From contig NZ_CP107954.1 of the NCBI RefSeq assembly GCF_036067295.1, positions 2,046,001-2,110,000 of the forward strand: a DNA stretch of 64,000 bases. Direction: 5' to 3'. The DNA comes from Kribbella sp. NBC_00382. GTDB taxonomy: Bacteria; Actinomycetota; Actinomycetes; Propionibacteriales; Kribbellaceae. A program made the translations under genes and the position numbers. A model generated the notes under the pieces. It had not been told where the DNA came from and ran no database searches. It saw only the letters and a list, made by a program, of their open reading frames with translations. Positions 1-64,000 of the stretch are shown piece after piece (the first letter of the stretch is position 1; every line of letters starts with the position of its first letter).

Positions 1-1246
1 TGCGGACCGCGCCGAAGGCGAGGATCGCGGATTCGCCGGGGTTGATGATCGGCGTACCGGCGTCGACGCCGAAGACGCCGACGTTGGTGATCGTGAACGA
101 GCCACCGGCCTGGTCGGCCGGCTGGGTCTTGCCCTCGCGGGCGACGGCGACCAGGTCGTTCAGGGCGCCGCACAGCTCGGGCAGGGTGAGCGATTCGGCC
201 GACTTGATGTTCGGCACGATCAGCCCGCGCGGGGTGGCCGCGGCGATGCCGAGGTTGACCGCGCTCTTGATCACGATCTCCTGGTTGGGCTCGTCCCAGG
301 TGGCGTTGATGATCGGCGTACGCCGGGCCGCCAGGGTGACCGCCTTGGCGACGATCAGCAGCGGCGAGACCCGCAACTCCTTGAACGCCTTGTCCTTCTT
401 GAGCCGCTCGACCAGCTCCATCGTGGCGCTGACGTCGACGGTGATCCACTCGGTCACATGCGGCGCGGTGAACGCACTGCTCACCATCGCCTGCGCCATC
501 ACCTTCACCACACCCTTGATCGGAATCCGGGTGTCCCCCTGCGCACTCACCACAGGAGCAGCAACAGCAGCCACCGCCGCGGGCGCCGAGGTGTGGTTCT
601 CCACATCCCCGCGGGTGATAACCCCACCCGGCCCGGTAGCAGTCACCTGCCCGAGATCAATCCCCAGATCCTTCGCAAGCTTCCGCACCGGCGGCTTCGC
701 CAGCACATGCACCCGCGCCTCGTTGCCTCCGGCAACCTCGGCCGGAGCCGGGGTGAAGGTAGGCGCGACCGGCTCGTTTACTACGGGGGCGACCTGAGCC
801 GGAGCCGCCGGGGTCGGCGTGGCCAGGCCTTCGGCCGGCCCGCCTGCTCCGCCCTTGCGGGGGCGGCGCTTGGCTTCGGTGGTCTTCGGGCCGTAGCCGA
901 CCAGGACCGCGGTGCGGCCGCCGGGGGCGGTGCCGCCGATCTTGCCTGGTTCGATCGTCTCTTCGTCGGGGATCGACGGGACGAGGTCCTCGGGGCTGCC
1001 GGCATCTTCCGTCTGGACGGAGATGATCGGCGTGCCGACGTCGACCGTTTCGCCTTCGGGGACGAGGAGTTCGGCGACGACGCCGGCGAACGGGACCGGG
1101 AGTTCGACCAGGGACTTGGCGGTCTCGATCTCGACGACGGTGTCGTTGAGCTTGACCGTGTCGCCGACCTTGACCTTCCAGCTGACGATCTCGGCCTCGA
1201 CCAGGCCCTCACCCACGTCGGGCAGGCGGAACTGCTGGATCCCCAT
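1..1246 (-). CDS. 2-oxoacid dehydrogenase E2 (dihydrolipoamide acyltransferase), 3' end off window
   Basis: E2 core of a pyruvate or branched-chain 2-oxoacid dehydrogenase complex; it carries acyl groups from E1 to CoA on a lipoyl arm. Only the N-terminal ~415 residues are in the window. A single lipoyl domain occupies about residues 3-78, with the lipoylated lysine in VEIETAKSLVEL (K44). A Pro/Ala-rich linker follows, then a peripheral-subunit-binding domain around residues 177-210 (KPPVRKLAKDLG, TGPGGVITR), then the start of the acyltransferase domain. The catalytic His-Asp region lies beyond position 1. The ATG shares one base with the E1 beta stop (TGATG), so translation is coupled. The acyl substrate cannot be told from the sequence; one lipoyl domain fits both PDH-type and BCKDH-type actinobacterial E2. 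Confidence 0.93.
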   Translation of the reverse strand, partial: MGIQQFRLPDVGEGLVEAEIVSWKVKVGDTVKLNDTVVEIETAKSLVELPVPFAGVVAELLVPEGETVDVGTPIISVQTEDAGSPEDLVPSIPDEETIEPGKIGGTAPGGRTAVLVGYGPKTTEAKRRPRKGGAGGPAEGLATPTPAAPAQVAPVVNEPVAPTFTPAPAEVAGGNEARVHVLAKPPVRKLAKDLGIDLGQVTATGPGGVITRGDVENHTSAPAAVAAVAAPVVSAQGDTRIPIKGVVKVMAQAMVSSAFTAPHVTEWITVDVSATMELVERLKKDKAFKELRVSPLLIVAKAVTLAARRTPIINATWDEPNQEIVIKSAVNLGIAAATPRGLIVPNIKSAESLTLPELCGALNDLVAVAREGKTQPADQAGGSFTITNVGVFGVDAGTPIINPGESAILAFGAVR

Positions 1247-2223
1247 CAGTACCCCATCACCCGGTCGACGGCGTCGAGTACCCGGTCCAGGTCGGGCAGG
1301 TACTCCTCCTCCATCCGCGACGGCGGATAGGGGGTGTCGAACCCGGTGACCCGCAGTACCGGCGCCTCGAGGTGGTAGAAGCACTCCTCGCTGACCCGCG
1401 CGGCGACCTCCGAGCCCGGGCCGAGCGACAGCGGCGCTTCGTGCACGACGACCGCGCGCCGGGTCTTCTTGACCGACGCGAAGATCGTCGCCAGGTCCAG
1501 CGGCGCGATCGAGCGCAGGTCAACGACCTCCAGGTTGCGCCCGTCCTCGAGCGCCGCCTCGGCCGCCTGCAGACAGGTCTTCACCATCGGGCCGTAGCAG
1601 AACAGCGTCGCGTCGGTGCCCTCGCGGACCACCTTCGCCTTGAACAGCGGGTACGCCGCCCCGGTACTCTCGTCCAGCTCCGCCTTCTCGTGGTACCGGC
1701 GCTTCGGCTCGAAGAAGACCACCGGGTCGTCGGTCGCGATCGCCTGCTGGATCATCCAGTACGCGTCGACCGGATCGCCGGCCGCGACCACCTTGAGCCC
1801 CGGGACGTGCGCGAACAGCGTCTCCGGCGACTCCGAGTGGTGCTCGACCGCGCCGATGCCGCCGCCGAACGGGATCCGGATCACGATCGGCATCTTCAGC
1901 TTGCCCATCGACCGGTAGTGCATCTTGGCGACCTGGTTGATGATCTGGTCGTACGCCGGGAAGACGAACCCGTCGAACTGGATCTCACACACCGGCCGGT
2001 ACCCGCGCAGCGCCAGGCCGACCGCGGTCCCGATGATGCCGGACTCGGCCAGCGGGGTGTCGATCACCCGGTCCTCGCCGAAGTCCTTCTGCAGCCCCTC
2101 GGTGACCCGGAAGACGCCGCCGAGCTTGCCGATGTCCTCACCCATGATCAGGACCTTCGGGTCCTTCTCCATGGCGGCCCGCAGGCCCTGGTTGATGCCC
2201 TTGCCCAAGCTGATCTTCGCCAT
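1246..2223 (-). CDS. 2-oxoacid dehydrogenase E1 component, beta subunit
   Basis: Beta subunit (325 aa) of the heterotetrameric thiamine-diphosphate E1 enzyme that decarboxylates pyruvate or branched-chain 2-oxoacids. Family hallmarks in order: LIMGEDIGKLGGVFRVTEGL near the N terminus, DTPLAESGIIGTAVGLALRG, VCEIQFDGFVFPAYDQI, the PFGGGIGAVEHHSESPE loop, and the C-terminal transketolase region VVDLRSIAPLD and RVTGFDTPYPP. The start is set at ATG 2223 because AAGGGGAG lies about 8 nt upstream and the product then begins MAKISLGKGINQGL, as in homologues; a start 30 nt further upstream would add an unconserved tail. It lies one base after the E1 alpha stop and overlaps the E2 start, giving one operon E1alpha-E1beta-E2. 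Confidence 0.95.
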   Translation of the reverse strand: MAKISLGKGINQGLRAAMEKDPKVLIMGEDIGKLGGVFRVTEGLQKDFGEDRVIDTPLAESGIIGTAVGLALRGYRPVCEIQFDGFVFPAYDQIINQVAKMHYRSMGKLKMPIVIRIPFGGGIGAVEHHSESPETLFAHVPGLKVVAAGDPVDAYWMIQQAIATDDPVVFFEPKRRYHEKAELDESTGAAYPLFKAKVVREGTDATLFCYGPMVKTCLQAAEAALEDGRNLEVVDLRSIAPLDLATIFASVKKTRRAVVVHEAPLSLGPGSEVAARVSEECFYHLEAPVLRVTGFDTPYPPSRMEEEYLPDLDRVLDAVDRVMGY

Positions 2224-2224
2224 C

Positions 2225-3385
2225 TCACTGCTCCCCTTCGAAGGAGGCCGCATAGGCGTCGTACTGCGCCCGCTGCTCGACGAGTTGCGGGGTCTGCTCG
2301 ACGTACGCGTGCTCGAAGAAGTCGGTCATCTTCGGGTCGGGCATCGCCAGGCAGCCCGCGCGCAGGGTCGCGGCGACCTGGTCGGCCTCGGCCTCGATCT
2401 GCTCGAAGAACTCGTGCTCGACACCGATCGAGCGGGCCAGGTAGGCCTTCACGCGCTCGATCGGGTCCTTCAGCTTCCAGTACTCCAGGTCCTCCGACAG
2501 CCGGTACTTCGTCGGGTCGTCGGAGGTGGTGTGGGCGCCCATCCGGTACGTGTACGCCTCGACCAGCGTCGGGCCGCTGCCCTCACGAGCGCGCTTGAGC
2601 GCCTGCTGGGTGACCGCGTACGTCGCCAGTACGTCGTTGCCGTCGACGCGGACGCCGGGGAAACCGAAGCCGGCCGCGCGCTGGTACAGCGGGATCCGGG
2701 TCTGCCGGTCGATCGGCTCCGAGATGGCCCACTGGTTGTTCTGGCAGAAGAACACCACCGGCGCGTTGAAGACCGAGGCGTAGATGAAGGCCTCGTTCAC
2801 GTCGCCCTGGCTGCTGGCGCCGTCGCCGAAGTACGCGATCGTCGCCTCGCCGTTCTCGTCGCCGACCGCGTGGTCGCGCTGCTGCCCCATCGCGTACCCG
2901 GTCGCGTGCAGCGTCTGAGCGCCGATCACGATCGTGTAGAGGTGGAAGTTGTTGTCGCGCGGGTCCCAAGCGCCCTGGTCGACGCCGCGGAACAGGCCAA
3001 GCAGGTTGAGCGGGTTCACGCCCTTGCACCAGGCGACGCCGTGCTCGCGGTAGGTCGGGAAGACCATGTCATTGGTGTGCAGTGCGCGGCCGGAGCCGAT
3101 CTGGGCGGCTTCCTGCCCGAGCAGCGAGGCCCACAGGCCCAGCTCGCCCTGCCGTTGTAGCGCGGTCGCCTCGGTGTCGATCCGGCGAACCATCACCATG
3201 TCGCGGTAGAAGCCCTTGATCGCCTCGTCGTCGAGGTCGAAGGAGTAGTCCGGGTGCTCGACGCGCTCACCTTCGGGCGTCAGCAGCTGGACGAACTCCA
3301 CCTCCTCGACAGGCTGGGTGGGACTGACCGGCGCCTCACCGGGCGCGAACACTTCCGGGGCAAGGCCCGGCACCGACTCACTCAC
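2225..3385 (-). CDS. pdhA: 2-oxoacid (pyruvate-type) dehydrogenase E1 component, alpha subunit
   Basis: Alpha subunit (386 aa) of thiamine-diphosphate E1. The ThDP-binding motif is visible as YFGDGASSQGDVNEAF followed about 20 residues later by FFCQNNQWAIS (the GDG...NN pattern). The phosphorylation-loop equivalent reads YRMGAHTTSDDPTKYR. The N-terminal ~45 residues are acidic, Pro-rich and unconserved. GTG 3385 is preferred because GAGGA sits 6 nt upstream; the alternative GTG 3391 would touch that element. First gene of the operon. It matches the bacterial pdhA-like subfamily that in actinobacteria can act on pyruvate or on branched-chain 2-oxoacids, so the substrate is inference. Confidence 0.94.
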   Translation of the reverse strand: MSESVPGLAPEVFAPGEAPVSPTQPVEEVEFVQLLTPEGERVEHPDYSFDLDDEAIKGFYRDMVMVRRIDTEATALQRQGELGLWASLLGQEAAQIGSGRALHTNDMVFPTYREHGVAWCKGVNPLNLLGLFRGVDQGAWDPRDNNFHLYTIVIGAQTLHATGYAMGQQRDHAVGDENGEATIAYFGDGASSQGDVNEAFIYASVFNAPVVFFCQNNQWAISEPIDRQTRIPLYQRAAGFGFPGVRVDGNDVLATYAVTQQALKRAREGSGPTLVEAYTYRMGAHTTSDDPTKYRLSEDLEYWKLKDPIERVKAYLARSIGVEHEFFEQIEAEADQVAATLRAGCLAMPDPKMTDFFEHAYVEQTPQLVEQRAQYDAYAASFEGEQ

Positions 3386-3716
3386 ATGCACTCCTCGGGG
3401 TTCGAGCGCGGGATCGCCGCGATCGCACGTTGCACGGGCCCCGGCCCAGCCAGCCGGGTGAGGCTTCGCAGGCGGGACCGCGTGGATCCAGGTTGATGCA
3501 GGGTGGTACTCACCGCTCGGCAGTGAACCTCCTCACTGGTATCACTGCCCATCTTGCCGGACACCGTACCCAGCAGGTTGCTGTTGCGCTAACTGTCTGG
3601 ACGCCGACTTGTACCGCCGTACCGAAAGGCGTCTCGCGATGAGACACCAGTCCAGCCACTGGTCATATCTCTGACCGTCGTCAGGCTTAAATCGGCCGAC
3701 TGTGACGTTACCGAGA
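3386..3716. promoter_or_regulatory. Upstream region of the E1/E2 operon (no gene seen)
   Basis: About 330 nt between the phytase terminator-like hairpin and the first gene of the dehydrogenase operon. No convincing coding frame is present on either strand. It should contain the operon promoter reading leftward, but I could not single out a clear -35/-10 pair or palindromic operator. Confidence 0.4.
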
Positions 3717-3743
3717 GGTTTTGTGCGATCTGCGTCACAAACC
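3717..3743 (-). terminator. Hairpin after the phytase gene
   Basis: Read on the minus strand, GGTTTGTG and CACAAAACC form an 8-bp stem with one bulge about 9 nt beyond the phytase stop. There is no U-tract after it, so this is a weak terminator candidate. Confidence 0.35.
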
Positions 3744-3751
3744 GGTGTCGA

Positions 3752-5101
3752 TCAGGGCAACTGCTCGAGGCGTACCAGTTTGAAGTTGGTCCCCTCCCGG
3801 TCACCGTCACCAGGGGTGTTGTCACCGTCATGGACGGCGAGCAGTCCGTGCGGGAAGAGCGGGCCGAGCGGCTTGGTCGTGACAGCGGCGCCGTCGCTGT
3901 GCTGTACGCCGTCCGCGGCCGGACCGTCTACGACCTGGAAACCATTGCGGTACTCGAGGCCCTTTGCGCTGATCCGGTAGTTGGCGAAGGTGGAGTCGCC
4001 CTGGCTGGATGCGTAGAGGGTCTTGGCGGCGCCGCGGTACGCGATCGTCAGGCCTTCCGCGTCGGCGCTGAGGTGCTTGCCGCCGTCCTTGGAGACCGGG
4101 CCGGTGGGGGCGCACTCCTCGGTCTCTTCGTCGTACGCCCCGGGCTGGCCGAATTCGCGGGTCTTCTCGAGCAGCGTGGGCCGGCCGGCGAACGGTACTC
4201 GCCAGATGCCGATGTCTTCCTGCGCGGCGTACAGGGTGGCCGTCGTCTGGTCGAAGACCATGCCCTCGACCTGCGGGCGGTCGCCCGGGTCCTCACACGG
4301 TGACCAGGTAGAACCGTTGGACAGACGGAAGGTCGAGGGCAGGTCCAGCTGCTTCACGGCTCGGTAGCTGATCTTGCCGCCCCGGTCGGCGACCAGGCGG
4401 AACAGCCCGATCCGGGTCTCACTGCGACGGCTGACGGCGACGAACGCCTGACCACCGAGGTTGACCGCGGCGACACCGTACGCCGTGCGCTGTTCCTCGA
4501 CCTCCGCCTCGTCCTTACTGAACACGAGAGGAGCGGTGGGGCTGGTGACATCGGTCAGCACCTTGTCCTTGGCGTCCGACCCGCGCTGGTCGACGGCGTA
4601 CACCCGGAGCTTGTCCAGCCCCCGATCGGAGACCACGGCAAGATCCCGCCGCTTCCCACCGATCGCCACCCCGGTCACCAGGTCGACGTTGTTGAACCGC
4701 CCATCCGGCGCGGTCGCCACATGCTGCAGCTCCTTGCCGCCCAGATCGAAGACGCTCAACCCACCGTTCTTCAACGTCCCCAACACCACACTCTTCGCCG
4801 CCACCCGCGAATTGACCCAAATCGCCGGATCGTCGGCATTCGCATCCCCACCAGCCTCGTCATCCCAATTGGGCGCCGTCTCAGCCACCGCCCGTACCTC
4901 CGCGAGCCGGGCCTGCCCGGATCGCCGCGCGGTCAGCGCCGTGCCTGCCACCAGCGCGGCTCGCGGCGGAGCCGCGGTTGGCGCGCCACCCACCACCAGG
5001 CGCGGCGCCTCTCTCACCCCCACTTCCTGGGCCGATGCCGGAGGCGAGGCGAGTGCGGATGCGGCGGCGGCCGTCAAGAGAACAGCTAGTGGGATGCGCA
5101 T
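3752..5101 (-). CDS. Secreted beta-propeller phytase (3-phytase family)
   Basis: Predicted extracellular phytase (449 aa) releasing phosphate from inositol hexakisphosphate. The N terminus MRIPLAVLLTAAAASALASP is a typical signal peptide, with cleavage likely near PASAQ. Propeller-family motifs follow: DDPAIWVNSRVAAKSVVLGT, KNGGLSVFDLGGKELQHV, FNNVDLVTGV, VVSDRGLDKLRVYAVD, then QVEGMVFDQTTATLYAAQED, DAEGLTIAYRGAAKTLYASS and the C-terminal VVDGPAADGVQHSDGAAVT. These acidic segments match the calcium- and phosphate-coordinating blades of the Pfam Phytase family. ATG 5101 is chosen since it starts the signal peptide; the frame is open 39 codons further but that extension looks unlike a secreted protein. 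Divergent from the exporter gene at 5234. Phosphate regulation would be expected, but no Pho-type box was identified. Confidence 0.88.
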   Translation of the reverse strand: MRIPLAVLLTAAAASALASPPASAQEVGVREAPRLVVGGAPTAAPPRAALVAGTALTARRSGQARLAEVRAVAETAPNWDDEAGGDANADDPAIWVNSRVAAKSVVLGTLKNGGLSVFDLGGKELQHVATAPDGRFNNVDLVTGVAIGGKRRDLAVVSDRGLDKLRVYAVDQRGSDAKDKVLTDVTSPTAPLVFSKDEAEVEEQRTAYGVAAVNLGGQAFVAVSRRSETRIGLFRLVADRGGKISYRAVKQLDLPSTFRLSNGSTWSPCEDPGDRPQVEGMVFDQTTATLYAAQEDIGIWRVPFAGRPTLLEKTREFGQPGAYDEETEECAPTGPVSKDGGKHLSADAEGLTIAYRGAAKTLYASSQGDSTFANYRISAKGLEYRNGFQVVDGPAADGVQHSDGAAVTTKPLGPLFPHGLLAVHDGDNTPGDGDREGTNFKLVRLEQLP

Positions 5102-5233
5102 GCGGTCAGGCTCAGGGGTGTGGATGACGGGCAGCCGACCACCAGATGAAAAGTGGCTTGTGGGCCGGAGCTGCGCGGGACTAGTGTCAGCATCGTTCTT
5201 GCATTTGACCCATGACATCGGAGGGGAACCGCG

Positions 5234-6181
5234 ATGACCGCCGCCGCGCCAGCGCCCGCAGTACTACCGGAGGCCACCGTCAAGCCGGCCTCGGCGGCGA
5301 TGATCTGGTCGGCCCTCGCGGTGGTCTACGTCGTCTGGGGCTCGACCTACCTCGGCATCCGGATCGTGGTCGAGGCCAAGATCCCGCCGATGCTCGGCAT
5401 GGGCGCCCGCTTCCTCGTGGCAGCCGTCCTGCTGGCCGCATTCCTCTCCATCAAGTCCGGCATCGGCCGGCTCCGGATCACCCGCCGCGAACTACTCGGC
5501 GCCGCCGTGGTCGGCCTCCTACTGCTTGCCTTCGGCAACGGCGCGGTCGCGATCGCGGAGAAGACGGTCCCCTCGGGCCTGTCCGCACTCCTGGTCGCCG
5601 CGGTACCGCTGTGGCTGATGCTGCTCCGGGTCGGCGGCGGCGAACGCCCGCGCGCGCTGACCTGGCTCGGCGTCCTGATCGGATTCACCGGCGCAGCACT
5701 GCTCGCGCTGTCCGGCGGCGACACCAGCGCGAAGCCGTTCTCGGTCGCGATCCTGGTCGCCGGCACGATCAGCTGGGCAGTCGGCTCCCGCTTCTCCCCG
5801 CGACTCGGGCTCCCCAAGGATCCGCTGGTCGCCACCCTGTACGAGATGGTCGCCGGCGGTACGGCGATGGTGCTGATCGGCGTACTGGCCGGTGAGCCCG
5901 GCCGGCTGCACCTCGACTCGATCGAACCGAAGGGCTGGATCGCCCTCGCCTACCTGGTCGTCTTCGGCTCGCTGCTGGCGTACTCCGCCTACTCCTACCT
6001 GCTCGCCAACGCCCCGATCTCACTGATCGGCACCTACGCCTACGTGAACCCGGCGGTCGCGGTGCTGCTCGGCTGGCTGATCCTCAGCGAGCCGGTCACC
6101 CTCGAGATCCTGCTCGGCGGCGCGATCGTCGTCGTCGGCGTCGCCCTGGTGGTCAGCGCCGAGCGCCGCCGCACCGTATAG
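5234..6181 (+). CDS. EamA/DMT-family exporter (YedA-like)
   Basis: Ten-helix drug/metabolite transporter (315 aa) built of two EamA repeats. The N-terminal repeat contains VYVVWGSTYLGIRI, a segment characteristic of YedA-type exporters, and a PSGLSALLVAAVPLW loop; the second repeat contains ISLIGTYAYVNPAVAVLLGW, the conserved helix 8-9 signature. A ribosome site GGAGGGG sits about 7 nt before the ATG. Substrate unknown; relatives export amino acids or metabolites across the cytoplasmic membrane. It stands alone and is followed by a strong hairpin. Confidence 0.88.
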   Translation: MTAAAPAPAVLPEATVKPASAAMIWSALAVVYVVWGSTYLGIRIVVEAKIPPMLGMGARFLVAAVLLAAFLSIKSGIGRLRITRRELLGAAVVGLLLLAFGNGAVAIAEKTVPSGLSALLVAAVPLWLMLLRVGGGERPRALTWLGVLIGFTGAALLALSGGDTSAKPFSVAILVAGTISWAVGSRFSPRLGLPKDPLVATLYEMVAGGTAMVLIGVLAGEPGRLHLDSIEPKGWIALAYLVVFGSLLAYSAYSYLLANAPISLIGTYAYVNPAVAVLLGWLILSEPVTLEILLGGAIVVVGVALVVSAERRRTV

Positions 6182-6219
6182 AACAGCCACCCGAAGCAGC
6201 GAGGCCCTGGAAAAGGAAG

Positions 6220-6248
6220 GACCCGGGCTCCCATGGGGTGCCCGGGTC
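6220..6248 (+). terminator. Hairpin after the EamA exporter
   Basis: GACCCGGGC (6220-6228) pairs perfectly with GCCCGGGTC (6240-6248), and three further pairs form inside after one T-T mismatch. It begins 39 nt after the stop codon. No T-run follows, as is usual for many high-GC actinobacterial terminators. Confidence 0.65.
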
Positions 6249-6708
6249 TCCCACCGCTGCCGATGCGCGCGGCAGCGGGTCCGTGTTTGCCGAGCCGGCG
6301 CCGTGCCCCGAAAAAACACGGCGCGAAACTCCGGCAATGATGCGTGACAATCCGTTTCGTCATGGTAATGCCATTTCGCCGGCCACCGAGCCCGCCGAAA
6401 ATACCCCATGAATGACGGGCAATCGTTCGCCCGCGATCAGACAACGACGAAACCGCCGATCGGTTACGGGCCCGCGAAAACGAATTCCGTTCACCTCCCG
6501 GCTCCCGCGGGGTGAGCCGCCTGGGTGACAAGTTGCCTGGTCAGAGACAGATTCCTGCTGCGGCAACGAACCCATCACTCGTCTGCTATGGGCTACCCCG
6601 GGATTCGCGCCTGAACCGAAAATGGGGCGAAGAAATTTGTAACCCGCCCCATCGGGCGTCGTTACCCACTAAGACGAATCCGTCATACCCGAAAGGAAAC
6701 CTCGCATA
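6249..6708 (+). promoter_or_regulatory. Long structured 5' region of the two-repeat secreted protein
   Basis: About 460 nt without a gene and clearly richer in A/T than its surroundings. It holds a stem GTAAC/GTTAC enclosing GCCC/GGGC at 6639-6665 and a segment around 6500-6600 with GGGGTGAGCCGC and, ~75 nt later, CGAACCCATCACTCG. That pair faintly resembles conserved pieces of c-di-AMP (ydaO-type) leaders found before actinobacterial cell-wall genes; the likeness is too weak for a firm call. Confidence 0.35.
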
Positions 6709-7302
6709 ATGCAGGTAACACGCAAGATCGCCGCTGCAGCGGCAGTGGCGACCGTTGCCACGCTGGGCCTGGCCACCGTCGTCAGCGCGAACATGATCGA
6801 CGACAGCACCAGCGGCGCCACCAGCGGTGTCACCGACGCCTCGGCGCTGAAGGGCTACGCCAAGGGCGGCAAGGTCTGGTACTTCGTCCGTCAGGGCGGC
6901 GGCCTGGTGAACGTTGACGACAACAACGTCGGCCCGTTCCAGGCCTGCCACAACGTCGCCGCGGTCGCCGGCGCCGGCGGCGCCGTGCCGGTCTCGGACA
7001 TCGTCGGGATCGTCGGTCTGTTCAACGACGGCAACCACGCCACGGTCGTGAAGACCTGCGAGCAGGGCTCTTCGCAGAAGAACCACGGTGGCAAGTGGTA
7101 CCGCGTCGGCGACGACGGCCTCGTGTCGGTCTCCCGCAACAACGTCGGCCCGTTCCAGGCCTGCCACAACGACGTTGCGGCCAGCGTCCTCGGCGGCGCT
7201 GTCCCGGTCAACTCGATCTCCGGCGTCCTGGGCCTCGGCAACGACGAGAACACCACGGACATCCTGAAGACCTGCGAGCAGGACTCGTCGCAGGACAACT
7301 GA
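6709..7302 (+). CDS. Secreted protein of two tandem ~70-residue Cys-containing repeats
   Basis: 197 aa with a clear signal peptide (Ala-rich hydrophobic stretch at residues 7-27, cleavage probably after VVSA). The mature chain is mostly two copies of one module. Each has Lys-x-Trp-Tyr, then NNVGPFQACHN, an Ala/Gly stretch ending GGAVPV, an I-x-G-(V/I)-(V/L)-GL segment, and VKTCEQGSSQ or LKTCEQDSSQ. The two Cys per repeat probably form one disulfide per module. The alternation of hydrophobic Val/Gly stretches with two cysteines recalls chaplins and related small actinobacterial surface proteins, but the spacing differs and I do not assign it to that family. A purine-rich AAAGGAAA lies before the ATG. 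Function unknown; surface or envelope role inferred. Confidence 0.85.
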   Translation: MQVTRKIAAAAAVATVATLGLATVVSANMIDDSTSGATSGVTDASALKGYAKGGKVWYFVRQGGGLVNVDDNNVGPFQACHNVAAVAGAGGAVPVSDIVGIVGLFNDGNHATVVKTCEQGSSQKNHGGKWYRVGDDGLVSVSRNNVGPFQACHNDVAASVLGGAVPVNSISGVLGLGNDENTTDILKTCEQDSSQDN

Positions 7303-7378
7303 CCACTCCCTGGTCAGCAGTGATGATGGACACCGGACGGATCGCCTCGGTGGGGTGATCAACCGGTAGCAACACCTC

Positions 7379-7424
7379 GAAGCGGCATCGGGAACTAAGC
7401 CTCACTACTTCCCGGTGCCGCTTC
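7379..7424 (+). terminator. Strong hairpin between convergent genes
   Basis: A 16-bp stem: GAAGCGGCATCGGGAA (7379-7394) pairs with TTCCCGGTGCCGCTTC (7409-7424), with one T-G wobble and a 14-nt loop. It lies 77 nt after the two-repeat gene and can serve both strands. Confidence 0.75.
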
Positions 7425-7451
7425 GCTGGCTCCAAGAGCTTCGGTACGACG

Positions 7452-7487
7452 ATCGCCCGGCCCCCGTCCCAGCGGGGGCCGGGCGAT
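7452..7487. terminator. Second hairpin between convergent genes
   Basis: A perfect 15-bp stem, ATCGCCCGGCCCCCG (7452-7466) with CGGGGGCCGGGCGAT (7473-7487), and a 6-nt loop. On the minus strand it lies 26 nt beyond the SDR stop codon, so it probably terminates that operon. Confidence 0.75.
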
Positions 7488-7512
7488 TGCGTTGTCCAGA
7501 CGATGGTGAGGG

Positions 7513-8256
7513 TCAGGCGGGGAGATCGCGGAGGTCGAGCACGGACCCGGTCGGGTACTGCGCGTCGATGACCGACCACAAGCCGGCCGCGGCTTCTTCC
7601 GGCGTGGTCAACCCGCCCGACCGCTTGAGCTCACGGAATCTCTCGACCGCAGGGAAAGCCTGCTCGTCCACCGCGCGGATCTCACCCTGCATCGCCGTGT
7701 CCACCACTCCCGGCGCCACCGCGATCACCCGGCAGCCCTTGACCACACCCGCACTCTCACGCTCGATCGCCGCCTCCTCGAGCCCGACCGTCCGCACCCA
7801 GTGATCGACGGCCGCCTTGCCCGCGTTGTAGGCGGACCAGCCCGGATACGCCTTGGTCGCGGCTCCCGACGACAGCATCACCAATTGCCGCTCACAGTCG
7901 AGCCCAGCAGTCGCCCGAAGAAACGCCCGCCCGAGCACCTGCGGCGCAGCCGAGTTCAACAGCACCGCCTTCGCATACGAGGCGGCGTCCACCGTCGCGG
8001 CCGGTCCGATCGGTACGACCGTCCCGGCGTTGTGCACGAAGATCACCCGCTCGCCGTCGAACCCGGCCAGCTCCGCGGCGAAGTGCTCCTCGACCCGCAC
8101 CCAGTCAGCCGGGTCGGCAAGGTCCGCCGCGAAGTGCTCGACCACTCCACCCCTCCGGGACAGGTCGATCACCCGCGCATCGGCGTACGGCGTACTGACG
8201 GCCAAGGCCGCCCCGATCCCGGATGATGCGCCCGAGATCCAGATCAGGTTCCTCAC
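7513..8256 (-). CDS. Short-chain dehydrogenase/reductase (YueD/sepiapterin reductase-like)
   Basis: Classical SDR of 247 aa. The Rossmann glycine motif SGASSGIG is near the N terminus, followed by an NAG motif ([10 protein letters not shown]), a catalytic Ser region ([15 protein letters not shown]) and the active-site YNAGKAA (YxxxK). The overall pattern resembles the YueD / sepiapterin reductase group that reduces small carbonyl compounds with NADPH; the substrate is not evident. The start is GTG 8256, overlapping the aminotransferase stop as GTGA, so the two genes are translationally coupled. A longer open frame upstream is only the antisense register of the aminotransferase. Confidence 0.88.
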
Positions 8257-9332
8257 CGGCGCCAGGCGCACGCGATCGTCAGGAAGAGGTCGTTGGCCTC
8301 GCGCTCGCCGATGGTCACCCGGGCGCCCTCGCCGGGGAACGGGCGGACCGAGACGCCCTCGGCCTGGACGGCTTCGGCGAAGGCCAGCGTCTCGTCGCCG
8401 AGCGGCATCCAGACGAAGTTCGCGTGCGTCTCGGGTACATCCCAGCCGGCCGCGCGCAGTTCGCCGACGACCCTGGTCCGCTCGACCACGAGCGCCTCGA
8501 CCCGGTCCAGCAGCTCCTTCTCCGCGCGCAACGACGCCACCGCGGCCGCCTGGGCGATCTCGCTGACGCCGAAGGGCAGCGCGCACTTGCGGATCGCGGC
8601 GATCACCGGGGCGTGTCCGATCGCGTAGCCGATCCGGAACCCGGCCAGCCCGTACGCCTTGGAGAAGGTCCGCAGGACGACCACGTTCGGCCGGTCCCGG
8701 TACATCTCGGTGCAGTCGGGCGTCTCGGTGTCGCGGACGAACTCGCGGTAGGCCTCGTCGAGCACGACCAGGACGTTGCTCGGTACTGCGTCGAGGAACG
8801 CGACCAGCTCGTCGCGATGGACGACCGGGCCTGTCGGGTTGTTCGGCGTGCAGACCATCACGACGCGGGTTCGGTCGGTGATGGCCGCCTCCATCGCCTT
8901 GAGGTCGTGCCGGGCATCCTCGGTCAGCGGGACCTGGACGGAGGTCGCGCCGGTCAGCTGCACCGCGATCGGGTACGCCTCGAACGACCGCCACGCGTAG
9001 ACGACCTCGTCGCCTTCGCTGCAAGCAGCCTGCAGCAAGTGGTAGAGCACCGCGACTGAACCCGTCCCGATGGCCAAGTCCGTGACCGGTACGTCGAAAC
9101 GCTCGGACAGAGCCTCCAGCAACGGCAGGGCGCCCATGTCCGGGTACCGGTTCATGTTCCCGGCCGCCTCGGTGGCTGCGGCGAGCACGCCCGGCAGCGG
9201 AGGATACGGGTTCTCGTTGCTCGACAGCTTGAACGACGGGCGGCCGTCGGTGCGCTCCGGCGGCTTGCCCGGCTTGTACGCCGCGACATCATCCAGCACG
9301 GAACGGAAGCGCACCTCGTTGTCAGCCGTCAT
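8253..9332 (-). CDS. Histidinol-phosphate/aromatic aminotransferase family, PLP-dependent
   Basis: Class I/II PLP aminotransferase of the HisC/Pat group (359 aa). Visible motifs: [11 protein letters not shown] near residue 35, [13 protein letters not shown] in the cofactor phosphate cup, TPNNPTGPV (substrate Asn), VLDEAYREF (PLP Asp and Tyr) and [15 protein letters not shown] with the Schiff-base lysine. Such enzymes make histidinol-phosphate or transaminate phenylpyruvate. No his genes are nearby, so an aromatic aminotransferase (Pat-like) role is as likely as histidine synthesis. The ATG has no Shine-Dalgarno; TAGCCT lies 6 nt upstream, which suggests a leaderless transcript. Confidence 0.88.
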
Positions 9333-9361
9333 GGCGGCAGGCTAGCTCCATCCCCGCCCGC

Positions 9362-9525
9362 TTAGAACCCCGTGAAATCGGACTGGACAAATTGCTCAAC
9401 CGAAGGCGGGAAGCAGTAGTTGTCAGGCATCAAAATGGCCGGGCCGCCCGTCCATTCGTCCAGCAAAGACGCTGAACCGTGGGCAAGCGCCCGGCCATCG
9501 ATCCGGCCGTACCGGACTGCCGTGA
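9362..9525 (-). pseudogene. Possible C-terminal gene remnant
   Basis: Between the aminotransferase start and the hydrolase stop there is an open minus-strand frame ending in TAA at 9362. Its last ~55 codons read like protein (GSASLLDEWTGGPAILMPDN, then PPSVEQFVQSDF) and use more TTG, TTT and ATT codons than neighbours. No ATG, or GTG with a ribosome site, opens it inside the gap. It may be the tail of a decayed foreign gene; it could equally be chance. Confidence 0.25.
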
Positions 9526-10398
9526 CTAGCTCGGCAGGACGACCTCGCCACCGGGTACGGCGATGGCGCTGAGGTCGAAGTCGAGGGGGTTGGTCATGCA
9601 GCGGGCCGAGCCGCCACCCTTGTGGAACTCGGAGAGGTCGAGCACGACGACCCGCAGGCCGAGACCGGTCAGGATCTCGCGCAGCCGCGGCGAGCAGGCC
9701 GGCATGATGATCGTTTCGTTCACGACCAGCGAGTTGCCGCTGAAGGCGAACGCCTCCTCGTCGGTGAGCACGATCGGGTCCGGCACGATGCCGAACAGCT
9801 CGGCCTGGCTGGCGGCGTCGAGGGCCGGCGGGTAGACCATCGCGTGGGTGCTGTCGACCGGGCAGAACGGCAGGTCGAGGTGGTACATGCCCTCGTGCTG
9901 GATGCGCAGGCCGCGGACCCGGATGTTCCACTCGGTCGCCAGGTGCTTGAGCGCGTCGGCCTCGGTCCGCGGGCCGTAGCCGACCACCAGGCTGTCGCCG
10001 AAGATGAACGCGTCGCCGGACTCGAAGTGCGGGCCGACGCCGTCGCCCCCGGTGCGCTTCAGCTCGAAGTCGTGGCCCATGAACCACTCGGCCGCGGTCA
10101 GCGACTCCTTGCGGCGCGGCTCGAACCGCATGTGCGACAGCATCGCCTTGCCTTGGGCGGTGGCGAAGCCCAGGTTCATCGCGTAGACCATGTCCGGCGA
10201 GTCGTCCCGCTGGGCCAGCACCTCGACCTCACCGCCGGCGTCGACGATCGCCTGCCGGAGCGAGTCCCACTGCTTGAGCGCCAGCTCCGGGTCGGGCTGG
10301 TCCTGGGTCGACATGTACGGATTGATCACATAGTCGATCCGGAAATGGTCCGGCCGGACCATCAGATAGCGGCGACCCCACCCCAGCGACTGACCCAT
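9526..10398 (-). CDS. Dimethylargininase / amidinotransferase-family hydrolase
   Basis: 290-aa member of the guanidine-modifying superfamily, closest in layout to dimethylarginine dimethylaminohydrolase, which splits methylated arginines to citrulline and methylamines. Substrate-binding features: an N-terminal MVRPDHFRIDYVINPYMS, an acidic FESGDAFIFGD loop, the catalytic His in MYHLDLPFCPVD, NSLVVNETIIMP, and the nucleophilic Cys in GGGSARCMTNPL near residue 267. ATG 10398 is chosen because CAGAGGTG lies about 6 nt upstream; a 19-codon open extension precedes it. A perfect GntR-type palindrome at 10441-10459 lies in the promoter region. Arginine deiminase or another guanidino substrate is possible. 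Confidence 0.85.
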   Translation of the reverse strand: MGQSLGWGRRYLMVRPDHFRIDYVINPYMSTQDQPDPELALKQWDSLRQAIVDAGGEVEVLAQRDDSPDMVYAMNLGFATAQGKAMLSHMRFEPRRKESLTAAEWFMGHDFELKRTGGDGVGPHFESGDAFIFGDSLVVGYGPRTEADALKHLATEWNIRVRGLRIQHEGMYHLDLPFCPVDSTHAMVYPPALDAASQAELFGIVPDPIVLTDEEAFAFSGNSLVVNETIIMPACSPRLREILTGLGLRVVVLDLSEFHKGGGSARCMTNPLDFDLSAIAVPGGEVVLPS

Positions 10399-10440
10399 GT
10401 GCACACCTCTGCGCTCCCGGACCGGACATTGACCGATCCC

Positions 10441-10459
10441 CTGATTGTCCGACAATCAG
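10441..10459. promoter_or_regulatory. Palindromic operator upstream of the dimethylargininase-like gene
   Basis: CTGATTGTCCGACAATCAG is a perfect palindrome with 9-bp arms around one central C. Its core TTGTCCGACAA fits the TNGTNNNACNA pattern typical of FadR-subfamily GntR regulators. It lies 43-61 nt upstream of the chosen start. The regulator is unknown; the GntR-family gene at 12962 is a candidate by proximity only. Confidence 0.65.
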
Positions 10460-10543
10460 TCAGTGTGCAGGGCGACCGGGACCGCGTCAACATGAGGTAC
10501 GCCTCGGCGGATGACGAGGCGTTCGCAGTACCGGCGAGCAGGC

Positions 10544-11161
10544 TCAGCTGGTGGTGTAGATCAGGTCCAGCGAGTTCGGATCCCAGCCGTTACCGGTGAT
10601 CCACTGGAGCGCTTCGGTTTTGCCGGAGGGGCCGTAGACATCGATCTTGACCGAGATCGCCTCGGGGTTGCTCGGGTCCGACTTCGACTTCTGGTAGGTC
10701 GCCTTGAAGTCGGGCCCGATGTACGGCAGCTGGGCCAGGATCGGGTACTTCAGCGCCAGCCGGCTCTGGATCTCGTCGAACTTGCGCCCGGCCTCGGCCT
10801 CGGTCTCGAGCTCCTGCTCCGGATTGTTCTTGCCCCACTCCCGGCCGACCGGGCCGTTGGCGTAGAGGTAGACCTTCACCGACAGCGGGTCCTTGCCGCG
10901 CACGGTGATCGTCTGGGTGTAGCTCTGGAAGCCGTTCCGCTCGCCGGTCAGCGTGTGCGTCCCGGGCCGGACGTCGGTCTTGCCGTTCGCCGCGATCGGC
11001 GCACCGTCGAGCGTCAGGGTCAGGTCGTTGGGGATCGACTTCACGGTCAGCTCCGCCTTGGGGTCGTGCCGCCAGATCAGCACCCCGCCGATCACGATGA
11101 CGACCACCAGCAGGGCTACCGCACCCATCACCAGCGTGCGCCGGCCGTCCTCCTCCATCAA
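10544..11161 (-). CDS. Membrane-anchored PEGA-type protein
   Basis: 205 aa. One N-terminal membrane helix (about residues 11-29, VMGAVALLVVVIVIGGVLIW) is followed by an extracytoplasmic PEGA-like beta domain (ELTVKSIPNDLTLTLDG, then RPGTHTLTGERNGFQSYTQ) and a C-terminal alpha/beta domain without a recognised motif (PILAQLPYIGPDF, then WITGNGWDPNSLDLIYTT). It lies 19 nt downstream of the cell-wall hydrolase gene and is probably cotranscribed with it, suggesting an envelope role. The second domain resembles small accessory modules seen near peptidoglycan hydrolases; no enzymatic function can be stated. Confidence 0.8.
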   Translation of the reverse strand: MMEEDGRRTLVMGAVALLVVVIVIGGVLIWRHDPKAELTVKSIPNDLTLTLDGAPIAANGKTDVRPGTHTLTGERNGFQSYTQTITVRGKDPLSVKVYLYANGPVGREWGKNNPEQELETEAEAGRKFDEIQSRLALKYPILAQLPYIGPDFKATYQKSKSDPSNPEAISVKIDVYGPSGKTEALQWITGNGWDPNSLDLIYTTS

Positions 11162-11180
11162 CTGCTCCTACTCGTCAGCA

Positions 11181-12788
11181 CTAGGGCTTCTTCTCTGGCG
11201 CGGGCTGGTTCTTCAGGCGAGCGACGGCGAACTGGTACTTCTTGCCGACGTTGTACGCGTACCCGGCCTGCGGGACGTGGCCGCCCAGCGATCCGGCCAC
11301 CGAGTTGAACTTGCCGTACTTGCCGACGAACAGGTACGTGTGTCCCTCCCCGATGAAGATGTCACCCGGTACCAACTGGTCCTCGGTGATGTCGTCGATC
11401 ACCTGGTACTTCGGCGAGGACCGCAGGTAGGCGTCCTGGACGCTCGTGCCCACCTCGGGATAGTCCGGATCCGCTCCGCTCATGTGCATCACGGTCGAGA
11501 CGAACCGCCCGCAGTCGCTCCACACCCGGTCACCCTGGTCACTGTTGTACTTCGGCAGTGCCTCCTGGTACGCCGGAGTCGCGTCGCCCTTGTCCGGGCC
11601 GTGCCCCTCGTCCGGCCAGGCCAGCGAGATCGCGACCGCCGCGATGTTGCCGCTGCCGGCCGCACAGGCGGTCGCCGGCCCGGTCCCGGGCTTGCCCGGC
11701 TCGGCGGCACCGCCACCGAAGGTCTTGAACACCTCCCGGGCAGTGGCCTGACGCCGCCCGTACTCGGGGTCGTTCGGGTTCGTCGTGAAGATCTCGAACT
11801 TGGCCGCGAAGGTGTAGGCCGCGTCGTCGACCGTCTTGGTCGCCTTCATCGCGGTCCCGACGGCCGGCAGCGGCACCTTGCCGGTGCCGTCGAGCTGGTG
11901 GATCAGGAAGTTGAGCTGGAACTCCAGCGTCTCGATCTGGCTGTCGGTGGCGCCCGTCGAGCGGCCCGCGTTGATGACCTTGCTGGCCGGATACCACTGG
12001 ACGATCCCCCAGGCCTTGTTGCCCAGCCCGACGGCCGTCGCGGCCGGCGTTTTCGTGCCCGAGGTGGTGCCGTTGAGTCGTTGGGGCTCGACGCTCGACT
12101 CGTGGATCATGTTGCCGACGATGCCGGCGGCCTGCTCCTTGGAGTAACCGTTCGTGACCAGGAAGTTGAACGCCTTCTCCTGGTTGTTGCCGCCGACCAG
12201 CGGTCCGCCCGATCCGCCGCAGCCACAGCCGCCACCCGCGCCGGCGGAGTCCGTCGTGCTGAAGAGCGTCGCCGGGTCGGTCTGCTTGAGGTCGCTGCCG
12301 TCGGAGTCGGACGCCGCCCAGACCTCGAAGTGGAGGTGGGCGCCGCTCTTGCCCGGGGCGGACTCGTCGCCCTCGCCCGACGTGCCGATCACCTGGCCGC
12401 GGGTGACCGGGTCGCCCTTCTTGACCGCCTTGGTGTCGAAGAACCGGTACCAGGTCTCCAGGCCCTCGCCGTGGCTGATCTTGATCCAGTCGCCGTCGAC
12501 CGATGTCACGTCGCCGTCCTCGACGGCATACACCTTGCTGCCCTTGTCGACCACGAAGTCGACGCCCTTGTGGGTCTCGTCGCCCTCGTCGTCCCAGCCC
12601 TGATCGGGCGTGTGGTTGTCGGTCGGCCAGGCCATCGAGGTCTCGCCGGCGCCGGACGACGGAGTGCAGGCCGCGGCGGTGCCCATGCTGCTCAGCACGC
12701 CGACGATCATCGCGATCACGATGATCAGCGGCAGGAAGAACACGAGCATGACGCCACCGATGATCGGCAGTGCCTTGCTGTCACCCAC
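11181..12788 (-). CDS. Three-domain cell-wall hydrolase (M23 peptidase, tail-lysozyme-like, Cys amidase-like)
   Basis: 535 aa, membrane-anchored by one N-terminal helix (residues 9-32). Domain 1 (about 50-165) is an M23 metallopeptidase with zinc motifs HKGVDF and GAHLHFEV. A Gly/Cys-rich linker (GAGGGCGCGGSGG) follows. Domain 2 (about 200-355) matches the phage tail lysozyme type: FNFLVTNGYSKEQAAGIVGN, then MIHESSVEP with a catalytic Glu candidate, and AWGIVQWYP. Domain 3 (about 380-525) is NlpC/P60- or CHAP-like, with a Cys nucleophile candidate in SDCGRFVSTVMH and a His in EGHTYLFVGKYG. Similar multi-hydrolase proteins occur in actinobacterial conjugative elements, but no conjugation genes are seen here. 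GTG start with AAGGAGAG 5 nt upstream. Confidence 0.85.
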   Translation of the reverse strand: MGDSKALPIIGGVMLVFFLPLIIVIAMIVGVLSSMGTAAACTPSSGAGETSMAWPTDNHTPDQGWDDEGDETHKGVDFVVDKGSKVYAVEDGDVTSVDGDWIKISHGEGLETWYRFFDTKAVKKGDPVTRGQVIGTSGEGDESAPGKSGAHLHFEVWAASDSDGSDLKQTDPATLFSTTDSAGAGGGCGCGGSGGPLVGGNNQEKAFNFLVTNGYSKEQAAGIVGNMIHESSVEPQRLNGTTSGTKTPAATAVGLGNKAWGIVQWYPASKVINAGRSTGATDSQIETLEFQLNFLIHQLDGTGKVPLPAVGTAMKATKTVDDAAYTFAAKFEIFTTNPNDPEYGRRQATAREVFKTFGGGAAEPGKPGTGPATACAAGSGNIAAVAISLAWPDEGHGPDKGDATPAYQEALPKYNSDQGDRVWSDCGRFVSTVMHMSGADPDYPEVGTSVQDAYLRSSPKYQVIDDITEDQLVPGDIFIGEGHTYLFVGKYGKFNSVAGSLGGHVPQAGYAYNVGKKYQFAVARLKNQPAPEKKP

Positions 12789-12961
12789 GGCGCTCTCCTT
12801 GCTGTGACATCGGGGCGGGCCAGGAAAGGGGCGGCCACTGGGTCAAAGACTGCCCGAAAACCAGGTCATTATGTCGAGAGTTATCCACAGGTTGACCGTC
12901 GGCCGTGCCCCGGGCGGGTGCCGAACGCGACAACGGCGGCCGACTGGACGACAATCGCTGC

Positions 12962-13630
12962 ATGTACGAACGGCTGCGGGTGGACCGCTCGACCACGGTG
13001 GACCGGGTCGTCGACGCGCTCCGCGCCGCCCTCTTCTCGGGTGACCTCGAGCCCGGTACGCCGCTGCGCGAGCAGCCTCTGGCCGAGGCGCTCGGCGTCG
13101 CCCGCAGTACGGTCCGCGAAGCGATGACCATGCTGGTCACCGAGGGACTCGCTGTTCGCGAGCCGAACAAGGGCGTCAGCGTGGCGATCCTGCACCCGGC
13201 CGCGGTGGCGGACATCTGCCGGGCCCGGTTCGTCCTCGAGTCGGCCGGGATCAGGGCCTGGTTCGACGCCGACGAGGTCGCCCGCGAGCGCGTCCGCGCC
13301 GCGATGCGAACCTTCGCCGCCACCGCCAAGGAGGGCGCCGACCCCGAGGCGATGACCGAGACCCACCTGGCCATCCACCGCAGCCTGGTCGCGCTCACCG
13401 GCAGCGAACGCCTGACCGCCACCGCCGACTCGATCACCGGCGAGGCGAGACTCGCGCTGGCGCGCGTCGACGCGCTCCGGCAGGACGCCAAGCAGCAGGT
13501 GGCTTCGCACCGCAAGCTCGTCCGGCTGCTCGAGAAGGGCGAGCTGGACGAATGCGTCGAGGAGCTGCGCCGGCACCTGGCCGGCGCCGAGGAGTCCCTG
13601 CTCGAAGCCATCGCCACACCGCCCTCCTGA
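12962..13630 (+). CDS. GntR-family transcriptional regulator (FCD type)
   Basis: 222 aa. The N-terminal winged helix (about residues 8-72) contains VVDALRAALFSGDLEPGTPL, the recognition-helix segment LAEALGVARSTVREAMTML and EGLAVREPNKGVSV. The C-terminal all-helical FCD ligand domain has ARFVLESAGIRAW, an ETHLAIHRSLVALTGSERL segment with a metal-ligand His pattern, and a final SHRKLVRLLEKGELDEC. ATG 12962 begins at the conserved N terminus; a 19-codon open extension is not conserved-looking. It is divergent from the cell-wall hydrolase gene. Target and ligand unknown. The TNGTNNNACNA-type palindrome at 10441 would suit this family. Confidence 0.87.
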   Translation: MYERLRVDRSTTVDRVVDALRAALFSGDLEPGTPLREQPLAEALGVARSTVREAMTMLVTEGLAVREPNKGVSVAILHPAAVADICRARFVLESAGIRAWFDADEVARERVRAAMRTFAATAKEGADPEAMTETHLAIHRSLVALTGSERLTATADSITGEARLALARVDALRQDAKQQVASHRKLVRLLEKGELDECVEELRRHLAGAEESLLEAIATPPS

Positions 13631-13722
13631 AGTCACGTCCCGTCCGACGCACGAGTGGTCCTCCTGGATCCGGCTGCGGCGTGGGACGGGTGTGGTGAAC
13701 CCCGGGGTGGCAGGATCGGTGT

Positions 13723-14109
13723 ATGAAGAACTTGATCATCAAGTTGCTCGCCAACGCGGTCGCGCTGGCGGTTGCGAGCTGGGTCGTCAGCGGCATCACG
13801 CTGCAGGGATCGACCACCGGACGCCGGGTGCTGACGCTGCTGATCGTGGCGGCCATCTTCGGGATCGTGAACGCGGTGGTGAAGCCGATCGCCAAGCTGG
13901 TCTCGCTGCCGTTCATCATCCTCACGCTGGGTCTGCTGATCTTCGTGATCAACGCGCTGATGCTGCTGCTCACCTCGTGGATCACCGGCAAGCTCGACGT
14001 GCAGTTCCACGTCAGCGGGTTCGGCGCCGCGCTGCTCGGCTCCCTGGTCATCACCCTGGTCGGCATGCTGCTGAACGCCGTCCTGCCGGACGAGGCCGAG
14101 ATCCGGTGA
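13723..14109 (+). CDS. Four-helix membrane protein, phage holin superfamily IV (PF04020 type)
   Basis: 128 aa, very hydrophobic. Four membrane segments are visible: residues 3-22, 30-55, 60-85 and 90-120. The segment NAVVKPIAKLVSLPFIILTL is the family hallmark, found in small chromosomal membrane proteins across bacteria. Despite the family name there is no lysis context, so a housekeeping membrane role is more likely than phage holin activity. Followed 7 nt later by the phosphatase gene, so probably cotranscribed. Confidence 0.85.
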   Translation: MKNLIIKLLANAVALAVASWVVSGITLQGSTTGRRVLTLLIVAAIFGIVNAVVKPIAKLVSLPFIILTLGLLIFVINALMLLLTSWITGKLDVQFHVSGFGAALLGSLVITLVGMLLNAVLPDEAEIR

Positions 14110-14116
14110 CCGGCAG

Positions 14117-14569
14117 GTGAGCTCGACAGTGAGGCGCGTCGAGGTCGTCTGCACGGGCAACATCTGCCGCTCCCCGATCGGCGAGGTCGTGCTGCGCGCG
14201 AAGCTCGCCGACGCGGGGATCGACGACATCGTCGTGACGAGTTCGGGTACCGGCGGCTGGCACATCGGCGATCCGATGGACTCCCGCGCCGCCGCCGCGT
14301 TGGCCCGGCGCGGGTACGACGGGAGCCAGCACCGGGCACAGGAGTTCCGCAGCAGTTGGTTCGCGGACCGCGACCTGGTGCTCGCGATGGACTCTGGCCA
14401 TCTGTCCGCCTTGCTCAGGCGCGGCGGAGACGACCTCGCCGTACCGGTCGAGCTGTTCGCGGACAGCGACGTACCGGATCCGTACTACGGCGACGACGCC
14501 GGTTTCGACGACGTGCTCGATCAGATCGAAAAGGCGGCCGACCTGTGGGTCGACCGCCTCTCGCACTAG
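14117..14569 (+). CDS. Low-molecular-weight protein-tyrosine phosphatase
   Basis: 150 aa. The phosphate-binding loop CTGNICRS (nucleophile Cys12, Arg18) matches CX5R with the extra Cys of LMW phosphatases. The general-acid loop is DPYYGDD (Asp near residue 121). Additional family segments: SSGTGGWHIGDPMDSRAAAA and HRAQEFRSSWFADRDLVLAMD. It dephosphorylates phosphotyrosine proteins or, in actinobacteria, may act in polysaccharide or stress control. GTG start; it likely shares a transcript with the membrane protein upstream. Convergent with the phosphofructokinase gene, 7 nt apart. Confidence 0.92.
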   Translation: MSSTVRRVEVVCTGNICRSPIGEVVLRAKLADAGIDDIVVTSSGTGGWHIGDPMDSRAAAALARRGYDGSQHRAQEFRSSWFADRDLVLAMDSGHLSALLRRGGDDLAVPVELFADSDVPDPYYGDDAGFDDVLDQIEKAADLWVDRLSH

Positions 14570-14576
14570 CCGTTCG

Positions 14577-15791
14577 CTACTTGGTCTGGCCGATCTCCGT
14601 CAGCAGGCCGGCGAACCACTCCACGGAGGGGTCGAACTCCTTGCCGCCGGCGATGCGCGGGAACTCGATCGCGCGCAGCTCGTCACCGCGCTCCTCGTCA
14701 TGCCCGACGACACCGCTCTCGCCGCGCAGGGCCGCGTCGACCGCATAGTCGGTGCACTGCTTGATCAGCGCGAGGTCGGCGTCGTTGGCAGCGGCCGACC
14801 GGCTGAAGTAGCCGCTCTTCTGCACCATCGTCTTCTCCGCGCCGATCCGCTCGGCGAACTGCTTCGCGAACCATGCGCCCGGGTTGACCGCGTCGAGCTT
14901 CACGTGCCCGAACGGGTCCCGCGGCACGTCCTCGCCCTTCGCCTCCAGCTCGGCCACGATCGACGGCACGCCGGCGCCCTCGGACAGGAAGATGGTGACG
15001 CAGTCGTTCTCGTCCATCACCGCCTTCAGCCGCTCGGCCTCGGCATCCAGATCGATCGTTGCCTCAGGCACGTAAACGGCGTGCACGTCCCAGCTGCCCG
15101 CCTCCAGGCCGATCCCCGGGTTCCACTCCTGCGCCTTGAGCCACTTCCGGTACTCCGCGGCTGTCGCCGCCGTCAGCCACCCGCAGTTGCGTCCCATCAC
15201 CTCGTGGACGACGAGCATCCGCGGGTTGGAGCTGTGTTCCGCGATCACGTTCTTCGCGAAGATCGCACCCTGCTCCGCGGCCGTCCAGGCGCCGAGGCTC
15301 TGCTTGATCGGGATGACGTCGTTGTCGATCGTCTTCGGCAGGCCGACCACGGTCAGGTCGTAGTCGTGCTCCTGCAGGTACGCCGCCAGGTCCGCCGCGG
15401 TCGTGTTGGTGTCGTCGCCGCCGATCGTGTGCAGCACGTCGACGCCGTCCGCGACCAGCCGCTCGGCCGCGACCTGGAGCGCGTTCTGGCCGTCCTCGAT
15501 CAGACCGCGCTTGATCAGGTCGGCGGTGTTGGTCAGCTTCACCCGGCTGTTGCCGATCGGGCTGCCGCCGAACTTGTGCAGCACTCCGGCCTTGGCCCGG
15601 ACCTCGGGCGTGACGTCGAGGTGCCGGCCGCTGAGCAGCCCGTGGTACCCGTTCAGGTAGGCGATGATCTCCACGTCGGGCGCGACTTCGCTGTAGCGCT
15701 CGATCAGCCCGCCGACGGCGGACGACAGGCAGGGCGCGAGCCCGCCCGCGGTGAGAAGGGCAACTCTGCGGACAGACTTGTCGGCAGCCAT
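14577..15791 (-). CDS. 6-phosphofructokinase, diphosphate-dependent type
   Basis: 404 aa. Interconverts fructose 6-phosphate and fructose 1,6-bisphosphate. The N-terminal LLTAGGLAPCLSSAVGGLI is the nucleotide/PPi-binding loop. The diagnostic residues are GGDDTNTTA (about 122-130), where ATP enzymes have GGDGT, and PKTIDND, where ATP enzymes have PGTIDND. The Asp and Lys at these places define PPi-dependent enzymes. The substrate loop MGRNCGWLTAATA follows (family pattern MGRHAGWLA; here Asn-Cys for His-Ala). This supports a reversible, glycolytic-gluconeogenic PPi enzyme. Single gene with its own promoter region to the right. Confidence 0.92.
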   Translation of the reverse strand: MAADKSVRRVALLTAGGLAPCLSSAVGGLIERYSEVAPDVEIIAYLNGYHGLLSGRHLDVTPEVRAKAGVLHKFGGSPIGNSRVKLTNTADLIKRGLIEDGQNALQVAAERLVADGVDVLHTIGGDDTNTTAADLAAYLQEHDYDLTVVGLPKTIDNDVIPIKQSLGAWTAAEQGAIFAKNVIAEHSSNPRMLVVHEVMGRNCGWLTAATAAEYRKWLKAQEWNPGIGLEAGSWDVHAVYVPEATIDLDAEAERLKAVMDENDCVTIFLSEGAGVPSIVAELEAKGEDVPRDPFGHVKLDAVNPGAWFAKQFAERIGAEKTMVQKSGYFSRSAAANDADLALIKQCTDYAVDAALRGESGVVGHDEERGDELRAIEFPRIAGGKEFDPSVEWFAGLLTEIGQTK

Positions 15792-15849
15792 GGTCAGGTC
15801 CTTCCAGAGGTCACTGAAGTCGCCCTCAGCCTAGTGATGCAGACCACTT

Positions 15850-16356
15850 CTAACGCTGGTTGGGGTTCAGGTTCCGGACAGGCCGGGGCTCGATCGGGCT
15901 GGAGACTATGAAGGAGCTGGTGGTCTGGCCGTGGACGATGAACTTGTCGAGGACCTCCTCCAGGCCGGCGATGGCGGCGACCTGGACGCGCATCAGGAAG
16001 CAGTCCTCACCGGAGATGCGATGGCACTCGACGACCTCGGGGGTGCGCTCGGCGAGTTCGATGATGCGCGGGATCTGACCCGGCCCCGGGCGAAGGCGGA
16101 CCCAGGCAGCGACCGGTAGGCCGAGCGCGGCCGGGTCGAGGTCGAGGCGATAGCCGCGGATCACGCCGGACTCCTCCAGCCGCGTCACCCGCTCCCGCAC
16201 GGTCGGCGCCGACACTCCCAGGCGGCGGGCCAGCTCGGTCGTCCGCAGCCGCGGGTCAGCGGAGAGTTCGGTCAGCAGGCGGATATTCAGCTCATCCAGG
16301 GCCGGCTTTTCAGTTTGAAGGCTCAGGGCCGCTATCGCATTCGCTTCGGTAATCAT
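15850..16356 (-). CDS. Lrp/AsnC-family transcriptional regulator
   Basis: 168 aa. N-terminal HTH: LDELNIRLLTELSADPRLRT, then ELARRLGVSAPTVRERVTRL and ESGVIRGYRLDLDPAALG, the standard Lrp start. The C-terminal RAM domain includes VVECHRISGEDCFLMRVQV. The family binds amino acids and forms octamers. The start ATG 16356 has AGAGG 7 nt upstream. It is divergent from the EamA exporter at 16420 with only 63 nt between, so it very probably controls that exporter, a common arrangement for amino-acid efflux. Confidence 0.9.
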   Translation of the reverse strand: MITEANAIAALSLQTEKPALDELNIRLLTELSADPRLRTTELARRLGVSAPTVRERVTRLEESGVIRGYRLDLDPAALGLPVAAWVRLRPGPGQIPRIIELAERTPEVVECHRISGEDCFLMRVQVAAIAGLEEVLDKFIVHGQTTSSFIVSSPIEPRPVRNLNPNQR

Positions 16357-16406
16357 CAGGCGCCTCTCTGGTTCGTATCGCCATGGGAAAGCGACGATGA
16401 CCTTCC

Positions 16407-16412
16407 TAGGAT
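16407..16412 (+). promoter_or_regulatory. Putative -10 element, leaderless start of the exporter gene
   Basis: TAGGAT lies 7 nt before the GTG at 16420, and no Shine-Dalgarno is present, so transcription probably begins at the start codon. The element sits in the 63-nt divergent gap next to the Lrp gene. Confidence 0.5.
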
Positions 16413-16419
16413 AAACAGC

Positions 16420-17337
16420 GTGACGACAGTCGTGGAAGCCTCTCCCAAAACCCTGCTGGTGACCGGCGCGGCCACAGTGTCCGTGCTCCTGTGGGGTTCC
16501 TCCTTCGTAGCCATCCGTCACGCCGGTACGGAGTTCTCAGCCGGCTCGATGTCCCTGGCCCGCCTCCTGGTCGGCAGCGTCCTGCTCGGCGTCTACCTGT
16601 ACTTCCGTGAGCGCCCGACCCGATCCAGCTGGCCAACTAGACGCGACTGGCCGCCACTACTCGCCTGCGGCCTGCTCTGGTTCGGCGTCTACAACGTGGC
16701 GCTCAACGCAGCCGAGCGCCGCCTGGACGCCGGTACCGCGGCCATGCTGGTCCACATCGCTCCCCTCCTGATCGCCCTGCTAGCCGGCCTGACACTGGGC
16801 GAAGGCTTCCCGCGCCAACTCATCATCGGCAGCCTGATCGCCTTCGGTGGCGTAGTCCTGATCGGTACTGCGACCTCCACCGGCTCCGCCGAGACCTGGG
16901 GCGTCATCCTCTGCATCATCGCCGCCATCTCGTACGCCGTCGGCGTGGTCGCCCAGAAGCCGCTACTGACCCGCCTCCCGGCCGCGCAGGTCACCTGGCT
17001 GGCCTGCATGATCGGCACGGTCGCCTGCCTCCCCTATGCCCCCACCCTGGCCAGTGAGCTCAGTACTGCGAGCGCAGGCACCATCTGGTGGGTCATCTAC
17101 CTAGGCGCCTTCCCCACTGCCCTCGGCTTCACCACCTGGGCCTACGCGCTGCGCCGGTCCACGGCCGGCCGGATGGGCGTGACGGTGTACGCCGTGCCGG
17201 TCGTCGCCATCGGACTCGCCTGGCTGCTCCTGGGCGAGACGCCGGCTCTGCTCGCACTCATCGGAGGTGCGCTCTGCCTCGGCGGAGTCGCCGTCTCCCG
17301 TAGTACCGGCCGTCGTAGTGAGAGGAAGGTCGGATGA
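16420..17337 (+). CDS. EamA/DMT-family exporter
   Basis: 305-aa ten-helix transporter of two EamA repeats. Motifs include SVLLWGSSFVAIRHAG in helix 1, an NAAERRLDAGTAAMLVHIAP loop and the second-repeat ISYAVGVVAQKPLLTRLPA and FTTWAYALRRSTAGRMG. Relatives export amino acids or metabolites. GTG 16420 is chosen over the upstream ATG because the extension is polar, unconserved and overlaps the divergent regulator. Its stop overlaps the next ATG (ATGA), coupling it to the LLM oxidoreductase. Likely regulated by the adjacent Lrp protein. Confidence 0.87.
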   Translation: MTTVVEASPKTLLVTGAATVSVLLWGSSFVAIRHAGTEFSAGSMSLARLLVGSVLLGVYLYFRERPTRSSWPTRRDWPPLLACGLLWFGVYNVALNAAERRLDAGTAAMLVHIAPLLIALLAGLTLGEGFPRQLIIGSLIAFGGVVLIGTATSTGSAETWGVILCIIAAISYAVGVVAQKPLLTRLPAAQVTWLACMIGTVACLPYAPTLASELSTASAGTIWWVIYLGAFPTALGFTTWAYALRRSTAGRMGVTVYAVPVVAIGLAWLLLGETPALLALIGGALCLGGVAVSRSTGRRSERKVG

Positions 17338-18308
17338 AGTTCGGAGTCTTCGTACCGCAGGGCTGGCGGATGGACCTGGTCGAGCTGGCCGACCCGGTCG
17401 AGCAGTGGGAGGCGATGACCGCCGTCGCGAAGAAGGCCGACGCCGGGCCGTGGGACTCGATCTGGCTGTTCGACCACTTCCACACCGTGCCCGAGCCGGT
17501 CCGCGAGACGGTCTTCGAGGTGTGGACCGCGACCGCCGCCCTCGCCCGCGACACAACGAGGGTCAAGATCGGCCAGCTGGTCGGCTGCAACGGCTACCGC
17601 AACCCCGCGCTCTACGCGAAGATCGCCGCGACCGTCGACGTCGCCAGCCACGGTCGCCTGTACGCCGGATTGGGCGCCGGCTGGTCCGAGGAGGAGTGGA
17701 CGGCCTACGGCTACCCGTGGACCAGCCTGAAGGACCGGATGAGCTCGTTCCGTGAGTCGGTCGAGCTGATCCACCGGCTGTGGCACGAGGAGGACGTGGT
17801 CTTCCACGGCAAGTACCACTCGGTCGACAAGCCCTACATCGAGCCGCGCCGGCAGCCGCCCTTGTGGATCGGCGGTGGCGGCGAACAGGTCACCCTCAAG
17901 CTCGTCGCGCAGTACGGCGACGCCTGCAACTTCGGCACCGGCCGGGCCGACGTGATCAAACACAAGCTGTCGGTATTACGAAAGCACTGCGACTCCGTCG
18001 GACGCGACTACGACGAGATCGTGAAGTCGACCAGCCTCAACTTGTTCCCGATCGATTCCGGCGACGACCCAGCCACCGCCACCGCGAAGGCACGTGGCCG
18101 TTACAGCCTGGACGAGTTCCGCGCGCTCGGGTCAGCCGGCAGCGCGATCACTCAAGCCGACATCCTTACCAGCAAAGAGATCCGGACCCAGTTGGAGCAG
18201 CTCGAAGAGGTCGGTGTCCAGTACGTGATCACCTACATCCCGGGCGTCGCCTACGACCACTCTCCCTTGGAGCGGTTCGCGGCGGACGTAGTACCGGCCT
18301 TTGCTTAA
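17334..18308 (+). CDS. LLM-class flavin/F420-dependent oxidoreductase
   Basis: 324-aa luciferase-like TIM barrel. The N terminus MKFGVFVPQGWRMDL, then WDSIWLFDHFHTVPEP, VKIGQLVGCNGYRNPALYAK and RLYAGLGAGWSEEEWTAYGY are the cofactor- and substrate-barrel motifs. PPLWIGGGGEQVTLKLVAQY is the conserved phosphate-binding segment. In actinobacteria such proteins usually use coenzyme F420, though FMN is possible. Translationally coupled to the exporter upstream, so it may modify the exported or a related compound. It overlaps the convergent acetamidase-like gene by 4 nt. Confidence 0.88.
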   Translation: MKFGVFVPQGWRMDLVELADPVEQWEAMTAVAKKADAGPWDSIWLFDHFHTVPEPVRETVFEVWTATAALARDTTRVKIGQLVGCNGYRNPALYAKIAATVDVASHGRLYAGLGAGWSEEEWTAYGYPWTSLKDRMSSFRESVELIHRLWHEEDVVFHGKYHSVDKPYIEPRRQPPLWIGGGGEQVTLKLVAQYGDACNFGTGRADVIKHKLSVLRKHCDSVGRDYDEIVKSTSLNLFPIDSGDDPATATAKARGRYSLDEFRALGSAGSAITQADILTSKEIRTQLEQLEEVGVQYVITYIPGVAYDHSPLERFAADVVPAFA

Positions 18309-19303
18309 AGGGTTGCGGCCACGTCGCGCAGGTGAGTGTGAATGTTGCTATAGGCATCGGCTTTGGGGAGCAGGCGCTTGGCGACCTTGGTGACGACGCT
18401 GTAGTTGGCGTCGACGACGTTGGCCAGCGGGACCTCGCTGATCTGGCTGAGGAGCTGGTAGGCGTCCAGCTTGTCGAGGCCGTAGAGGTCGCCGAGCCAG
18501 CCGACCATGTCGACCTGGCCGGCCCGCCAAGCGTCTTCGAGCGGGCGGCTGGAGCCGACGACGGCCAGGTGGGTGTCGTTCTCGATCCGGGGCCAGGCCG
18601 GGCCGGGGGTCTTGAGGAGTTCGACGATGAGGACGACGTTCATCGCGCCTTCCACCGCCGTACCGCAAGACTCGCCCTCGCCTTGGCGGTAGTGGCCGTC
18701 GCCGACGGAGAACAGCGCGCCCTCGACGTTGACGCGGAGGAAGCAGGTCGCTCCGGCCCGCATCTCGGGGGTGTCCATGTTGCCGCCGAAGGTGTCGGGC
18801 ACCAGCGACGAGCGAACCTCACCCGCCGCCGGGGCGACTCCGACCGTACCGAGCATCGTCTCGATCGGCAGCGCCAGCTCCAGGTCGCTGCCCTGCGCCT
18901 GGAATCCGACCGTCTGCCGCTCGGTGTCGACCTCGTAGATCCAGGTCCGCTCGGGCAGCGGCTCCTGCAGCGTCGCGGTCCGGTCCGTGCTGGTCAGGCC
19001 GCCGAAGAACGGGATGGTCGCGGACGCGCCCCAACTGCGGGCGGGGGTGAGCTCGACGAAGTGCAGCACGAGCGTGTCGCCCGGCTCGGCGCCCTCGACG
19101 TAGAACGGGCCGGTCTGCGGGTTCACGAACGGCATGTTGAGGCTGGCGCCGGCCAGATCGGTCGTACTGCGCAGCCGGCCGCAGAACGCATCCTCGGTCC
19201 ACAGCCGCATCGCCGTACCGGGTTCGACCCTGCGCAGCGGCGCCGCGCCGCCGAAGGTCCAGGTGAGCTGCTCGTTCGACGGGGTGAATTCGACGATGTC
19301 CAC
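18305..19303 (-). CDS. Acetamidase/formamidase family protein
   Basis: 332 aa of the FmdA/AmdA family, which hydrolyses short amides to ammonium and a carboxylate. Family segments: PGTAMRLWTEDAFCGRL, NPQTGPFYVEGAEPGDTLVL, MLGTVGVAPAAGE, the conserved GNMDTPEMRAGATCFLRVNV, and LFSVGDGHYRQGEGESCGTA with a metal-binding His. The protein is slightly shorter than formamidases. Monocistronic; the promoter region at 19304-19441 is shared with the divergent mprA gene. Confidence 0.88.
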   Translation of the reverse strand: MDIVEFTPSNEQLTWTFGGAAPLRRVEPGTAMRLWTEDAFCGRLRSTTDLAGASLNMPFVNPQTGPFYVEGAEPGDTLVLHFVELTPARSWGASATIPFFGGLTSTDRTATLQEPLPERTWIYEVDTERQTVGFQAQGSDLELALPIETMLGTVGVAPAAGEVRSSLVPDTFGGNMDTPEMRAGATCFLRVNVEGALFSVGDGHYRQGEGESCGTAVEGAMNVVLIVELLKTPGPAWPRIENDTHLAVVGSSRPLEDAWRAGQVDMVGWLGDLYGLDKLDAYQLLSQISEVPLANVVDANYSVVTKVAKRLLPKADAYSNIHTHLRDVAATL

Positions 19304-19342
19304 GCTGGAAACCTACGTCGGACCAGCCTCCTTCGCGACTGA

Positions 19343-19367
19343 TCAGCGGGTTCTCAGCGGATTCTCA
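19343..19367 (+). promoter_or_regulatory. Direct-repeat box before mprA (11-bp period)
   Basis: TCAGCGGGTTC (19343) is followed immediately by TCAGCGGATTC (19354) and a half copy TCA (19365). The 11-bp spacing puts the repeats on one face of the helix, as expected for an OmpR-family dimer. The box lies 75-99 nt before mprA. The same unit recurs before the HtrA gene at 22604-22663. Confidence 0.7.
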
Positions 19368-19441
19368 AACAGACCGCATATCGTCGGGAGCCGGAGTTCA
19401 ACCGGACTTCGGCTTGGACTGCGGGCGAGCGGGAGCGCGAG

Positions 19442-20134
19442 ATGCGGGTACTGGTGGTGGACGACGACCGGGCGGTCCGGGATTCGCTGCGCCGTTCGCT
19501 GGAGTTCAACGACTTCGAGGTGGTGACCGCGTCCGACGGCGCCGAGGCGCTCGCGGTGATCGGCAACGTCGAGCCCGACGTGGTCGTGATGGACGTGATG
19601 ATGCCCCGCCTGGACGGGCTGGAGACCACCAAGGCATTGCGGGCCGCGGGCAACAACGTGCCGATCCTGGTGCTGACCGCGCGGGATGCGGTGGCCGACC
19701 GGGTCGACGGGCTGGACGCGGGTGGCGATGACTACTTGACCAAGCCATTCGCCTTGGAGGAGTTGCTCGCCAGACTGCGGGCGCTGCTCCGCCGGAGTAC
19801 GACGCCGGGCGAGGGCGGCCCGCGCGGTGAGGTGCTCCAGTACGCCGATCTGGTGGTGGACGTCGATGCGCACGAGGTGCACCGCGGCCAGACCCCGATC
19901 CCGCTGACCCGGACCGAGTTCTCCCTGCTGGAGCTGCTGATCCGCAACCCGCGCCGGGTGCTCGAACGCGCGGTGATCCTGGACGCCGTCTGGGGCTACG
20001 ACTTCCCGACCACGGCGAACTCGCTCGAGGTCTACATCGGCTACCTCCGCCGCAAGACCGAGGTCGACGGCCTACCCCGCCTGATCCACACGGTCCGAGG
20101 CATCGGCTACGTCCTGAGAGACACCCCACCGTGA
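19442..20134 (+). CDS. mprA: OmpR-family response regulator, MprA-like
   Basis: 230 aa. Receiver domain (about 1-118): acidic pocket Asp7-Asp8, phosphoacceptor Asp51 in [12 protein letters not shown], Thr in LTARD and Lys in [17 protein letters not shown]-terminal winged helix (about 130-228): [40 protein letters not shown] and [12 protein letters not shown]. The layout mprA, mprB and a nearby HtrA/PepD-type protease mirrors the mycobacterial envelope-stress locus, supporting the name. Its stop overlaps the kinase GTG start (GTGA). Upstream repeats suggest autoregulation. Confidence 0.9.
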
Positions 20135-21813
20135 CCACCCAACCCCCACCCGACGACTTCCCGAAGTACGTAGCCGGCACCCCCGACGAAGAAACCCTCG
20201 AATTCGGCCCAAGCCACAACCGCCCGGACCGCCGGCCGGCCGGCTATACAGCCGGCTCTACGCCAAAGGGCTCACCCCGACCGACCCCGGCTGCTGGCGC
20301 GGCCGAGGCCGAGGCCGGACCGGCTCTGGAGGAGCCTGCGGCCAACGGGAACCGGATGGCCGCCGCTGCCGCGCGCACACAGGGCTGGTGGCAGGAGAAG
20401 CTGCATCAGCTGAGCCTGCATGCCCGCGTGACCCTGCTCGCCGCCGTCACGGTCGGTCTCGCGGTGATGATCGTCAGCATCTCGGCGTACTTCACGGTCC
20501 GCCAGCAGATGTACCACAACCTCGACGAGAGCCTGATCTCGCGTGCTCAGCTCGCCGCACAGCAGCAGGTCATCACCGATCCCGACATCATGCAGAAGGT
20601 GCCGCCGGACGCGCTGGGCCTGAGCGATATCCGGATGGGCCTGCTGACCGAGAACGGCGACACCCTGGGAGCGCCGACCGCGTACCTGCCGCCGATGGGC
20701 GAGGACGAACTCAACATCGCCAAGACCCAGAGCACCGAGCCGAGTCTTCGCACCGCCGGTGTGCCCAGCTCGCCGCACTACCGAGTGGTCGCCGTACCGG
20801 CTCCTATTCGCGACAGCAAGGTCAAGGTCGCGCTGGTCGTGGCCCAGTCGCTGAAGCCGATCGACCAGACCCTCCACAACCTCGGGATCGTGTTGTGGGC
20901 TGTCGGGCTCCTTGGTGTGATCGGGGCGGCGTTGGCTGGGAACGCGATCGCGCAGTCCGGGCTCAGGCCGTTGGCTCGGTTGACCGGAGCCGCGGAGACG
21001 ATCGCACGGACCGAGGACCTGCGGCCGATTCCGGTGACGGGTTCCGACGAGATCACCAGACTGGCTGTGGCGTTCAACGCGATGCTGGCTGCACTTGCCC
21101 GATCGCAGGATCGGCAGCGGCGGTTGGTTGGGGACGCTGGGCATGAGCTGCGGACGCCGTTGACAAGCATTCGTACCAACCTGGATCTGCTCGCCCAGGC
21201 GGACAAGCGCGGTGGCCTGAGAGCCGAGGACCGGCAGCAACTTCTCGACGACGTCCGCGCCCAGATGGACGAGTTGACCGCGCTGATCGGCGACCTGACC
21301 GAGCTGGCCCGCGACACCCCGCAGGTCCGCGACGCCGAGTTGATCGAGATGCAGAACGTCGTCGAGGACGCCTTGATCAAGGTCCGCCGCCGCGCCTCGG
21401 GCGTCGAGTGGGACGTGCAACTGTCGCCGTTCCCGGTCTGGGGTGACGAGCGGCTGCTCGGCCGAGCCGTGACCAACCTGCTCGACAACGCCGCGAAGTA
21501 CAGCATCCCCGACGACTCGGGACCGCGGCCGCCGGAAGGCGAGCCACTCGGGCGGGTCACCGTTCGCCTGCTGGACGGCGTACTGACCATCACCGACAGC
21601 GGCCCGGGTATCGCCGACGCCGACCTACCGCACGTCTTCGAGCGCTTCTACCGCTCCAGCGAAGCGCGCAGCCGCCCCGGCTCCGGCTTGGGCCTGGCGA
21701 TCGTCAAGCACGCGGCCGAGCAACACGGCGGCATGATCTACGCCCGCAACGCCCCCGGCGCCGGAGCCCAGTTCACCCTCTGGCTCCCCCACGCCGCGAC
21801 CCAGTCCCGCTGA
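20131..21813 (+). CDS. mprB: HAMP-domain sensor histidine kinase, MprB-like
   Basis: 560 aa. An unusual ~95-residue Pro/Ala-rich cytoplasmic N-terminal extension precedes the first membrane helix (about 99-122). A ~130-residue extracytoplasmic sensor domain and a second helix (about 250-275) follow, then HAMP. The dimerisation/phosphoacceptor domain has [18 protein letters not shown] (His about 338). The ATPase domain shows N box [11 protein letters not shown]1 [18 protein letters not shown] and G2 [12 protein letters not shown]. In mycobacteria MprB senses envelope stress and phosphorylates MprA, which controls pepD and sigma factor genes. GTG start coupled to mprA. Confidence 0.9.
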
Positions 21814-21839
21814 TCGCAAGCAGTTAAGAGGGCGACCGG

Positions 21840-22193
21840 TCAGCTCTGCTCGTCGTCGCCGCGGAGTTCGGCGTTGATCCGTAAGGCGTCGGCGAGCTGA
21901 TCCTCGAGGATGATGATCCGGCAGGCCGCTTCGAGGGCGGTGCCGTTGTCGACCAGCTCGCGGGCCCGCGCGGCCAGGCGCAGCTGGTAGCGGGAGTAGC
22001 GGCGATGACCGCCCTCGGACCGCTGGGGCGTGATCAGCTTCGCCTCATCCAGGCTTCTCAGGAAACCCGGGGTGGTGCCGAGCATCTCGGCGGCCCGGCC
22101 CATCGTGTAGGCGGGGTAGTCCTCGTCGTCGAAGTTTGACGGCTGGCTGTCTGCTTCGCTCAAAATCTGCTCCACTTGCGGGCTTGGGGTCAT
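21840..22193 (-). CDS. MerR-family HTH regulator (single-domain)
   Basis: 117 aa. The MerR winged helix occupies about residues 28-95: YTMGRAAEMLGTTPGFLRSL, then EAKLITPQRSEGGHRRYSRY and a short coiled helix. No metal-binding Cys or long effector domain, so it is a truncated-type regulator. ATG 22193 is preceded by GGAGG about 5 nt upstream. It is divergent from the HtrA gene and convergent with mprB, so it may take part in controlling the protease. A perfect 13-bp hairpin lies in its leader at 22209-22237. Confidence 0.85.
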   Translation of the reverse strand: MTPSPQVEQILSEADSQPSNFDDEDYPAYTMGRAAEMLGTTPGFLRSLDEAKLITPQRSEGGHRRYSRYQLRLAARARELVDNGTALEAACRIIILEDQLADALRINAELRGDDEQS

Positions 22194-22208
22194 GCCACCT
22201 CCGTGTCG

Positions 22209-22237
22209 AGGGCCCCGGCGCTGTGCGCCGGGGCCCT
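22209..22237. promoter_or_regulatory. Perfect 13-bp hairpin in the merR leader
   Basis: AGGGCCCCGGCGC (22209-22221) pairs perfectly with GCGCCGGGGCCCT (22225-22237) across a 3-nt loop. It lies 16 nt before the merR ATG, just upstream of its ribosome site. It could act on translation, mark a transcript end for the opposite strand, or be a protein site. The remaining ~365 nt up to the repeat array show no gene. Confidence 0.55.
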
Positions 22238-22603
22238 GGGTTTGGACTTTTCACCAACTACCAGCTCGTGAGCCGGCCTCTGCTACCGCTGTTTCGCCGT
22301 ACCGGCCGAACCCAGCAGGGATCGCTGACTGCGTAACCGAGAACCACCTCCGTACGACGATGGGACTGCGGTACCCGCCCGGCGAATCTCAGCCCCGGCG
22401 GGCGATCCTGGTGATGTCGTCCTCTCCTTCTCCTCGGTGATCTTCGTAGTGCCAGTTCGTCTTGCGGTCTACCGCCGACCTTGCTCACTTACCCGGCCGA
22501 CACGAGAAACAGTAGCCACCTCGAAGCCAAAAGTCTACTTCCATCACGTTAGATTTTCATTTAGGTCCGGTAGAGCTTCACTCCGGCCGCCGGCCAGGTT
22601 TCT

Positions 22604-22663
22604 TCAGCGGATCTTCATGGAGTTCTTCGGTAGCTCTGACCGGATCTTCAGCGGGTTCTCAGG
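22604..22663 (+). promoter_or_regulatory. Tandem 11-bp repeat array before the HtrA gene
   Basis: Six consecutive 11-mers beginning at 22604, 22615, 22626, 22637, 22648 and 22659. Units 1 and 5 (TCAGCGGATCT and TCAGCGGGTTC) match the two boxes before mprA; the others are degenerate, sharing TCA, CGG or TTC elements. The array ends 21 nt before the HtrA ATG. This suggests direct activation by the MprA-like regulator. Confidence 0.65.
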
Positions 22664-22684
22664 TGCAGCCGCCAAGGTTGACCC

Positions 22685-24148
22685 ATGACCGAGAACCAGC
22701 CGCCCCAGCCGCAGAACCAGCCCGGTGACGACACTCCGGCGCAGGGTTCGACGTTCGGAAACCAGCCTGCGCAGCAACCACAGCAGCCTGGGATGCCGAC
22801 GTACGGCTCGGGTTCACCTGAGCGCACACAGCAGCTGCCGATGGGTGGCTACGGCCAGCATCAGCAGCAGCAGTACGCGCCGCAGGGTGGGCAACAGCGG
22901 CCAGGGCAGCACCCCACGGGCGGTGGCGGTGCTGCGTACCAACAGGGCGGGCAGTTCGGGATGGCCGGGACGCATCAGGGGGCGTCGCCGGGCCCGAACT
23001 GGCCGTTCGGCCCGCAACCGGCCCACTCCGAGCCCCCGAAGCCGCCGAAGCGGCGCGGTCTGGCTCTGGTGGCAGCCACCGCGTTGCTGGTCGGTGCCGC
23101 CGGCGGTGTTGGCGCCGCGGCCGTCTACTCGGCCACCAACGACTCCAGTACTTCGGCGCCGTCGGTGACGGCACCGCTCAACGGCAGCCAGGCGGCGCCG
23201 GTCTCCGCACCTGACGGCTCGGTGCAGAACGCCGCCTCCAAGGTGCTGCCGAGCGTGGTGAAGATCGGCGTCGCGACCTCCCAGGGCGCGGCCACCGGCT
23301 CGGGCATCGTGATCAGCAAGGACGGCCTGATCGTCACCAACAACCACGTGGTGGCGGGCGCCGGCAACGGCGGCAAGATCCAGGTGATGCTGAACGACGG
23401 CCGGACGCTGGACGCGACGATCGTGGGTACCGATCCGCTGACCGACCTCGCGGTGATCCGGGCGAACGCCAAGGACCTCACCCCGGCCGTACTCGGCAAG
23501 AGCGGCACCCTCGGCGTCGGCCAGGGCGTCGTCGCGATCGGTTCGCCGTTCGGGCTGGAGGCGACCGTGACGAGCGGCATCGTCTCCGCGCTCAACCGGC
23601 CGGTCACCTCGGGCGACGAGCAGCAGGACAGTACGACAGTCTTCCCAGCAATCCAGACAGACGCCGCCATCAACCCGGGTAACTCGGGCGGCGCACTGAT
23701 CGACCTCGCCGGCCAAGTGGTCGGAATCAACAGCGCGATCAAGACCGCCGGAGGATCGGGACAATCCGAAGGCGGCAACATCGGCCTGGGCTTCGCAATC
23801 CCGATCGACCAGGCCAAGCCGATCATCGACGAGCTGGTGGCCAAGGGCAAGGCCACACATGCACGGCTCGGAGTGGGTGTCGGCGACGCGCAGTCTTCCG
23901 CGGCGTTCCAGCAAGGAGCGACGATCGGCGAGGTGACGTCCGGCGGTGCGGCGGACAAGGCCGGCCTGAAGACCGGTGACGTAGTCACCGCGATCGACGG
24001 CAAGGTGATCGCGTCAGGGGACGCGTTGGTCGCCGCGGTCCGTTCGCACCGCCCGGGCGATGAGGTGACCATCACCCTCACCCGCGGCGGCAAGTCGCAA
24101 CAGGTCAAAGCCACCCTCGGCTCCGACAACGGAAACCCGACCGGCTGA
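22685..24148 (+). CDS. HtrA/DegP-type serine protease with PDZ domain (PepD-like)
   Basis: 487 aa. A Gln/Pro/Gly-rich disordered cytoplasmic segment (1-115) leads to one membrane helix (about 126-147), so the protease faces outside. The trypsin-like domain shows the triad: His in VTNNHVVAG (about 220), Asp in PLTDLAVIR (about 254) and Ser in NPGNSGGALID (about 333). The C-terminal PDZ domain (about 385-480) includes LGVGVGDAQ, GGAADKAGLKTGDVVTAIDG and HRPGDEVTITLTR. Mycobacterial PepD has the same plan and lies next to mprAB. Role: degrading or refolding damaged envelope proteins. The upstream repeat array suggests MprA control. A strong terminator follows. Confidence 0.94.
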   Translation: MTENQPPQPQNQPGDDTPAQGSTFGNQPAQQPQQPGMPTYGSGSPERTQQLPMGGYGQHQQQQYAPQGGQQRPGQHPTGGGGAAYQQGGQFGMAGTHQGASPGPNWPFGPQPAHSEPPKPPKRRGLALVAATALLVGAAGGVGAAAVYSATNDSSTSAPSVTAPLNGSQAAPVSAPDGSVQNAASKVLPSVVKIGVATSQGAATGSGIVISKDGLIVTNNHVVAGAGNGGKIQVMLNDGRTLDATIVGTDPLTDLAVIRANAKDLTPAVLGKSGTLGVGQGVVAIGSPFGLEATVTSGIVSALNRPVTSGDEQQDSTTVFPAIQTDAAINPGNSGGALIDLAGQVVGINSAIKTAGGSGQSEGGNIGLGFAIPIDQAKPIIDELVAKGKATHARLGVGVGDAQSSAAFQQGATIGEVTSGGAADKAGLKTGDVVTAIDGKVIASGDALVAAVRSHRPGDEVTITLTRGGKSQQVKATLGSDNGNPTG

Positions 24149-24205
24149 CCCCCCGATCTCCGTCGTCCCTATCCCCCCCGGGGACGGCGGAGCACCTCCC
24201 TGGTA

Positions 24206-24247
24206 GGGACTCCGACCGCCCACCGAGCGGCCGGAGTCCCGTTTTTT
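24206..24247. terminator. Intrinsic terminator after the HtrA gene
   Basis: GGGACTCCG (24206-24214) pairs with CGGAGTCCC (24232-24240), with inner CCGC/GCGG pairs, and is followed by GTTTTTT. This is the clearest classical rho-independent terminator in the window. It lies between convergent genes. Confidence 0.9.
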
Positions 24248-24265
24248 CTGGGTACCGCCCTCCAC

Positions 24266-24730
24266 TCAGATGAACTGATTGCGGAAGGAGGCCAGGTCGC
24301 AGTTGATGACGTCGTTGCGCTGGACGTCGCGCAGACACAACTGGACCTCCATCCGCAGGACGTTCTTGTCCGGGTTCGAGAACCCGGAGCTGACGGAGCC
24401 CTCGGCGTGGTCCGCACACCCGGACGAGTCCCCTTGCCACGGCGACCACTCCGAGTACGCGCCGTTCCCCCAGATCACCCTCGACCGGACGTACACGCCG
24501 TACCCGTCACCGGAGCCGTCACCGGCACAGTGGTCCTGGGCGTAGCCCTGTTGAAACACCTTGTGCTTCCCGGTGAAAATGACTGACCCGTCGGCGCTAC
24601 CCCAGCCACTCGGGTACACCGAGTTCGTCGATTGGAGAAAGTAGCTTCCGTCGGCGAACGCCGACTGGGTACTGGCGACCAGACCGGCGCCGACCAGGCA
24701 CAACGCGGACAGAATCCTGACCATCTTCAC
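24266..24730 (-). CDS. Secreted protein of unknown function
   Basis: 154 aa with a signal peptide (MVRILSALCLVGAGLVASTQ, cleavage probably after SAFA). The mature part of about 130 residues is aromatic and Gly/Asp-rich: DGSYFLQSTNSVYPSGWGS, VFQQGYAQDHCAGDGSGDGY, NGAYSEWSPWQGDSSGCADH, and two more Cys near the C terminus (LCLRD, NCDLAS), allowing two disulfides. GTG 24730 is preferred since AGGGG lies 8 nt upstream; ATG 24724 is the alternative. No family recognised. Confidence 0.78.
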   Translation of the reverse strand: MKMVRILSALCLVGAGLVASTQSAFADGSYFLQSTNSVYPSGWGSADGSVIFTGKHKVFQQGYAQDHCAGDGSGDGYGVYVRSRVIWGNGAYSEWSPWQGDSSGCADHAEGSVSSGFSNPDKNVLRMEVQLCLRDVQRNDVINCDLASFRNQFI

Positions 24731-24888
24731 AACGATCACCCCTGACAGGTCGCCACCTCGAAGGCGGCAGGCGGAACGGACTGGCCGGACTGTAACGCCC
24801 AGATCGCCACGCCGGAACCCTCTGCGAACCCAGGATCCGCAGCTAATTGTGGTGCGGCCGCGAGGGTGAGGCACTACCGTCCGGCCGT

Positions 24889-25404
24889 ATGACGATGTCT
24901 CGGGAGCGACCGCCGTACGTGGCGGATGAACGGACCCTGCTGGTCGGCTGGCTGGATCAGCAGCGGGCGCTGGTCCGATGGAAGTGCGAGGGTCTCGCCG
25001 CGGCGGACGAGCAGCGGTCGGTACTACCGACCTCGCCGCTGATGACGGTGGCCGGCCTGGTCTCACACATGCGCTGGACCGAGCACTGCTGGTTCAACGT
25101 GCTGTTCCTGGGTGAGTCGCACGCTGACAACCCGCAGTTCCAAGAGGAGCCCGACGACGCCGACATGCTCGTCCCCGGCATCCCGCTCTCCCAACTCCTG
25201 GACGACTTCGAAGCCCAGTGCGCGAAGTCGAACGAGATCGTCGCCGCGCACTCCCTCGACGACACCGGCAAACACCCCGACTTCAATGCCGCCCAGGCAA
25301 CGCTGCGCTGGATGCTCCTCCACATGCTCGAGGAAACCGCCCGCCACGTAGGCCACCTCGACACCATCCGCGAACTACTGGACGGCGAAAAGGGCTACTA
25401 CTAG
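24889..25404 (+). CDS. DinB-fold (DUF664) four-helix protein
   Basis: 171 aa. The pattern LVGWLDQQRALVRWKCEGL, LTVAGLVSHM-type helix 2 (here MTVAGLVSHMRWTEHCWFNV) and LRWMLLHMLEETARHVGHLD matches the DinB/YfiT metal-binding superfamily. Metal-ligand histidines are in SHMRW and the C-terminal ETARHVGHLD. Related proteins include thiol S-transferases using mycothiol or bacillithiol. The start ATG 24889 has no Shine-Dalgarno; TACCGT lies 8 nt upstream, suggesting a leaderless transcript. It overlaps the convergent pirin gene by 4 nt. Confidence 0.85.
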   Translation: MTMSRERPPYVADERTLLVGWLDQQRALVRWKCEGLAAADEQRSVLPTSPLMTVAGLVSHMRWTEHCWFNVLFLGESHADNPQFQEEPDDADMLVPGIPLSQLLDDFEAQCAKSNEIVAAHSLDDTGKHPDFNAAQATLRWMLLHMLEETARHVGHLDTIRELLDGEKGYY

Positions 25405-26105
25405 TCGGTCATCTCCCACAGGAGGAGCTCGGCGCCGGCTGGTCCGGCGGTGAGGCGTTGGCCATCGGCTTGGTGGATGCGGGCCGCATCGGCCGGGCCG
25501 AGGTCACCGGTGGCTTCCAGAGTGATGTTGCCATCAGCAACGAAAAGATGCGCCTGTGGCGCCTGCGGTAGTTGGACCGTGTCGCCGGGAGCCAGGCGGG
25601 CGACCGAGAGGCCGGCTCTGGGTTGATTGATGGTGATGGCCGTGGTGGTTGCGTGCTTCGGCAGGCCTGATGCGATCGGCATGAACTCGCCGGCTGGGCT
25701 GACTTCTGCTTGCTGGTACGACGGGGTGAGGTCGTACTCGCCGGGGCGGACCCACATCTGCACGTAGCGGACTGGCTCTTCGGCGTCATTGCGTTCGGAG
25801 TGCTGGATGCCGCTGCCTGCGCTCATGCGTTGGACCAGGCCGGGGTAGATGATGCCGCTGTGGCCCTCGGAATCCTGGTGGAGCAGGGCTCCCCGGAGTA
25901 CCCAGGTGACGATCTCGACGTCCTGGTGCGGATGCGTGTCGAAGCCGGTGCCGGGAGCAACTACTTCGTCGTTGTGAACCATCAGCAGGCCGAAGCCGAT
26001 GTTGGCGGGATCGTAGTACGGGCCGAAGGAGAACGAGTGCCGCGAGTCCAGCCAGTCGCTCTGCGTCCGGAACCGGTCGTCGGCACGATGGATCTCGACA
26101 CTCAT
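25401..26105 (-). CDS. Pirin family protein
   Basis: 234-aa bicupin. The metal-binding site is intact: HPHQDVEIVTW (two His and a nearby Glu) and GSGIQHSERN (His and Glu). Other pirin segments: SRHSFSFGPYYDPANIGFG and VQMWVRPGEYDLTPSYQQ. Bacterial pirins act as quercetin-type dioxygenases or bind metabolic enzymes such as PDH E1. ATG 26105 gives the standard N terminus; upstream codons are not conserved. Confidence 0.9.
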   Translation of the reverse strand: MSVEIHRADDRFRTQSDWLDSRHSFSFGPYYDPANIGFGLLMVHNDEVVAPGTGFDTHPHQDVEIVTWVLRGALLHQDSEGHSGIIYPGLVQRMSAGSGIQHSERNDAEEPVRYVQMWVRPGEYDLTPSYQQAEVSPAGEFMPIASGLPKHATTTAITINQPRAGLSVARLAPGDTVQLPQAPQAHLFVADGNITLEATGDLGPADAARIHQADGQRLTAGPAGAELLLWEMTD

Positions 26106-26125
26106 GCGCCCAGTCTCGCACCTGC

Positions 26126-27022
26126 TCAGAACAGCGCCTCTTGGTCGTCTCGCCGCGGCGCCGGCTCGAGTTTCTCCAGCGGGACGGCGAGTTCGGCAGC
26201 TTCGGAAGTCCGGCCAAGCGTCCAACCAGCCAGCAAGTGGGTATCGAGCAAGAGCAACCCGGCCGTCGTCTCGAGGTATAGGTCGGCTCCGATCGCGCAC
26301 ACGATCTGCCCGACGATCACGCCACCTGGTACCGGCTCAACCACCGCCACCTCAGCATGTAGTCCCTCGTCCGGAAGGCCGTAGCGCGCGACGTGATCCC
26401 CGACCCGCGGCTCACACCTCACTTGCCCCTCAGGCCAATCCAACTCGCCCGTCTGCTCAACCACGCCCAAGAGCCCGGTACTACGCTCCGCCGCGCTCCC
26501 CCGCTGCTGTCGTGCAGCCCTCTTCCGGCTAGTACTGACCCGATCCGGCAGCCCCAGCGTCGACCCGAGCAGGATCTCCACCCGCCGAGCCCCCACCGAA
26601 ATCATCGTCGAAGCCAACGCCCCCTGCTCCAGCAACCGAGCCTCACCCCGCTCCACCGCCGTGATCCCCACCTTGATCACGCTCCCGTGATGCGCCAGAT
26701 ACACGTGATACGGCCGCGGATCATCCAACCGAGTATCCGCCGCAACCGAGTTGGCCCGCTCCATCCCCTGGCAGTCAACGCATTGCCCACTACGCCCACC
26801 CGCCGCCAGCACCGTCCGCGTAGAACACCCCAACCGCCGCCCCGCCCGCCAGAACCCAACACACCGCCGCTCCCCCTCAAAGGCAAACGACAACTCACTC
26901 CCCACCACCAACGGACTCCGCCGCCCGCCTTCCCGCCCATCCACAACCCACTCGAGCTGAGCAACCCCATCCATCCACCCAACCCCGCTAACCCGCCAAC
27001 CAGCCCCCGCGCCACCACCCAT
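26126..27022 (-). CDS. DUF2797 family protein
   Basis: 298 aa. Residues ~70-88 contain paired Cys (CVDC) after a basic stretch. The central segment YHVYLAHHGSVIKVGI, then ERGEARLLEQGA, is the DUF2797 signature and is reminiscent of the GIY-YIG fold, though catalytic identity is unproven. The C-terminal half holds LYLETTAGLLLLDTHLLAGW. Function unknown. The ATG has AGGA about 7 nt upstream. It is divergent from the hipBA pair, and the first of four operators lies only 30 nt from its start, so shared regulation is plausible. Confidence 0.75.
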   Translation of the reverse strand: MGGGAGAGWRVSGVGWMDGVAQLEWVVDGREGGRRSPLVVGSELSFAFEGERRCVGFWRAGRRLGCSTRTVLAAGGRSGQCVDCQGMERANSVAADTRLDDPRPYHVYLAHHGSVIKVGITAVERGEARLLEQGALASTMISVGARRVEILLGSTLGLPDRVSTSRKRAARQQRGSAAERSTGLLGVVEQTGELDWPEGQVRCEPRVGDHVARYGLPDEGLHAEVAVVEPVPGGVIVGQIVCAIGADLYLETTAGLLLLDTHLLAGWTLGRTSEAAELAVPLEKLEPAPRRDDQEALF

Positions 27023-27051
27023 CCAGCATTCCTACCACCCCCCCACAGACA

Positions 27052-27150
27052 TGTCGCCGTACGTCGACATTCAGATGATGTCGACGTACGTTTACATTCC
27101 ACGAATGTCGCCGTACGCTGACAAAGTAAGTGTGTCGCCGTACGTCGACA
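27052..27150. promoter_or_regulatory. Four 18-bp palindromic operators at exact 27-bp spacing
   Basis: Copies start at 27052, 27079, 27106 and 27133. Copies 1 and 4 are identical (TGTCGCCGTACGTCGACA); copy 2 is TGTCGACGTACGTTTACA and copy 3 TGTCGCCGTACGCTGACA. Each is a near-palindrome centred on GTAC. They fill the gap between the divergent DUF2797 and hipB genes. Copy 4 ends just before the hipB ribosome site AGAGGAG. E. coli hipBA also has four operators bound by HipB. Confidence 0.85.
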
Positions 27151-27162
27151 GAGGAGCCGAGC

Positions 27163-27447
27163 GTGGAGATCCACACCCCACAAGCTCTTGGAGCGACCGT
27201 GCGTGGCCAGCGCCAGAGGATGCACTTGACCCAGGCGGCCCTGGCCGACGCCGCAGGTGTCTCGAGAGCATGGCTGATCGAGTTCGAGAAAGGTAAGCCC
27301 ACCGTCGAACTCGGCCGGATCCTGGCCGTCATCGAGGCCCTCGGCATCACCTTGGAAGTCCGGATCGGTGACCCACCGGCGTCATCGGTACGCAGCGAAC
27401 TAGACACCCTGCTCGACGAGTACAACCAGGACGACAACCATGCCTGA
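27163..27447 (+). CDS. hipB: HipB-like antitoxin, XRE-family HTH
   Basis: 94 aa. The HTH spans about residues 8-65: LGATVRGQRQRMHLTQAALA, then DAAGVSRAWLIEFEKGKPTV and LGRILAVIEALGITLEV. The C-terminal tail of about 25 residues is acidic, suited to hold the toxin. GTG 27163 is chosen because AGAGGAG lies 6 nt upstream; a start at ATG 27130 would read through the last operator. The gene overlaps hipA by 8 nt. It likely binds the four upstream operators and represses its own operon. Confidence 0.88.
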   Translation: MEIHTPQALGATVRGQRQRMHLTQAALADAAGVSRAWLIEFEKGKPTVELGRILAVIEALGITLEVRIGDPPASSVRSELDTLLDEYNQDDNHA

Positions 27448-28720
27448 CCTCCTCTTACTTCTGGGCAAGGACGTCGCCGGGACGGTGAGCCGCACGTCAA
27501 CAGGTTCATTGGCCTTCGCCTACGACTCCTCCTACATCACCAAGGAGCCGGCGACACCGGTCTCTGTCTCGATGTCACTCCAGCTTGCGCTGCACACCGA
27601 CAGCCAGATCAGCCCATGGCTGTGGGGGCTACTGCCCGACAACGACGCCGTGCTGAATCGGTGGGCGCGTGAGTTCCAGGTATCAGCCAGGTCACCCTTT
27701 GCGCTCCTCTCGACTCCGCTGGGCGAAGACTGCCCAGGGGCTGTACGACTGATTCCACCGAATCGGCTGGAAGCGATTCGGGCCGACTCGCCGACGCTCG
27801 CTGACATCGAATGGCTGACCGAGGCCCAAGTCGCCCAGCGGCTTCGAGATCTCAAGACCGATGCCACCGCCTGGCTGGGTTCCGGTGGGACCGGACGGTT
27901 CAGCCTTGCAGGGGCGCAAGCAAAGACCGCTCTCTTCCGCGACGGACAGCGGTGGGGGCAACCTCAGGGCGCGCTGGCCACCTCACACATCCTCAAGCCG
28001 GCAATCACCGGTCTGGACGATCACGACCTGAACGAGCACCTCTGCCTGTCCGCGATGCGTACTGCGGGATTGCGCGCGGTGCGGACCTGGATCGAACGCT
28101 TCGAAGACCAGAGTGCAATCGTCGTCCGTCGCTACGATCGCGCCATCCAGGGTGACGAGCAGATCCGCACCCATCAAGAAGATCTATGCCAAGCGCTCAG
28201 TGTGCACCCGGAGAACAAGTATCAGAATCAAGGCGGCCCCGGTCCTCGCGAGATCGCCGATCTGTTCCGCCGAAGCATGTCGCCTGCCGCTGCCCTCGAA
28301 GCCACCGGTCACTTCCTGGATGCCCTCGTGTGGAACTGGGTAATTGCCGGCACCGACGCACATGCGAAGAACTACTCGCTACTGCTGTCCGGGCGCGACC
28401 TGAGGCTGGCTCCGTTCTACGACGTCGCCTCAGCTTTGCCGTACGACATCGCTGAACAGAAACTGCGCCTCGCCATGAAGTTCGGTGGCGACTATCGCGT
28501 CAACCCGGGCGGCAGCCCCTGGCCCCATCTCGCGCGGGCGCTACAACTCCCTGAGGAGGTCGTTCGTCACCATGCCGACAGGGTCATCGGATCGGTACCC
28601 GATGCCTTCTCCGCTGCTGCGGCCAATCCAGAGATCCAGGCGCTTGGCAGTCCACTCCCGCAGCGTCTTCTCGACCTTGTAGCAGCACGAGCACGACGAT
28701 GCGCGAGATACCTGCAGTAA
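27440..28720 (+). CDS. hipA: HipA-like serine/threonine kinase toxin
   Basis: 426 aa, normal length for HipA. The N-terminal subdomain contains LQLALHTDSQISPWLWGLLP and the signature ending NRWAREFQV. The ATP-site region has GRFSLAGAQAKTAL and ATSHILKPA (Lys). The kinase core carries IVVRRYDR, HQEDLCQALSVHPENKYQ, the catalytic AGTDAHAKNYSLLL (Asp about 306, Asn about 311) and the metal Asp in LAPFYDVASALPY. All catalytic residues appear intact, so the toxin should be active. In E. coli HipA phosphorylates glutamyl-tRNA synthetase and induces dormancy; the target here is unknown. Confidence 0.9.
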   Translation: MPDLLLLLGKDVAGTVSRTSTGSLAFAYDSSYITKEPATPVSVSMSLQLALHTDSQISPWLWGLLPDNDAVLNRWAREFQVSARSPFALLSTPLGEDCPGAVRLIPPNRLEAIRADSPTLADIEWLTEAQVAQRLRDLKTDATAWLGSGGTGRFSLAGAQAKTALFRDGQRWGQPQGALATSHILKPAITGLDDHDLNEHLCLSAMRTAGLRAVRTWIERFEDQSAIVVRRYDRAIQGDEQIRTHQEDLCQALSVHPENKYQNQGGPGPREIADLFRRSMSPAAALEATGHFLDALVWNWVIAGTDAHAKNYSLLLSGRDLRLAPFYDVASALPYDIAEQKLRLAMKFGGDYRVNPGGSPWPHLARALQLPEEVVRHHADRVIGSVPDAFSAAAANPEIQALGSPLPQRLLDLVAARARRCARYLQ

Positions 28721-28879
28721 CTCCATGCCCGCCAGCCCGCATCACCAAGCGAGCGACGAAGGAGCACGCGCAAGCGCCCAACGCAGGAGTATGAGGGCAG
28801 GGTGGGCGGGAGCGACCGGAGCGGGGAGTGACGAAGGAGCGGACTGCGGAGGTCGCGTGGGGAGTACCTACCCGGCGTA

Positions 28880-29209
28880 CTAGGTGGTTTGTTCGCTCAT
28901 GGTCCAGACGTGGCGGAGGGATTGGCCGGCCAGGCCGTCTGGGTTCTGGGCGAAGCTTTCGACGAATTGGCTCATGTGGTCTTGCCAGCGGCGGTCTACC
29001 GGGTCGTTGGCGAGTTGGGCGACGGCGGCTTCGTAGTCGTCGCACTCGACCAGGTGGAACAGGTCGCGGCCGCTGCGCCAGATGCTCCAGTCGTGGATGC
29101 CGGCCTGGTTCATGACGGTGATCAGTTCGGGCCAGACGCGGGCGTGCTCGAGCTCGTAGGCCTCTTCGGTACCGGGGATCAGCCGGCTGTGCAGTGCTAG
29201 GCGGGTCAC
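28880..29209 (-). CDS. rhaM: L-rhamnose mutarotase
   Basis: 109 aa, family length about 104. Interconverts alpha- and beta-L-rhamnose. Motifs: LHSRLIPGTEEAYELEHARV, WPELITVMNQAGIHDWSIWR, the catalytic-region RSGRDLFHLVECDDYEAAV and WQDHMSQFVE. The start is GTG 29209; the frame is open far upstream, but that is the antisense of other genes. TATCCT lies 8 nt before the GTG, suggesting a leaderless transcript. No other rhamnose gene adjoins it; the sugar-acid locus at 39121-47481 is a possible partner. Confidence 0.88.
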   Translation of the reverse strand: MTRLALHSRLIPGTEEAYELEHARVWPELITVMNQAGIHDWSIWRSGRDLFHLVECDDYEAAVAQLANDPVDRRWQDHMSQFVESFAQNPDGLAGQSLRHVWTMSEQTT

Positions 29210-29338
29210 AATCGTGCAGGATACGCCGGGGCTTGATCGAACCGTTATCCGAACTCCCGGTGATCGTCTCGACGTGGCCGGTAGTCCCTGGCAGGTTAAG
29301 GGGCTGTTCTGGACACCGCATTCCCGGCAGGAGGACCC

Positions 29339-30100
29339 ATGGTCGAGCGGAGCGTCCCGTGGCCGCCTGGTACGCCGAACTGGGTGGACCTCGCCGCCGA
29401 TGACGCGGACGCCGCTGCCCGGTTCTATTGCGGCTTGTTCGGCTGGAAGTGCGAGCGGCAGGCCACCCGCGACTACCGAGTCTGCAAGCTGGACGGCTCG
29501 GACGTCGGCGGTATCGGCCCCAAGCAGCCCGGCACCGAGCATCTCCCGAGCCGCTGGACCACCTACCTGGCCACCGACCACCTCGACCGCACGCTCGACG
29601 CGGTGACGGCGCACGAGGGCACCGCGCTGCTCACCCGTGAGGTCGAACAACATGGCCGGATGGCGATCGCGGCCGACCCGAACGGCGCGATCTTCGGGCT
29701 GTGGCAGGCCGCCGACCACATCGGCACCGAGCGCAGTACCGATCCCGGCATGCTGGTCTGGAGCGAGGCGCTGAGCGAGGACTTCGAGACGGCGCGGGAG
29801 TTCTACACGGCCGTCTTCGACTACCGGGCCGAGGAGATCGGCGGTTACAACCGGTACGCCGCGCTGTACGCGGCCGACAAGCCCGTCGCGGGCACCGGCG
29901 AGCTCCACCCCGACTTCCCCGCCGGTACGCCGCCGCACTGGCTCCCGTACTTCGCTGCCGCTAGTACCGACCGAACGGTCGAGCAGGCCATCGCAGCAGG
30001 CGGGGAAATCCTCGGCGAGCCACTCGAAACCGACTTCGGCCGGCTGGCCGTCCTGACCGACCCCGAAGGCGCCCGCTTCGCCATCATTCAACTCGGCTGA
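29339..30100 (+). CDS. Two-domain VOC (glyoxalase/bleomycin-resistance) family protein
   Basis: 253 aa of two VOC modules (about 10-125 and 130-252). Module 1 begins PNWVDLAADDADAAARFYCG and ends ADPNGAIFGLWQA; module 2 begins MLVWSEALSEDFETAREFYT and ends TDPEGARFAIIQL. Similar actinobacterial proteins are annotated as hydroxylases or glyoxalase-like proteins. Substrate unknown. GGAGGA lies before the ATG. Confidence 0.87.
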   Translation: MVERSVPWPPGTPNWVDLAADDADAAARFYCGLFGWKCERQATRDYRVCKLDGSDVGGIGPKQPGTEHLPSRWTTYLATDHLDRTLDAVTAHEGTALLTREVEQHGRMAIAADPNGAIFGLWQAADHIGTERSTDPGMLVWSEALSEDFETAREFYTAVFDYRAEEIGGYNRYAALYAADKPVAGTGELHPDFPAGTPPHWLPYFAAASTDRTVEQAIAAGGEILGEPLETDFGRLAVLTDPEGARFAIIQLG

Positions 30101-30245
30101 CGCCAGGAGCCAACTACTCGCGGCAGCTATGCGTCGTACGAGGGTATGGCCGGCGCCCACTGAGTATTTTCCCTCTCGTGGCAGGCTGGCCACACGCCGA
30201 AGACTGTTCCAGGTGTGTACCCGTCGCCGTGCGAGAGTTGAGAAC

Positions 30246-32153
30246 GTGAAGCGAACTGCTGCCGTCGTCTGTCTGAGTGCCGTCCTCGTCACCGCTGGTT
30301 GTACCGACAGCAAGTCGGGCAGCGGAGGCAAGCCAGACCCCAACAACGAGAAGCAGGCCTCCGCGGAGGTCGTCAAGAACTTCGCCGCCGCCTGGGTCAA
30401 GGCGTGGGCGCCGGACGGCAAGCCCGACGAGGCGGCCGCGCTGACCGATACCCCGGCCACGTTCGGGAAGCGGCTGGACGAGGTCGACTCCGCGCTGGTC
30501 GCGCAGTCGGTCACCGTGGCGCCACAGGGCGACCCGAAGTGCTCGGACGACAACAACTGCACCCAGGATCTCGCCGTCGAGGCGATCCTGCGCGGAATCG
30601 GCACGATGAAGTGGACGAGCACCGCGGCCGCTGTGAAGACCGGTGACGCCTGGAAGATCAAGGCCTCCGGCGACACCATCTACCCGGGGCTCGGCGCGTC
30701 GAACTACCTGAAGCGCGTCCGCGCGCTGCCGGCCCGCGCATCGATCCTCGACCGCAACGGCCAGCCGCTGACCGCGAACCGCCAGGTCGTCATCGTCGGA
30801 GTTGCCTCCGGCAACGTCGCGACCGCGGCGACGTACGCGGCCTTCAAGGCCAAGCTCGACGTCGACGGCGCCAAGCTGAAGGCCCGCGCGGTCGCCGCAC
30901 CGGCTGGTCAGTTCGTGGACGCGATCACGATCCGGTCGGAGGAGTGGCAGGCGCTCGCGCCGACCTTCGGCAAGCTGCCGGGCGTGCTCACGATGGGCGG
31001 CACGCAGTCGCTCGCGGAGAGCCCGACCTTCGCCCGCTCACTGCTCGGCACGATGAAGACGGCGACCGCCGAGACGCTGAAGAACGCCGGCCCGACCGCG
31101 TCGGCCGTCGACCAGGTCGGTACGACGGGCCTGCAGTACTCGTACCAGCAACAGCTCGCCGGTACGCCGGGTGGCACCGTCACCTTGCGCGACGGCAAGT
31201 CCAAGCTGACCATCAAGACCGTCTTCTCCCAGCAGGGCAAGGCCGGTACGCCGGTGAAGACCACCCTCGACCCGAAGCTGCAGCGCTTCGCCGAGGCAGC
31301 GCTGGCGACAAGCAAACTGCCGGCCTCACTGGTCGCGATCCAACCGTCGACCGGGCAGATCCTCGCCGCGGCGAACGGTCCGACCCTGACCAACTACAAC
31401 CGCGCCTTCCTCGGCCGATACGCGCCCGGCTCGACGTTCAAGATCGTCACCTCGGCCGCGCTGCTCGGGAGCGGGCTGACCGTCAACACCCCGCTGCCGT
31501 GCACGAACACGATCAACGTGTTCGGCAAGACGTTCAAGAACTACGACGGCCTGGCGGCGTACGGCGCGGGCCCGATGCAGAAGGCGTTCAACCAGTCCTG
31601 CAACACCGCGTTCATCTCCCAGCACGCCCGGCTCAAGTCCGACGGGATGACGAAGGCCGCGGCGATGTTCGGTATCGGCCAGGACCTCAAGCTCTCGGTT
31701 CCGGCGTACGGCGGTGAGGTACCGGCTCCGAAGGACGACGTCGCCGAGGCGGCCTCGATGATCGGCCAGGGCACCGTCACGGCCAGCCCGCTGGCGATGG
31801 CAGTGGTCGCAGGTGCGGTCCAGCACGGTACTGCGCTCAAGCCGGTGCTCGTCCCGGGCAAGGACCCGGCCGGCGCCGCCGCCAGTCCGTTGCCTGCAGC
31901 AACCGTTGCCGCCCTCCGCACCTTCATGCGCACCACCGTCACCGGCGGCACCGCGCACGCGCTGGCCCCGTACGGCGCAGCCGCCGCCAAGACCGGTACC
32001 GCCGAAGTAGTAGCCAACGGCAAGGTCATCACCAACGGCTGGATGGTCGGCTACCGAGGCGACGTGGCCTTTGCCGTCATCGTCGAAGGCGGCATCTCCG
32101 GCGGCAAGGCAGCCGGCCCCATCCTCGCCAACTTCATCAGCAAGTTCAGCTAG
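30246..32153 (+). CDS. Penicillin-binding lipoprotein (class B transpeptidase with MecA-type N-terminal domain)
   Basis: 635 aa. A lipoprotein signal (MKRTAAVVCLSAVLVTAGC, lipobox VTAGC) anchors it outside the membrane. An NTF2-like MecA_N domain (about 38-150) is followed by a dimerisation region with LPARASILDRNGQPLTANR, then the transpeptidase domain. Active-site motifs: STFK (Ser about 396), SCN (about 450) and KTGT (about 581). It matches the plan of the mycobacterial penicillin-binding lipoprotein Rv2864c. Role: D,D-transpeptidation of peptidoglycan, possibly with low beta-lactam affinity as in MecA. GTG 30246 is selected because it begins the signal sequence. Confidence 0.9.
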   Translation: MKRTAAVVCLSAVLVTAGCTDSKSGSGGKPDPNNEKQASAEVVKNFAAAWVKAWAPDGKPDEAAALTDTPATFGKRLDEVDSALVAQSVTVAPQGDPKCSDDNNCTQDLAVEAILRGIGTMKWTSTAAAVKTGDAWKIKASGDTIYPGLGASNYLKRVRALPARASILDRNGQPLTANRQVVIVGVASGNVATAATYAAFKAKLDVDGAKLKARAVAAPAGQFVDAITIRSEEWQALAPTFGKLPGVLTMGGTQSLAESPTFARSLLGTMKTATAETLKNAGPTASAVDQVGTTGLQYSYQQQLAGTPGGTVTLRDGKSKLTIKTVFSQQGKAGTPVKTTLDPKLQRFAEAALATSKLPASLVAIQPSTGQILAAANGPTLTNYNRAFLGRYAPGSTFKIVTSAALLGSGLTVNTPLPCTNTINVFGKTFKNYDGLAAYGAGPMQKAFNQSCNTAFISQHARLKSDGMTKAAAMFGIGQDLKLSVPAYGGEVPAPKDDVAEAASMIGQGTVTASPLAMAVVAGAVQHGTALKPVLVPGKDPAGAAASPLPAATVAALRTFMRTTVTGGTAHALAPYGAAAAKTGTAEVVANGKVITNGWMVGYRGDVAFAVIVEGGISGGKAAGPILANFISKFS

Positions 32154-32194
32154 TCCGTCGAGAACTGTCGGCGGCGGCCACTACCGTCGCCGAC

Positions 32195-32614
32195 ATGACT
32201 GATACCGAGCAGAGCCGGGAGGCAGTCCGGCGGTACTTCGACACGATGGCCGCCCATGACTGGGACGCCTTTGGCGCGGTGCTCGCCGACGACGTCGTCT
32301 ACGAGCTGCCGCAGACCGCGGAGCGGATCACCGGGCGCGATCGGCTGGTGCGCTTCAACCGTGAATATCCTGGCGACTGGCAACTCAGCGTGAGTCGGCT
32401 GATCGTCGACGGGCAGAGCGCCGCCGGATCGATGAACTTCACCGTCGGTGAAGAGGAGATGGTCGGGCTCGTGTACCTCGAGCTCGCCGATGGGCTGATC
32501 GTCCGGGTCACCGATTTCTGGCCGGAGGCCTACGAACCGCCTGCCGGGCGGGAGCATCTGACCGAGCAAGGAGTTGGTGGACTCGACCGGCTCAGCCGTC
32601 CGGGTGGTTCCTAA
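32195..32614 (+). CDS. SnoaL-like/NTF2-fold protein
   Basis: 139 aa. The N terminus EAVRRYFDTMAAHDWDAFGA, then VLADDVVYELPQTAERITGR and DRLVRFNREYPGDWQL, is typical of SnoaL-like nuclear-transport-factor-2 folds, which include polyketide cyclases and small isomerases. No specific activity is assignable. TACCGT lies 7 nt before the ATG with no Shine-Dalgarno, suggesting a leaderless transcript. Confidence 0.8.
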   Translation: MTDTEQSREAVRRYFDTMAAHDWDAFGAVLADDVVYELPQTAERITGRDRLVRFNREYPGDWQLSVSRLIVDGQSAAGSMNFTVGEEEMVGLVYLELADGLIVRVTDFWPEAYEPPAGREHLTEQGVGGLDRLSRPGGS

Positions 32615-32644
32615 GAAATCTTCGACGAGTTGTTCGACTGAGGG

Positions 32645-32956
32645 TTAGTGGCGGCGGCCGTGGAAGGCGGGTTCGCGTTCTTCCTCGGTGATGCCGCCCC
32701 AGACGCCGTACATCTCGCCGACGACGGCGGCGTGGTCGGCGCATTCGCGGCGGACCGGGCAGGTGCCGCAGAGTGACTTGGCGACCAGTTCGCGGGCGCG
32801 TTTTCGCAGGCCGCGTTCAGACTCGGCGGCGAAGAACAGCTCGGGATTCACGCCCTGACAGGCGGCGTGGTCCTGCCATTCCCAGTTCTCGATCATCGCG
32901 GAAGGCAGACCTTCCGGCGCCTTGGTGACCGCCCCGGCGGGCGGCTTGCGCCTCAC
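32645..32956 (-). CDS. WhiB-family iron-sulfur regulator
   Basis: 103 aa. The four cluster cysteines are C33, C63, C66 and C72 (DHAACQG, then LCGTCPVRREC), followed by the G[VI]WGG turn (YGVWGGITEEER) and a short basic tail. WhiB proteins bind a 4Fe-4S cluster and partner a sigma factor to control stress, redox or antibiotic genes. GTG 32956 overlaps the stop of a short upstream ORF (GTGA); ATG 32896 (starting MIENWEWQDHAAC) is the alternative and is preceded by a GGAAGG/CCTTCC hairpin. The subgroup is not resolved. Confidence 0.9.
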   Translation of the reverse strand: MRRKPPAGAVTKAPEGLPSAMIENWEWQDHAACQGVNPELFFAAESERGLRKRARELVAKSLCGTCPVRRECADHAAVVGEMYGVWGGITEEEREPAFHGRRH

Positions 32957-32985
32957 CGGCGGTTCCAGAGTTGCTGCTCAGCCAT
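32953..32985 (-). CDS. Ten-codon upstream ORF overlapping the whiB start
   Basis: ATG at 32985 encodes MAEQQLWNRR and stops at 32953-32955, overlapping the whiB GTG by 4 bases. ACGAGGTG lies 8 nt upstream, a better ribosome site than whiB itself has. Translation of whiB from GTG 32956 would therefore be coupled. This is seen in sequence; function is inferred. Confidence 0.45.
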   Translation of the reverse strand: MAEQQLWNRR

Positions 32986-32997
32986 CACAGACACCTC

Positions 32998-33053
32998 GTA
33001 CCTGGTCGGGTTCCGCACGGCTGTCTGCATAGCCGCCGGCCCCGACCAGGTAC
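32998..33053 (-). terminator. 13-bp inverted repeat between the M6 protease and whiB
   Basis: GTACCTGGTCGGG (32998-33010) and CCCGACCAGGTAC (33041-33053) are perfect inverted copies with a 30-nt loop that itself contains CGGCT/AGCCG. It lies 18 nt past the protease stop and directly before the ribosome site of the whiB upstream ORF. It may terminate the protease transcript or form part of the whiB leader. Confidence 0.6.
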
Positions 33054-33070
33054 CCAGGTTCAAACGTGGA

Positions 33071-35455
33071 CTACTTCGCGATCACGATCCGCATCGAGGT
33101 GCCGAGCTGGCTCATCACCCGGATCGTCACCCCGGCATGCGGCACCTTCACGCCGTACGACGGGATCTTCGAGGTCCAGAAATCCTTCCGGTCGTCGAAG
33201 GCCGGTACTGCGTCCGCGCCCCGCACGTAGTTCTTCTTGCCGGCCACGGTGAGGGTGAACGAGTCCGACTTCTGCAACCCGAAGGTCGAGTCGTAGCTCT
33301 GGATCGTGCTCCGCCAGTACGCGCCGTCCAGCCGCACCCGCGGTTCCGGGTTCGCGTCGATCGGCAGCCACTGCCCCTCGCCGGGGTGCACGGCCGTCTC
33401 GTTGTTGTTCTGCGAGGTGTCCCAGTACGACACCAGCAGCCCGTCCTGGTACGGGTAGTGCTCGACCCAGTTCGGCCGCGGCGCTCCGACGAAGTTGTAC
33501 GGGCCGTACTGAAGGTACCGGTTGAACGAGTTGTAGGTGTAGTTCGACGCCAGGTAGTAGTTGTCGAAGTCCCGCGTCACCGACTCCCCGGACGGCTCGA
33601 ACCCGACCGCGGTCCACCCGTTCGCGCCACCCTCCGCGCCGTCGGCCAGCAGCGTCTTGCCGCCCGCCGTCAGCTTGATGTCGTCGGCGAAGAAGCCCAG
33701 CTCGTGGGTCGCGGCGTCCGTCGCGTACCGGAATCGCAGGTCGATCGTCTTCCCCGCAAAGGCGGACAGGTCGAACGACGCCGGCTGCCAGCCCTTGCTG
33801 TCCCCGTCGATCCCGTTCGCCTCGGCCGCCTTGGTGATGCTGCCCGGGATTGCCTTCCAGCCCGAGCCGTCGTTCACCTCGACGTACGCGTAGTCGCACG
33901 CGTCCGCGCCACAGTCCTCGATCTTCCAGTTGGCCTGGAAGTCGAGCGACGCCTTGCCCGCCGGGAGAGTGACCTTGCGGGTCAGCGTGTTCGACAGCTT
34001 GTCGCCCGTACCGCTCCACCACGACTTGGCACCGGTGACAGGCTTGACCAGCTGCGTCGTCACCTTCTTCTTCGGCAGTACGACGACAACGCCCTGGGCT
34101 CGTTTCGAGTTGTACTCGTGCGGCCCGAGGTCGACCGTCTTGGTCTGCCCGGCCTTCACCGTCTCGTAGTCGAGCCAGCCGAGCTGCAGCTTGTCCCAGG
34201 TACCGAGGTCCTGCGGCTTCAGCCCGATGCCGACGTCGCCCTTGGAACCCGAGCGGGACTGCGACATCACGCTCCACCAGTTCACCGGGTTCTGACTCGG
34301 CTTGCCGGAGGTGTCGTAGTGGTCCGGCAGGCCCAGGTCGTGACCGTACTCGTGCGCGAAGACGCTCAGCCCGCCGTTCTCCGGCTGGATCGTGTAGTCG
34401 CCGACCCACAGCCCGGTGCTGCCGATCTGGGTACCGCCGAGCTTGTTCGCCGACGGCCCGTTGGTGTGGTTGCTGAACGCGTACCAGCGGTGCGACCAGA
34501 TCGCGTCCTCGCCCTGGCGCGGGTCACCGTCGGCCTGGTCGCCGCCGGCGTGCACGATCTGGAAGTGGTCGATGTAGCCGTCCGGCTCGTTGAAGTTGCC
34601 GTCACCGTCGTAGTCGTAGCGGTCCCACTGGTCGTACGACGCCAGCGTCGCCTTGATCTGCGCGTCGGTCTTGCCGGTCGCCTCCTGGCCCTTGACCCAC
34701 TGCCCGACGGCGTCGCTGATCAGGTTCCAGGTGTTGCCGCAGATGTTGTCGTCGCAGGGGACGCCGTTGCTGCGCCCGTACCGCGCCTCGTTGTAGGGCA
34801 CCTTCACCCAGTCCGAGACGGTCCCGTCGACGCTGTACCGGCCTGACGACTGCTTCTCGTAGTACGTCTTCACCGAGTCGCCTTTGCCGAAGTACAGCTG
34901 GCGATAGTGATCGGGTGAGTAGTCAGCCTGCCAGACGGTGGAGTTGTCGGTACTCCGGTCAGGCGCGGGGATCGCGTTGTGCAGTGGCCCGTCGAAGGTG
35001 GCCGGCCCGTCCGTGTTCGGGTCGGTGTCCTTGTCCGGGAAGTCCGGGTGCCGCTTGTTGCCGAACTCGGCCAGGATCACGAAGATCTTGTCCGTCTTCT
35101 CGCGCGCCAACTCGACGTACTGGTCCTTGCGCTTGGCCGCGAGCTTGTCCTGACCACTGGTCGCCGGTACGTCGACCTGCCGGCCAACCCTGACCACCTT
35201 GCTGGCGCCGCGCTGCTCAACCTTCGCCGAGCCGTTCAGCACGTTGGTCAAGGCACGTTCGCGCAGGTCGCGGCGCTTGTCCTCGAGAGCGTTGGGTAGT
35301 TCGTCCGGTCCGGCCTTGACCGCGGCCGGTCCGCTGGGGGCATCACCGTCGGCCGGAGCCGGTCCGGCGACGGACTGCGGCAACTGGCCGAGCCCGGTCA
35401 GCACCGCGAGACTCAAGACCCCGATGGCCGTCGTCCGTGCGGGTTCGAAGCGCAC
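33071..35455 (-). CDS. Secreted M6-family metalloprotease (immune inhibitor A type)
   Basis: 794 aa with an N-terminal signal peptide (TTAIGVLSLAVLTGLGQLPQ). A propeptide of about 100 residues contains VILAEFGNKRHPDFPDKDTD. The catalytic domain has the zinc site HEYGHDLGLPDHYD (HExxHxxGxxD, about residues 366-379) and the Met-turn-like NPVNWWSVMSQS. C-terminal beta modules follow, including a MAM/carbohydrate-binding-like region (KASLDFQANWKIEDCGADAC). InhA-type proteases degrade extracellular proteins and antimicrobial peptides. GTG 35455 is used because AGGAGG lies 4 nt upstream and the signal begins there; the spacing is short. Confidence 0.9.
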   Translation of the reverse strand: MRFEPARTTAIGVLSLAVLTGLGQLPQSVAGPAPADGDAPSGPAAVKAGPDELPNALEDKRRDLRERALTNVLNGSAKVEQRGASKVVRVGRQVDVPATSGQDKLAAKRKDQYVELAREKTDKIFVILAEFGNKRHPDFPDKDTDPNTDGPATFDGPLHNAIPAPDRSTDNSTVWQADYSPDHYRQLYFGKGDSVKTYYEKQSSGRYSVDGTVSDWVKVPYNEARYGRSNGVPCDDNICGNTWNLISDAVGQWVKGQEATGKTDAQIKATLASYDQWDRYDYDGDGNFNEPDGYIDHFQIVHAGGDQADGDPRQGEDAIWSHRWYAFSNHTNGPSANKLGGTQIGSTGLWVGDYTIQPENGGLSVFAHEYGHDLGLPDHYDTSGKPSQNPVNWWSVMSQSRSGSKGDVGIGLKPQDLGTWDKLQLGWLDYETVKAGQTKTVDLGPHEYNSKRAQGVVVVLPKKKVTTQLVKPVTGAKSWWSGTGDKLSNTLTRKVTLPAGKASLDFQANWKIEDCGADACDYAYVEVNDGSGWKAIPGSITKAAEANGIDGDSKGWQPASFDLSAFAGKTIDLRFRYATDAATHELGFFADDIKLTAGGKTLLADGAEGGANGWTAVGFEPSGESVTRDFDNYYLASNYTYNSFNRYLQYGPYNFVGAPRPNWVEHYPYQDGLLVSYWDTSQNNNETAVHPGEGQWLPIDANPEPRVRLDGAYWRSTIQSYDSTFGLQKSDSFTLTVAGKKNYVRGADAVPAFDDRKDFWTSKIPSYGVKVPHAGVTIRVMSQLGTSMRIVIAK

Positions 35456-35639
35456 ACATCCTCCTGGAGGTTCGCCGGCTCCCGACGGCGCAGCGGCGGC
35501 CCCGCACCAGACAGAAGCCGGTGGCAACTATCCCGCGCGAGGCTACCGCACCCAGGGTCACCGCCTGGTGACCTTGAGCGATGGCCGCCGGGGTGTCCGT
35601 TCTCGATGCGGCGACCTGCCACGGCGGTATCTTCGCCAG

Positions 35640-36104
35640 ATGAGCACACCGTCCATCGCTCTCCGGACGCCGACCGCCGACGAGTACGACGGCTGGGTGA
35701 CGCGCGGCTGCGAGGGCTACGCGGAAGAGATCGGCCCCGCCCGCGACCTCGATCCCGCGACCGCGCTGGAGACCGCCTATCAGGAGTTCGGCGCTCTGCT
35801 CCCCAAAGGCCTGGAGACCGAGAACCAGCTGGTCTGGCTGGCCTGCCACGACGGCGAGCCGGTCGGCAGCCTGTGGATCAGCACCCTGAAGAAGACCCCG
35901 TTCATCTACCTGGTCGAGGTACTCGCGGAGCAGCGCGGCAAGGGATACGGCCGGGCGATCATGCTGGCCGGCGAGGAGGAGTGCCGCCGCCGCGGCTACA
36001 CCCACCTCGCCCTGAACGTCTTCGGCAGCAACAGCATCGCCACCAGCCTGTACGACTCCCTCGGCTATGTCGTCGTCACGCAGGAGATGCGCAAGGAGCT
36101 CTAG
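35640..36104 (+). CDS. GNAT-family N-acetyltransferase
   Basis: 154 aa. The acetyl-CoA-binding motif A is IYLVEVLAEQRGKGYGRAIM (R/Q-x-x-G-x-G/A), followed by GEEECRRRGYTHLALNVFGS and NSIATSLYDSLGYVVV, the standard C-terminal GNAT ending. The acceptor is unknown. TATCTT lies 6 nt before the ATG and no Shine-Dalgarno is seen, so the mRNA is probably leaderless. It overlaps the convergent SDR gene by 4 nt. Confidence 0.88.
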   Translation: MSTPSIALRTPTADEYDGWVTRGCEGYAEEIGPARDLDPATALETAYQEFGALLPKGLETENQLVWLACHDGEPVGSLWISTLKKTPFIYLVEVLAEQRGKGYGRAIMLAGEEECRRRGYTHLALNVFGSNSIATSLYDSLGYVVVTQEMRKEL

Positions 36105-36970
36105 CGGCCCTTGGCGAGGTCGGCCACTGCGTCCAGGTGCTTCGGCGTCCAGCCGAGTTCACGCTTGGCGCGGTCACCGGTCATCCGCTGATCGAGGACG
36201 TACGCCTCGGCGATCGGGCCCATCCGCTCGGCCGCCTCTGCCGCGGTCAACTGCTCGAAGCGTCCCGGCCGTCCGGCCGCCTCGGCCAACGCCGGAGCCA
36301 GCTCCTTGAACGGCACGCTCTGCGCAACTCCCAGATACAGAGCTCCAGCTGGTGCATCAAGCGCAAGCACATACAGCTCGGCGATGTCCTCGACATGGAC
36401 GAGCGTCGTGTGGTTCACCCCGTCATCGATCACCGGTACTGCGCCGGTCGCGCGCGCAGGCTCGACGAAGAACGCCTCGATCAACCCCGCCGACCGCCCG
36501 TAGACCAGCCCGGGCATCACCAGCACCGGCCGCGATCCGCTCGCCGCCGTCGCGAGCACGCGCGACTCGTTGTCCAACCGCCAGGCGGTGATGGCCGGCG
36601 GGTTCATCTCCGCCGTCTCGTCGATCACGCCATCGGTATCGCCGTACACCCAGACTCCACCGGTATGGACGTACGCTCCACGCCCGTCGAGCCCCTCGAG
36701 CATCGCCTCGGCCGCGGCCAGGTCGATGGTGGCTGCCTCAGGGCTGTTGACGGCGCCGAGGTGAATGACCCCATCCGCGGCCGCGGCGGCGGTACGGAGT
36801 ACGGCGAGGTCCGTCAGCTCGCCGACGACCGCCTTGGCGCCGAGGGCGGTGACTGTCTCGACCGCTCGGTCGCTGCGGGCCAGCGAGGTCACCTCGTGGC
36901 CGTGCCGGAGCAGTGCCTCGATCGTCGCGCGGCCGATGTAGCCGGAACCGCCGGTCAGAAATACCTTCAT
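36101..36970 (-). CDS. NAD(P)-dependent epimerase/dehydratase-like extended SDR
   Basis: 289 aa. The N-terminal MKVFLTGGSGYIGRATIEAL carries the GxxGxxG Rossmann motif. VIHLGAVNS and the strand YVHTGGVWVYGDTDG follow. The usual YxxxK catalytic pair is not visible; the equivalent segment reads ITAWRLDNESRVLA. It may therefore use a different mechanism or be a binding protein, as in NmrA-like SDRs. ATG 36970 has AAAGGAA about 6 nt upstream. Function unknown. Confidence 0.84.
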   Translation of the reverse strand: MKVFLTGGSGYIGRATIEALLRHGHEVTSLARSDRAVETVTALGAKAVVGELTDLAVLRTAAAAADGVIHLGAVNSPEAATIDLAAAEAMLEGLDGRGAYVHTGGVWVYGDTDGVIDETAEMNPPAITAWRLDNESRVLATAASGSRPVLVMPGLVYGRSAGLIEAFFVEPARATGAVPVIDDGVNHTTLVHVEDIAELYVLALDAPAGALYLGVAQSVPFKELAPALAEAAGRPGRFEQLTAAEAAERMGPIAEAYVLDQRMTGDRAKRELGWTPKHLDAVADLAKGR

Positions 36971-37056
36971 CTGCGTTCCTTTCTGTCCTCTCCAGCCTCC
37001 GTTGGTCGCGCTCCGTAGTCCAAGACCTGTTCTGCCGTCTGTGATACCTCTGGGGT

Positions 37057-38112
37057 ATGAGCACCTCACCTGGCTGGTGGTTGCTGCACGTCGACATGGA
37101 CCAGTTCATCGCTGCGGTGGAGATCCGCCGTCGCCCTGAGCTGCGCGGGCTGCCGGTCGTGGTCGGCGGATCGGGTGATCCGACCCAGGCACGCCAGGTG
37201 GTCGCCACCGCGTCGTACGAGGCACGCAAGTTCGGCGTGCATTCGGGGATGCCGTTGCGGGCCGCTTTCAAGAAGTGTCCGGACGCGGTCTTTCTGCCGA
37301 CCGATCCGGCCACGTACGACGCGGCCTCGGCCGAGGTGATGGACACGCTGCGGTCGTTCCCGGTGATCGTGGAGGTCTGGGGCTGGGACGAGTGCTTCGT
37401 CGGTGCGTCGACGGATGACCCTGAAGCGCTGGCGGCCGAGTTACGCGCCGCTGTCCTGGAACGGACCGGGTTGTCGTGTTCGATCGGGATCGGCGACAAC
37501 AAGGTGCGGGCCAAGCTCGCAACCGGATTCGGCAAGCAGGACAGCGGAAGCGGTGAGGGTGTCTACCGGCTGACCGCGGCCAACTGGGTCGAGGTGATGG
37601 CTCATCGGCCGGTCCGTGAGCTGTGGGGTATCGGCAGCCGGATGTCGCAGAACCTCAACGAATTAGGGCTTTTCACGGTCGCCGACCTCGCGGCGGCGGA
37701 CGTTGACGTGCTGACTAAGCGGTTCGGGCCGAAGATGGGCACGTGGTACCTGGCGCTCGGGCGCGGGCTCGGGGACACCGAGGTGACCGACGTACCGCGC
37801 GAACCGGTGTCGCGTAGTCATGAGGAGACGTTCGCGACCGATCTCGCCACGGCCGAGGAGGTCGCGCGAGAGCTGCGGCGGATCGCTCTGACTGTCACTC
37901 GTGAGGTGGTCGCCGAGGGGCGGAGCGTTCAGCGGATCGCGGTGAAGGTGCGGTTCACGTCGTTCTTCACTCCGATCAAGAGCCGAAAGCTACCGGAGAT
38001 CACCCAGGATCCGGAGGTGGTCGCCGCGGCGGCGCTCGTGTTGCTGGAGAAGTTCGAGCTGCGCCGGCCGGTACGGCTGCTCGGCGTCCGGGTGGAGTTC
38101 CCGCGGGACTGA
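37057..38112 (+). CDS. dinB: Y-family DNA polymerase, DinB2-type (Pol IV-like)
   Basis: 351 aa. Palm-domain metal ligands: VDMDQF (Asp13) and WGWDECF (Asp-Glu near 110-111; most Pol IV have SIDE). Other motifs: VVATASYEARKFGVHSGMPL, CSIGIGDNKVRAKLATGFGK and WGIGSRMSQNLNELGL (HhH thumb). The steric-gate position after Asp15-Gln-Phe is Ile18, where E. coli Pol IV has Phe13. Mycobacterial DinB2 has Leu there and readily inserts ribonucleotides. The C terminus ends GVRVEFPRD without a clear clamp-binding motif, also as in DinB2. TACCTC lies 6 nt before the ATG, so it may be leaderless. Confidence 0.9.
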   Translation: MSTSPGWWLLHVDMDQFIAAVEIRRRPELRGLPVVVGGSGDPTQARQVVATASYEARKFGVHSGMPLRAAFKKCPDAVFLPTDPATYDAASAEVMDTLRSFPVIVEVWGWDECFVGASTDDPEALAAELRAAVLERTGLSCSIGIGDNKVRAKLATGFGKQDSGSGEGVYRLTAANWVEVMAHRPVRELWGIGSRMSQNLNELGLFTVADLAAADVDVLTKRFGPKMGTWYLALGRGLGDTEVTDVPREPVSRSHEETFATDLATAEEVARELRRIALTVTREVVAEGRSVQRIAVKVRFTSFFTPIKSRKLPEITQDPEVVAAAALVLLEKFELRRPVRLLGVRVEFPRD

Positions 38113-38144
38113 ACTTCTCGCATTGGGTCGGCGTCCAATGGGGC

Positions 38145-38825
38145 ATGCTCACCCGCGCAACCGTGATCGGCGTAGCTGTCGCCGTCCTTGCTACCGGCGG
38201 TCTGGCCACGGCTGCCGTGGCTCACTCGCATTCTTCGTCCGATGGTGCCTGGAGCGGGGTCGGCGGGGCCTCGGCTGTGAAGAAGTCTGCGGCTACTCAC
38301 CAGAAGCCGGTCGACAAGGTGCCGGCGTTGAAGGCGGCACAGGTGCGGTACCAGCATCAGAGCTGGGGTGATTCGACGGTCGAGGCCTACATCGGCATCT
38401 GGGCTCCGACGGGCTGGAAGAAGGTGAAGCTGTCGCCGTTGGAGGCCAAGTTCACCAGCCCCAACGGCTTGTGGAACCTGCGGGTCGACGCCACCGAGAA
38501 GGACCAACTCCTCAAGGCGACCGCCGACAACCGGTACGCCGTGATCAAGGCGTCCGTCGCGGACTTCCACCTGATCTCCCGCGTCACCGGCAGCACCCGA
38601 GCCACCAACGCGAACTACCAGGGGATGGTCTTCCACCACCAGACCCTCACCTACACCTACACAGACCCCACCCGCGGCCCGCGCCTGGTCATCGACCGCT
38701 TCGTCTCCCTGGACACCAACCCCCACCCCCTCTTCGAAACCACCACCGGCGGCCGCCCCCAAGACGCCGCGGCCCTGTCAGCCGTCACCACCAAGGCAAC
38801 CGAAGACTTCATCCGCCTCCCCTAG
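38145..38825 (+). CDS. Secreted protein of unknown function
   Basis: 226 aa. A signal peptide (MLTRATVIGVAVAVLATGGL) is followed by a Ser/Gly/Ala linker of about 40 residues and a mature beta-rich domain: STVEAYIGIWAPTGWKKVKL, LWNLRVDATEKDQLLKATAD, LTYTYTDPTRGPRLVIDRFV and TTKATEDFIRLP at the end. The pattern recalls small lipid- or cell-wall-associated actinobacterial secreted proteins, but no family is recognised. It starts 32 nt after the polymerase gene and may be cotranscribed, though the functional link is obscure. Confidence 0.75.
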   Translation: MLTRATVIGVAVAVLATGGLATAAVAHSHSSSDGAWSGVGGASAVKKSAATHQKPVDKVPALKAAQVRYQHQSWGDSTVEAYIGIWAPTGWKKVKLSPLEAKFTSPNGLWNLRVDATEKDQLLKATADNRYAVIKASVADFHLISRVTGSTRATNANYQGMVFHHQTLTYTYTDPTRGPRLVIDRFVSLDTNPHPLFETTTGGRPQDAAALSAVTTKATEDFIRLP

Positions 38826-38858
38826 CGCCGGTTCGCCCGCCCGCTGGCAGGTTCTCGG

Positions 38859-39065
38859 GCCGCTGGCATGAAGCATCACGCCAGCGGCACCAAAACCAGG
38901 CAGTGAGCGCCGTTTGTCGCCGGCGGGCACAGCCGTCGCCCCGCGCCGCAGTCGGGTGGGCGGACCGCCGCGCACGCATAACCCTCGCGAACAGCACCGA
39001 CGCGACCGGGGCAATCGCTGGCCTTGGGGAGTTATGCGTGCACTGGCGGGCACCGTTGCCGCCAG
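38859..39065. repeat. Intergenic element with three inverted repeats
   Basis: Between convergent genes lies a structured ~200-nt segment. GCCGCTGGC/GCCAGCGGC (38859-38867 with 38880-38888) is a short hairpin. GCACGCATAAC/GTTATGCGTGC (38972-38982 with 39031-39041) is a perfect 11-bp inverted pair 48 nt apart. CTGGCGG/CCGCCAG (39043-39049 with 39059-39065) forms a third. It may be a double terminator or a dispersed palindromic repeat. No gene is seen from 38826 to 39120. Confidence 0.55.
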
Positions 39066-39120
39066 CAACCAAAGGCCGGGTGGGGACAGCCCGGCTGGGC
39101 GGGGTTGGGGAGGGGCGCCG

Positions 39121-39966
39121 TCAGGTGAGGTTGTAGGTGCGGCGGGCGGTGGTGGCGAAGATGGCGTTGCGTTCGGTGGTGGTGAGGGTGGAGGTCAGGT
39201 CTTCTGCGGCTTGGACTACCTCCGCATACGATGCGGCGAGGAGGCAGACGGGCCAGTCGGAGCCGAACATGACTCGGTCGGGGCCGAAGGCGTCGAGGAC
39301 TACGTCGACGTAAGGCTGGAGGTCGGAGACCTTCCAGTCGGTCCAGGACGCCTCCGTGACCATGCCCGAGAGTTTGCAGGTGACGTTGGGTTGGGCTGCC
39401 AAGGCGCGGATGCCGGTGGCCCAGGGCTCCAGGTCGCCGCCGATGACCGGCTTCGAGATGTGATCGACGACGAACGACAGCTGCGGAAGCGCCTGCACAG
39501 TCTCCACAGCGGCAGGGAGGTGCGGAGTCTTGGTCAGCAGGTCATAGACCAGACCGGCATCGGCGACCGCTGTAAGACCAGCCCGTACGTCGTCGCGGCA
39601 CAGCCACCGAACATCCGGCTCATCGTGCACCTGGTGCCGGATACCCTTCAGCCACTCGCCGTCCGGCCGTTGCTTCAGCCCCGCCAGGGCATCCGCGACA
39701 TCAGCCGCGGTGAGGTCCACCCAGCCAACGACACCGGCCACCAAGTCGTTGCTAGCAGCAACTTCCAGGAACTCCGGCGTCTCGGCCGCCGCGCCGACGG
39801 TCTGCACCATCACCGTCGACGTCACGCCGGCCGCGGCCGCCAACGGCGCCAGGTCGTCGATCGAGTAGTTGCGCCGGACCGGGTCCAGCTCCGGCCCGAC
39901 CATCCAGGTCTGCTCCCGAACACTCAGATCCCAGATGTGATGATGCGCATCGACTCTTCCGCTCAT
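39121..39966 (-). CDS. Amidohydrolase-2 family lactonase (L-fuconolactonase-like)
   Basis: 281-aa metal-dependent TIM-barrel hydrolase. The N-terminal metal site VDAHHHIWDL, then VMVQTVGAAAETPEFLEVA, WLKGIRHQVHDEP, SFVVDHISKP (metal His) and MFGSDWPVC (metal Asp) are all present. Close relatives hydrolyse L-fucono-1,5-lactone or L-rhamnono-lactone. It is the last gene of the operon and overlaps the ATPase gene (ATGA), supporting a sugar-lactone step in the same pathway. Confidence 0.9.
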   Translation of the reverse strand: MSGRVDAHHHIWDLSVREQTWMVGPELDPVRRNYSIDDLAPLAAAAGVTSTVMVQTVGAAAETPEFLEVAASNDLVAGVVGWVDLTAADVADALAGLKQRPDGEWLKGIRHQVHDEPDVRWLCRDDVRAGLTAVADAGLVYDLLTKTPHLPAAVETVQALPQLSFVVDHISKPVIGGDLEPWATGIRALAAQPNVTCKLSGMVTEASWTDWKVSDLQPYVDVVLDAFGPDRVMFGSDWPVCLLAASYAEVVQAAEDLTSTLTTTERNAIFATTARRTYNLT

Positions 39967-41495
39967 GCTGCTTTGGTTCCTTCCGCGTGGATGAGGCGGA
40001 TGACCTGCTGGCTCATCGTGTCGTAGTCGTGGTCGTTCGGCACCTCGCCGCGGACCTGGAAGTCCCGCATCACGACCACCCGGTCGGCCAGCGTGATCAT
40101 CTCCGGCAGGTCCGAGGTGATCAGCAGGATCGCCAGCCCGTTGGCCGCGAGATCCCAGATCAGCGTGTGGAAGGCGTCCTTGGTCCGCACGTCGATGCCG
40201 ACGGTCGGCTCGTCGATGATCAGGATCTCTGTCTTCGCCGCCAGCCACTTGGCCAGCGACACCTTCTGCTGATTGCCGCCCGAGAGCGTGCCGGCCATTT
40301 GCTCCGCCGACGCGATCCGGATCCCGAGCTGCTCGACGTAGTCGGCGACCAGCGCCGATTCCGCCTTCTTCGGGACGTACGACAGCCCCGGGATCCGGCC
40401 CAGCCGCTTCAGCAACCGGTCCCAGACGGTGACCGCGATGTTGCGGCTCACCGACTGCTCGAGGAAGACGCCCTCCTCCTTGCGGTTCTCGGTGACGTAT
40501 CCGATCTTGTGGTTCTTCAGCGCGTCCCGGACATTCCGGATCCGCACCGCCTCACCACGCACCCGTACTTCGCCCGCCGTGATCCGGTCCAGCCCGAGCA
40601 ACGCCTTGGCCAGCTCGCTCCGGCCGGCGCCGACGAGTCCGTAGAGCCCGACGATCTCACCCGGCCGGACGGACAGATCCACATTCACGTGGCCGGTCGC
40701 AGTACCGACTCCTGAGAGCTCCAGCAGAGGTGCCGCCTCGGGGACAGTACGCGGCGGCAGCGTGAGCGCCTCGTGCACTCGACCGACCATCAGGTCGACG
40801 ACCTGGTCACGCGTCAGGTCCGACAGGGCGCCCGACTCGAGCACCGACGAACCGTCGCGCAGCACGGTCACCGTGTCGCAGATCTGGAAGACCTCTTCGA
40901 GCTTGTGGCTGACGAACAGCACCGACCGTCCGTCGTTCTTCAGCTTCTCGACCACCCGGAAGAGCCGCTCGGCCTCGTTCGGCGTGATCGACGCGGTCGG
41001 CTCGTCGAGCAGCAGCACCCGGCTCTCCACCGAGAGCGCCTTCGCGATCTCGACCAGCTGCGCCTGCGCGACCGACAACTCCGTCACCGGCAGGTCCGGG
41101 TCGAGGTCGAGGTCCAGCTCCGCCAGCCAGCGCGAAGCCTCGGACCGGATCCGGCCGCGGTCCACCAGTCCGCGGGAGGTCGGCAGCTTCTGGAGCAGGA
41201 TGTTCTCCCCGACCGTGAAGCCCGGGATCAGGTTTCGCTCCTGGTGCACCACGCCGATCCCGGCCGACGCCGACTCGTGCGGCGATCCGAAGGCCACCTC
41301 TTGCCCGTCGAGCAGGAGCCGCCCGCCGTCCGGCTTGTAGAGCCCGGTGATCACTTTGATCAGCGTCGACTTGCCGGCGCCGTTCTCACCCAGCAGCGCA
41401 TGCACCGAGCCCGCTTCAAGCTTCAGCGTCACGCCGTCGAGCGCCCGGACACCCGGGAACAGTTTGTCCACCTCAGAGGCTTCGAAGAGCGTCAT
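39963..41495 (-). CDS. Sugar ABC transporter ATPase (RbsA/RhaT-like, two nucleotide-binding domains)
   Basis: 510 aa with two ABC modules. Module 1: Walker A GENGAGKSTL (about 33-42), signature region LSVAQAQLVEIAKAL, Walker B VLLLDEPTAS, switch FVSHKLEEVFQ. Module 2: degenerate Walker A GLVGAGRSELAKAL, signature LSGGNQQKVSLAKWL, Walker B ILIIDEPTVGID. This plan belongs to the carbohydrate-uptake CUT2 class, which powers ribose, xylose, rhamnose or autoinducer uptake. It overlaps both neighbours by 4 nt. Confidence 0.95.
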   Translation of the reverse strand: MTLFEASEVDKLFPGVRALDGVTLKLEAGSVHALLGENGAGKSTLIKVITGLYKPDGGRLLLDGQEVAFGSPHESASAGIGVVHQERNLIPGFTVGENILLQKLPTSRGLVDRGRIRSEASRWLAELDLDLDPDLPVTELSVAQAQLVEIAKALSVESRVLLLDEPTASITPNEAERLFRVVEKLKNDGRSVLFVSHKLEEVFQICDTVTVLRDGSSVLESGALSDLTRDQVVDLMVGRVHEALTLPPRTVPEAAPLLELSGVGTATGHVNVDLSVRPGEIVGLYGLVGAGRSELAKALLGLDRITAGEVRVRGEAVRIRNVRDALKNHKIGYVTENRKEEGVFLEQSVSRNIAVTVWDRLLKRLGRIPGLSYVPKKAESALVADYVEQLGIRIASAEQMAGTLSGGNQQKVSLAKWLAAKTEILIIDEPTVGIDVRTKDAFHTLIWDLAANGLAILLITSDLPEMITLADRVVVMRDFQVRGEVPNDHDYDTMSQQVIRLIHAEGTKAA

Positions 41496-42496
41496 GAGAC
41501 ACCTCCGGCGACAGCCGCGTCCGGCGCTTTGACGACGGTTCTTCGCTCTTGCCTACGGGTTCGGACCTGGCCGAGCACCACCGAGCCCAGTACGACGGTG
41601 CCGACGACGAAGTTCACCCAGCTCGGTTCGAGCGAGAACTCGGCCCGGGCCGTGTCGACGAACCGCACGATGAAGGCGGCGAGCACGGTACCGAGCACGA
41701 CGGCCGAGCCACCGGTCAGCAGGGCGCCACCGATGATCGGCGCGGCGAAGCTCGGCAGCAGCCAGTCGCCACCGATGCTCTTGTTCACGCCGGGCGACGA
41801 CGCGATGGTCAGGATCGCCGCGACGCCGAGGATGGCGCCCGACAGCGTGTGCGCGATGATCACCGACCGGTCGTTGGAGATCCCGGAAAGCCTTGCGGCG
41901 ATGGGGTTTCCGCCCGAGGCGAGCAGTTGCCGCCCCGGTACCGTCCGGCGCAACATCAGCGCGAGCAGTCCGGCCACCACCAACGCGACCAGGAAGATCA
42001 ACGGGAGCACCCCGAACACGGCGTACGAGCCGAAGCTCTTCAGGCCTTGGGGATACGCGTCGACGGTGCGCGTGCCGACCAGCCGGTACTGGACGCCGAG
42101 CAGCACGGTCATCGTGGCCAGCGTGACGATGAACCCGTTGATCCGGGTGAGCACCACGAGCAGGCCGTTCGCCAGGCCGGCCAGCGCTGCGAGCAGGAAG
42201 CCGATCAGCAGCGCGAGCGGGACGGGCACACCGTGGTCGGCCATCAGCACGCCCATCGCGCACGCGGCGAACCCGCCGACGGCACCGACGGCGAGGTTGA
42301 GTTGACCCACGGCTAAGACCACCATCTGAGCCAATCCGATCAGGACCGGCACCGCAAGGAACTGAAGGAGCACTCGCAGTGAATTCGCCTCGAGCAGATC
42401 ACCCTGCGAGGCGATCACCAGGAAGACAAAGAACACCACGCCGATGACCAGCAAGGTCATCTCGGTCGTCCGCGCGAATCTCAGCAGCGACTTCAT
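41492..42496 (-). CDS. CUT2 sugar ABC transporter permease
   Basis: 334 aa, 8-10 membrane helices, BPD_transp_2 family. Characteristic segments: GQLNLAVGAVGGFAACAMGV, GLANGLLVVLTRINGFIVTL, GNPIAARLSGISNDRSVI (cytoplasmic coupling loop) and GALLTGGSAVVLGTVLAAF. It pairs with the other permease at 42493; two distinct permeases with one dual ATPase is the arrangement of the rhamnose-type RhaSTPQ and Lsr systems. Overlaps the upstream permease by 4 nt (ATGA). Confidence 0.93.
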   Translation of the reverse strand: MKSLLRFARTTEMTLLVIGVVFFVFLVIASQGDLLEANSLRVLLQFLAVPVLIGLAQMVVLAVGQLNLAVGAVGGFAACAMGVLMADHGVPVPLALLIGFLLAALAGLANGLLVVLTRINGFIVTLATMTVLLGVQYRLVGTRTVDAYPQGLKSFGSYAVFGVLPLIFLVALVVAGLLALMLRRTVPGRQLLASGGNPIAARLSGISNDRSVIIAHTLSGAILGVAAILTIASSPGVNKSIGGDWLLPSFAAPIIGGALLTGGSAVVLGTVLAAFIVRFVDTARAEFSLEPSWVNFVVGTVVLGSVVLGQVRTRRQERRTVVKAPDAAVAGGVS

Positions 42497-43578
42497 CGTT
42501 CCTTCACCCCCTGCCGGTCGGACAGCACTGTTCGGAACCGGTCGGTCGACAAGGCGACGAGCAGGATCAGCCCGAGATAGATGTTCAGGCTCTCCAGTCC
42601 AACCCCCAAGAGATCAAGGCCTTTCCGGATCACGGTCGTCAGCGCGGTACCGAGCAACGTCCCCCAGATGGAGATGAACCCGCCCGCCAGCAACGTCCCG
42701 CCGAGGATCGGTCCGAGGAACGACGGCAGCATGAACTCCTCACCGATCGTCGCCTTGATCGATCCGGTGCTCACCGCGAGCATGAAGCCCGCCAGCGCCG
42801 CCAGGCAGCCCGACATCGCATGCGCGGTGATCACCCGGCGGGCGGTCGGGATGCCCGACAGTTCGGCCGCCTTCACCGACGTACCGGTCATCAACAGCTC
42901 ACGGCCGAGCTTGGTGCGGCTGTAGATCCAGCCGACCACGATCATCGCGATCACGGCGAACATCGCCAGCTGCGGTACCGCGGGCGATCCGCAGACGTTG
43001 CCGATGCAGACGTCCGCCAGGGAGTAGTTGCGCAGCTCGCGCATCCCCGGCGGCTTGGTGACGAAGGCGGCGTTGTCGGTCAGCCCGGTGTAGACGAGGG
43101 GGATCAACCCGAGCAGCAGGAAGTCGAGTGCGAGCGTGACGACGAAGGAGTTCACGCCGGTCTTGGCGATGACCCAGCCCGCGAGCGCGCCGATCGCAGC
43201 CCCGGCGACCAGGCCGACCAGCAGTCCGGCGTACAGGCTGAAGTGCCACAGGTCGTACGAGATGCCGGTGATCATCATCGAGAAGGCCGCCATCCGGCCG
43301 ACGGCGAGGTTCATGTGGCCGATCGACAGCACGCACATCTGGGCCAGGCCGACGACGGTGAACATCGCGATGTCACGCAGCAGCGGGAAGACGACGAGCT
43401 GCTGGTTGAAGAACGCCGGGCGCAGGATCCCGAACAGGGCGGACAGCGCCACGACCAGGATCAGCAGGCCGATCCGCTGGTTCGCCCACCACGGAGTACG
43501 ACCTCCGCGCGGTTGCTCGACGGGCGCGTCCGGTTCCTGCAGGGCCGCGGTGGCTGTCTCCGAGACGGGTGCGCTCAC
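42493..43578 (-). CDS. CUT2 sugar ABC transporter permease
   Basis: 361 aa. A ~35-residue N-terminal cytoplasmic tail precedes RIGLLILVVALSALFGILRP, the first helix. Further segments: GHMNLAVGRMAAFSMMITGI, GWVIAKTGVNSFVVTLALDF, TSVKAAELSGIPTARRVITA and GGTLLAGGFISIWGTLLGTA. GTG 43578 overlaps the dehydratase stop (GTGA). The coding frame is open well upstream, but that part is antisense-register sequence of the dehydratase. Confidence 0.92.
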   Translation of the reverse strand: MSAPVSETATAALQEPDAPVEQPRGGRTPWWANQRIGLLILVVALSALFGILRPAFFNQQLVVFPLLRDIAMFTVVGLAQMCVLSIGHMNLAVGRMAAFSMMITGISYDLWHFSLYAGLLVGLVAGAAIGALAGWVIAKTGVNSFVVTLALDFLLLGLIPLVYTGLTDNAAFVTKPPGMRELRNYSLADVCIGNVCGSPAVPQLAMFAVIAMIVVGWIYSRTKLGRELLMTGTSVKAAELSGIPTARRVITAHAMSGCLAALAGFMLAVSTGSIKATIGEEFMLPSFLGPILGGTLLAGGFISIWGTLLGTALTTVIRKGLDLLGVGLESLNIYLGLILLVALSTDRFRTVLSDRQGVKER

Positions 43579-44687
43579 GAGACCCGCCGGTCGTCGATCG
43601 CGTCGCGGTCCCAGTCGATCCCGAGCCCCGGCTCGTCCGGCGCGACGGCATGCCCGTCGGCGATCTCCATCTCGGTCTTCGTGATCGCCCGCAACTGCGG
43701 GATGTGTTCGACGTACCGGCCGTTCGGTACCGCCGCAGTCAGGCTCACGTGGAGCTCCATCAGGAAGTGCGGGCAGACCTCGAGGTTGAAGGTCTCGGCC
43801 AGGTGTGCCACCTTCAGCCACGGGGTGATGCCGCCGATCCGGGCGACGTCGACCTGGACGATGCCGGCCGCGCCCGCGGCGACGTACTCGCGGAACTGCG
43901 AGATCGAGTACATCGACTCGCCGACCGCGATCGGGATCGAGGTCGACTCGGCCAGCCGGACGTGCCCGGTCAGGTCGTCGGCCGGCAACGGCTCCTCGAA
44001 CCAGCTCAGGTCGAGCGGCTCGAAGGCCCGCGCGCGGCGTTTCGCCTCGGCGTACGTCATCGACTGGTTGGCGTCGACCATGATGTCGAGGGCCGGCCCG
44101 ACAGCATCCCGTACCGCCGACAGCCGCTCGAGGTCCTCGTGGACGCGCGGCTTGCCCACCTTGAGCTTCACCCCGGGCCAGCCGGCCTTCTGCGACTCGA
44201 GCGCACCGGCGACGAGCTGGTCCGTTGTCAGGTGCAACCAACCGCCCTCGGTGTCGTACAGCGGGACCCGTTGGCGGAACCCGCCCGCAAGACGCCAGAG
44301 CGGCTCGTCGGCCCGGCGGCAGCGCAGATCCCACAGGGCGGTGTCGACGGAGGCCAGCGCGAGCGAGGTGATCGCTCCGACCGTGGTCGCCCGGGTGGAG
44401 GCGAACAGGTCGAACCAGATCGCCTCCACGTTGCGGGCGTCGGCCCCGATCAGCCGCGGCAGCAGGTGGTCCCGCAGCATCGCGAGGATCGACGTACCAC
44501 CGTTGCCGATCGTGTAGGAGTAGCCGAGCCCGACGTACCCGTCGGTGGTCTCCAGCTCGACGAAGACTGTCTCCTGCTTGAGGAAGGCCTGCACCGCGTC
44601 GGTCCGGACGGTCTCCACCTCGAGGTCCACCAGGAAGGCCTCGGCGCGGCTGATCGTTGTCTTGGGCAAGATGTGCGCTCCGGTCAC
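43575..44687 (-). CDS. Enolase-superfamily sugar-acid dehydratase (mandelate racemase/MLE type)
   Basis: 370 aa. The capping domain is followed by a TIM barrel with KxK (GVKLKVGK, about 172-179), metal ligands Asp in VDANQS (about 201), Glu in WFEEPL (about 229) and Glu in AVGES (about 255), an Asp in VQVDVARIGG and the catalytic His in VCPHFLME (about 306). KxK plus a C-terminal His marks acid-sugar dehydratases such as L-fuconate, L-rhamnonate or galactarate dehydratase. With a neighbouring lactonase it should turn an aldonate into a 2-keto-3-deoxy acid. GTG 44687 overlaps the stop of the binding-protein gene. Confidence 0.9.
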   Translation of the reverse strand: MTGAHILPKTTISRAEAFLVDLEVETVRTDAVQAFLKQETVFVELETTDGYVGLGYSYTIGNGGTSILAMLRDHLLPRLIGADARNVEAIWFDLFASTRATTVGAITSLALASVDTALWDLRCRRADEPLWRLAGGFRQRVPLYDTEGGWLHLTTDQLVAGALESQKAGWPGVKLKVGKPRVHEDLERLSAVRDAVGPALDIMVDANQSMTYAEAKRRARAFEPLDLSWFEEPLPADDLTGHVRLAESTSIPIAVGESMYSISQFREYVAAGAAGIVQVDVARIGGITPWLKVAHLAETFNLEVCPHFLMELHVSLTAAVPNGRYVEHIPQLRAITKTEMEIADGHAVAPDEPGLGIDWDRDAIDDRRVS

Positions 44688-45775
44688 TTGCAGCTCAGCT
44701 GGGCCGCGAAGTCCTTCTGCAGCTCGGTCGTCTTGGCCTTGCGCTCGGCGTCGTAGGTGTCGACGTTGGCCTTGGTGACGACGAACGAACCGGAGTCGAC
44801 GATCACGCCGGGCGTCTTCATCGTGCACTGCTTGGAGCCGAGCAGGGCGAGCAGCCAGCCGCCGACGTACGCCTGGCCGACCGGGTTCTGGGTGACCGTC
44901 GCGGCGACGCCGCCGGACTTGATCCCGGACAGGATCTTGGCGTCGTCGTCGATCGCCACCACCTTGATCGGAAGCTTGCTGCTGGCAACCCCGTCAGCCG
45001 CGGCGACGGCCGGGTTGTAGGCGGTGGTGACGATGCCCTTGATCTCCTTGCCCTTCGAGGCAAGCAGGTCGGCGACCGCCTTCTGCGCGGTCTGCAGGTC
45101 CTTGTCGATGTCGGTGATCACCGGCAGCTCGGTGACCTTGCCGTTGGTCTCCGCGATCGCCTTCTTCACGCCGGCGATCCGGCGCTGGGTGTTCGAGTCG
45201 ACGTTGTTGCCGGTCAGGTGCACGATCGTGCCCGAGCCGCCGATCGCCTCGATCGTCGCCTTGGTCGCCTTGTACGCCGCCGCCTCGACGTCCGTGGACA
45301 GGCAGAAGTCGGCCGAGTTGGTGTCACCGGCCGGGCAGGACGCGAGCGAACCGACCGCGAACCCCTTGCCCTTCAGGTCCTCGAAGGTGGAGTTGATGTC
45401 GGTCGGGGACACCCCGAAGATGCCGAACGCGTTGTAGCCCTGGGCGGCGAGCGAGTTGATCACGTTGTTCTGCTTGCCCTGGTCCCACTCGCCGGTTTCA
45501 TTGAACGTCACACCACCGAGCTTGAAGTCGGTCTTGTCCAGGTCGGCGGTGGTCTTCCAGGGCTGGAAATAGGGGTGCGCGCCGCCGGGGATGAGGGCAA
45601 GCTTGACGCTGGAGCCGTCCTTGAGCTCGACCGGGCCGGTCGACGTACCGGTGGAGGCGTCGTCTCCGGTGGTACCGGTGGAGTCATTTGAGCTCTTGGT
45701 GCTGCAGCCGGTTGCGGCCAGCGCAACGACGGCCAGCCCGACGGCGGTTTTCCGGTAGATCGAGTGGACGGTCAT
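44684..45775 (-). CDS. Sugar ABC transporter substrate-binding lipoprotein (RhaS/RbsB-like)
   Basis: 363 aa. The signal peptide ends in lipobox LAATGC (lipid-anchored Cys24), followed by a Ser/Thr/Gly linker. The periplasmic-binding-protein type 1 fold shows KLALIPGGAHPYFQPWKTTA, NNVINSLAAQGYNAFGIFGV, SGTIVHLTGNNVDSNTQRRI and GVAATVTQNPVGQAYVGGWL. First gene of the operon; ATG 45775 has GAGGAG 8 nt upstream. The promoter region contains the palindrome at 45794. Confidence 0.92.
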   Translation of the reverse strand: MTVHSIYRKTAVGLAVVALAATGCSTKSSNDSTGTTGDDASTGTSTGPVELKDGSSVKLALIPGGAHPYFQPWKTTADLDKTDFKLGGVTFNETGEWDQGKQNNVINSLAAQGYNAFGIFGVSPTDINSTFEDLKGKGFAVGSLASCPAGDTNSADFCLSTDVEAAAYKATKATIEAIGGSGTIVHLTGNNVDSNTQRRIAGVKKAIAETNGKVTELPVITDIDKDLQTAQKAVADLLASKGKEIKGIVTTAYNPAVAAADGVASSKLPIKVVAIDDDAKILSGIKSGGVAATVTQNPVGQAYVGGWLLALLGSKQCTMKTPGVIVDSGSFVVTKANVDTYDAERKAKTTELQKDFAAQLSCK

Positions 45776-45793
45776 GGCGCTGGCTCCTCAAAG

Positions 45794-45805
45794 ATCCTAT
45801 AGGAT
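45794..45805. promoter_or_regulatory. Perfect 12-bp palindrome ATCCTATAGGAT (GntR operator candidate)
   Basis: The palindrome lies 19 nt before the binding-protein ATG and 110 nt before the divergent GntR gene. On the minus strand it contains TATCCT/TAGGAT promoter-like hexamers, so a bound repressor would block transcription. TCCTATAGGA-type sites are common for FCD-domain GntR proteins. Confidence 0.7.
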
Positions 45806-45914
45806 ATTGCGTAGCTGATGCTGCCGCTTCACACTGGTGGCGTCAAGACTTGTCGTCATAACGACTGTGCACACCCGCCGGTCGGGCATGATGGGGGCTT
45901 CGGGAGGAGCGACG

Positions 45915-46610
45915 GTGACAGATGCGCATGTGGGTCTGGCGGGGCAGCTCGCTCGCCTGCCTCAGCGACAGGTACTGAGCGACGACGTCTACGAGACCGT
46001 CAAGGGCCTGATCATGGACAGCGTGGTCGAGCCGGGCACCCGGCTGAACATCGACGCGCTGACCCGGGAGCTGGGCATCTCCCAGACGCCGATCCGCGAG
46101 TCGCTGGCCCGGCTGGAGTCCGACGGGCTGGTGATCAAGGAGCCGCTGCGGGGGTACCGGGTGTCTTCCCGGCTGACCCGGGAGGAGTTCGAGGACCTCT
46201 TCGAGTACCGGCTGCACATCGAGCCGTGGGCGGCCGGACGAGCGGCTGAGCGGACCGGGGCGGACGATATGGCCCGGCTCAAGGACGAGATGTTGAGCTA
46301 TACCGACGTACCGGATCGTCCTGACTACGACAGTTACAAGGCGATGGCCGCACACGATCAACGGTTCCATGACCTGGTACTGGAGCTGTCCGGCAACGAG
46401 ACGGCTCGGCAGTCTTTCGCGCGCACGCACTGCCACCTGCACCTGTTCCGCCTGTACTACGGCGGCGGGATCGCGACCAAGGCGTTGCGCGAGCACAAGA
46501 CCGTCGTGGCCGCCGTTCGCAAGGGCGATCCCCTTGAGGCGGCTGCTGCGATGAAGGCACATATCGAAGCGTCCCGGGCCCGGTTGCGGCCTGTGTTCGA
46601 TCAACTCTGA
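45915..46610 (+). CDS. GntR-family regulator (FCD type) of the sugar-acid locus
   Basis: 231 aa. Winged helix: VYETVKGLIMDSVVEPGTRL, then LTRELGISQTPIRESLARLE and DGLVIKEPLRGYRV. FCD domain: FEDLFEYRLHIEPWAAGRAA, a metal-His helix MAAHDQRFHDLVLELSGNET and HLHLFRLYYGG, then EHKTVVAAVRKGDPLEAAAA. GTG 45915 is preferred since GGGAGGAG lies about 5 nt upstream; earlier in-frame ATGs at 45888 and 45891 lack one. It is divergent from the transport operon and 19 nt before the FAH-family gene, so it likely represses both through the 45794 palindrome. Confidence 0.9.
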   Translation: MTDAHVGLAGQLARLPQRQVLSDDVYETVKGLIMDSVVEPGTRLNIDALTRELGISQTPIRESLARLESDGLVIKEPLRGYRVSSRLTREEFEDLFEYRLHIEPWAAGRAAERTGADDMARLKDEMLSYTDVPDRPDYDSYKAMAAHDQRFHDLVLELSGNETARQSFARTHCHLHLFRLYYGGGIATKALREHKTVVAAVRKGDPLEAAAAMKAHIEASRARLRPVFDQL

Positions 46611-46629
46611 CCACTTCTTAGGAGTGTTT

Positions 46630-47481
46630 GTGGAACTGCTGCGCCTCGGCGCGGTCGGTGAGGAGCGCCCGTACGTGCGCGCCACCGACGGCACCGTCTA
46701 CGACCTGAGCTCCGTCACCGCCGACATCGACGGCGCCTTCCTCGCCTCGGACGGGATCGCCCGGGTGCGTTCAGCTTTGGAGGCCGGCTCGCTCGCGGCC
46801 GCTTCGGTCGAGGGGCTCCGCGTGGGCGCCCCGATCGCGAAGCCGGGCGCCGTCGTCTGCATCGGCCTGAACTACGCGGCCCACGCGGCCGAGTCGGGCG
46901 CCGAGCCGCCGAAGAATCCGGTCGTCTTCTACAAGCACCCGAACACGGTCGTCGGCCCTCATGACGACATCCTCGTTCCCCGCGGCTCGACGAAGACCGA
47001 CTGGGAGGTCGAGCTCGCCGTCGTCATCGGCAAGACCGCCCGCTACCTGTCCACCGACGAAGAGGCACTCGCCTGCATCGCCGGCTACACGGTCTCCAAC
47101 GACGTCTCCGAACGCGCCCTGCAGCTCGAGGTGTCCGGCGGCCAATGGTCCAAGGGCAAGTCCTGCGAAACCTTCAACCCCCTCGGCCCTTCGCTGATCC
47201 CGGCCGACGAAATCTCCGACCCGCAGGACCTGGCCCTGAAGTCCTGGGTCAACGGCGAGGTCCGCCAGAACTCCAACACCCGCGACATGATCTTCTCGGT
47301 GGCGGCGTTGATCCGCGACCTCTCGCAGTACATGACCCTCGACCCGGGTGACCTCGTCAACACCGGTACTCCGGAAGGCGTAGCCCTCTCCGGCCGCTTC
47401 CCGTACCTGTCCCCCGGCGACACCGTCGAATGCGAAATCCAAGGCCTAGGCAAACAATCCCAAACCCTCACCAAAGCCTGA
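46630..47481 (+). CDS. Fumarylacetoacetate-hydrolase-family enzyme (diketo-sugar-acid hydrolase candidate)
   Basis: 283 aa. The metal-binding core is present: GLNYAAHAAESG, KHPNTVVGPHDDILVP, the acidic DWEVELAVVIGKTAR and SNDVSERALQ, then QWSKGKSCETFNPLGPSLIP and LVNTGTPEGVAL. Close relatives cleave 2,4-diketo-3-deoxy-L-fuconate or -rhamnonate, giving pyruvate and lactate. GTG 46630 is chosen because AGGAG lies 5 nt upstream. It follows the GntR gene and completes a pathway with the lactonase and dehydratase; the intermediate dehydrogenase is not in the cluster. Confidence 0.9.
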   Translation: MELLRLGAVGEERPYVRATDGTVYDLSSVTADIDGAFLASDGIARVRSALEAGSLAAASVEGLRVGAPIAKPGAVVCIGLNYAAHAAESGAEPPKNPVVFYKHPNTVVGPHDDILVPRGSTKTDWEVELAVVIGKTARYLSTDEEALACIAGYTVSNDVSERALQLEVSGGQWSKGKSCETFNPLGPSLIPADEISDPQDLALKSWVNGEVRQNSNTRDMIFSVAALIRDLSQYMTLDPGDLVNTGTPEGVALSGRFPYLSPGDTVECEIQGLGKQSQTLTKA

Positions 47482-47489
47482 CCCCCGGA

Positions 47490-47520
47490 GCTGCGTGGGG
47501 TGGCTAATCCCCCACGCAGC
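47490..47520. terminator. Hairpin between convergent genes
   Basis: GCTGCGTGGGG (47490-47500) pairs perfectly with CCCCACGCAGC (47510-47520), 9 nt after the FAH-family stop. No T-run follows. Confidence 0.7.
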
Positions 47521-47628
47521 CTCCGCCCGGCCGCGGCCACCCGCGCCAGCGTCAGGCGGAGATGCCCTGGCCGAACCCGGGCCGACAGTCCTGCCTGAAG
47601 TGCTACGGATCTCCTCGATGACGGCTGG

Positions 47629-49053
<1,425 letters not shown>

Positions 49054-49131
49054 TCAAGATCCCCCAAGGTCGCTTTTGCCCTGATTTTGTTCAGGATTCT
49101 GGCTACGGCGAGTGATTCTCCAGCACACCCT

Positions 49132-49149
49132 GGGTCTTGCGGCAAGCCC
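49132..49149. promoter_or_regulatory. Candidate rifamycin-associated element (RAE)
   Basis: GGGTCTTGCGGCAAGCCC is an inverted repeat with CTTGC/GCAAG arms around one G and flanking GG/CC pairs (one T/C mismatch). It resembles, from memory, the conserved element found upstream of rifamycin-inactivating genes in actinobacteria. It sits 79 nt before the rox-like gene and upstream of the divergent VOC gene. Confidence 0.65.
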
Positions 49150-49212
49150 ACCCCTGCGCTATAAATTAGTTGTGGCGAGGAGATGCACTTCTCCTTGCCT
49201 ATTGTTTTGCCC

Positions 49213-49590
49213 ATGACCTCCGTTGTGCGCACAGTGACCTTCGACGCCCGCGACCCCTACGAGTTGGCCGGCTTCTGGCTGAAGGTGCTCCGCGCCGAGC
49301 GCCCGGACGACGACCTCCCCGGTGAGCAGTACGCCGCGGTGAACACGCCCGAGGTGAAGCTCCTCTTCGAGCAGAACAACGACGAGAAGGCCGTCAAGAA
49401 CCGCCTCCACCTCGACCTCCAGCCCGACACCACCCGCGACGCCGAGGTCGACTGGCTCCTCACCCTCGGCGCCACCATCGCCGTCGACCGCCGCGAACCC
49501 GACGGCACCGGCTGGGTCGTCATGCACGACCCCGAAGGCAACGAATTCTGCGTACTCCGAAGCGCCGCCGAACGCGCAGCCACCAGCTGA
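49213..49590 (+). CDS. VOC-family protein
   Basis: 125-aa single VOC domain: VVRTVTFDARDPYELAGFWL at the N terminus, EVKLLFEQNNDEKAVKNRLH (central His), and VMHDPEGNEFCVL (metal Glu) near the end. Possibly a small-molecule binding or resistance protein. ATG 49213 gives the usual family start, with TATTGT 7 nt upstream; ATG 49183, with GAGGAG directly adjacent, is an alternative. Divergent from the rox-like gene, with the candidate RAE between them. Confidence 0.82.
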   Translation: MTSVVRTVTFDARDPYELAGFWLKVLRAERPDDDLPGEQYAAVNTPEVKLLFEQNNDEKAVKNRLHLDLQPDTTRDAEVDWLLTLGATIAVDRREPDGTGWVVMHDPEGNEFCVLRSAAERAATS

Positions 49591-49631
49591 CGCAACGGCG
49601 GGGCGAACGTCTTGCGGTGTCGCCAAGGGTG

Positions 49632-49723
49632 CCGGACCGCCACCACTACCCAACCCGCCGGGCAACCGTTTACCGCCTTGGGTTCGGGTGGTTTGCTGGG
49701 GTTCGGTAGTGGTGGCGGTCCGG
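49632..49723. repeat. Large inverted repeat in a 300-nt gap
   Basis: CCGGACCGCCACCACTACC (49632-49650) and its exact reverse complement (49705-49723) form a 19-bp stem that extends five more pairs (AACCC/GGGTT) past one mismatch. The whole gap 49591-49894 has no gene. It lies between convergent genes, so a terminator is the simplest reading; a decayed mobile-element end or structured RNA are alternatives. Confidence 0.65.
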
Positions 49724-49894
49724 GTGACACGAGGAGGTGCTGGGTTTGGCTGTTCTTGGCGGGGCGACCGCCAGTGCATCAAACGGGCGGCCGGACGGGG
49801 GACGGGTGCGCCAGGGTGATGAGGCCGGGGTTTGATGGCGCGGGCGTACCCACTCAACCGGCGACTTCGGAGCGAAGGGTGGGTACGTCGGGAA

Positions 49895-50266
49895 TCAGCT
49901 GGTCGACGGGGTTTGACCGGTGAAGGTTATTCGCCAGTCTGTGGTCCAGGCGTGGACTGTCACGTCGAAGCCGTTGTGGTGGGCAACGACTCGGTGATGG
50001 CCGGCTTCTTCTGGGGAGATCTCGGCGCGCCAGCCTCGGGCCTGGAGGGCGGCTGCGGCGGCGGCTACTGCCCAGGCGGGGTCGGTGGAGGTTGGGTTGC
50101 CGGTTTCTACGGTGACGCTGGAGACAGTGGCGGGGGCTCGGCCGTCGAAGAGGGCGCCGGGGTTTACCGGGCCGGGGTCGTGGGTGACGACTGGGTGCTG
50201 GGTTGGTACGACGATTGCCGCTACCGCTAGCAGCTCTTCGCGGAGGAACTCTCGGGCGTCCATCAT
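49895..50266 (-). CDS. Small protein coupled to the DUF1023 hydrolase, unknown function
   Basis: 123 aa without a signal peptide. The N-terminal half reads DAREFLREELLAVAAIVVPT, then a loop region and an AWAVAAAAAALQARGWRAEI helix, followed by HHRVVAHHNGFDVTVHAWTT and WRITFTGQTP. The end looks like a small alpha/beta binding domain. ATG 50266 has GAGGGG 8 nt upstream; ATG 50263 is adjacent. It overlaps the upstream hydrolase gene by 4 nt, so the two proteins probably act together. No family recognised. Confidence 0.72.
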   Translation of the reverse strand: MMDAREFLREELLAVAAIVVPTQHPVVTHDPGPVNPGALFDGRAPATVSSVTVETGNPTSTDPAWAVAAAAAALQARGWRAEISPEEAGHHRVVAHHNGFDVTVHAWTTDWRITFTGQTPSTS

Positions 50267-51381
50267 CGCTGCGGCCCCTCGGGTCGTTGTGAGTGCACAG
50301 AGCCAGTCGAGACGCGGGCGCCATCCGAGGAGCCGGTCTCGCGGGCACCATCCGCGGCGTGCTGGGCTGCCGCGGAGCGGGAAGGACGACCGACTGCCGC
50401 CACTCCTGCATACACCTTCGCGGCCGCTCCCGAGAGACCCCGGAGGCCCGGCCCCCAAGCAAGTCGAGTCTCCTGCATTGGGGTGGTGTCGGTGCGCGAG
50501 ATGTGCGCCAGATCCCCGCGCACCACCCGCCCAACGTTCCGCAGCGATTCGCTGTTCGTCCGGTAGTACTCGTTGTGCCAGTGCACCGACACCGCCTCGT
50601 CGCCCGCGAAAGGATCAGCCGTCGCCATCCGGATCGCGTCCGGGAAGTCGGCCGGATCAGGGCCGTGCCACTGGGTGTAGGCCACATAGTCACCAGGCGC
50701 GCGTTCGACGTACAGCCGCGTCGGTGGAGCGACCAGATCCGTTGCCTGGTCGACGTGTTTGTCGATCCCGGGGCTGCCGGTCATGACGACCCGGTCCGGG
50801 GACGCGCCGTTCAGCAGGGCCTGCCCGACGACCTCCGTACCGTAGCTGTGCCCGACCATCGTGACCTTTGCCGACGGCAACTTCACCGCATCCAGCCCGT
50901 CGACGAAGGAGGCCAGCCGAGGCGCGGCCTCCAGCGCGGGCGCCTTGCTCATCGCGGCCGGGATCCCCTGCGGCGAGTCGTAGTCGAGCCAGACGATCAC
51001 CGCGGTACCAGGACCAGCCTCATGCCGGATCGCTTCACCACGGTCCGCCTGACCACCAAAGGTCTCCAGCGAGTTGCCCATGCCAGGCACCAGCAACGCC
51101 ACATTGCGCGCCGACGAGAGCTCGCCGAGCACCTCGACCGCCCGTCCCTGTCCCTCCGGGTCGACCGACCAGAACCGGCGGTACTGCTGCACCGGTACGA
51201 CGTTGCCCGAGGCATCAACCTGCGCGGTCAGTACCGGCCGGAGGAAGTCGTTGACCGTGTCCAGCCGGGTACGGTCCTGCTTGCTCGCGGTATCGGTGTC
51301 GACCGCCGCCTGCAACCGGTCACGCGCAGCGACCAGCAGCGCATGGTTAGCCGCGAACCGCGCCTCGAGCTCGTCCACCAT
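50263..51381 (-). CDS. DUF1023-type alpha/beta hydrolase
   Basis: 372 aa. The nucleophile elbow GHSYG appears in AKVTMVGHSYGTEVVGQALL, after VALLVPGMGNSLETFGGQAD and AVIVWLDYDSPQGIP. These are DUF1023 signatures, a family of actinobacterial alpha/beta hydrolases often found with WXG100 or toxin-like genes. The N-terminal ~110 residues (ELEARFAANHALLVAARDRL) form a helical segment. The C-terminal 60 residues are Ala/Ser/Gly-rich and disordered. Substrate unknown. ATG has GGGGAG 7 nt upstream. Confidence 0.84.
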   Translation of the reverse strand: MVDELEARFAANHALLVAARDRLQAAVDTDTASKQDRTRLDTVNDFLRPVLTAQVDASGNVVPVQQYRRFWSVDPEGQGRAVEVLGELSSARNVALLVPGMGNSLETFGGQADRGEAIRHEAGPGTAVIVWLDYDSPQGIPAAMSKAPALEAAPRLASFVDGLDAVKLPSAKVTMVGHSYGTEVVGQALLNGASPDRVVMTGSPGIDKHVDQATDLVAPPTRLYVERAPGDYVAYTQWHGPDPADFPDAIRMATADPFAGDEAVSVHWHNEYYRTNSESLRNVGRVVRGDLAHISRTDTTPMQETRLAWGPGLRGLSGAAAKVYAGVAAVGRPSRSAAAQHAADGARETGSSDGARVSTGSVHSQRPEGPQR

Positions 51382-51453
51382 CCAGCAACTCCCCGTCAGT
51401 CACCAAAGTCCCACGCAGTGTGGCACCCGCAAACCCCTGACGGGAAGAGCTGA

Positions 51454-52032
51454 CTAGCCGAAAGTGAGCGACCAGCTACCAGCGTGGGCCGACAACCGGA
51501 CCACCGACAGCGGCCGTACGTCGACATGCCGCAGCGACTCAGCAGGCGCGTCGAGCACGTACAGCACAGCTGCCCGGACCACCGCCGGATGCACCACCGC
51601 AGCCACCGTACGCCGATCCGCCTGGCCCCGGCTCTCGTTATCCACAGCCTCGGCGCGAGTCAGGTCCCCGAGCCAATCCGCCACCCGAGTGATGACGTCG
51701 TTCTCGGTCTCACCGCCGGGCGGAGCGGTGTGCGGCCGCTCGAGCCAGGTCGCGACCGCACCCGGCGATGCCTCGAGCAACTCCTCGAGCTCGCGCCCGG
51801 TCCAGTCGCCGTACTCCCGATCCCGCAGCGCCGGCGCAACGACGGGCGCCAGCCCAAGCGCCGACGCGGTGGCCAGCGCGGCCGTTTCCGGTCCGGCGTA
51901 CACCTCGTCGGCGACGATCTTCAGCTCCCGGGCCGCCTCGACCCCGGCTGGATCCGGCGCGGCGTCGCCGCCGAGAACGAGTCCCCGCAGAGCAGGGGTC
52001 AGCGCGTGCGCGACCAGCGTCAGGGACGTCAA
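51454..52032 (-). CDS. Histidine-phosphatase-superfamily protein of the cobalt operon
   Basis: 192 aa. It follows the CobC/phosphoglycerate-mutase fold with DREYGDWTGRELEEL and a second catalytic His in AAVVHPAVVRAAVL. The first motif, usually RHG, reads LVAHALTP, so the phosphate-binding Arg is missing while the His remains. The cobalamin-riboswitch operon context suggests an alpha-ribazole-phosphate-phosphatase-like role or a derived cobalt-related function. It overlaps cbtA by 4 nt. Confidence 0.8.
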   Translation of the reverse strand: MTSLTLVAHALTPALRGLVLGGDAAPDPAGVEAARELKIVADEVYAGPETAALATASALGLAPVVAPALRDREYGDWTGRELEELLEASPGAVATWLERPHTAPPGGETENDVITRVADWLGDLTRAEAVDNESRGQADRRTVAAVVHPAVVRAAVLYVLDAPAESLRHVDVRPLSVVRLSAHAGSWSLTFG

Positions 52033-52799
52033 GCGGCAACCACCTCAGAGTCGACCTTCGCCGTACGACGGTCGATCGCCGCCGCGTAGCCGAGCCCGAG
52101 GAGTAGCCAGAGCGTGGTCTGGGTGCCCAGCGAGGCCAGCCGGAACTTCCAGAGCAGCGTAGCGGGGAACGTCTCCGGAACCTCGTTGATCGCGGGCAGC
52201 AACAGGTACGCGGCGACCACGGTCACCAAGAACGCCGCTCCCCCGACCGCAAGCCGGATCCAGGGTGCCGTGCCGAAGCGGGCCGACCAGCGCGACGCGG
52301 CGACACCGGCCCAAACCGCGAGCAGGCCGATCACCAGGGTCAGCAGGTAGGTGATCGTCCGTTTGGTGATCGTGTCCGGATCACCGACAGCGGGCGGGTT
52401 CGGCGGGTACTTCAAGAAAGGTACGAGCACGATCCCGACGTACCCCGCGGCAGCGAGCCCGAGGGCGGCGTACGAGTCACTGGAAGTGCGCAGGCGACGG
52501 CGCAGGAGGGTGAAGCCGACGGCGAAGATGCCGCCCAGCGCAACGCCGTACAGGGAGGTGGCCAGGAACAGCCCGAATCGCTGGCCGTCGCGGCTGACGA
52601 GGGGCTTCTCCTCGGCGTCGTGGCTGTGCTCGGCGGTCGAGCCGTCGTCGTGGCTGTGCGCGGCCGCGTTGGCCTCTTCGATCGCGATCGCGGAGTCGAT
52701 GTGCGGTTCGCCCATCACGTACGCGAAGGTTCCGGCCAGCAGGCCGGCGAAGAGTCCGACGATCAGTCCGCGCACCAGGAGGGATCCGAAGGTGCGCAT
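52029..52799 (-). CDS. cbtA: CbtA family cobalt transporter subunit
   Basis: 256 aa with five to seven membrane helices. The first helix GLIVGLFAGLLAGTFAYVMG is followed by a His/Asp-rich extracytoplasmic loop (AAAHSHDDGSTAEHSHDAEE), typical of CbtA metal capture. The later GIVLVPFLKYPPNPPAVGD segment is a strong family signature. With CbtB it is predicted to import cobalt for B12 synthesis. It starts 40 nt after the cbtB stop. Confidence 0.92.
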   Translation of the reverse strand: MRTFGSLLVRGLIVGLFAGLLAGTFAYVMGEPHIDSAIAIEEANAAAHSHDDGSTAEHSHDAEEKPLVSRDGQRFGLFLATSLYGVALGGIFAVGFTLLRRRLRTSSDSYAALGLAAAGYVGIVLVPFLKYPPNPPAVGDPDTITKRTITYLLTLVIGLLAVWAGVAASRWSARFGTAPWIRLAVGGAAFLVTVVAAYLLLPAINEVPETFPATLLWKFRLASLGTQTTLWLLLGLGYAAAIDRRTAKVDSEVVAA

Positions 52800-52839
52800 G
52801 GCAGTCCTGTCGTTCAGAGAGGTGGTACTACGGCAGGAC

Positions 52840-53043
52840 TCAGTGGCACGGAACGCCGAGCAGGTGCCGGCCGTCGTGCATCAGCTCGTGCAGGTACATG
52901 CCGGAGCGCGACAGCGCACCCTGGTCGAAGCCCACCAGGTAGGCGAGCATCAGCGCCAGTACGACGGTGACGAGGGCGATCGCGAGCAGCCGGGGCGAGA
53001 TCGCCGGGACTGCGACTGAGCGAGCAGGCGTGGTTGCCGACAT
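52840..53043 (-). CDS. cbtB: CbtB family small cobalt transporter subunit
   Basis: 67 aa with one membrane helix (LLAIALVTVVLALMLAYLVG) and the C-terminal His-rich tail YLHELMHDGRHLLGVPCH that defines the CbtB family and probably binds cobalt. ATG 53043 is preceded by AGGAGG about 6 nt upstream. It is the first gene behind the cobalamin riboswitch. Confidence 0.93.
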   Translation of the reverse strand: MSATTPARSVAVPAISPRLLAIALVTVVLALMLAYLVGFDQGALSRSGMYLHELMHDGRHLLGVPCH

Positions 53044-53084
53044 CGGAGACCTCCTAGGGAAGTGCGCGTCCCTAATCGAAAGGC

Positions 53085-53180
53085 TGCTGGTGCCTGAGCG
53101 TCCTGACTCACGAGCAAGCTCGTTCACAGTGGCGCGGCCGTACCGGTCTCTCACCGGTTTCCCTCATGGCACCGCAGGTT
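53085..53180 (-). ncRNA. Cobalamin riboswitch controlling cbtB-cbtA
   Basis: Read on the minus strand, GGTGCC (53173-53168) pairs with GGCACC (53094-53089) to close the aptamer. Between them are GAGGGAA followed by CCGGTGAGAGACCGGT, the B12-box core GCCACTGT (53133-53126), a GAACGAGC/GCTCGT arm and GAGTCAGGA (53109-53101). These pieces and their order match the AdoCbl-class cobalamin riboswitch. It ends about 40 nt before the cbtB start and probably lowers cobalt uptake when B12 is plentiful. Confidence 0.9.
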
Positions 53181-53233
53181 GTCCCCCGAAAGGTAGTCGC
53201 CCGCTTCCACCGTGGTCAACGCGCAGGCATGGC

Positions 53234-56200
53234 TCAGGTGGGAAAGATCACCCGTACTCCGTGAGCCCGCACCAGCTGGCCGGCCTCGATGATCAGCTGC
53301 CGGGCCAGCTTGTCGGACACGCCGCGCAATCCGGCGACGACGTCCGGAGCGGCGCTGCTCAGCGTGACCAGGTCCGGAACCCCAGCCCGGACGAGTTCGA
53401 CCGCCCGGGCCTTCCCGACCCCCTTGACCGCCGTCAGCGGCAGCTCCGTCCGGGCTCGCGACACCACGGCGGGGCCGGTGGTCAACGAGGGCCGGTCCGG
53501 GATCCGGAAGCGTGGCAGGTGGATCTCCGGTGCCATCCTCAGCCGTCCACCCAGGCGTACCCGATCGGTACCGCAGGTCGGGCAGCTGGTGAGCGTGGCC
53601 GGCCGCCCGGCTGGGGTCGTGACCGCGACAGGTCGGCGTACCGGCCGGTCTTCGCCGCAGGTCGAGCAGTAGCACTCCTCGCCGTCCGGCCCATCGCCGG
53701 CCGGGGTGGACGGGCAGAGGCCATCAGCAGGCAGCGGCGACGCGATGGGGACGCCCTCGTCCAACTGAACCGACACCCCGGTCATCGTCAGGTCGCCAGG
53801 AGCCTGCGAGACGAAATTCAGCGCGACCTGTTGCGCGGTACCGCAGGTCAGCGACAGGCCGGACAGCTCCACCACACCACCCGCCGGTACTACGAACCGC
53901 AGCCGCGCGACCGCCGCGCCCGCCGGCACAGTCCCGCTCATCGCACGGTCCTCGAAGTCCAGCGGATCGAGCTGCAGCGTCAGAGCGGTCCCGATCGGTG
54001 CCTCGGTCTCATCGCCGAAGCTCACCTCGACCGCCGCACCCGGATCGCTCGCTCGAGCGCTCAGCCGAAGGTCGAAGAAGTCCGCCTGGTCCACCGGCAC
54101 CAACTGAGTCACGAGAGCGTCGGTCGCGCCGGAGTTCGTCATGGTGACGCCCGTACCTGCCGACGGCGTGACCACGGCGCCGGCCGGAGTCCAGGCGGAC
54201 GGCACCGTGGACGCGGCGTCCGCAGTACCGGCCAGCGTCACGCGGTCGACGGCGGTCAGGCCGCCCGGGGTGAAGAACCTGATCTCCACCTGGGTCGAGC
54301 CGGCCGGCGAGGTCACCACGAGTTCGTGCCGGGGGACGTGCTCCAGCGCGGTCTGCCGATCCGCGTCGAACGAGGTGACGGGTATCCGGTCCGTCCGGCC
54401 GAGAGCACAGGCCGAGCCGCGCCAGATCAGCTGAGCGACGGCATCCTCGTCCTCACTGATCCCGTCGAAAGCGAACCGGTACCGGGTAGCCGCCAGCACC
54501 CCGACAGCCTGCGAGATCGCGGCCGGCTCCAGCACCTTGTGCTCACGACGCTTCAGATCGCCGAGCAGCGCGAACACCTCACCGGTCGACGGGAAGGCGA
54601 AGGGCTGGACAGCGCCGGCCGTCAGCTCCCAGTCCACCGGTTGAGCGTTGCCCAGCGTCAGCAACTGCGCTCTGGCCCCGTCCTCGAGCGTCACCACGGC
54701 GTGCGTCCCGGCCGGGCTGACGGCGATCTTGGCGCCGTCAGCGGTGTTGTCCATGACGGCACCGCTCTGCTCGATCAGAGCCCGTCGGCGGACGTCGATC
54801 GCCAGTACCGCGCCGTCCTGGATCACCAGACCCAGTTCGCCGGCCGGGTCGACGCCCAGGCATTGCGGACTCGAGCGAGTCGGCAGGTCGAGCCTCCCGG
54901 CCGGCGTCAGGTCGTTCGCCCGCAGGAACTGCACGGTCTGCTGGCCGAGGAAGATCACTTGACCCCTGGACGACACAACCGCCACGTCGACGGCTCCGTC
55001 GGTCAACTCGACCGAGAGCGTGTTGCGCGACAGCAGGCCGGACCGATCGGGGTAACGCATCAGCGTCGCCTTGCCGTCGCCCCGGAGCAGGAGATAGATC
55101 GCGCCGTCGGCACCGGTCGCGAGTGCTCGCGGGCTGCCGATTACCCGGTCGGACGGCAGCTTGGACCAGTCCGGTGCGCCCCCGCGCAGGTCCGCCCAAC
55201 CGACGAAACGCACGACGGCATCGTTCGCGGCATCCCAGCAGAGCAGCAGGACACCCGATCCGTCCGCCACCCGGACCACGTCCAGCACCACTTCCGGTAC
55301 GCCGATCGCCGGGCCGATCGGCCGCCCGTTCACGGTCGAAACGAGCTGCAGCACGGCTCCCGAACCACTCCCGCCGGCCACCCTGCCGATCGCGGTCAAC
55401 GCGACCACAGCCTGTGTGCCGGACGGATCGATCGCCATCGCGACCGGATCCCCCGCCGTCCCCAGATCCGCGTCGAACCCTGGTTCGCGGGTGAGAACGT
55501 CATAGGAACGCAGCCGTCCGCCCTGTGCGCCGACCAGCACGGTGCCGCTGTCCGGCAAGAAGGCCGCGGCCCGGCCGAGCTTGACGTTCTCGCTGCCGAG
55601 TTCGGCCGGTCCGCCGATCCCGGTACCGACCCGGTACCAGTCGTCGAAGTTGCCGTTGGCAACATGCTCGGCGGTCACCTGGGCAACGCCCTGTCCGGCC
55701 GCTGCCGCATTGACCGCGCCGGCGACTTCCGGGAAGTTCAGGTCGAGGTCGATCGACCCCTGCGCCGCGAATCGCTGCAGCGACACCGCGACCTCCTCGG
55801 TGCCGGCGGCGACGCGCAACTCCAACGGCATCTGGAAGGTCGTGGTCAGCTGCCGCAATCGCAGTTGCGCGCCGGCTCCGCCGACCGATCGCCAGGACAA
55901 CCCACCGTCGGTCGTCCGCTGCAGACCTTCGGCCGCCGGCCCGGCACCCCAGGCTGCGACGCCTTCCTTGGCCTGCACGATCAGCCAATGCCGTACGCCG
56001 CCGGGCAACTCGAGCTCGGCGGGCAGGACCACGTTCATCCAGGTCGGCGATCCGGCCGAGTCACGGGTCAGGGTCAGCTCCGCCGGCTTGCTCAGTGACG
56101 ACACCCGCCCTGGCTTGCCGTCCAGGTCGTTCACCAGGTCGATCGCCAGCTTCGCCTCGGCGGTCACCGACGTCAGCAGCAGGTCGACGGAGCTCGCCAC

Positions 56201-57136
56201 CTCAGCGGCATCGAGCGTGAACGGCTGCGCCAGCGGCCCCGCACCCGACACCTCCACGTGCTCGGTCGCAACCGGCGTCAACGCCCCGAACACGACCGTG
56301 CTCGCCTCGAATCCACCTTGCACCCGGCCGGCCGTCCCACCCGGTACTGCGATCAGCCCCGGCGGCATCGCGATGCTCAAGGCCTGGGCCGCGCTAGGCG
56401 TACCGGCGTACTGGTAGCTGGACTGGATCATCGTCAGGTCAGGCGGTGTTGCCGAGACCGCGACGGTGTAGTCGATCTCCCAGCTGAGGTCGAGGCGGGA
56501 GATCGAGTTCGACGTGATGACCAGCGGGACCACGTAGCAGCCGTTGTCGAGCGGGAGGTCCGGCAGCATCGTCTGCAGGACAGCGGAGAAGTCCGGGGTG
56601 GTGACCGGTTCGACGAGGTCTCCCGGGCGGTTGTAGAAGACCGGACCGCCTTCGATGGCGAGGGTGAGGTCGCTGGGTGGAGAGACGACCTTGAGGGTGG
56701 AGATGTCCGGGCCCACACCCGCGATCCGCAGACCCGTGACGGTCAGGCCGGGCAGGTCCATCGTGTTGGCCAGTTGCAGGGCGGGCCCGTCCCCGAGACC
56801 GCCGGAGGCGTTGACGCCGAGGTACCCGCCACCCAGGTCGACCAGCAGGGTACCGGCCCCGGTCAGGCCGCTGCCGGTCAGCGCCGCCAGCTTCCGGCGG
56901 GCGTGGAGCTCGATCTCCACCGCGCCGGTGGGCAGCACCTTGTTCGCGCCGAAATCGCCGACCGGTCCGGGGAAGGCGAGCGTCTCCAGGAATCGCCGGC
57001 CCGGGTCCACGCTGTGCGGCGTCACCGTCAGCACGGCGCGGCTGACCACCGCGCCGGCCGGGAGCCGGCGCAGCACCAGCCGGCGGAGCCGCTCGAACGG
57101 CGCCGACTGTCCCGTGTACCTGGTCCGGATCTTCAT
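53234..57136 (-). CDS. 1300-residue tail-cluster protein with propeller-like, CxxC and helix-hairpin-helix regions
   Basis: 1300 aa, function unknown. Residues 1-500 are beta-rich, with a bacterial Asp-box-like TTDGGLSW near 400. About 520-870 holds repeated strand motifs of a propeller type (VLVGAQGGRLRSYDVLTREP, AIDPSGTQAVVAL, ATGADGAIYLLLRGDGKATL, GVDPAGELGLVIQDGAVLAI). About 900-1130 is beta-sandwich-like. Near 1150-1190 two CxxC pairs (CYCSTCGED and CPTCGTD) could form a zinc ribbon. The last ~65 residues are a helix-hairpin-helix pair (VKGVGKARAVELVRAG, LRGVSDKLARQLIIEAG). Last gene of the tail cluster, 4 nt after the fibre-like gene. A tail-tip or DNA-binding role is speculative. Confidence 0.8.
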   Translation of the reverse strand: MKIRTRYTGQSAPFERLRRLVLRRLPAGAVVSRAVLTVTPHSVDPGRRFLETLAFPGPVGDFGANKVLPTGAVEIELHARRKLAALTGSGLTGAGTLLVDLGGGYLGVNASGGLGDGPALQLANTMDLPGLTVTGLRIAGVGPDISTLKVVSPPSDLTLAIEGGPVFYNRPGDLVEPVTTPDFSAVLQTMLPDLPLDNGCYVVPLVITSNSISRLDLSWEIDYTVAVSATPPDLTMIQSSYQYAGTPSAAQALSIAMPPGLIAVPGGTAGRVQGGFEASTVVFGALTPVATEHVEVSGAGPLAQPFTLDAAEVASSVDLLLTSVTAEAKLAIDLVNDLDGKPGRVSSLSKPAELTLTRDSAGSPTWMNVVLPAELELPGGVRHWLIVQAKEGVAAWGAGPAAEGLQRTTDGGLSWRSVGGAGAQLRLRQLTTTFQMPLELRVAAGTEEVAVSLQRFAAQGSIDLDLNFPEVAGAVNAAAAGQGVAQVTAEHVANGNFDDWYRVGTGIGGPAELGSENVKLGRAAAFLPDSGTVLVGAQGGRLRSYDVLTREPGFDADLGTAGDPVAMAIDPSGTQAVVALTAIGRVAGGSGSGAVLQLVSTVNGRPIGPAIGVPEVVLDVVRVADGSGVLLLCWDAANDAVVRFVGWADLRGGAPDWSKLPSDRVIGSPRALATGADGAIYLLLRGDGKATLMRYPDRSGLLSRNTLSVELTDGAVDVAVVSSRGQVIFLGQQTVQFLRANDLTPAGRLDLPTRSSPQCLGVDPAGELGLVIQDGAVLAIDVRRRALIEQSGAVMDNTADGAKIAVSPAGTHAVVTLEDGARAQLLTLGNAQPVDWELTAGAVQPFAFPSTGEVFALLGDLKRREHKVLEPAAISQAVGVLAATRYRFAFDGISEDEDAVAQLIWRGSACALGRTDRIPVTSFDADRQTALEHVPRHELVVTSPAGSTQVEIRFFTPGGLTAVDRVTLAGTADAASTVPSAWTPAGAVVTPSAGTGVTMTNSGATDALVTQLVPVDQADFFDLRLSARASDPGAAVEVSFGDETEAPIGTALTLQLDPLDFEDRAMSGTVPAGAAVARLRFVVPAGGVVELSGLSLTCGTAQQVALNFVSQAPGDLTMTGVSVQLDEGVPIASPLPADGLCPSTPAGDGPDGEECYCSTCGEDRPVRRPVAVTTPAGRPATLTSCPTCGTDRVRLGGRLRMAPEIHLPRFRIPDRPSLTTGPAVVSRARTELPLTAVKGVGKARAVELVRAGVPDLVTLSSAAPDVVAGLRGVSDKLARQLIIEAGQLVRAHGVRVIFPT

Positions 57137-57140
57137 CGGG

Positions 57141-58091
57141 TCAGACCTTGAGCAGGATCATGACCGCGAGCTCGTCGCCGTAGTCGCCTTCCAGGTAGTC
57201 GGCGACCTCGCCCACCTCGGGCCCGCCGTGCACCGCGTCGCCCGGGAACCAGACAGCTGTCCGGTTCAGGTCGAGGTGCTGGACCTGCAGGTTCGCCGGC
57301 GCCGGGATGCGGACCTGGTTGTCGTTGCCGAAGGCGGGGCCGGCCGGGAAGTTGACCGTCTTGCGTGGCCGGAACTGGAACAGCAGGTCGTTCCAGTCAC
57401 CGCTGGCCTTCAGCTCCTCGACGGTCGTGTTCTGCTTGCAGCAGCGCTCGAACCAGGGCGAGTGGCAGTACGTGTCGTCGCCGAACTGGTCGTTCGGATC
57501 CTTGAAGAACGCCTTCCAGAACTCGGTCTCCAGGTCGTCCAGCGACGAGCTGTCCGTGTACGGCACCTGGTAGCGGGTGAGAAGGTCGGAGAACTGGATG
57601 CCCAGCTCCGGGAAGTCCTTCGGCTGGATGTCGACCGCGACCTGGGCGTTCGCCGCGTTGCGGACCCGGACCCGGCGTTCGCTGCGATGGTGCAGATAGA
57701 ACGTCGCGAAGGCCAGCCGGGTCTCGTCGTCCTCGCGGCAGACCACCTTGAAGTAGTCCAGCTCGTAGACGTCCACCAGCGGGCAGCTGCCGAGGTTGTG
57801 CACCAGCTCGGTGATGTCGTCCTTCTTGAGCATCTTGAAGAGCTGCTGGTACCCGGTCCGGCCGCGGACCTGGTCGAGCACCCGGCGGGTCACCTCGTCG
57901 GTGAGCGCGTTCAGGTCCTTGCCCTCCAGGTGATCCGCATCGTCGGCCGTCGCGACGTGGGTGACCCCGTCGGCGGCTGCCTGCGACGTGGTCCGGATGT
58001 CGGCGTAGATCTTGCGCTGGACGGTGTTCCAGTCCTCGGCGGTGAGCAGGTCACCGGGTGCCCGCTCGACGTACGGCGTGGTCTCGGTCAT
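57141..58091 (-). CDS. Tail-fibre-like or cluster-specific protein
   Basis: 316 aa. The N terminus YVERAPGDLLTAEDWNTVQR, then KIYADIRTTS, resembles the start of baseplate-attached tail fibre proteins. The middle has LVDVYELDYFKVVCREDDET and FATFYLHHRSERRVRVR; a Cys-rich turn YCHSPWFERCCKQ lies near residue 205. The C-terminal part repeats beta segments (VQHLDLNRTAVWFPGD). No fold is certain. ATG 58091 overlaps the large repeat protein stop (ATGA), so it belongs to the same operon. Confidence 0.78.
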   Translation of the reverse strand: MTETTPYVERAPGDLLTAEDWNTVQRKIYADIRTTSQAAADGVTHVATADDADHLEGKDLNALTDEVTRRVLDQVRGRTGYQQLFKMLKKDDITELVHNLGSCPLVDVYELDYFKVVCREDDETRLAFATFYLHHRSERRVRVRNAANAQVAVDIQPKDFPELGIQFSDLLTRYQVPYTDSSSLDDLETEFWKAFFKDPNDQFGDDTYCHSPWFERCCKQNTTVEELKASGDWNDLLFQFRPRKTVNFPAGPAFGNDNQVRIPAPANLQVQHLDLNRTAVWFPGDAVHGGPEVGEVADYLEGDYGDELAVMILLKV

Positions 58092-61000
58092 GGGTTCTCT
58101 TCCTCCGTCTGTGCAGGTCCGGCCACCCGGTCCCTGGTCACGTCTGCATGGATGCCGGCCGCCTTCGCGAGGCCGACGCCGATCGGTCCGGGCCGCAGCA
58201 GGGCGGCCGCGAGCGATGGCAGCGGCGGCCCGAACACGGTCTGCCGGGCGGACTCGAAGCGGCCACCGGGGAAGGCCACCTCGAGGTCGTAGACGGCCGG
58301 GCCGGACGCCCGGCCGGTGATCCGGATTTCGTTGCCCCAGGCGCCTTCTTCGGCGGCGGACAGCTCGATGAAGCCGGCCAGCCCGGGCTCGGACAGGAAC
58401 ATCCGGGCGGCTGTGCCCGGCCGGCCGCCCGTCAGCCGGACGGGTTCGCGGAACGGCAACGCGACGGCCCGCCAGCCGATCGGCACGACGTCGGCGAGTT
58501 TCGCGATCACCAGCTTCGAGCCGGTCTGCAGATCGTTCAGCCGATCGACCAGGAACTGTTCGTCCGTCAGCGGCTCGGCGACCACCCCGGCATGCAGCTC
58601 GGGCACGGCCGCGCCGAACCGGCCGTTTCCGGTCGCGGTGGCACCGGCACCGCCGGCTCCGAAGGCGACGCCGAAACGGTCGTCCAGCTCGGCCGGGAGA
58701 TTGACCGAGAACGCGCCGGCCTGGTGTGAGTCCCAGTCGACCCGGATCTCCGCGGTCGGCCGACGGACCACGGCGGCAGCGAAGACGGCGTTGGGCTGCG
58801 CGCCCTGCGGGCCAAAACAGCTCAGGCCGAAGACGGCTTCCTCGCTCCCGGCGCCACCCGCGAAGCGGTCGGCCTCGAAGTACGCGGCATCGAAGCGAGC
58901 GGCGCGGCACTCCGAGAAACTCCACCCGTTCAAACCGCGCCGTACGCCGAGCAGGCCGGTGCCGGCCGTCTCCACGGTCACCGCGGGCCGTGAGGCCCCG
59001 TTCTCGGTGATCACCGCGCGTACCGTGCCGTCGTCGGCGAGCTCGATCGTGCAGGTGCCGCCGGCGCCGATCGCCTCGCGGATCCGGATCGACCAACCGG
59101 CCACCGGGTCGGCGATCCGGGGGTCGGACACGCCGGCCCCAGTGGTCAGGGTCACCCGCCCGGTCACGTCGGAGGCGCCGGCGTTGCGGAAGCGCAGAAC
59201 GGTGCCGTGGGCAACGGGTCCGGACGCCCAGGCGGGCTGGGCCGGATACTCGGCCACCTCGAGGAAGCGCAGCGGGATCACTTCGAGCGCACTGTCCGCG
59301 CCATCGGCCGGGGAGGTGAGGCGCAGCTTGTCCTCCGGTGTGAGGGTCGCGAGGCCGGGAGCGATCTCGTTGATCGCGGCAACGATCTCGCCGGCGAAGG
59401 TGGTGGCTGGAGTGGCGCCGGCGATGTCCACGTCGAAGGGCGGCTCGCCGTCGACCGCCAGACGCAGTACGGATCGCTTGGCGAGGTCGAGCGGGGCGAG
59501 GAGGTCCACGGTGCCGTCGATGACAGCTGGGCCCGGCGCCTTGCCGGTGGCTGACGTTTCGCCGAAGAGGAGCGGGGCGGCGTCACCGGTACCGGTGCGG
59601 CTGACCTCGATGCGACTGGACAAACCGCTGGTGGGCGAGGCGATCCGCAGAGCCAGACCGCTCGGGATCGCCACCGATGACGCGTTGGCGGTGGTCGCCG
59701 CATTGATCGCGGTGGCCAGCTCCGAGAGCGTCACCGCCTCCGGATGGGCGGCCGCCGTGGTGAGGTCCACAACCACTGCTGGGCCGCCATCGACCGCGAC
59801 CGTCAACTGGTTGGCAATGGACAACTCGACCGGGCCGGTGAGGTCGATTCGGCCGATCACCTCTGCCGGGGTGGCCGCGCCACCTCGGTAGGTGCGCGGC
59901 GCAACGATGCCCAGGACTTCTGGAGCGACGTCGGTACCGGTGGTGGGAGGCGACAGCTCCAGGCGGCTGGTGGCACCGACGGTTGGCGAGGTGAGGAGCA
60001 GGTGGATGCCGTCGTGGGCGGCTACCTGGGCGACCAGCGCGACGTTGATGGCGGCGACCAACTGACTGAGGCTGCGTGGCGTTGGGCCGGCTGGATCGCC
60101 GAGCGGGATGTCGATCGCCGCGCCGCCGTCGACGGCCAGCCGGATCGCGGCGTCGGCAGGCAGGGCGACTCCGGCGGACAGGTCGACCGTGCCCGTGAAT
60201 CGGACTCCGCCTGGCGCGGCACCACGGGTCAGCCCCGGCTCGACCTTCAGGACCTGGTCCAGGGCATCCCGCTGCCGGGGGGCCTCCAGCACGATCGAAG
60301 GCACTCGGCCGCTCGTCACGGCGGCCGAGCGAAGCGTCAACGTCCTGCCATCGGTGAACGCAAGCGCCGGCACCGTCTCGCCAGGGGGCGGGGCCGGCAG
60401 TGCGGCTTCCACGGCGGTGTTGATCTTGGCGACGATCTCGGTCGGGGTGGTGGCGCGGCTGCGGGGGCCGGCGCAGTCGACGTCCAGGACGAGGCCGTCG
60501 TCCGTCGCGATGCCCGTCGGGGTCGTCTCGGTGAGGTGGATCCGGAGGTAGTGGTTGGTGCTGAGGTCGGCGCCGCCGCTCAGGTCGTTCTTGCCGCTGA
60601 GCTCGGCCGCCTCGCCCGCAGTACCGACGGCGCGAGCGGCCGTGAATCCCAGGACTGACTGAGCAGCGTCATCGGTGACCCGGGCCCGCGTCAGGTAACG
60701 CCTGCGGCTCGTACTGCGTTGCGGTACGACCCGCACGCTTCCACCGGCGCCATCCGTCGGTGAGACCAGGATCAGGTGAGCGCCGTCGTCACTCGCGATC
60801 TCCTGCCCGACGGCGGCGTTGATGGCGGTCGCGAGTTCGTCCACGGACGCCTGGGTCAGATCGGCGACTCCCCGGCGAAGGTCGACCTCGACCGGCTCGG
60901 CGCCGTCGACGGCCAGCGACAGGGTGTGACGAGCGGACAGGTCGACCTTCGCCGACAGGTCCGCAGCACCGGTGAAGGATGCGGTCACCGGCGGTTTGCC

Positions 61001-62470
61001 CCGGCTGCTGCGGGGGCGCAGGCCGAGGATGTCTTCCGCGACGTCGCCGGCGACTTCCTCGACACGCAGCCGGCCGGCGGGTCCAGGGCTCGACGAGGTC
61101 AGGGTCAGTTTGCTGCCGTCATGACTGGCGACCGCGTCGCCCAGACCTTCGTTGATCGCGGCAACGAGCTCGGCGGGCGTAGTGGCGGCCGGGTCGGTGC
61201 CGGCCAGGTCGAGGGTGACCGGCGGCTCCGCGTCCACGGCGAGCCGGAGACTCGACCGGTCCTGGAGATCGACCCCGGCGCCGAGATCCCGATCGCCGGC
61301 GACGCGCGCACTTCGGGCAGCCTCGCCCACCGCGATCGGCGCGATCTGGCCGAACAGCCGCGCTGTCGCGTCCTGGGCTGCCGGGGTCTGGAAGGCGATC
61401 TGCCCGGCCGCGCCCGGAGTCGGCGAGGTGAGGGTGAGGAACCGGCCGTCGTCCGTGGCGACCGGCACCCCCAATCCGGTGTTGATCGCGGCAACGATCT
61501 CGCCTATCTCGACCGCGGCTGGATCCGCTGCCGCGCCGGCGCAGTCGATCTCGGCCAGCTGATTGCCATCGACAACTATTCGCAGATAGCGCGGACCGGT
61601 CAGATCGACCGCGGTGCTGAGATCCACCCGGCCGGTCACGACGGCATGGCTGGGTTCGGCGCCGTGATAGAGCCTGGGCCGAAGCCCGAGCACGAGATCC
61701 GCCGCGTCACCCGGCCCGTCGTCGACCGTGATCGCCCCGGCCGCGCCGGCCGTCAGCGAGTTCAGCCGCAACCGGCCGCTGGACAGGCTCGCGATCCCTG
61801 CCACGCCGAGCTGGTCGTGGATCGCGGCGACGATCTCCGCCGGCGTCACCTTCGCGGGATCGGCCGCGCCGGTGGTCAGCTCGATCGACTGCGCCCCGCC
61901 ACCGTCGAGGGCGATCCACAGCGTCTCCCGCGCGCTCAGGTCGACGCCGCCGCGCAGGTCGACCTCACCGGCAAGGGTCGCGCGCGTCGCGTCCGCGCCG
62001 TACCGGTCAACAGCGGGTTGCCCGAGCACGAGCGTGGCCGCGTCAGCGCCGGACGGGAACGAGGTGACGAGGATCGGCTCACGCCCTGGCGTCCACCAGC
62101 TGTCCAGCGCCTCGTCCTCGATGTGCAGTCCGAGCGTCTCGGCGGTGATCCGCAGGATGCCCTGAACGGTGACCGTGCCGTCGAGGAAGGTTTTCACGTA
62201 GCGCAGCAGGTGCTCGCGGAACTCCTCCACCGACTCGTCCGGCCGCGGCGCCAGCCCGTACAGCGCACCGAACAACCTGAGGTCCTGGATCACCGATTCG
62301 CCGGCGTCGGCGAAGTCGACCCAGTGCGATCGCATCACCGCGACCAGGCTGTTCTCGGCCGCCTGCAACTCACCGCCGTACGCGTCCGCCAGCGCCCGCA
62401 GCGCGGACGGATCGCCCAGCGTCCGGAACGTCGGCGGCAGGTTCGCGAGGATGCGGTCGGCCTTAGGCAC
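58088..62470 (-). CDS. Large tail-I-like protein with about eight internal repeats
   Basis: 1460 aa. Residues 1-130 look like the tail protein I (baseplate wedge) domain: ILANLPPTFRTLGDPSALRA, then FREHLLRYVKTFLDGTVTVQ and GILRITAETLGLHI. About residues 145-1065 comprise roughly eight tandem units of 110-133 residues. Each has a VDLS strand, an L-x-L-A-VDG turn, the helix (E/Q)(I/L)VAAIN (near 213, 325, 435, 547, 680, 804, 919 and 1029), DGxxLxLTSP and a closing LG segment. The units recall flagellar-hook-type inserts and probably form a long rod or decoration. The C-terminal ~390 residues form a separate domain resembling tail-sheath-like beta structure (EEGAWGNEIRITGRASGPAV). GTG 62470 overlaps the J-like gene by 8 nt. 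Confidence 0.82.
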   Translation of the reverse strand: MPKADRILANLPPTFRTLGDPSALRALADAYGGELQAAENSLVAVMRSHWVDFADAGESVIQDLRLFGALYGLAPRPDESVEEFREHLLRYVKTFLDGTVTVQGILRITAETLGLHIEDEALDSWWTPGREPILVTSFPSGADAATLVLGQPAVDRYGADATRATLAGEVDLRGGVDLSARETLWIALDGGGAQSIELTTGAADPAKVTPAEIVAAIHDQLGVAGIASLSSGRLRLNSLTAGAAGAITVDDGPGDAADLVLGLRPRLYHGAEPSHAVVTGRVDLSTAVDLTGPRYLRIVVDGNQLAEIDCAGAAADPAAVEIGEIVAAINTGLGVPVATDDGRFLTLTSPTPGAAGQIAFQTPAAQDATARLFGQIAPIAVGEAARSARVAGDRDLGAGVDLQDRSSLRLAVDAEPPVTLDLAGTDPAATTPAELVAAINEGLGDAVASHDGSKLTLTSSSPGPAGRLRVEEVAGDVAEDILGLRPRSSRGKPPVTASFTGAADLSAKVDLSARHTLSLAVDGAEPVEVDLRRGVADLTQASVDELATAINAAVGQEIASDDGAHLILVSPTDGAGGSVRVVPQRSTSRRRYLTRARVTDDAAQSVLGFTAARAVGTAGEAAELSGKNDLSGGADLSTNHYLRIHLTETTPTGIATDDGLVLDVDCAGPRSRATTPTEIVAKINTAVEAALPAPPPGETVPALAFTDGRTLTLRSAAVTSGRVPSIVLEAPRQRDALDQVLKVEPGLTRGAAPGGVRFTGTVDLSAGVALPADAAIRLAVDGGAAIDIPLGDPAGPTPRSLSQLVAAINVALVAQVAAHDGIHLLLTSPTVGATSRLELSPPTTGTDVAPEVLGIVAPRTYRGGAATPAEVIGRIDLTGPVELSIANQLTVAVDGGPAVVVDLTTAAAHPEAVTLSELATAINAATTANASSVAIPSGLALRIASPTSGLSSRIEVSRTGTGDAAPLLFGETSATGKAPGPAVIDGTVDLLAPLDLAKRSVLRLAVDGEPPFDVDIAGATPATTFAGEIVAAINEIAPGLATLTPEDKLRLTSPADGADSALEVIPLRFLEVAEYPAQPAWASGPVAHGTVLRFRNAGASDVTGRVTLTTGAGVSDPRIADPVAGWSIRIREAIGAGGTCTIELADDGTVRAVITENGASRPAVTVETAGTGLLGVRRGLNGWSFSECRAARFDAAYFEADRFAGGAGSEEAVFGLSCFGPQGAQPNAVFAAAVVRRPTAEIRVDWDSHQAGAFSVNLPAELDDRFGVAFGAGGAGATATGNGRFGAAVPELHAGVVAEPLTDEQFLVDRLNDLQTGSKLVIAKLADVVPIGWRAVALPFREPVRLTGGRPGTAARMFLSEPGLAGFIELSAAEEGAWGNEIRITGRASGPAVYDLEVAFPGGRFESARQTVFGPPLPSLAAALLRPGPIGVGLAKAAGIHADVTRDRVAGPAQTEEENP

Positions 62471-64000
62471 CCGGGGCCTCCTGGCAGGCGACGTCCGCCG
62501 CGGTCATGTCGAGCGCGATCCACCACTGCTCGCCGTCGACGGTCGCCGAGACGCTGAAGGTGCCCGCCTCGATCTCCTCGTCGGTGGCCGGTACGCCGGT
62601 AGGCCCGAGCAGCAGCGAACGGTCGGGGATCCGCGCACCGGTGGGAGCCTGCGAGCCGGCAGTCTCGACTGCGGCCGTCAGCGCGGCGCGCAGACCATCG
62701 GCGGGCGCGGTGGCGACCGCGGTGAGCAGAGCGTCGATCAACGTGCCGTCACCGGTATCGCCGGACAGGTCGGCCCGGGCGACGACGACATCCACGATGG
62801 TGGCGTCGAGGATGTCGTCGACACCCTTGACCGCGGTGAGCAGGGCCGCGCCGTCCGCGGCGCCACCGGCGGTGAGGCCGTCGACGACCGCTTGCAACGC
62901 GGCCACCACGTCCGCGGCGATCTGGGCCTGCCCGGCCGCCGAGATGTTGGGGGTGATCGTGGCCGTGATCCGCGGGGTGATGAAGACGTACCGCGCGACC
63001 AGCGTCGCCAGTACTCCGGCCGCCCGGGTCTCGTGCACGGCAGCCGTCAGACCGGGCAGCCGTTCGGGCTCGGCATCTACCACCACGGTGACCGTGCCCG
63101 GGTCCGACCGGTTGGCCGGCGGGCCGTTCGGATCGAAGAACTCGACCGGCTCGCCGTCGCCCTCCAGGATCACCCGTTGGAGCGCCATGATCGTCGCCTT
63201 GCCCAACGCGCCCAACGCCGCCCGGGCCCGGTCGCGCAGTTCTTCGTCCGTCTCATCGGCCGCCGCGCGGATGGTCGGATCGAGATTCGTGACGCGTTCG
63301 ATCCCACCCACCCGCTGGGACATCTCGTTGATCACGCCGGCCGCCACCAGCCCCGCGTCACCCGCGAACCCGATGTCGGCCCGGACCGGTACGTCGATCC
63401 GCACCTGGCCGCGCTGCAACGTCCGCTGCTGGGTCGAGACGAAGACGACTCCACCACCGGACAGCCTGGTCCCCACCGGGATGGTGATGTTGCCGTCGAA
63501 ACCGGTGGAGCGGAAGAAGGTGATCAGCCCTTCGGCGAACTCGGCCGACTTGCGATGGACATCCAGAATCGACACCACGTAGTCCAGCGACTTGCCCTCC
63601 GCGGTATCGACGAACGCGGACTCGTAGGCCAGGTTGATCTGCTGGTAGACCGTGGCGATCTCCCGCCCGACCGCCTCGGACAGCGTCCGGGTCACGCTGC
63701 CGACATTGATGTCGCTCAGCGGCGAGCGGCTCTCGATCCGGAAGTAGTCGACGTAGAAGGTGGTGTCGCCCTTCGGCAGGGTGCCGTCCTCGAGCCAGAT
63801 CACCACATTCGTCCCGGCGCCGAAGGTGAAGTCGATGTCGAGCACGAACGTCCGGGGCTTGCCGTCCTCCGCGGTACCGGTGATCCCGCGGACGCCGCCC
63901 GCCGGCTCGGCCAGCGGGTAGGTCAGCACCTTGACGTCGAACTCGATCGGCTCGTTCACGACGCCGCCGACGACCGAGGTGAGGATGTCGTCGACCAGAT
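62463..64000 (-). CDS. Baseplate J-like protein, 5' end off window
   Basis: At least 512 residues; the frame runs open through the right edge, and the residues before GTG 63959 (LVDDILTSVVGGVVNEPIEF) look coding, so the start is probably outside. Baseplate-J (gp6/gp47-like) features: DYFRIESRSPLSDINVGSVT, SEAVGREIATVYQQINLAYE, AEGKSLDYVVSILDVHRKSA, FDGNITIPVGTRLSGGGVVF, and DETDEELRDRARAALGALGK (the conserved ED/R-R-A helix). J-like proteins ring the baseplate of contractile tails and extracellular injection systems. Its presence shows that this is the distal end of a larger tail cluster lying to the right. Confidence 0.87.
   Translation of the reverse strand, partial: LVDDILTSVVGGVVNEPIEFDVKVLTYPLAEPAGGVRGITGTAEDGKPRTFVLDIDFTFGAGTNVVIWLEDGTLPKGDTTFYVDYFRIESRSPLSDINVGSVTRTLSEAVGREIATVYQQINLAYESAFVDTAEGKSLDYVVSILDVHRKSAEFAEGLITFFRSTGFDGNITIPVGTRLSGGGVVFVSTQQRTLQRGQVRIDVPVRADIGFAGDAGLVAAGVINEMSQRVGGIERVTNLDPTIRAAADETDEELRDRARAALGALGKATIMALQRVILEGDGEPVEFFDPNGPPANRSDPGTVTVVVDAEPERLPGLTAAVHETRAAGVLATLVARYVFITPRITATITPNISAAGQAQIAADVVAALQAVVDGLTAGGAADGAALLTAVKGVDDILDATIVDVVVARADLSGDTGDGTLIDALLTAVATAPADGLRAALTAAVETAGSQAPTGARIPDRSLLLGPTGVPATDEEIEAGTFSVSATVDGEQWWIALDMTAADVACQEAPGA

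Follow-up and report, generated by a model that had tools for sequence, protein, structure and literature searches.

What kind of machine do the minus-strand genes at the right-hand end of our window encode? The window (64,000 nucleotides from Kribbella sp. NBC_00382) ends in four ORFs, which a sequence-only reading described as overlapping or abutting and took for the distal end of a domesticated tail or contractile injection system. All four are present as claimed, with overlaps of 8 and 4 bp or a gap of 4 bp between neighbors, and they do form the distal end of a cluster. The cluster is a block of 18 genes on the minus strand that runs for ~26 kb, from 53234 to about 79082, in a genome of 8.49 Mb.

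A bounded block of contractile tail genes

When we extended the analysis to the right of the window, we found genes for a sheath, tube, hub, spike, PAAR protein, and gp25. In profile searches with Pfam and PHROG, homologs of sheath, hub, spike, gp25, and Baseplate_J fall together in one cluster. Matches for the tube (E = 0.013), PAAR (E = 0.006), and a chaperone (E = 0.026) are weak. The AAA ATPase, LysM domain, and single VgrG fusion that had been expected here were not found among the 18 genes. The adaptor matches DUF6046 below the cut-off (E = 7e-4) and is without LysM. A 1371-aa protein combines an adaptor-like N-terminus with OmpA and PG_binding_1 domains, and PG_binding_1 is also found in its family. 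Since N455 matches no row of the profile libraries, its role as a cap is a guess from its position; the assignment of a tape measure is also a guess. A sequence search of the PDB gave no match for p316 or the tube, and chance-level matches only for N455 and the adaptor.

Comparison with three Kribbella genomes that lack the cluster places its left border at 53221..53260 (no strand) and its right border at ~79255, beyond the window. The block is a discrete, bounded 26-kb accessory unit, without recognized head genes or an integrase. There are no direct repeats of 11 bp or more at its ends, so we do not propose a mechanism of mobility. The flanking gene to the left, outside the block, encodes the cobalt transporter subunit CbtA (52029..52799, minus strand; PF09490, E = 3e-79), which is present in 36 of 38 Kribbella genomes. 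G+C content is 0.69-0.73 over the block's part of the window versus 0.65-0.70 to its left, and the GC3 of block genes is 0.76-0.96. The 18 genes contain a single TTA codon, in the gene for the 1371-aa protein; this is too little to argue from, and we dropped the idea of a link to bldA.

Neither Phage_portal nor TerL_ATPase has a match anywhere in the genome, and both families were matched in control genomes. Because of this, and because the borders enclose just the 18 genes, we rejected a prophage. Head genes next door, or a lack of tube or spike genes, had been named in advance as outcomes that would speak against a domesticated, headless contractile tail. Neither came true, and the presence of sheath, tube, hub, spike, PAAR, and gp25 supports that reading. 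Also, the TssJLM membrane complex and ClpV of type VI secretion systems had no Pfam match among the 18 genes.

The four distal genes

The baseplate J protein (526 aa; 62463..64000 and on to 64043, minus strand) is the one that had been called baseplate-J-like, and the profiles bear this out (PF04865, E = 2e-15; PHROG 6, E = 6e-33). It is followed by I1460, a giant baseplate protein of 1460 aa (58088..62470, minus strand) that is present in 19 loci of the family. We found 447 homologs of I1460, the best 120 of which were listed; it was not found in any phage record or viral contig that we searched. Its helical N-terminus (residues 1-130; 62081..62470, minus strand) matches PHROG 1160, a baseplate protein, over residues 3-119 with E = 0.035, which lends weak sequence support to the description "tail-I-like"; the structural model of this part is helical, with low confidence. 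Residues ~150-1080 (59231..62023, minus strand) comprise eight repeats of ~110 residues, which are marked by periodic "IN" motifs and belong to a flagellin IN/FliD/sheath-like domain. (Seven of the motifs were detected by script and the eighth, near residue 675, by eye.) Fold matches were obtained for one repeat, and the Flagellin_IN profile matches 4 of 16 members of the family, the Kribbella sp. NBC_00382 protein not being among them. I1460 is likely a wedge protein.

The next gene encodes p316 (316 aa; 57141..58091, minus strand), which is conserved in 19 loci and has no match in Pfam or the PDB. It is likely a fibre or a peripheral baseplate protein. The last gene of the block encodes p1300, a modular, fibre-like protein of 1300 aa (53234..57136, minus strand), which is found in 15 loci. 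According to alignments and an AlphaFold2 (AF2) model, residues 1-470 (55727..57136, minus strand), with their beta-sandwich domains, are the part that is conserved across phyla. The mean pLDDT over residues 1-520 is 80, and the predicted model of this region resembles phage baseplate and tail-tip chains; residues 1-470 are likely the docking part. A beta-propeller region, identified by profile matches to propeller structures, covers residues ~530-850 (54587..55549, minus strand) and is absent from the alignment in three loci (L014, L024, and L009). Near the C-terminus are two CxxC pairs (residues 1156-1194; 53555..53671, minus strand), which have a weak match to DUF5679 in Pfam (E = 5e-4, under the cut-off) and are likely a zinc ribbon, to judge by the motif, and a helix-hairpin-helix (residues 1233-1285; 53282..53440, minus strand; PF14520, E = 2e-7, over the cut-off). 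The sequence-only reading also held that the two largest proteins, I1460 and p1300, are not on the standard parts list, and this holds.

When compared with their K. catacumbae counterparts, the four distal genes have dN/dS ratios of 0.11-0.21. Given these ratios and the homologs (447 for I1460 and 55 for p1300, its own copy counted), these four are not chance ORFs. The structural genes of the block have ratios of 0.06-0.37, which indicates purifying selection, and the fastest-evolving genes are p278 (0.49) and p409 (0.60).

Distribution and a variable slot

Clusters with the same gene order occur in Actinomycetota, Chloroflexota, Acidobacteriota, and Pseudomonadota, and in Geoalkalibacter. The set is conserved in order in 21 loci from GTDB genomes and their upstream stretches. 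Within Kribbella its presence is patchy: a close sheath is found in 2 of 37 genomes, including this one. Searches of plasmids with this sheath and with the sheath of a sister cluster gave only distant matches, from Bacillus and Paenibacillus. We found no paper in the open-licence PMC literature that describes this gene set.

One position differs among the relatives. The slot before the hub gene holds a subtilase, a phospholipase D, a tyrosinase, HEAT proteins, or unknown proteins, and in Kribbella sp. NBC_00382 it holds the fast-evolving p278 (278 aa). It is likely the cargo slot. Of 17 readable slots, 7 contain a p278-type protein and 3 a HEAT-type protein, both without known activity, and locus L009 has a p278-like gene plus a subtilase elsewhere; p278 may therefore be structural. 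In L018 and L020, what fills the slot may be a fragment that was split off from the 1371-aa protein. Apart from those shared by the two Kribbella, the downstream flanks contain no other recurring genes, and hence we see no separate cargo operon.

Relationship to known contractile systems

Like extracellular contractile injection systems (eCIS) such as Afp, PVC, AlgoCIS, and the Streptomyces CIS, the block is a headless chromosomal cluster with sheath, tube, spike, PAAR, gp25, and J. BTAD regulators are a known feature of the eCIS shell, propellers are also found in eCIS fibres, and AlgoCIS makes its spike cage from an enlarged baseplate protein. In contrast to eCIS, the block has a single tube gene, separate genes for hub and spike, a LysM-free adaptor, and the giant repeat-bearing I1460. 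In a sheath tree, its sheath is on a separate branch, outside the eCIS and phage sheaths that we compared.

The block also lacks an AAA+ ATPase motif, Pvc16_N, and eCIS_core. The ATPase is said to be in the eCIS cluster "always" (Sarris 2014, PMC4122934) or "invariably" (PMC10020575). The eCIS-type AAA+ motif, which was derived from the same 10 actinobacterial eCIS controls that it was scored on, is found in 0 of 38 family stretches versus 10 of 10 of those controls. No Walker-A ORF is common to three or more family loci, and none of the 14 PF00004 matches that were listed (out of 30 in this genome) lies in the block. Pvc16_N (DUF4255) has no match in this genome, and the same search matched 24 of 296 genomes of the phylum; a second search also gave none, in a run whose controls gave no match either. 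Similarly, eCIS_core (PF13699, DUF4157) has no match in this genome, and its motif is found in 0 of 38 family stretches versus 6 of 10 eCIS controls. Since these three defining genes were not found, we rejected membership in the eCIS.

The cluster could be a divergent member of the eCIS already described, perhaps of the Tme group of Streptomyces davawensis, which crosses phyla. Its ATPase or terminator would then lie at another place in the genome or have changed too much to be recognized. The sheath clade of that group extends over Proteobacteria, Chloroflexota, and Actinobacteria, and its cluster includes a peptidoglycan-binding protein (Nagakubo 2024, PMC11126660), as ours does. BTAD regulators adjoin eCIS as well. 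All 15 family genomes tested encode AAA proteins somewhere, and 7 of the 15 encode eCIS_core. However, the Tme group, which we compared by its published description, is defined by a long tme effector gene with DUF4157, which was not found in the block; in the 14 other genomes, eCIS_core is never on the cluster's contig (draft contigs can hide neighbors). Also, two of the eCIS controls, G201 and G277, are Tme-like, with an eCIS_core ORF of over 2300 codons in the locus, and their sheaths group with eCIS, apart from the block's family. We consider a divergent eCIS unlikely.

The best sequence or fold matches in the PDB for the sheath, J, the N-terminus of p1300, and the repeat domain are mostly to phage parts. 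Contractile-tailed phages (phi812, XM1, E217) and R-type tailocins differ from the block in that it has no head, packaging, or integration genes and in that no phage record matches I1460. A tailocin, released by lysis and killing by membrane puncture without cargo, would account for the lack of an AAA+ ATPase and of head genes and for the fibre-like genes at the distal end. But no lysis enzyme was recognized among the 18 genes (holins are hard to detect), and the endolysin PHROG matches of the 1371-aa protein are due to PG_binding_1 alone. The enzymes in the variable slot, the peptidoglycan-binding adaptor, the conservation across phyla, and the lack of a near phage relative make a tailocin quite improbable. 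The phage-tail origin of the structural families and the patchy presence of the sheath in Kribbella would also fit a decaying, functionless prophage tail, which is very hard to reconcile with a set that is conserved across phyla and whose 18 genes here are intact, closely spaced, and subject to purifying selection. We rejected a relic because the genes are intact and constrained and because the block belongs to a cross-phylum family and is not a one-off.

A proposed injection machine

We return to a headless contractile particle. The gene content suggests that the block probably represents a lineage of its own among contractile injection systems, ATPase-free and with a swappable cargo slot, whose particles would inject a lineage-specific cargo protein. 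From the genes, we infer how such a particle would assemble, dock, carry cargo, and recognize its target. The adaptor and the 1371-aa protein are likely the joint between tube and hub, and they may dock the baseplate on peptidoglycan, although peptidoglycan-binding domains are no proof of docking. I1460 would likely form the wedges, with its eight repeats as arms or as a cage around the spike, and p316 and p1300 are likely the target-sensing fibres. Contraction of the sheath would drive the tube, spike, and tip outwards, along with the likely cargo, the slot protein encoded before the hub (here p278).

More tentatively, the family could be a separate class of injector that occurs in five or more phyla and needs neither an AAA+ ATPase nor a Pvc16 cap. 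It would have a peptidoglycan-docked baseplate and a cage of flagellin-type repeats that shields the spike, and it would act as a universal launcher with an interchangeable payload, which is encoded before the hub and differs from one lineage to the next (a protease, a phospholipase, a tyrosinase, or an unknown protein).

Surveys spot such machines partly by genes that are absent from this family (Sarris 2014; Li 2025); for instance, clusters with fibre and tape-measure genes and without the Cis15 ATPase were put aside as likely phages (Li 2025). Thus, a lineage that crosses phyla may have been filtered out. The variable slot provides a list of candidate cargoes and a natural setting in which to study the role of the ATPase and the loading of payloads.

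An 18-gene cluster for a predicted contractile system in Kribbella

The genome of Kribbella sp. NBC_00382 is one contig of 8,486,922 bases (the window is 2046001-2110000), and we extended the sequence 55 kb rightward of the window to read the rest of the cluster. All 18 genes are on the minus strand, and adjacent genes overlap by 4-41 bp or are separated by gaps of 3-80 bp. (We chose the start codons of some genes. Coordinates with "w" are window coordinates, continued past 64000; p and similar names give residue counts.)

In transcription order, the cluster begins with a BTAD regulator (w79082-78093) and N455 (w78012-76645), followed by the sheath (w76648-74978; PF04984, E = 4e-14; PHROG 279, E = 4e-43). 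The tube (w74966-74409) and a chaperone-like protein (w74449-73955) have weak matches (PF18906, E = 0.013, and PHROG 344, E = 0.026, respectively). Next is p409 (w73958-72729), which lies after the chaperone, the usual place of the tape measure, and whose C-terminus is conserved in most complete relatives; a tape-measure role for p409 is our guess. The adaptor (w72725-72186) matches DUF6046 weakly (E = 7e-4), as it does DNA_circ_N (E = 0.03), and precedes a 138-residue helical protein (w72157-71741). The 1371-residue protein (w71736-67621) has an N-terminus that resembles the adaptor, then OmpA (E = 1.5e-5, just below the cut-off, and above it in two scanned relatives), then PG_binding_1 (E = 2e-13). 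It is followed by p278 (w67624-66788), the hub (w66791-65766; PHROG 196, E = 3e-11), the spike (w65769-64963; PHROG 9992, E = 2e-10; PF04717, E = 1e-4), a weakly matched PAAR protein (w64901-64554; E = 0.006), gp25 (w64537-64040; PHROG 975, E = 2e-17), and the baseplate protein J (w64043-62463; PF04865, E = 2e-15). The last three genes encode I1460 (w62470-58088), p316 (w58091-57141), and p1300 (w57136-53234). This genome's N455, p409, p278, p316, and I1460 had no match in Pfam.

The cluster is accessory within the genus

Because three cluster-free Kribbella genomes match this genome on both sides, aligning up to w79255 and resuming from w53221-53260, we consider a stretch of ~26.0 kb, which contains all 18 genes, to be accessory. 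In these genomes (L109 in G036, L113 in G008, and L114 in G024), the block's place is taken by a gene that we judged by eye to encode a LysE-like transporter; the difference may thus have arisen by replacement. A close sheath is present in 2/37 genomes of the genus, including this one. K. catacumbae belongs to this same-genus set, and the closest named homologs of p1300 and I1460 also come from Kribbella. Among 396 Actinomycetota genomes, the I1460 family had two matches: this protein and a partial one (residues 3-118).

The left flank (w52029-53154) holds a CbtA cobalt-transporter gene (by Pfam) and a small upstream ORF that is CbtB-like by eye. The block in K. catacumbae is likewise flanked by CbtA on the left.

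A family of clusters across phyla

A profile scan of GTDB representatives with I1460 identified 21 loci. According to the record titles, these are from Kribbella, Occultella, Nocardioides, Actinopolymorpha, Cellulomonas, a Blastococcus MAG, MAGs of Anaerolineae and other Chloroflexi, Acidobacteria MAGs, Paraglaciecola, proteobacterial MAGs, Geoalkalibacter, and an Eremiobacterota MAG. Identity to this genome's I1460 was 43-49% in alignment rows outside the near Actinomycetota.

The sheath was found in all 16 family genomes searched (split into pieces in two). Best-ORF counts, taken across the 21 loci together with 14 upstream stretches (many gaps are contig ends), were 20 for J; 19 each for gp25, I1460, and p316; 17 each for hub and spike; 15 each for sheath, tube, chaperone, PAAR, and p1300; and 7 for the regulator. 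Gene order is common to the family, with exceptions. In the Eremiobacterota locus, the sheath portion of the cluster lies on the opposite strand, and no hub, spike, or PAAR gene was detected from there to gp25. Spike and PAAR are separated by a subtilase gene in L009. Frames are irregular for I1460 in L020 and for J and p1300 in L023.

In two Chloroflexi, the p1300 homolog ends in a family-2 glycosyltransferase domain (L012:16272-21149, Pfam E = 9e-19; L015:15554-20446, Pfam E = 1e-19).

The gene position between the 1371-residue protein and the hub varies. Among the 17 loci where this slot was readable, including this one, it holds a p278-family protein here and in L005 (K. catacumbae), L006, L007, L008, L023, and, weakly, L009; a subtilase in L012 and L015 (the subtilase of L009 is outside the slot); PLD in L017; tyrosinase in L022; a HEAT-type protein in L014, L025, and, weakly, L013; and a 206-residue protein of no assigned family in L024. 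L018 has long ORFs of no assigned family and L020 a beta-helix/TIG protein; these may be parts of the 1371-residue protein. Ten proteins, including this genome's, matched p278. Compared with K. catacumbae, p409 and p278 evolve fastest (dN/dS of 0.60 and 0.49), and the other 16 genes are at 0.06-0.37 (for the adaptor, from a partial copy).

A more distantly related sister type is present in L110 (G036), L111 (G057), and L112 (G047), with 35-40% identity for the sheath, 42-43% for the tube, and 41-52% for the chaperone. A CHAT-TPR protein is encoded near L110, and a low-match protein of 1145-1150 residues adjoins the adaptor in L111 and L112.

Relationship to phages and to known injection systems

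A tblastn search of 50,697 phage records gave no match to I1460, and a scan of viral contigs yielded no confirmed relative. Among the matches listed, J and the sheath share 25-33% identity with phage proteins, and none of these alignments covers more than 44% of J or the sheath. On the phage records and viral contigs searched, we do not class the cluster as phage.

Every region for an extracellular contractile injection system (eCIS) is reported to encode an AAA+ ATPase together with a Pvc16_N terminator (Vladimirov 2023, PMC10020575); Sarris 2014 (PMC4122934) also describes the ATPase as always present, and Geller 2021 (PMC8213781) added DUF4157 (eCIS_core) as a core domain. As controls, we used 10 of the actinobacterial eCIS loci detected via Pvc16_N. 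A general Walker A+B pattern was present in 8/10 controls. An AAA+ motif built from the controls was present in 10/10 of them, in 0/38 family stretches, and in 0/3 stretches of the sister type. Neither Pvc16_N nor eCIS_core was found in this genome. eCIS_core is present in 7/15 family genomes, on contigs other than the cluster's, although draft contigs could hide neighbors. With the AAA+ motif not found in the family stretches, nor Pvc16_N and eCIS_core in this genome, we rejected membership in eCIS as defined in these papers. In a tree of 28 sheaths (546 columns, including 5 of the 10 controls), eCIS form a clade with 100% support on a branch of 1.8; the family and sister type together split from eCIS and phages with support of 95, and the family alone with support of 82.

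Nagakubo 2024 (PMC11126660) describes a CIS group whose host range, compared by description only, is similar to the family's. Chloroflexota CIS of lineage IId are described as having an ATPase gene (PMC12998442). Li 2025 (PMC12210884) reports excluding clusters with Cis13 and Cis14 but without Cis15. Propellers have been reported in eCIS fibers (PMC12923769), so a propeller in a fiber is not new. Our search of open-licence PMC papers found no published description of this cluster's gene set.

Two actinobacterial eCIS loci, L127 (G201) and L129 (G277), each have an eCIS_core ORF of >2300 codons, and an ORF of this type marks the Tme group of S. davawensis (PMC11126660).

The cluster is real and under constraint. 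It is predicted to build a headless contractile system that falls outside the published definition of eCIS, and the mechanism is our inference.
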